DNA of 7,484 nucleotides, from assembly GCA_021161545.1 (NCBI GenBank), contig JAGHAJ010000253.1, positions 1 to 7,484 on the forward strand, given 5' to 3'. The notes beneath the pieces were generated by a model, which ran no database searches, was not told the DNA's origin, and saw nothing but the letters and a program-made list of their open reading frames with translations. Both the position numbers and the translations under genes were made by a program. This document shows, in pieces, positions 1 to 7,484 of this stretch. The stretch's first letter is position 1; each line of letters begins with the position of its first letter. This DNA is from Synergistota bacterium. Its GTDB lineage: Bacteria; Synergistota; JAGHAJ01.

Positions 1-78
1 AGGCTGGCGGGGGCGATACTAATAGATATAAACGAGGAATGGGTAACCGGCAGGATGTATTTAAACATGGAAAAGTGA
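1..78 (+). CDS. IS256-family transposase, C-terminal fragment (5' end outside window)
   Basis: Frame 1 is open from the first base to the TGA at 76-78 and encodes 25 residues ending in EEWVTGRMYLNMEK. The pattern Leu-Ala-Gly-Ala-Ile-Leu-Ile-Asp-Ile, then Glu-Glu-Trp and Gly-Arg-x-Tyr-Leu, is the usual ending of mutator-type transposases, the DDE enzymes that move IS256-like elements. The catalytic residues lie upstream and are not visible, so activity cannot be judged. The matching inverted repeat at 127-153 supports the call. Short length is the main reason for caution. Confidence 0.7.
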   Translation, partial: RLAGAILIDINEEWVTGRMYLNMEK

Positions 79-116
79 AGCTATGAGAGGGATACAGGCA
101 ATTTTACAGCAATCTC

Positions 117-144
117 TTGACACAGCCTTTTACACAATTATATG
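117..144 (+). promoter_or_regulatory. Possible outward-facing promoter element in the IS end
   Basis: A perfect -35 hexamer TTGACA lies at 117-122, pointing out of the element toward the hydrolase gene. The best -10 candidate is TATATG at 139-144, 16 bp downstream and inside the inverted repeat; it matches the consensus only partly. IS256-family ends are known to supply outward -35 boxes that can form hybrid promoters. Whether this one is active is inference. Confidence 0.35.
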
Positions 145-153
145 GACTTAATT
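127..153 (+). repeat. Terminal inverted repeat (right end) of the IS256-type element
   Basis: Starting at 127, the sequence CTTTTACACAATTATATGG and the following GACTT agree with the reverse complement of the IS256 terminal repeat as I recall it, at about 24 of 27 positions. The partner repeat would be at the unseen left end. Just inside it (104-122) is a TTTACAG...CTTGACA stretch, which I recall as usual in the inner part of this family's ends. Confidence 0.65.
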
Positions 154-202
154 CTGGAACATATCTTCAATACCTATCTGTGTTTTGATCCGATTTGGGT
201 AC

Positions 203-231
203 TTGACTATGACAATAAATGTTGTTATAAT
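203..231 (+). promoter_or_regulatory. Sigma-A/sigma-70 promoter P1 of the first operon
   Basis: TTGACT (203-208) and a perfect TATAAT (226-231) are separated by 17 bp. A TG dinucleotide one base before the -10 box (223-224) makes it an extended -10 promoter. Transcription would start near 237-241, giving a leader of about 30 bases before the start codon at 270. Of all promoter-like sequences in the window this is the strongest. It closely resembles P2 at 5447-5474, including the spacer. Confidence 0.85.
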
Positions 232-238
232 TTTAGTG

Positions 239-257
239 GTACAAAGTTTGTTACAAA
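239..257 (+). promoter_or_regulatory. Candidate operator at the P1 start site (GTACAAA / TTACAAA repeat)
   Basis: GTACAAA at 239-245 and TTACAAA at 251-257 are direct repeats whose conserved C residues are 12 bases apart, about one helical turn. TTTGTTACAAA (247-257) is also a perfect 5+1+5 palindrome. The element overlaps the expected start site and ends just before the SD. A related pair with the same 12-base spacing follows P2. Binding of a shared repressor or activator is inference; no regulator is encoded in the window. Confidence 0.45.
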
Positions 258-269
258 GGAGGTACTAAG

Positions 270-1049
270 ATGATGGGCAACAAAGTTAAATTGCGGTACC
301 TTTCCCACTCTGCCTTTTTGCTCACTACTGAAAGAGATGTGAAGGTTATTATTGACCCTTATGTGAGTAATAATCCGAATGCTCCCTTTAGTTTGGATGA
401 GATTCCAAGGATTGACATAGTTATTGTAACTCATGCCGCGTTTGATCACTTAGGAGATGCGTTCTCCCTAGTTAGGAGAGATGGTGCTTACCTAGTTTGC
501 GATGTTTTAGTCCGACAAATGGCTTATACAGAAGGGATTTCTAAGGATCAGGTTAAAAGCTGTAGTTACGGAGGTACGGTTGAGCGGAAAGGGGTTTCTA
601 TTCGAGCTTTGCAAGCTATGCATGTAAATTCGATAGTAAATGATGAGGGACAGTTAAGTTTAGGTATACCTCTTTCTTTTTTAATTACCACATCGGATGG
701 GCTCCGGATTTACCATGCAGGAGATACTTGCATCTTTAGCGATATGAAGCTAATAGGCCAGCTTTACCGGCCACATATAAGTTTAATTCCTGTTGGGTCT
801 GCTTCACCTCAATATGGAAAAGACCTACCGCCTGTTGAAGCTGCAATGGCTGCTCAATGGATAGGTAGCGAATTCACTATACCCATTCATTATTGGGATT
901 CTAAAGACGCTACTGAGTTTTATGACATAGTTGGCCATCTTGTCCCTTGGATGGAAGTAAGAGTTATGGAATATGGGGAGGAATTGGAGTTCTTGGTTAT
1001 AAAGCAAGGTGCCCGCACGACTTTTATACTGCAAGAGAGAGAATGGTGA
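270..1049 (+). CDS. Metallo-beta-lactamase-fold hydrolase, UPF0173/UlaG-like, with altered HxHxDH motif
   Basis: This 259-residue cytoplasmic protein has the layout of UPF0173/UlaG-type metallo-beta-lactamase-fold proteins. HSAF is at 13-16, IDPY at 28-31, the metal motif THAAFDHLGD at 54-63, a further His at 118, YHAGDT at 148-153 and PIHY at 205-208. Relatives include the L-ascorbate-6-phosphate lactonase UlaG and assorted hydrolases. The motif normally reads HxHxDH; here H55, D59 and H60 remain but the middle His is Ala57 (codon GCG, so not a one-base change). The other candidate ligands (H118, D152, H207) are kept. AAAGGAGG at 255-262 places the start at ATG 270 (or ATG 273, next codon). 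It is the first gene after P1, ahead of the TRAP genes, so a lactone or ester linked to the imported acid is a plausible substrate; this is inference. Confidence 0.8.
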   Translation: MMGNKVKLRYLSHSAFLLTTERDVKVIIDPYVSNNPNAPFSLDEIPRIDIVIVTHAAFDHLGDAFSLVRRDGAYLVCDVLVRQMAYTEGISKDQVKSCSYGGTVERKGVSIRALQAMHVNSIVNDEGQLSLGIPLSFLITTSDGLRIYHAGDTCIFSDMKLIGQLYRPHISLIPVGSASPQYGKDLPPVEAAMAAQWIGSEFTIPIHYWDSKDATEFYDIVGHLVPWMEVRVMEYGEELEFLVIKQGARTTFILQEREW

Positions 1050-1060
1050 GATTAGCTCTT

Positions 1061-1072
1061 AAAGGAGGTGAT
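1061..1072 (+). promoter_or_regulatory. Orphan Shine-Dalgarno sequence with no gene behind it
   Basis: AAAGGAGGTGAT matches nearly the whole anti-SD tail of 16S rRNA, yet no open frame starts at a proper distance. ATG 1071 overlaps the SD and gives only four codons (stop 1083-1085). The TAXI receptor gene has its own SD at 1121-1125. This could be a relic of a lost gene or a ribosome standby or mRNA-stabilising site. Confidence 0.5.
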
Positions 1073-1120
1073 GAATTTAGCTTAATCTGTTAGGTGTGTT
1101 GTGTTAATTGACTAAGATTG

Positions 1121-1125
1121 GGAGG
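1121..1125 (+). promoter_or_regulatory. Ribosome binding site fixing the TAXI receptor start
   Basis: GGAGG within GGGAGGTG lies 7 bases before ATG 1133. A longer reading from TTG 1118 would put the SD inside the coding region, so the shorter start is preferred. Confidence 0.8.
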
Positions 1126-1132
1126 TGAAAAT

Positions 1133-2173
1133 ATGATTAGGAGGATAGGAATAGGGGGAATGGTGGTGATTCTTAGTTTGTTTTTGTGGATACTGCCTGT
1201 TTTGTCCCATGTTACTGTGGTTCGCTTTGCCGCAACTTCTATGACTGCTGGTACCTATATGTTGGGAGTTGGGTGGTCTAATGTGCTAAGGAAGTATGCA
1301 CCCAATATTCGCATGGTGTGTTTGGCTAAAGGGGGAACAACGAAGCTTCTCAGGGGGATGGTGAATGGTAAATGGGATATAGCATTTATTGGTTCTCCTC
1401 ATCTTGTGTGTGCGAAGAAGGGAATATTACTTTTCAAGAGAGAAAAAGCTTATTCTAAGAGAAAGTACTACGATCCAACACGCGTACTCTTTGCCATTAC
1501 TACAGGTTGGGCTAACTATGTTGTTCGGGCAGATTCTGGTATTCACACCGTCCTTGATTTGAAAGGTAAGAAAGTAGACCTTGGTATGGCAGGTGGTTTT
1601 GGTGGTGTTATGACCAAGGCTGTTTTTAAAGCGGAGGGGTTAGATATAGAGAAGGGAGATTATAAGGGGATATATGTTCCTGTAGATCAAGCTATGGACC
1701 AGCTTCGTGATAATACTGGTTTGAGCGTTGCTCTGGTGTGGGGTGGAATTCCACAACCGCTTATAACAGAGCTCTCCGCTAAAATACCACTCCGTTTGCT
1801 AAGCTTGACTAAGAAAGGGTTTAGGAGATATCAAAAGAGCTTTGTTGTTGGTCCCTATACGCTCTTGAAGATTATTTCGCCTGAGGAAATAAAAGAGGCC
1901 TATAAAGGAAGGGTCATCAATACTTCTCCCGTCTATACGTGGACAGTTCCTTTGATGGTAGTGGTGCGAAAAGATATGAGTAAGAAGTTAGTGTATACAT
2001 TAGTTAAAGTTTTTTGGGAACATCTCAACGAGGTTAAGAGTGTTTCTAAGCAATTGAAGAGCGTATCTATCAAAACAGCATTAAAGAGATTGTCGGCACC
2101 ATTGCACCCGGGCGCATTAGAGTATTATAAAGAAGTAGGTGCATTGAAATACTATGAAAATCTGACATATTAG
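1133..2173 (+). CDS. TRAP transporter solute-binding receptor, TAXI family
   Basis: This 346-residue protein is the extracytoplasmic receptor of a TRAP transporter, of the TAXI (TRAP-associated extracytoplasmic immunogenic) type. An N-terminal signal sequence has Arg-Arg at 3-4, a hydrophobic core at about 7-24 and a likely cleavage near 25-27 (VLS|HV). There is no clear lipobox Cys, so it is probably secreted or membrane-tethered rather than a lipoprotein. Family marks are the opening FAATSMTAGTYMLG (32-45), the central DLKGKKVDLGMAGG region and the closing LHPGALEYYKEVG (324-336). Length is normal for the family. It should bind the substrate and pass it to the permease encoded downstream. 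TAXI ligands are poorly known (glutamate, other dicarboxylates and related acids have been suggested), so the ligand is not assigned. Confidence 0.92.
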   Translation: MIRRIGIGGMVVILSLFLWILPVLSHVTVVRFAATSMTAGTYMLGVGWSNVLRKYAPNIRMVCLAKGGTTKLLRGMVNGKWDIAFIGSPHLVCAKKGILLFKREKAYSKRKYYDPTRVLFAITTGWANYVVRADSGIHTVLDLKGKKVDLGMAGGFGGVMTKAVFKAEGLDIEKGDYKGIYVPVDQAMDQLRDNTGLSVALVWGGIPQPLITELSAKIPLRLLSLTKKGFRRYQKSFVVGPYTLLKIISPEEIKEAYKGRVINTSPVYTWTVPLMVVVRKDMSKKLVYTLVKVFWEHLNEVKSVSKQLKSVSIKTALKRLSAPLHPGALEYYKEVGALKYYENLTY

Positions 2174-2185
2174 GGATAGCGGAGC

Positions 2186-2225
2186 ATTTCCCTTGGGGAT
2201 GAATACATTTATCCCCAAGGGAATT
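2186..2225 (+). terminator. Strong hairpin between receptor and permease genes (attenuator or mRNA-stabilising stem)
   Basis: TTCCCTTGGGGAT (2188-2200) pairs perfectly with ATCCCCAAGGGAA (2211-2223). Three further pairs (one G-U) close a four-base loop at 2204-2207. Only a short TTTT follows, interrupted by AG, so it is a weak or partial intrinsic terminator. In binding-protein operons such stems commonly protect the 5' receptor message or terminate part of the transcripts, giving more receptor than permease; that role is inferred here. Confidence 0.75.
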
Positions 2226-2257
2226 TTAGTGGATGTAAGTAAAGGGGTGAGTGTAAA

Positions 2258-4147
2258 GTGGAGCTTTCTCCAAAGTACAGAACTTATGTGATATTTAAGG
2301 AATACCTTCTAAAGGTGCTCGCTCTTTCTCTTAGCCTATTTATTATTTTTACTATAGTAAGAGGGCAATTCTCTGTGGGAATTCAGAGAGGTACTGTACT
2401 TATGTTGGGGAGCCTTATGGTACTTCTTAAACCGCGAAAGGAAATTATTATCCCTCGTGCTTTTTGGTTGAGTGAAATCTTTGATTGGATATCTGCAGCT
2501 TTAATTGTTGGTTGCACATTGTATGTGTATATAGAATGGTTTGATATGGCAGAGTATAGAGCTGGTGCTCCTAATACGGGCGACTTGATTCTTTTTGTTA
2601 TTACTATCTTAGTTGTGTTTGAGATTACACGGCGTACATCGGGTTTCATTGTACCGATGGTTGCATTGGCCTTTTCGATATACGAGGTGTTTGGTGAATA
2701 CTTTCCAGGGATATTGTACCATCCGAATGTGCCTATTAAGGAGTTTTTAGAGGGGTCTTTTGGTACATCGGGTATTTATGGCATAGTTCTTTCAGTTATG
2801 GTAGGTATAATATATATTTTTATTATATACGGTGCTTTTCTTAGGGTTTCTGGTGCTGGTGATGTATTTATAGAGTTATCTTATATGCTGTTGGGCCGCT
2901 TTCCAGGTGGACCTGCACAAACGGCGGTTCTTTCATCTGCCCTGTTTGGTTCAATATCTGGTTCTCCTCCAGCAAATGTTGTGGCAACTGGGAATTTCAC
3001 GATTCCTTTGATGAAGAAGGTAGGTTACAAACCGCACCAAGCTGCTGCAATAGAAGCGTGCTCTTCTACGGTAGGTCAGATTATGCCTCCTGTGATGGGG
3101 GTTTCAGCATTTATCATGTCACAGATAACTGGAATACCTTACCTCCGAATATGCTTAGCTTCTTTGCTTCCAGCAGTACTATTCTCATTTTCGCTTTTGG
3201 TTTTGGTCTATTTAGAAGCTAAGAAGGAGCAAATACCCTTGATACCTCGTAAAGACATTCCTCGTGTAAACATTGCCTTTATTCGTAAATTTATTATTTT
3301 GTCTTTTTCGTTAGGGATACTTGTTTTCATGCTTATTAGAGGTAATTCCCCTGCATTTTCAGCTCTTTCGGGGATAATTGCTTTAATTGGTGGGAGCTTT
3401 TTCGATAAGTCAATGCGAATGAGCCCTCGAAAGATTCTTAAGGCTCTAATAGAGGGTGCTCAGGATGGTCTTTCGATATTAGCTATTTGTGCTTTGCTTG
3501 GGATAGTCGTTAACGCGATCAACTCTACAGGAATAGGTTTGTTACTTTCTCAGTTGATAATATCTATTGTTAAGGATAGTTTGTCTCTAGCTTTAATTGT
3601 AACTATGATTTCGGCGATTATACTTGGTATGGGTTTACCAACTGTGCCGGCTTATTTGATGGTTGTATTGGTGGCAGGTAGAGCTTTGACCCAGTTAGGA
3701 ATCCCTTTACTGTTAGCACATCTTTTTTCTTTATACTACGCTATTATAGGAACCATAACTCCTCCGGTATGTATTAGTGCTTATACAGCTGCAGGCATAG
3801 CAAAAGCAAAGCCCATGAAAACTGGGTTTACTGCTTGGTGGTACGGTTTGGTTGGGTTTGTGGTACCTTTTATTATGGTATACAATCCTGAACTTGGCTT
3901 CTTTAGAGGTACATACCTTTCTACTGTGATTGTTTTTGTGTTTAGTTTAGTGGGAGTGTTTTCTTTTGTGGCATTTGAGCAAGGTTTTTTACTTAGGCGT
4001 TGTGGCTTGATTTCTCGAGGTTTTTTGTTGTTAATGGCTGTGGCGATTTTTTATCCTTCTTATTGGACGAAGCTTGCGGGTTTAATAGGCTTTATTGGCA
4101 TAATTTGCTATCAACTCAAAAAGAAAGAGGTGCAACCGATTTCGTAA
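2258..4147 (+). CDS. TRAP transporter fused permease (DctQ-DctM), TAXI-associated
   Basis: This 629-residue integral membrane protein combines the small (DctQ-like) and large (DctM-like) TRAP subunits, as is usual with TAXI receptors. The N-terminal part (about 1-165) has several hydrophobic segments, starting at 17-34. The large-subunit part carries the hallmarks GSISGSPPAN (231-240), then the ATGNFTIPLMK and EACSSTVGQIMPPVMG stretches, GMGLPTVPAYL (457-467) and ITPP (500-503). It should move an organic acid inward using a Na+ or H+ gradient. The start is GTG 2258 behind AAAGGGGTGA (2241-2250); no other in-frame start fits the SD better. No interruption is visible. About 100 residues after the ITPP/AWWYG region form extra hydrophobic segments ending in a Lys-rich tail. 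Confidence 0.93.
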   Translation: MELSPKYRTYVIFKEYLLKVLALSLSLFIIFTIVRGQFSVGIQRGTVLMLGSLMVLLKPRKEIIIPRAFWLSEIFDWISAALIVGCTLYVYIEWFDMAEYRAGAPNTGDLILFVITILVVFEITRRTSGFIVPMVALAFSIYEVFGEYFPGILYHPNVPIKEFLEGSFGTSGIYGIVLSVMVGIIYIFIIYGAFLRVSGAGDVFIELSYMLLGRFPGGPAQTAVLSSALFGSISGSPPANVVATGNFTIPLMKKVGYKPHQAAAIEACSSTVGQIMPPVMGVSAFIMSQITGIPYLRICLASLLPAVLFSFSLLVLVYLEAKKEQIPLIPRKDIPRVNIAFIRKFIILSFSLGILVFMLIRGNSPAFSALSGIIALIGGSFFDKSMRMSPRKILKALIEGAQDGLSILAICALLGIVVNAINSTGIGLLLSQLIISIVKDSLSLALIVTMISAIILGMGLPTVPAYLMVVLVAGRALTQLGIPLLLAHLFSLYYAIIGTITPPVCISAYTAAGIAKAKPMKTGFTAWWYGLVGFVVPFIMVYNPELGFFRGTYLSTVIVFVFSLVGVFSFVAFEQGFLLRRCGLISRGFLLLMAVAIFYPSYWTKLAGLIGFIGIICYQLKKKEVQPIS

Positions 4148-4171
4148 CAATGGGATGTTGGAGGTAGTTAC

Positions 4172-4231
4172 ATGGAAGAAGAGGTTTGGGAGTATAATTT
4201 GAGGGGGGAACTTAGGGGATGGATATTGTAA
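4172..4231 (+). CDS. Possible 19-codon small ORF overlapping the Ldh2 start
   Basis: ATG 4172 lies 7 bases after a full GGAGG (4160-4164) and opens a 19-codon frame, MEEEVWEYNLRGELRGWIL. Its TAA at 4229-4231 lies 8 bases past the ATG 4219 start codon of the next gene, in a different frame. Its ribosomes would traverse the next gene's SD (4201-4208) and start, so translational coupling is possible. Its SD looks better spaced than that of the dehydrogenase gene. No homology is recognised and it may be fortuitous. Confidence 0.35.
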   Translation: MEEEVWEYNLRGELRGWIL

Positions 4232-5271
4232 TCAAGGAGGGTAGGTTAAGGAGGTTTTGTGAGAACATTTGCTTAAAAGTTGGAATGTTACCGCAAGATA
4301 CCTTTGTGTTTGTTGATACTATAATCTTTGCAAGTTTAAGAGGTATTGATTCTCATGGTATTATGCGTTTCCCGTTTTACATTAAGCGATTGGAAAGAGG
4401 TGGGGCAAGAGTAAAACCCTGTATAAAGAAGATTGAGGAAGGGATTTCTACAGTTTTAGTTGATGGTGACAGTGGAATGGGCCAGGTGGTAAGTATGTAT
4501 GCAACGAATGAAGCTATTGCCAAAGCGCAGAAGTCGGGTGTGTCTGTAGTGGGAGTTAGAAACAGTTCTCATTTTGGTGCAGCTTCTTATTATTCTGTAA
4601 AAATGGCAGAAAAGGGTATGGTTGGGGTTTCTATGAGTAACACCTTGCCCATAATGGCTGCGTGGGGTGGTAGTAGTAGAGCTATTGGTAATAACCCAAT
4701 AAGTGTTGCAATCCCTTATGAGGAAGGGAAACCTATAGTGCTGGATATAGCCATGAGTAAGGTAGCAGGTGGGAAGGTGAGGCTGGCGGCAAAAGAGGGG
4801 CGAAAAATACCATTTGGTTGGGTGTTGGATATAGGGGGTAAGGAGACCAATGATCCCGTGAATTTCGTGAAAGGAGGTGCATTGTTACCCTTTGGTGAGC
4901 ATAAGGGTTACGGATTGGCTGTAATTGTAGAAGTATTAGCTGGCGTTCTTACCGGAGCAGGAATGTTGCATGAGGTAAAATCCTGGCTTAAGACTCCTGA
5001 GGCTCCAACGAATACTGGGCATTGTTTTATGGCCATAAGTATTGAGAGCTTTATGCCCATGAGAGATTTTAAAAAGAGATTGGATTGGATGGTAAAAGAA
5101 CTTAAATCTACCTCTCTGTTGAGTGGCTTTGAGGAAATTCTTGTACCAGGGGAGATAGAATATAGGATAGAGAGACAAAGGAAAATAGAAGGAATTCCGG
5201 TTTCGATTGAAATATGGGAAGATTTGAAAAGGTTATCAAAGTATTATGGAGAACCTTTAGATGTGAGTTAA
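4219..5271 (+). CDS. Ldh2-family (malate/L-lactate-type) 2-hydroxyacid dehydrogenase
   Basis: This 350-residue soluble NAD(P)-dependent oxidoreductase belongs to the Ldh2/MDH2 family, which includes YiaK (2,3-diketogulonate reductase), ureidoglycolate dehydrogenase and ComC (sulfolactate dehydrogenase). Family marks are GIDSHGIMRF (42-51, His46), DGDSGMGQ (82-89), NSSHFGAASYY (115-125, with His118 a likely catalytic residue), MSNT (139-142), GNNPISVAIP (157-166), LDIAMSKVAGGK (175-186) and FGEHKGYGLA (225-234). Length is normal. The start at ATG 4219 follows a G-rich SD (GAGGGGGG, 4201-4208), and an in-frame TAG at 4213 rules out an earlier start. It lies 71 bases after the permease gene with no terminator between, so it is probably in the P1 operon. 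The exact substrate is not determinable; oxidation or reduction of the imported 2-hydroxy/2-keto acid is likely. Confidence 0.9.
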   Translation: MDIVIKEGRLRRFCENICLKVGMLPQDTFVFVDTIIFASLRGIDSHGIMRFPFYIKRLERGGARVKPCIKKIEEGISTVLVDGDSGMGQVVSMYATNEAIAKAQKSGVSVVGVRNSSHFGAASYYSVKMAEKGMVGVSMSNTLPIMAAWGGSSRAIGNNPISVAIPYEEGKPIVLDIAMSKVAGGKVRLAAKEGRKIPFGWVLDIGGKETNDPVNFVKGGALLPFGEHKGYGLAVIVEVLAGVLTGAGMLHEVKSWLKTPEAPTNTGHCFMAISIESFMPMRDFKKRLDWMVKELKSTSLLSGFEEILVPGEIEYRIERQRKIEGIPVSIEIWEDLKRLSKYYGEPLDVS

Positions 5272-5446
5272 AGCGGTAAGTGTGGGGAGAACTTTAGTAG
5301 GGATGTGTTTATCTAAACTTTCAAGGAATAGAGGAAAATGGGGAGAGCTTGTGGATGTTTGCTTTTTACTTTGTTAGGAATGAAACTTTTAAAAATGTAT
5401 GTCGATAGATTTCAACAATAGTTATATGTAGTGAGTGGTTTTGCAC

Positions 5447-5474
5447 TTGATTTTTACAAAAATTGTTGTATAAT
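5447..5474 (+). promoter_or_regulatory. Sigma-A/sigma-70 promoter P2 of the dehydrogenase-aldolase unit
   Basis: TTGATT (5447-5452) and TATAAT (5469-5474) are separated by 16 bp; a second TATAAT overlaps at 5474-5479. The preceding 175 bases after the Ldh2 stop show no gene, no convincing terminator and no other clear promoter. The element aligns well with P1: both read ACTTGAYT, then ACAA, then TGTTG, then TATAAT, with only one base of gap. Confidence 0.8.
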
Positions 5475-5501
5475 ATAATATGTAACAATTAATGTAGCAA
5501 A
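5456..5501 (+). promoter_or_regulatory. Candidate operator overlapping P2 (TTGTT / AACAA half-sites)
   Basis: AATTGTT (5461-5467) and AACAATT (5484-5490) form an inverted repeat centred on the -10 box. ACAA-N3-TTGT (5456-5466) lies in the promoter spacer. GTAACAA (5482-5488) and GTAGCAAA (5494-5501) are direct repeats with their C residues 12 bases apart, the same spacing as at P1. The pattern suggests a transcription factor covering the promoter and start site. Confidence 0.5.
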
Positions 5502-5520
5502 CAGGAGGCAGTGAGAGAAT

Positions 5521-6495
5521 ATGAAAAGGTTTAAAGTGATCATTACGGGACCAAAGATAGCTGAAGAGGGTATGCAAATGTTAGAAAAGGAATGTGTTGT
5601 TGTCTATCTGGAGCCTTATCCTACTGTTGTAGATTTAATGAAGGCGGTAAGAGAAGAGGTAGCGGATGCGCTTCTTGTAAGGACAGGCCGTATAACCTCT
5701 GAAGTTATTGAGGCTTCACCTAACCTAAGGGTTATTGCAAAGCATGGTACGGGTGTCGATAACATTGATGTAGCTGCTGCAACTGCAAGAGGTATACCTG
5801 TGTTGATTGCCACCTTTGCAAACTATGAGTCGGTTGCTGAACACGCTTTAGCCTTAATGTTTGCATTGGCAAGAGGAATTCCATGGTTGGATTCTCGAAT
5901 CCGAAAGGGTTATTGGGATAAGATGGACTATAAAGGAGAAGAGTTGTTTGGTAAGACTCTAGGCGTAATTGGATTTGGTCGCATAGGTCGCAGGTTGAGA
6001 GAATTGGTAAAACCCTTAGAAATGAAAGTCCTTGTATACGATCCCTTCTTGGAGCCGATGGATTTTCCTATGGATGTTATTCGAGTGGATAAGTTAGATA
6101 CCTTACTTGAATCGTCTGATATTGTGAGTATTCACTGCCCTCTCACGGAAAAGACAAAACATCTAATTGGAGAAAGGGAGTTAAAACTGATGAAGAATAC
6201 AGCATGGCTAATAAATACTGCTAGAGGGAAAATTGTGGATGAGAAAGCCCTTATTGAGGCACTTAAACTTGGGGAAATAGGTGGGGCGGGTATAGATGCT
6301 TTCTATAGTGAACCACCTGATAGTGGGAGTGTGCTCTTTAACATGGAAAGGGTTGTAATGACTCCCCATGTTGGAGGTGTTACTAGGCAATCGCTGGTGA
6401 GGATGGGAGAAACCTCTGCGAAGAATGTACTTGATATTCTTAAGGGGATAAAACCAGACGCAAGGTACATAGTTAACCCTGAAATTTATAAATAA
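5521..6495 (+). CDS. D-isomer-specific 2-hydroxyacid dehydrogenase (phosphoglycerate dehydrogenase-like)
   Basis: This 324-residue NAD-dependent enzyme has the full set of family marks. KHGTGVDNID is at 74-83, the nucleotide-binding GFGRIG at 151-156 with Asp174 at the end of beta-2 (favouring NAD over NADP), and the catalytic triad is Arg235 (NTARG), Glu264 (DAFYSEPP) and His283 (TPHVGG). It lacks the C-terminal ACT regulatory domain of many serine-pathway SerA proteins, and its neighbours are catabolic, so a role in 2-hydroxyacid or hydroxypyruvate/glyoxylate turnover is more likely than serine synthesis. SlcC-type (S)-sulfolactate dehydrogenase is a possible relative. ATG 5521 follows AGGAGG (5503-5508) at a rather long 12-base spacing; no better in-frame start is seen. 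It is the first gene after P2. Confidence 0.9.
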   Translation: MKRFKVIITGPKIAEEGMQMLEKECVVVYLEPYPTVVDLMKAVREEVADALLVRTGRITSEVIEASPNLRVIAKHGTGVDNIDVAAATARGIPVLIATFANYESVAEHALALMFALARGIPWLDSRIRKGYWDKMDYKGEELFGKTLGVIGFGRIGRRLRELVKPLEMKVLVYDPFLEPMDFPMDVIRVDKLDTLLESSDIVSIHCPLTEKTKHLIGERELKLMKNTAWLINTARGKIVDEKALIEALKLGEIGGAGIDAFYSEPPDSGSVLFNMERVVMTPHVGGVTRQSLVRMGETSAKNVLDILKGIKPDARYIVNPEIYK

Positions 6496-6500
6496 ATTTG

Positions 6501-6506
6501 AGGAGG
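6501..6506 (+). promoter_or_regulatory. Ribosome binding site fixing the aldolase start
   Basis: AGGAGG lies 9 bases before GTG 6516. The longer in-frame reading from TTG 6498 would place the SD inside the gene, and TTG 6507 is too close, so GTG 6516 is the likely start. Confidence 0.75.
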
Positions 6507-6515
6507 TTGGTTTTA

Positions 6516-7289
6516 GTGAAAACGGCAGGTAATCTCAGAGAGATGCTAAGGAGCGGTAGAACTGCAGTGGGAGTTGTGGTAGATTCATACAGTCCAACAA
6601 TAGTAGAAGTTGCAGGTTATAGTGGCCTAGACTTTGTTAGGATAGATGATGAACATGCATGGAGACGAGATGACTCTATGGAACATATGATTAGAGCGGC
6701 TTACGTAGCTCATATTACTCCTATAGTTCGTGTGGATAAGAATGATATTGATGTCATTGGAAAAGCACTATGTTTGGGGGCTAGCGGGATAATAGTTTCG
6801 AATATTGTTGATAGGACTGAAGTTGAAAGAGCTGTAAAAGCTGCAAAGTTTCCGCCTGTAGGTGTTCGAGGCTACTCAAGTATGTGCTTTTCGGGGCATT
6901 GGGGGGCTAGATCGGGCAGGGAATGGGTGGAGTGGAGTGATAGAGAAAGCGTAGTGGGTATTATGATAGAAAATAAAGACGCGATAAATAAGCTTGATGA
7001 GATATTTTCTGTTGATGGACTGGACTTCGCTCTTTTTGGTTTTTCTGATTATTCTATGTCCTTGGGTTTTCGTGAACCTAAAAGAAACCACCCGGAGGTT
7101 CAAGCAGCTTTGGTTAAGACAGTAAAAGTTGCTAGCAAGTATGGTAAGGTTGTGGCAGTTGGTTTAGGCAAGGCGTGGAAAGAAGATATTGATAGATATA
7201 CTAAGTTAGGTTGTAGGATGATAGAACTAGGGCATGATGTAGCTATACTTAGGCGAACATGGGCAGAAATGAGAGCACATATTAAGTAA
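6516..7289 (+). CDS. HpcH/HpaI-family class II 2-keto acid aldolase
   Basis: This 257-residue TIM-barrel protein resembles HpaI, RhmA and GarL, metal-dependent aldolases that split 4-hydroxy-2-keto acids to pyruvate (or a similar 2-oxoacid) and an aldehyde. From the GTG start, the likely catalytic base is in DDEH (44-47, His47), the pyruvate-binding Arg is Arg72 (PIVRVD), PPVGVRG is at 113-119, and the metal ligands are Glu152 (MIEN) and Asp178 (GFSDYSMSLG). The last motif differs from the usual GPxDLS by Phe for Pro and Tyr for Leu, beside the conserved Asp. HpaI length is normal. The gene starts 20 bases after the dehydrogenase stop, so the two are probably co-transcribed from P2. Substrate is unknown; a 2-keto-3-deoxy sugar acid or a related hydroxy-keto acid fits. 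Confidence 0.88.
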   Translation: MKTAGNLREMLRSGRTAVGVVVDSYSPTIVEVAGYSGLDFVRIDDEHAWRRDDSMEHMIRAAYVAHITPIVRVDKNDIDVIGKALCLGASGIIVSNIVDRTEVERAVKAAKFPPVGVRGYSSMCFSGHWGARSGREWVEWSDRESVVGIMIENKDAINKLDEIFSVDGLDFALFGFSDYSMSLGFREPKRNHPEVQAALVKTVKVASKYGKVVAVGLGKAWKEDIDRYTKLGCRMIELGHDVAILRRTWAEMRAHIK

Positions 7290-7343
7290 AGCAATCATCT
7301 TATTAGAGAACCTTAGAGCTTCTCGGTATACCAGGGAGAGGGG

Positions 7344-7484
7344 GTGAAAAGTTTTGGAGCGAAAGCTAATGTAATGAGGACAGCACTGACTGCTTGGAAG
7401 TTAGGGTTAGCTATATTCTTATTACCGTACGCTTTTGTTTACAATCGGTCTCTTTTAATGGTAGGGAAACCTATGGAAATAGCA
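7344..7484 (+). pseudogene. C-terminal fragment of a second TRAP permease (DctM), N-terminal part missing, runs off window
   Basis: The frame from GTG 7344 to the window end encodes 47 residues, including MRTALTAWKLGLAIFLLPY and then FVYNRSLLMVGKP. This matches the region just after the ITPP motif of TAXI-type TRAP permeases and aligns with the intact permease of this window (AKPMKTGFTAWWYG...FVVPFIMVYNPEL) at roughly 16 of 37 positions. In-frame sequence upstream ends at a TAG at 7314-7316, only 54 bases after the aldolase stop, so some 500 residues of permease are absent. A G-rich SD-like run (7334-7346) lies just ahead. I read it as an internally deleted gene remnant. It differs too much from the nearby permease to be a recent duplication. 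Its 3' end is outside the window. Confidence 0.7.

Follow-up and report, generated by a model that had tools for sequence, protein, structure and literature searches.

Two predicted sigma-A promoters, P1 and P2, serve a single organic-acid uptake and catabolism locus and carry the same arrangement of short elements, namely an inverted repeat in the spacer between the -35 and -10 boxes and a pair of boxes about 12 bp apart downstream of -10. We tentatively read the paired boxes, from sequence, as operators of one FadR-type (FCD) GntR repressor common to both promoters, a candidate that we place somewhat short of an even chance. If so, the hydrolase/TRAP/Ldh2 genes would form one regulon with the dehydrogenase/aldolase genes, which would support a single catabolic pathway and offer a starting point toward its substrate. 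Regulation by paired repressor-type boxes is ordinary and routine, and would not surprise a specialist.

Promoters and genes of the locus

The window, i.e. the whole stretch of DNA analysed, is one entire contig (C50, 7,484 bp), cut at both ends, from a 1.58-Mb draft genome that is 82% complete; 184 other genomes of the phylum served as the comparison set. All six genes of the window lie on the + strand, and their products fit one locus for organic-acid uptake and catabolism. The genes and promoter elements are as follows.

203..231, + strand, P1 sigma-A promoter, TTGACT-N17-TATAAT (11/12 consensus matches)
212..225, + strand, P1 spacer element ACAA-N6-TTGT, common to P2 (ACAA at 212, TTGT at 222)
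237..256, + strand, P1 tandem boxes TGGTACAA and TTGTTACAA, about 12 bp apart, proposed GntR/FadR-type operator
257..264, + strand, Shine-Dalgarno AGGAGGT region of the hydrolase gene
270..1049, + strand, metal-dependent hydrolase of the metallo-beta-lactamase superfamily (NF001911)
1133..2173, + strand, TAXI-type TRAP solute-binding protein (TIGR02122)
2258..4147, + strand, TRAP fused permease (TIGR02123)
4219..5271, + strand, Ldh2-type malate/L-lactate dehydrogenase (PF02615)
5447..5474, + strand, P2 sigma-A promoter, TTGATT-N16-TATAAT (10/12 consensus matches)
5456..5469, + strand, P2 spacer element ACAA-N6-TTGT (ACAA at 5456, TTGT at 5466; the last T also belongs to the -10 box)
5480..5500, + strand, P2 tandem boxes ATGTAACAA and ATGTAGCAA, 12 bp apart, proposed operator
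5504..5508, + strand, Shine-Dalgarno GGAGG region of the D-2-hydroxyacid dehydrogenase gene
5521..6495, + strand, D-2-hydroxyacid dehydrogenase (PF02826 and PF00389)
6516..7289, + strand, HpcH/HpaI aldolase (PF03328)

When the promoter-like sites of the window were ranked, P1 came out best and P2 joint second-best, with hexamers 17 and 16 bp apart, respectively, and an open reading frame downstream of each, and we class the two as predicted strong sigma-A promoters. The -35 and -10 boxes, the ACAA, the CAA boxes and the GGAGG that the initial annotation had placed in P1 (201-262) and P2 (5445-5508) were all found where it had put them. The spacing ACAA-10-TTGT-19-ACAA-12-RCAA is identical in the two promoters, while the -10 box is offset by one base between them relative to these four elements. 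In both, the tandem boxes begin 5-6 bp after -10 and follow an imperfect [AT][GT]GT-N0/1-[AG]CAA pattern, with the C residues of the CAA boxes 12 apart in each promoter, at 242/254 in P1 and at 5486/5498 in P2. From this position the boxes of both promoters, those of P1 at 237..256, would cover the expected transcription start.

P2 also contains, at 5448-5503, an imperfect 56-bp palindrome with 28-nt arms that are 71% complementary, beyond the values obtained in 400 shuffles. The same shuffle comparison placed the palindromy of P1 at no more than chance, and a long dyad was dropped as a feature common to both promoters, as it holds for P2 only.

Since no terminator is predicted in the interval separating the Ldh2 gene from P2, the locus may be read as a single longer transcript with P2 as a promoter internal to it. 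Elsewhere in the window, a strong hairpin (2188-2223; 16 pairs and a 4-base loop, followed by TTTTAG) lies between the genes for the TAXI binding protein and the TRAP permease; it is possibly a partial terminator, yielding more binding protein than permease. An open frame at 7344-7484, VKSFGAKANVMRTALTAWKLGLAIFLLPYAFVYNR..., runs off the contig and matches the fused TRAP permease model at positions 503-539 only (E 7e-8); the N-terminal part of the permease is absent, and the frame is either what is left of a decayed permease or the product of an assembly joint. In the 1.58 Mb there are 17 matches to the DctM family of TRAP permeases, making this a notably TRAP-rich genome for its small size.

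Extent and distribution of the likeness

Aligned without gaps, P1 and P2 agree at 36 of 62 positions, and the 100-bp upstream regions containing them reach a local alignment score of 44. Against a background made up of the 100-bp upstream regions of 127 other genes, from 40 contigs of the same genome, P1 and P2 averaged 17-18 and reached at most 33 and 35. Only one in 8,000 real upstream pairs of the genome scored 44 or more, one near-identical pair having been left out. With the -35, -10 and Shine-Dalgarno sequences fixed and the rest shuffled, the score was equalled or exceeded in 63 of 20,000 mononucleotide shuffles (p = 0.003) and in 106 of 20,000 approximate dinucleotide shuffles (p = 0.005). 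Much of the score derives from these three consensus sequences, and the excess over them is modest. The initial annotation had held that such similarity would not persist by chance, which agrees well with the comparison among real upstream regions and less strongly with the shuffles.

The likeness beyond the consensus sits in the spacer and not in the downstream part. The spacers match at 12 of 16 positions, above all 299 other promoter pairs (maximum 11), with a p of 0.008 for the spacer taken alone. The downstream parts match at 12 of 24 positions, a value equalled or beaten in 17 of the 299 other pairs, and the region downstream of -10 is not significant when aligned alone (p 0.41). To describe the two promoters as alignable from end to end, as the initial annotation did, is therefore an overstatement.

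These figures bear directly on the main rival to the GntR reading, namely that the two promoters look alike because both are AT-rich and have consensus sigma-A and Shine-Dalgarno sequences, with some coincidental CAA/TTG matches, and that they have no common regulator. The rate at which shuffled pairs score as high, the non-significant downstream part, AT contents of 71% and 77% and the fact that the pair was chosen by eye all favour it. It accounts poorly for a spacer match above every other promoter pair and for an exact four-element spacing that occurs in the genome only at P1 and P2, and we regard it as rather doubtful. That one factor controls both units, as first proposed, is plausible given the unique composite and the GntR-like boxes, although the statistics favour a regulator over a mere pair of AT-rich consensus promoters no more than moderately.

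A pattern search for the composite ACAA-N6-TTGT-N15-ACAA-N8-RCAA retrieved P1 and P2 alone in their own 82%-complete genome, and one match among the 184 other genomes of the phylum. Because the composite was found only at these two promoters, the combination of spacer and repeats is not a feature shared by many unrelated promoters of the genome examined, the outcome that the initial annotation had named as counting against it. Within the same genome, a sequence profile of the pair matched only P1, P2 and the reverse strand of P2; the exact tandem TGKWRCAA-N4-TGKWRCAA recovered P1, P2 and one match inside long open frames; and the -35 plus spacer pattern gave no further exact match and four places at one mismatch. 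Several candidates for further regulon members were set aside: a third exact match to ACTTGAYTNNNACAA (C205) has neither TATAAT nor boxes, of the near matches to the tandem repeat, those inspected fall within open frames and look coding, and matches to TATAAT plus box on C72 and C187 are inside long open frames. No close orthologous clusters were found among the genomes of the phylum, where the best match to the hydrolase is 36% identical.

The order of similar elements over about 60 bp, together with a weak likeness at the start of the coding sequences (first 60 bases, p 0.03), could also reflect derivation of P2 from the P1 region by duplication, or the reverse, as the initial annotation had suggested. 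However, the upstream flanks do not align (p 0.9 and 0.5), so a broad duplication is not supported; moreover, the encoded proteins belong to unrelated families and the -10 box is one base out of register with the other elements. We consider this origin very improbable.

The repeat upstream of P1

Positions 154-182 are a copy of a dispersed repeat, CTGGAACATATCTTCAATACCTATCTGTG, with about 23 copies in the genome (three of them from outside the pattern search). In at least 17 of these, a -35 box lies 18-20 bp downstream of the repeat end in a promoter scoring at least 9/12, an arrangement expected by chance at less than 1% per site. The P1 -35 begins 20 bp downstream of the repeat end. The genes behind the copies, judged by eye, are varied and include tRNA, ArgG-, IlvD- and GcvT-like and pilin genes, and one copy (L268) adjoins mutator-family (Transposase_mut) reading frames. 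Members of the TnGBS/ISLre2 and ISKra4 groups of mutator-type elements insert in a fixed orientation 15-17 bp upstream of sigma-A promoters (PMC3942029). The repeat resembles them in its fixed, oriented position upstream of -35, at a slightly longer distance (18-20 versus 15-17 bp), and has the appearance of one end of an insertion sequence of the promoter-targeting mutator type. This agreement with a known targeting habit supports P1 as a working sigma-A promoter, as predicted from its consensus.

Two neighbouring sequences were also observed. The frame-1 tail at 1-78, RLAGAILIDINEEWVTGRMYLNMEK* (25 aa), has by eye the appearance of a mutator-type transposase C-terminus, and gave no Pfam or NCBIfam match at such length. 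The segment 128-149, TTTTACACAATTATATGGACTT, has exact copies with differing right flanks at three other places (C172, C72 and C101), and is apparently another insertion-sequence-like end abutting the 154-182 repeat.

Candidate regulators and known operators

Under the GntR reading, one FCD repressor would occupy the tandem boxes of both promoters, block RNA polymerase at the start site, and be released by a carboxylic-acid ligand, turning both operons on. The box cores are TKGT and ACAA at P1, separated by N0 and N1, and ATGT with ACAA or GCAA at P2, separated by N1. A similar placing was found at promoters linked to FCD-GntR genes. In the same genome, the FCD-GntR gene of C172 is preceded by ATGTATACAATTATGTATACAT (L276 4494-4515), a pair of GTATAC palindromes 12 bp apart that directly follow -10; this pair, lying between -10 and the gene start, is likely an autoregulatory tandem operator. 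In the relatives G002 and G004, TGGTTAGACCA and TGGTTATACCA follow the -10 box between the FCD-GntR and D-2-hydroxyacid dehydrogenase genes, and in a third relative (G008) an FCD-GntR gene heads a same-strand run of peptidase, TAXI, TRAP and dehydrogenase genes.

Tandem GntR-like boxes 11-12.5 bp apart occurred at five distinct places in 353 kb, compared with about 1.2 in shuffles, and three of the five (P1, P2 and the C172 site) directly follow a clear -35/-10. Because the rule was framed after P1 and P2 had been seen, the count lends support but does not test these two independently. Six GntR genes were above the cut-off in the genome, two of them adjoining or overlapping TRAP operons and none linked to the P1/P2 locus; the 7,484-bp contig, cut at both ends, contains none, and from so truncated a stretch it does not follow that the regulator acts from elsewhere, as the initial annotation concluded.

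Counting against the GntR reading, the region of the boxes taken alone aligns no better than expected by chance, and a start-site operator leaves the spacer element, statistically the best common part, unexplained. A regulator of another family (e.g. MarR- or IclR-like), acting on the spacer inverted repeat ACAA-N6-TTGT, on the direct repeats, or on both, would account for that element, whose orientation is opposite to the GntR core, and would suit the 56-bp palindromy of P2. It fits less well with the chance-level palindromy of P1 and with the matching placing seen, in this genome and elsewhere in the phylum, at promoters linked to GntR genes, the regulator-gene search having covered GntR; we hold it to be unlikely. 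A composite operator, in which a GntR-like regulator reads the spacer inverted repeat together with the tandem start-site boxes (fixed 10/19/12 spacing) in an unusual register, with the -10 box slid by one base, would take in both parts and appears less likely still. Sites of TnrA/GlnR, Rex, Crp and OhrR were considered and dropped on spacing.

A literature search for regulons in bacteria of this type and for NanR repeats returned nothing useful. Among described systems, FadR-type GntR sites consist of TKGT/ACMA boxes in which 2-3 nt usually separate GT from AC; there is often a further half-site at a distance of 7-12 nt, and the ligands are carboxylic acids (PMC4494728). P1 and P2 resemble them in their GT...AC cores, in AT-rich DNA near a promoter, in an additional half-site within that range and in serving carboxylate-related genes. 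They depart from them in imperfect box palindromy and in a GT-AC distance of 0-1 nt; this distance counts against a FadR-type assignment, as do the P2 boxes, which begin with ATGT, the second ending in GCAA. Some members of the FadR subfamily read direct repeats (PMC4494728), as with NanR, which binds TGGTATAW repeats instead of one palindrome (cited in PMC4494728); the P1/P2 unit, TGKWRCAA with a 12-bp period, differs from that of NanR, and the likeness lies in the direct-repeat arrangement. The C172 boxes differ from those of P1 and P2 in their GT-AT-AC cores, their near-perfect palindromes and the genes they precede, but share with them the arrangement of a pair 12 bp apart directly after -10.
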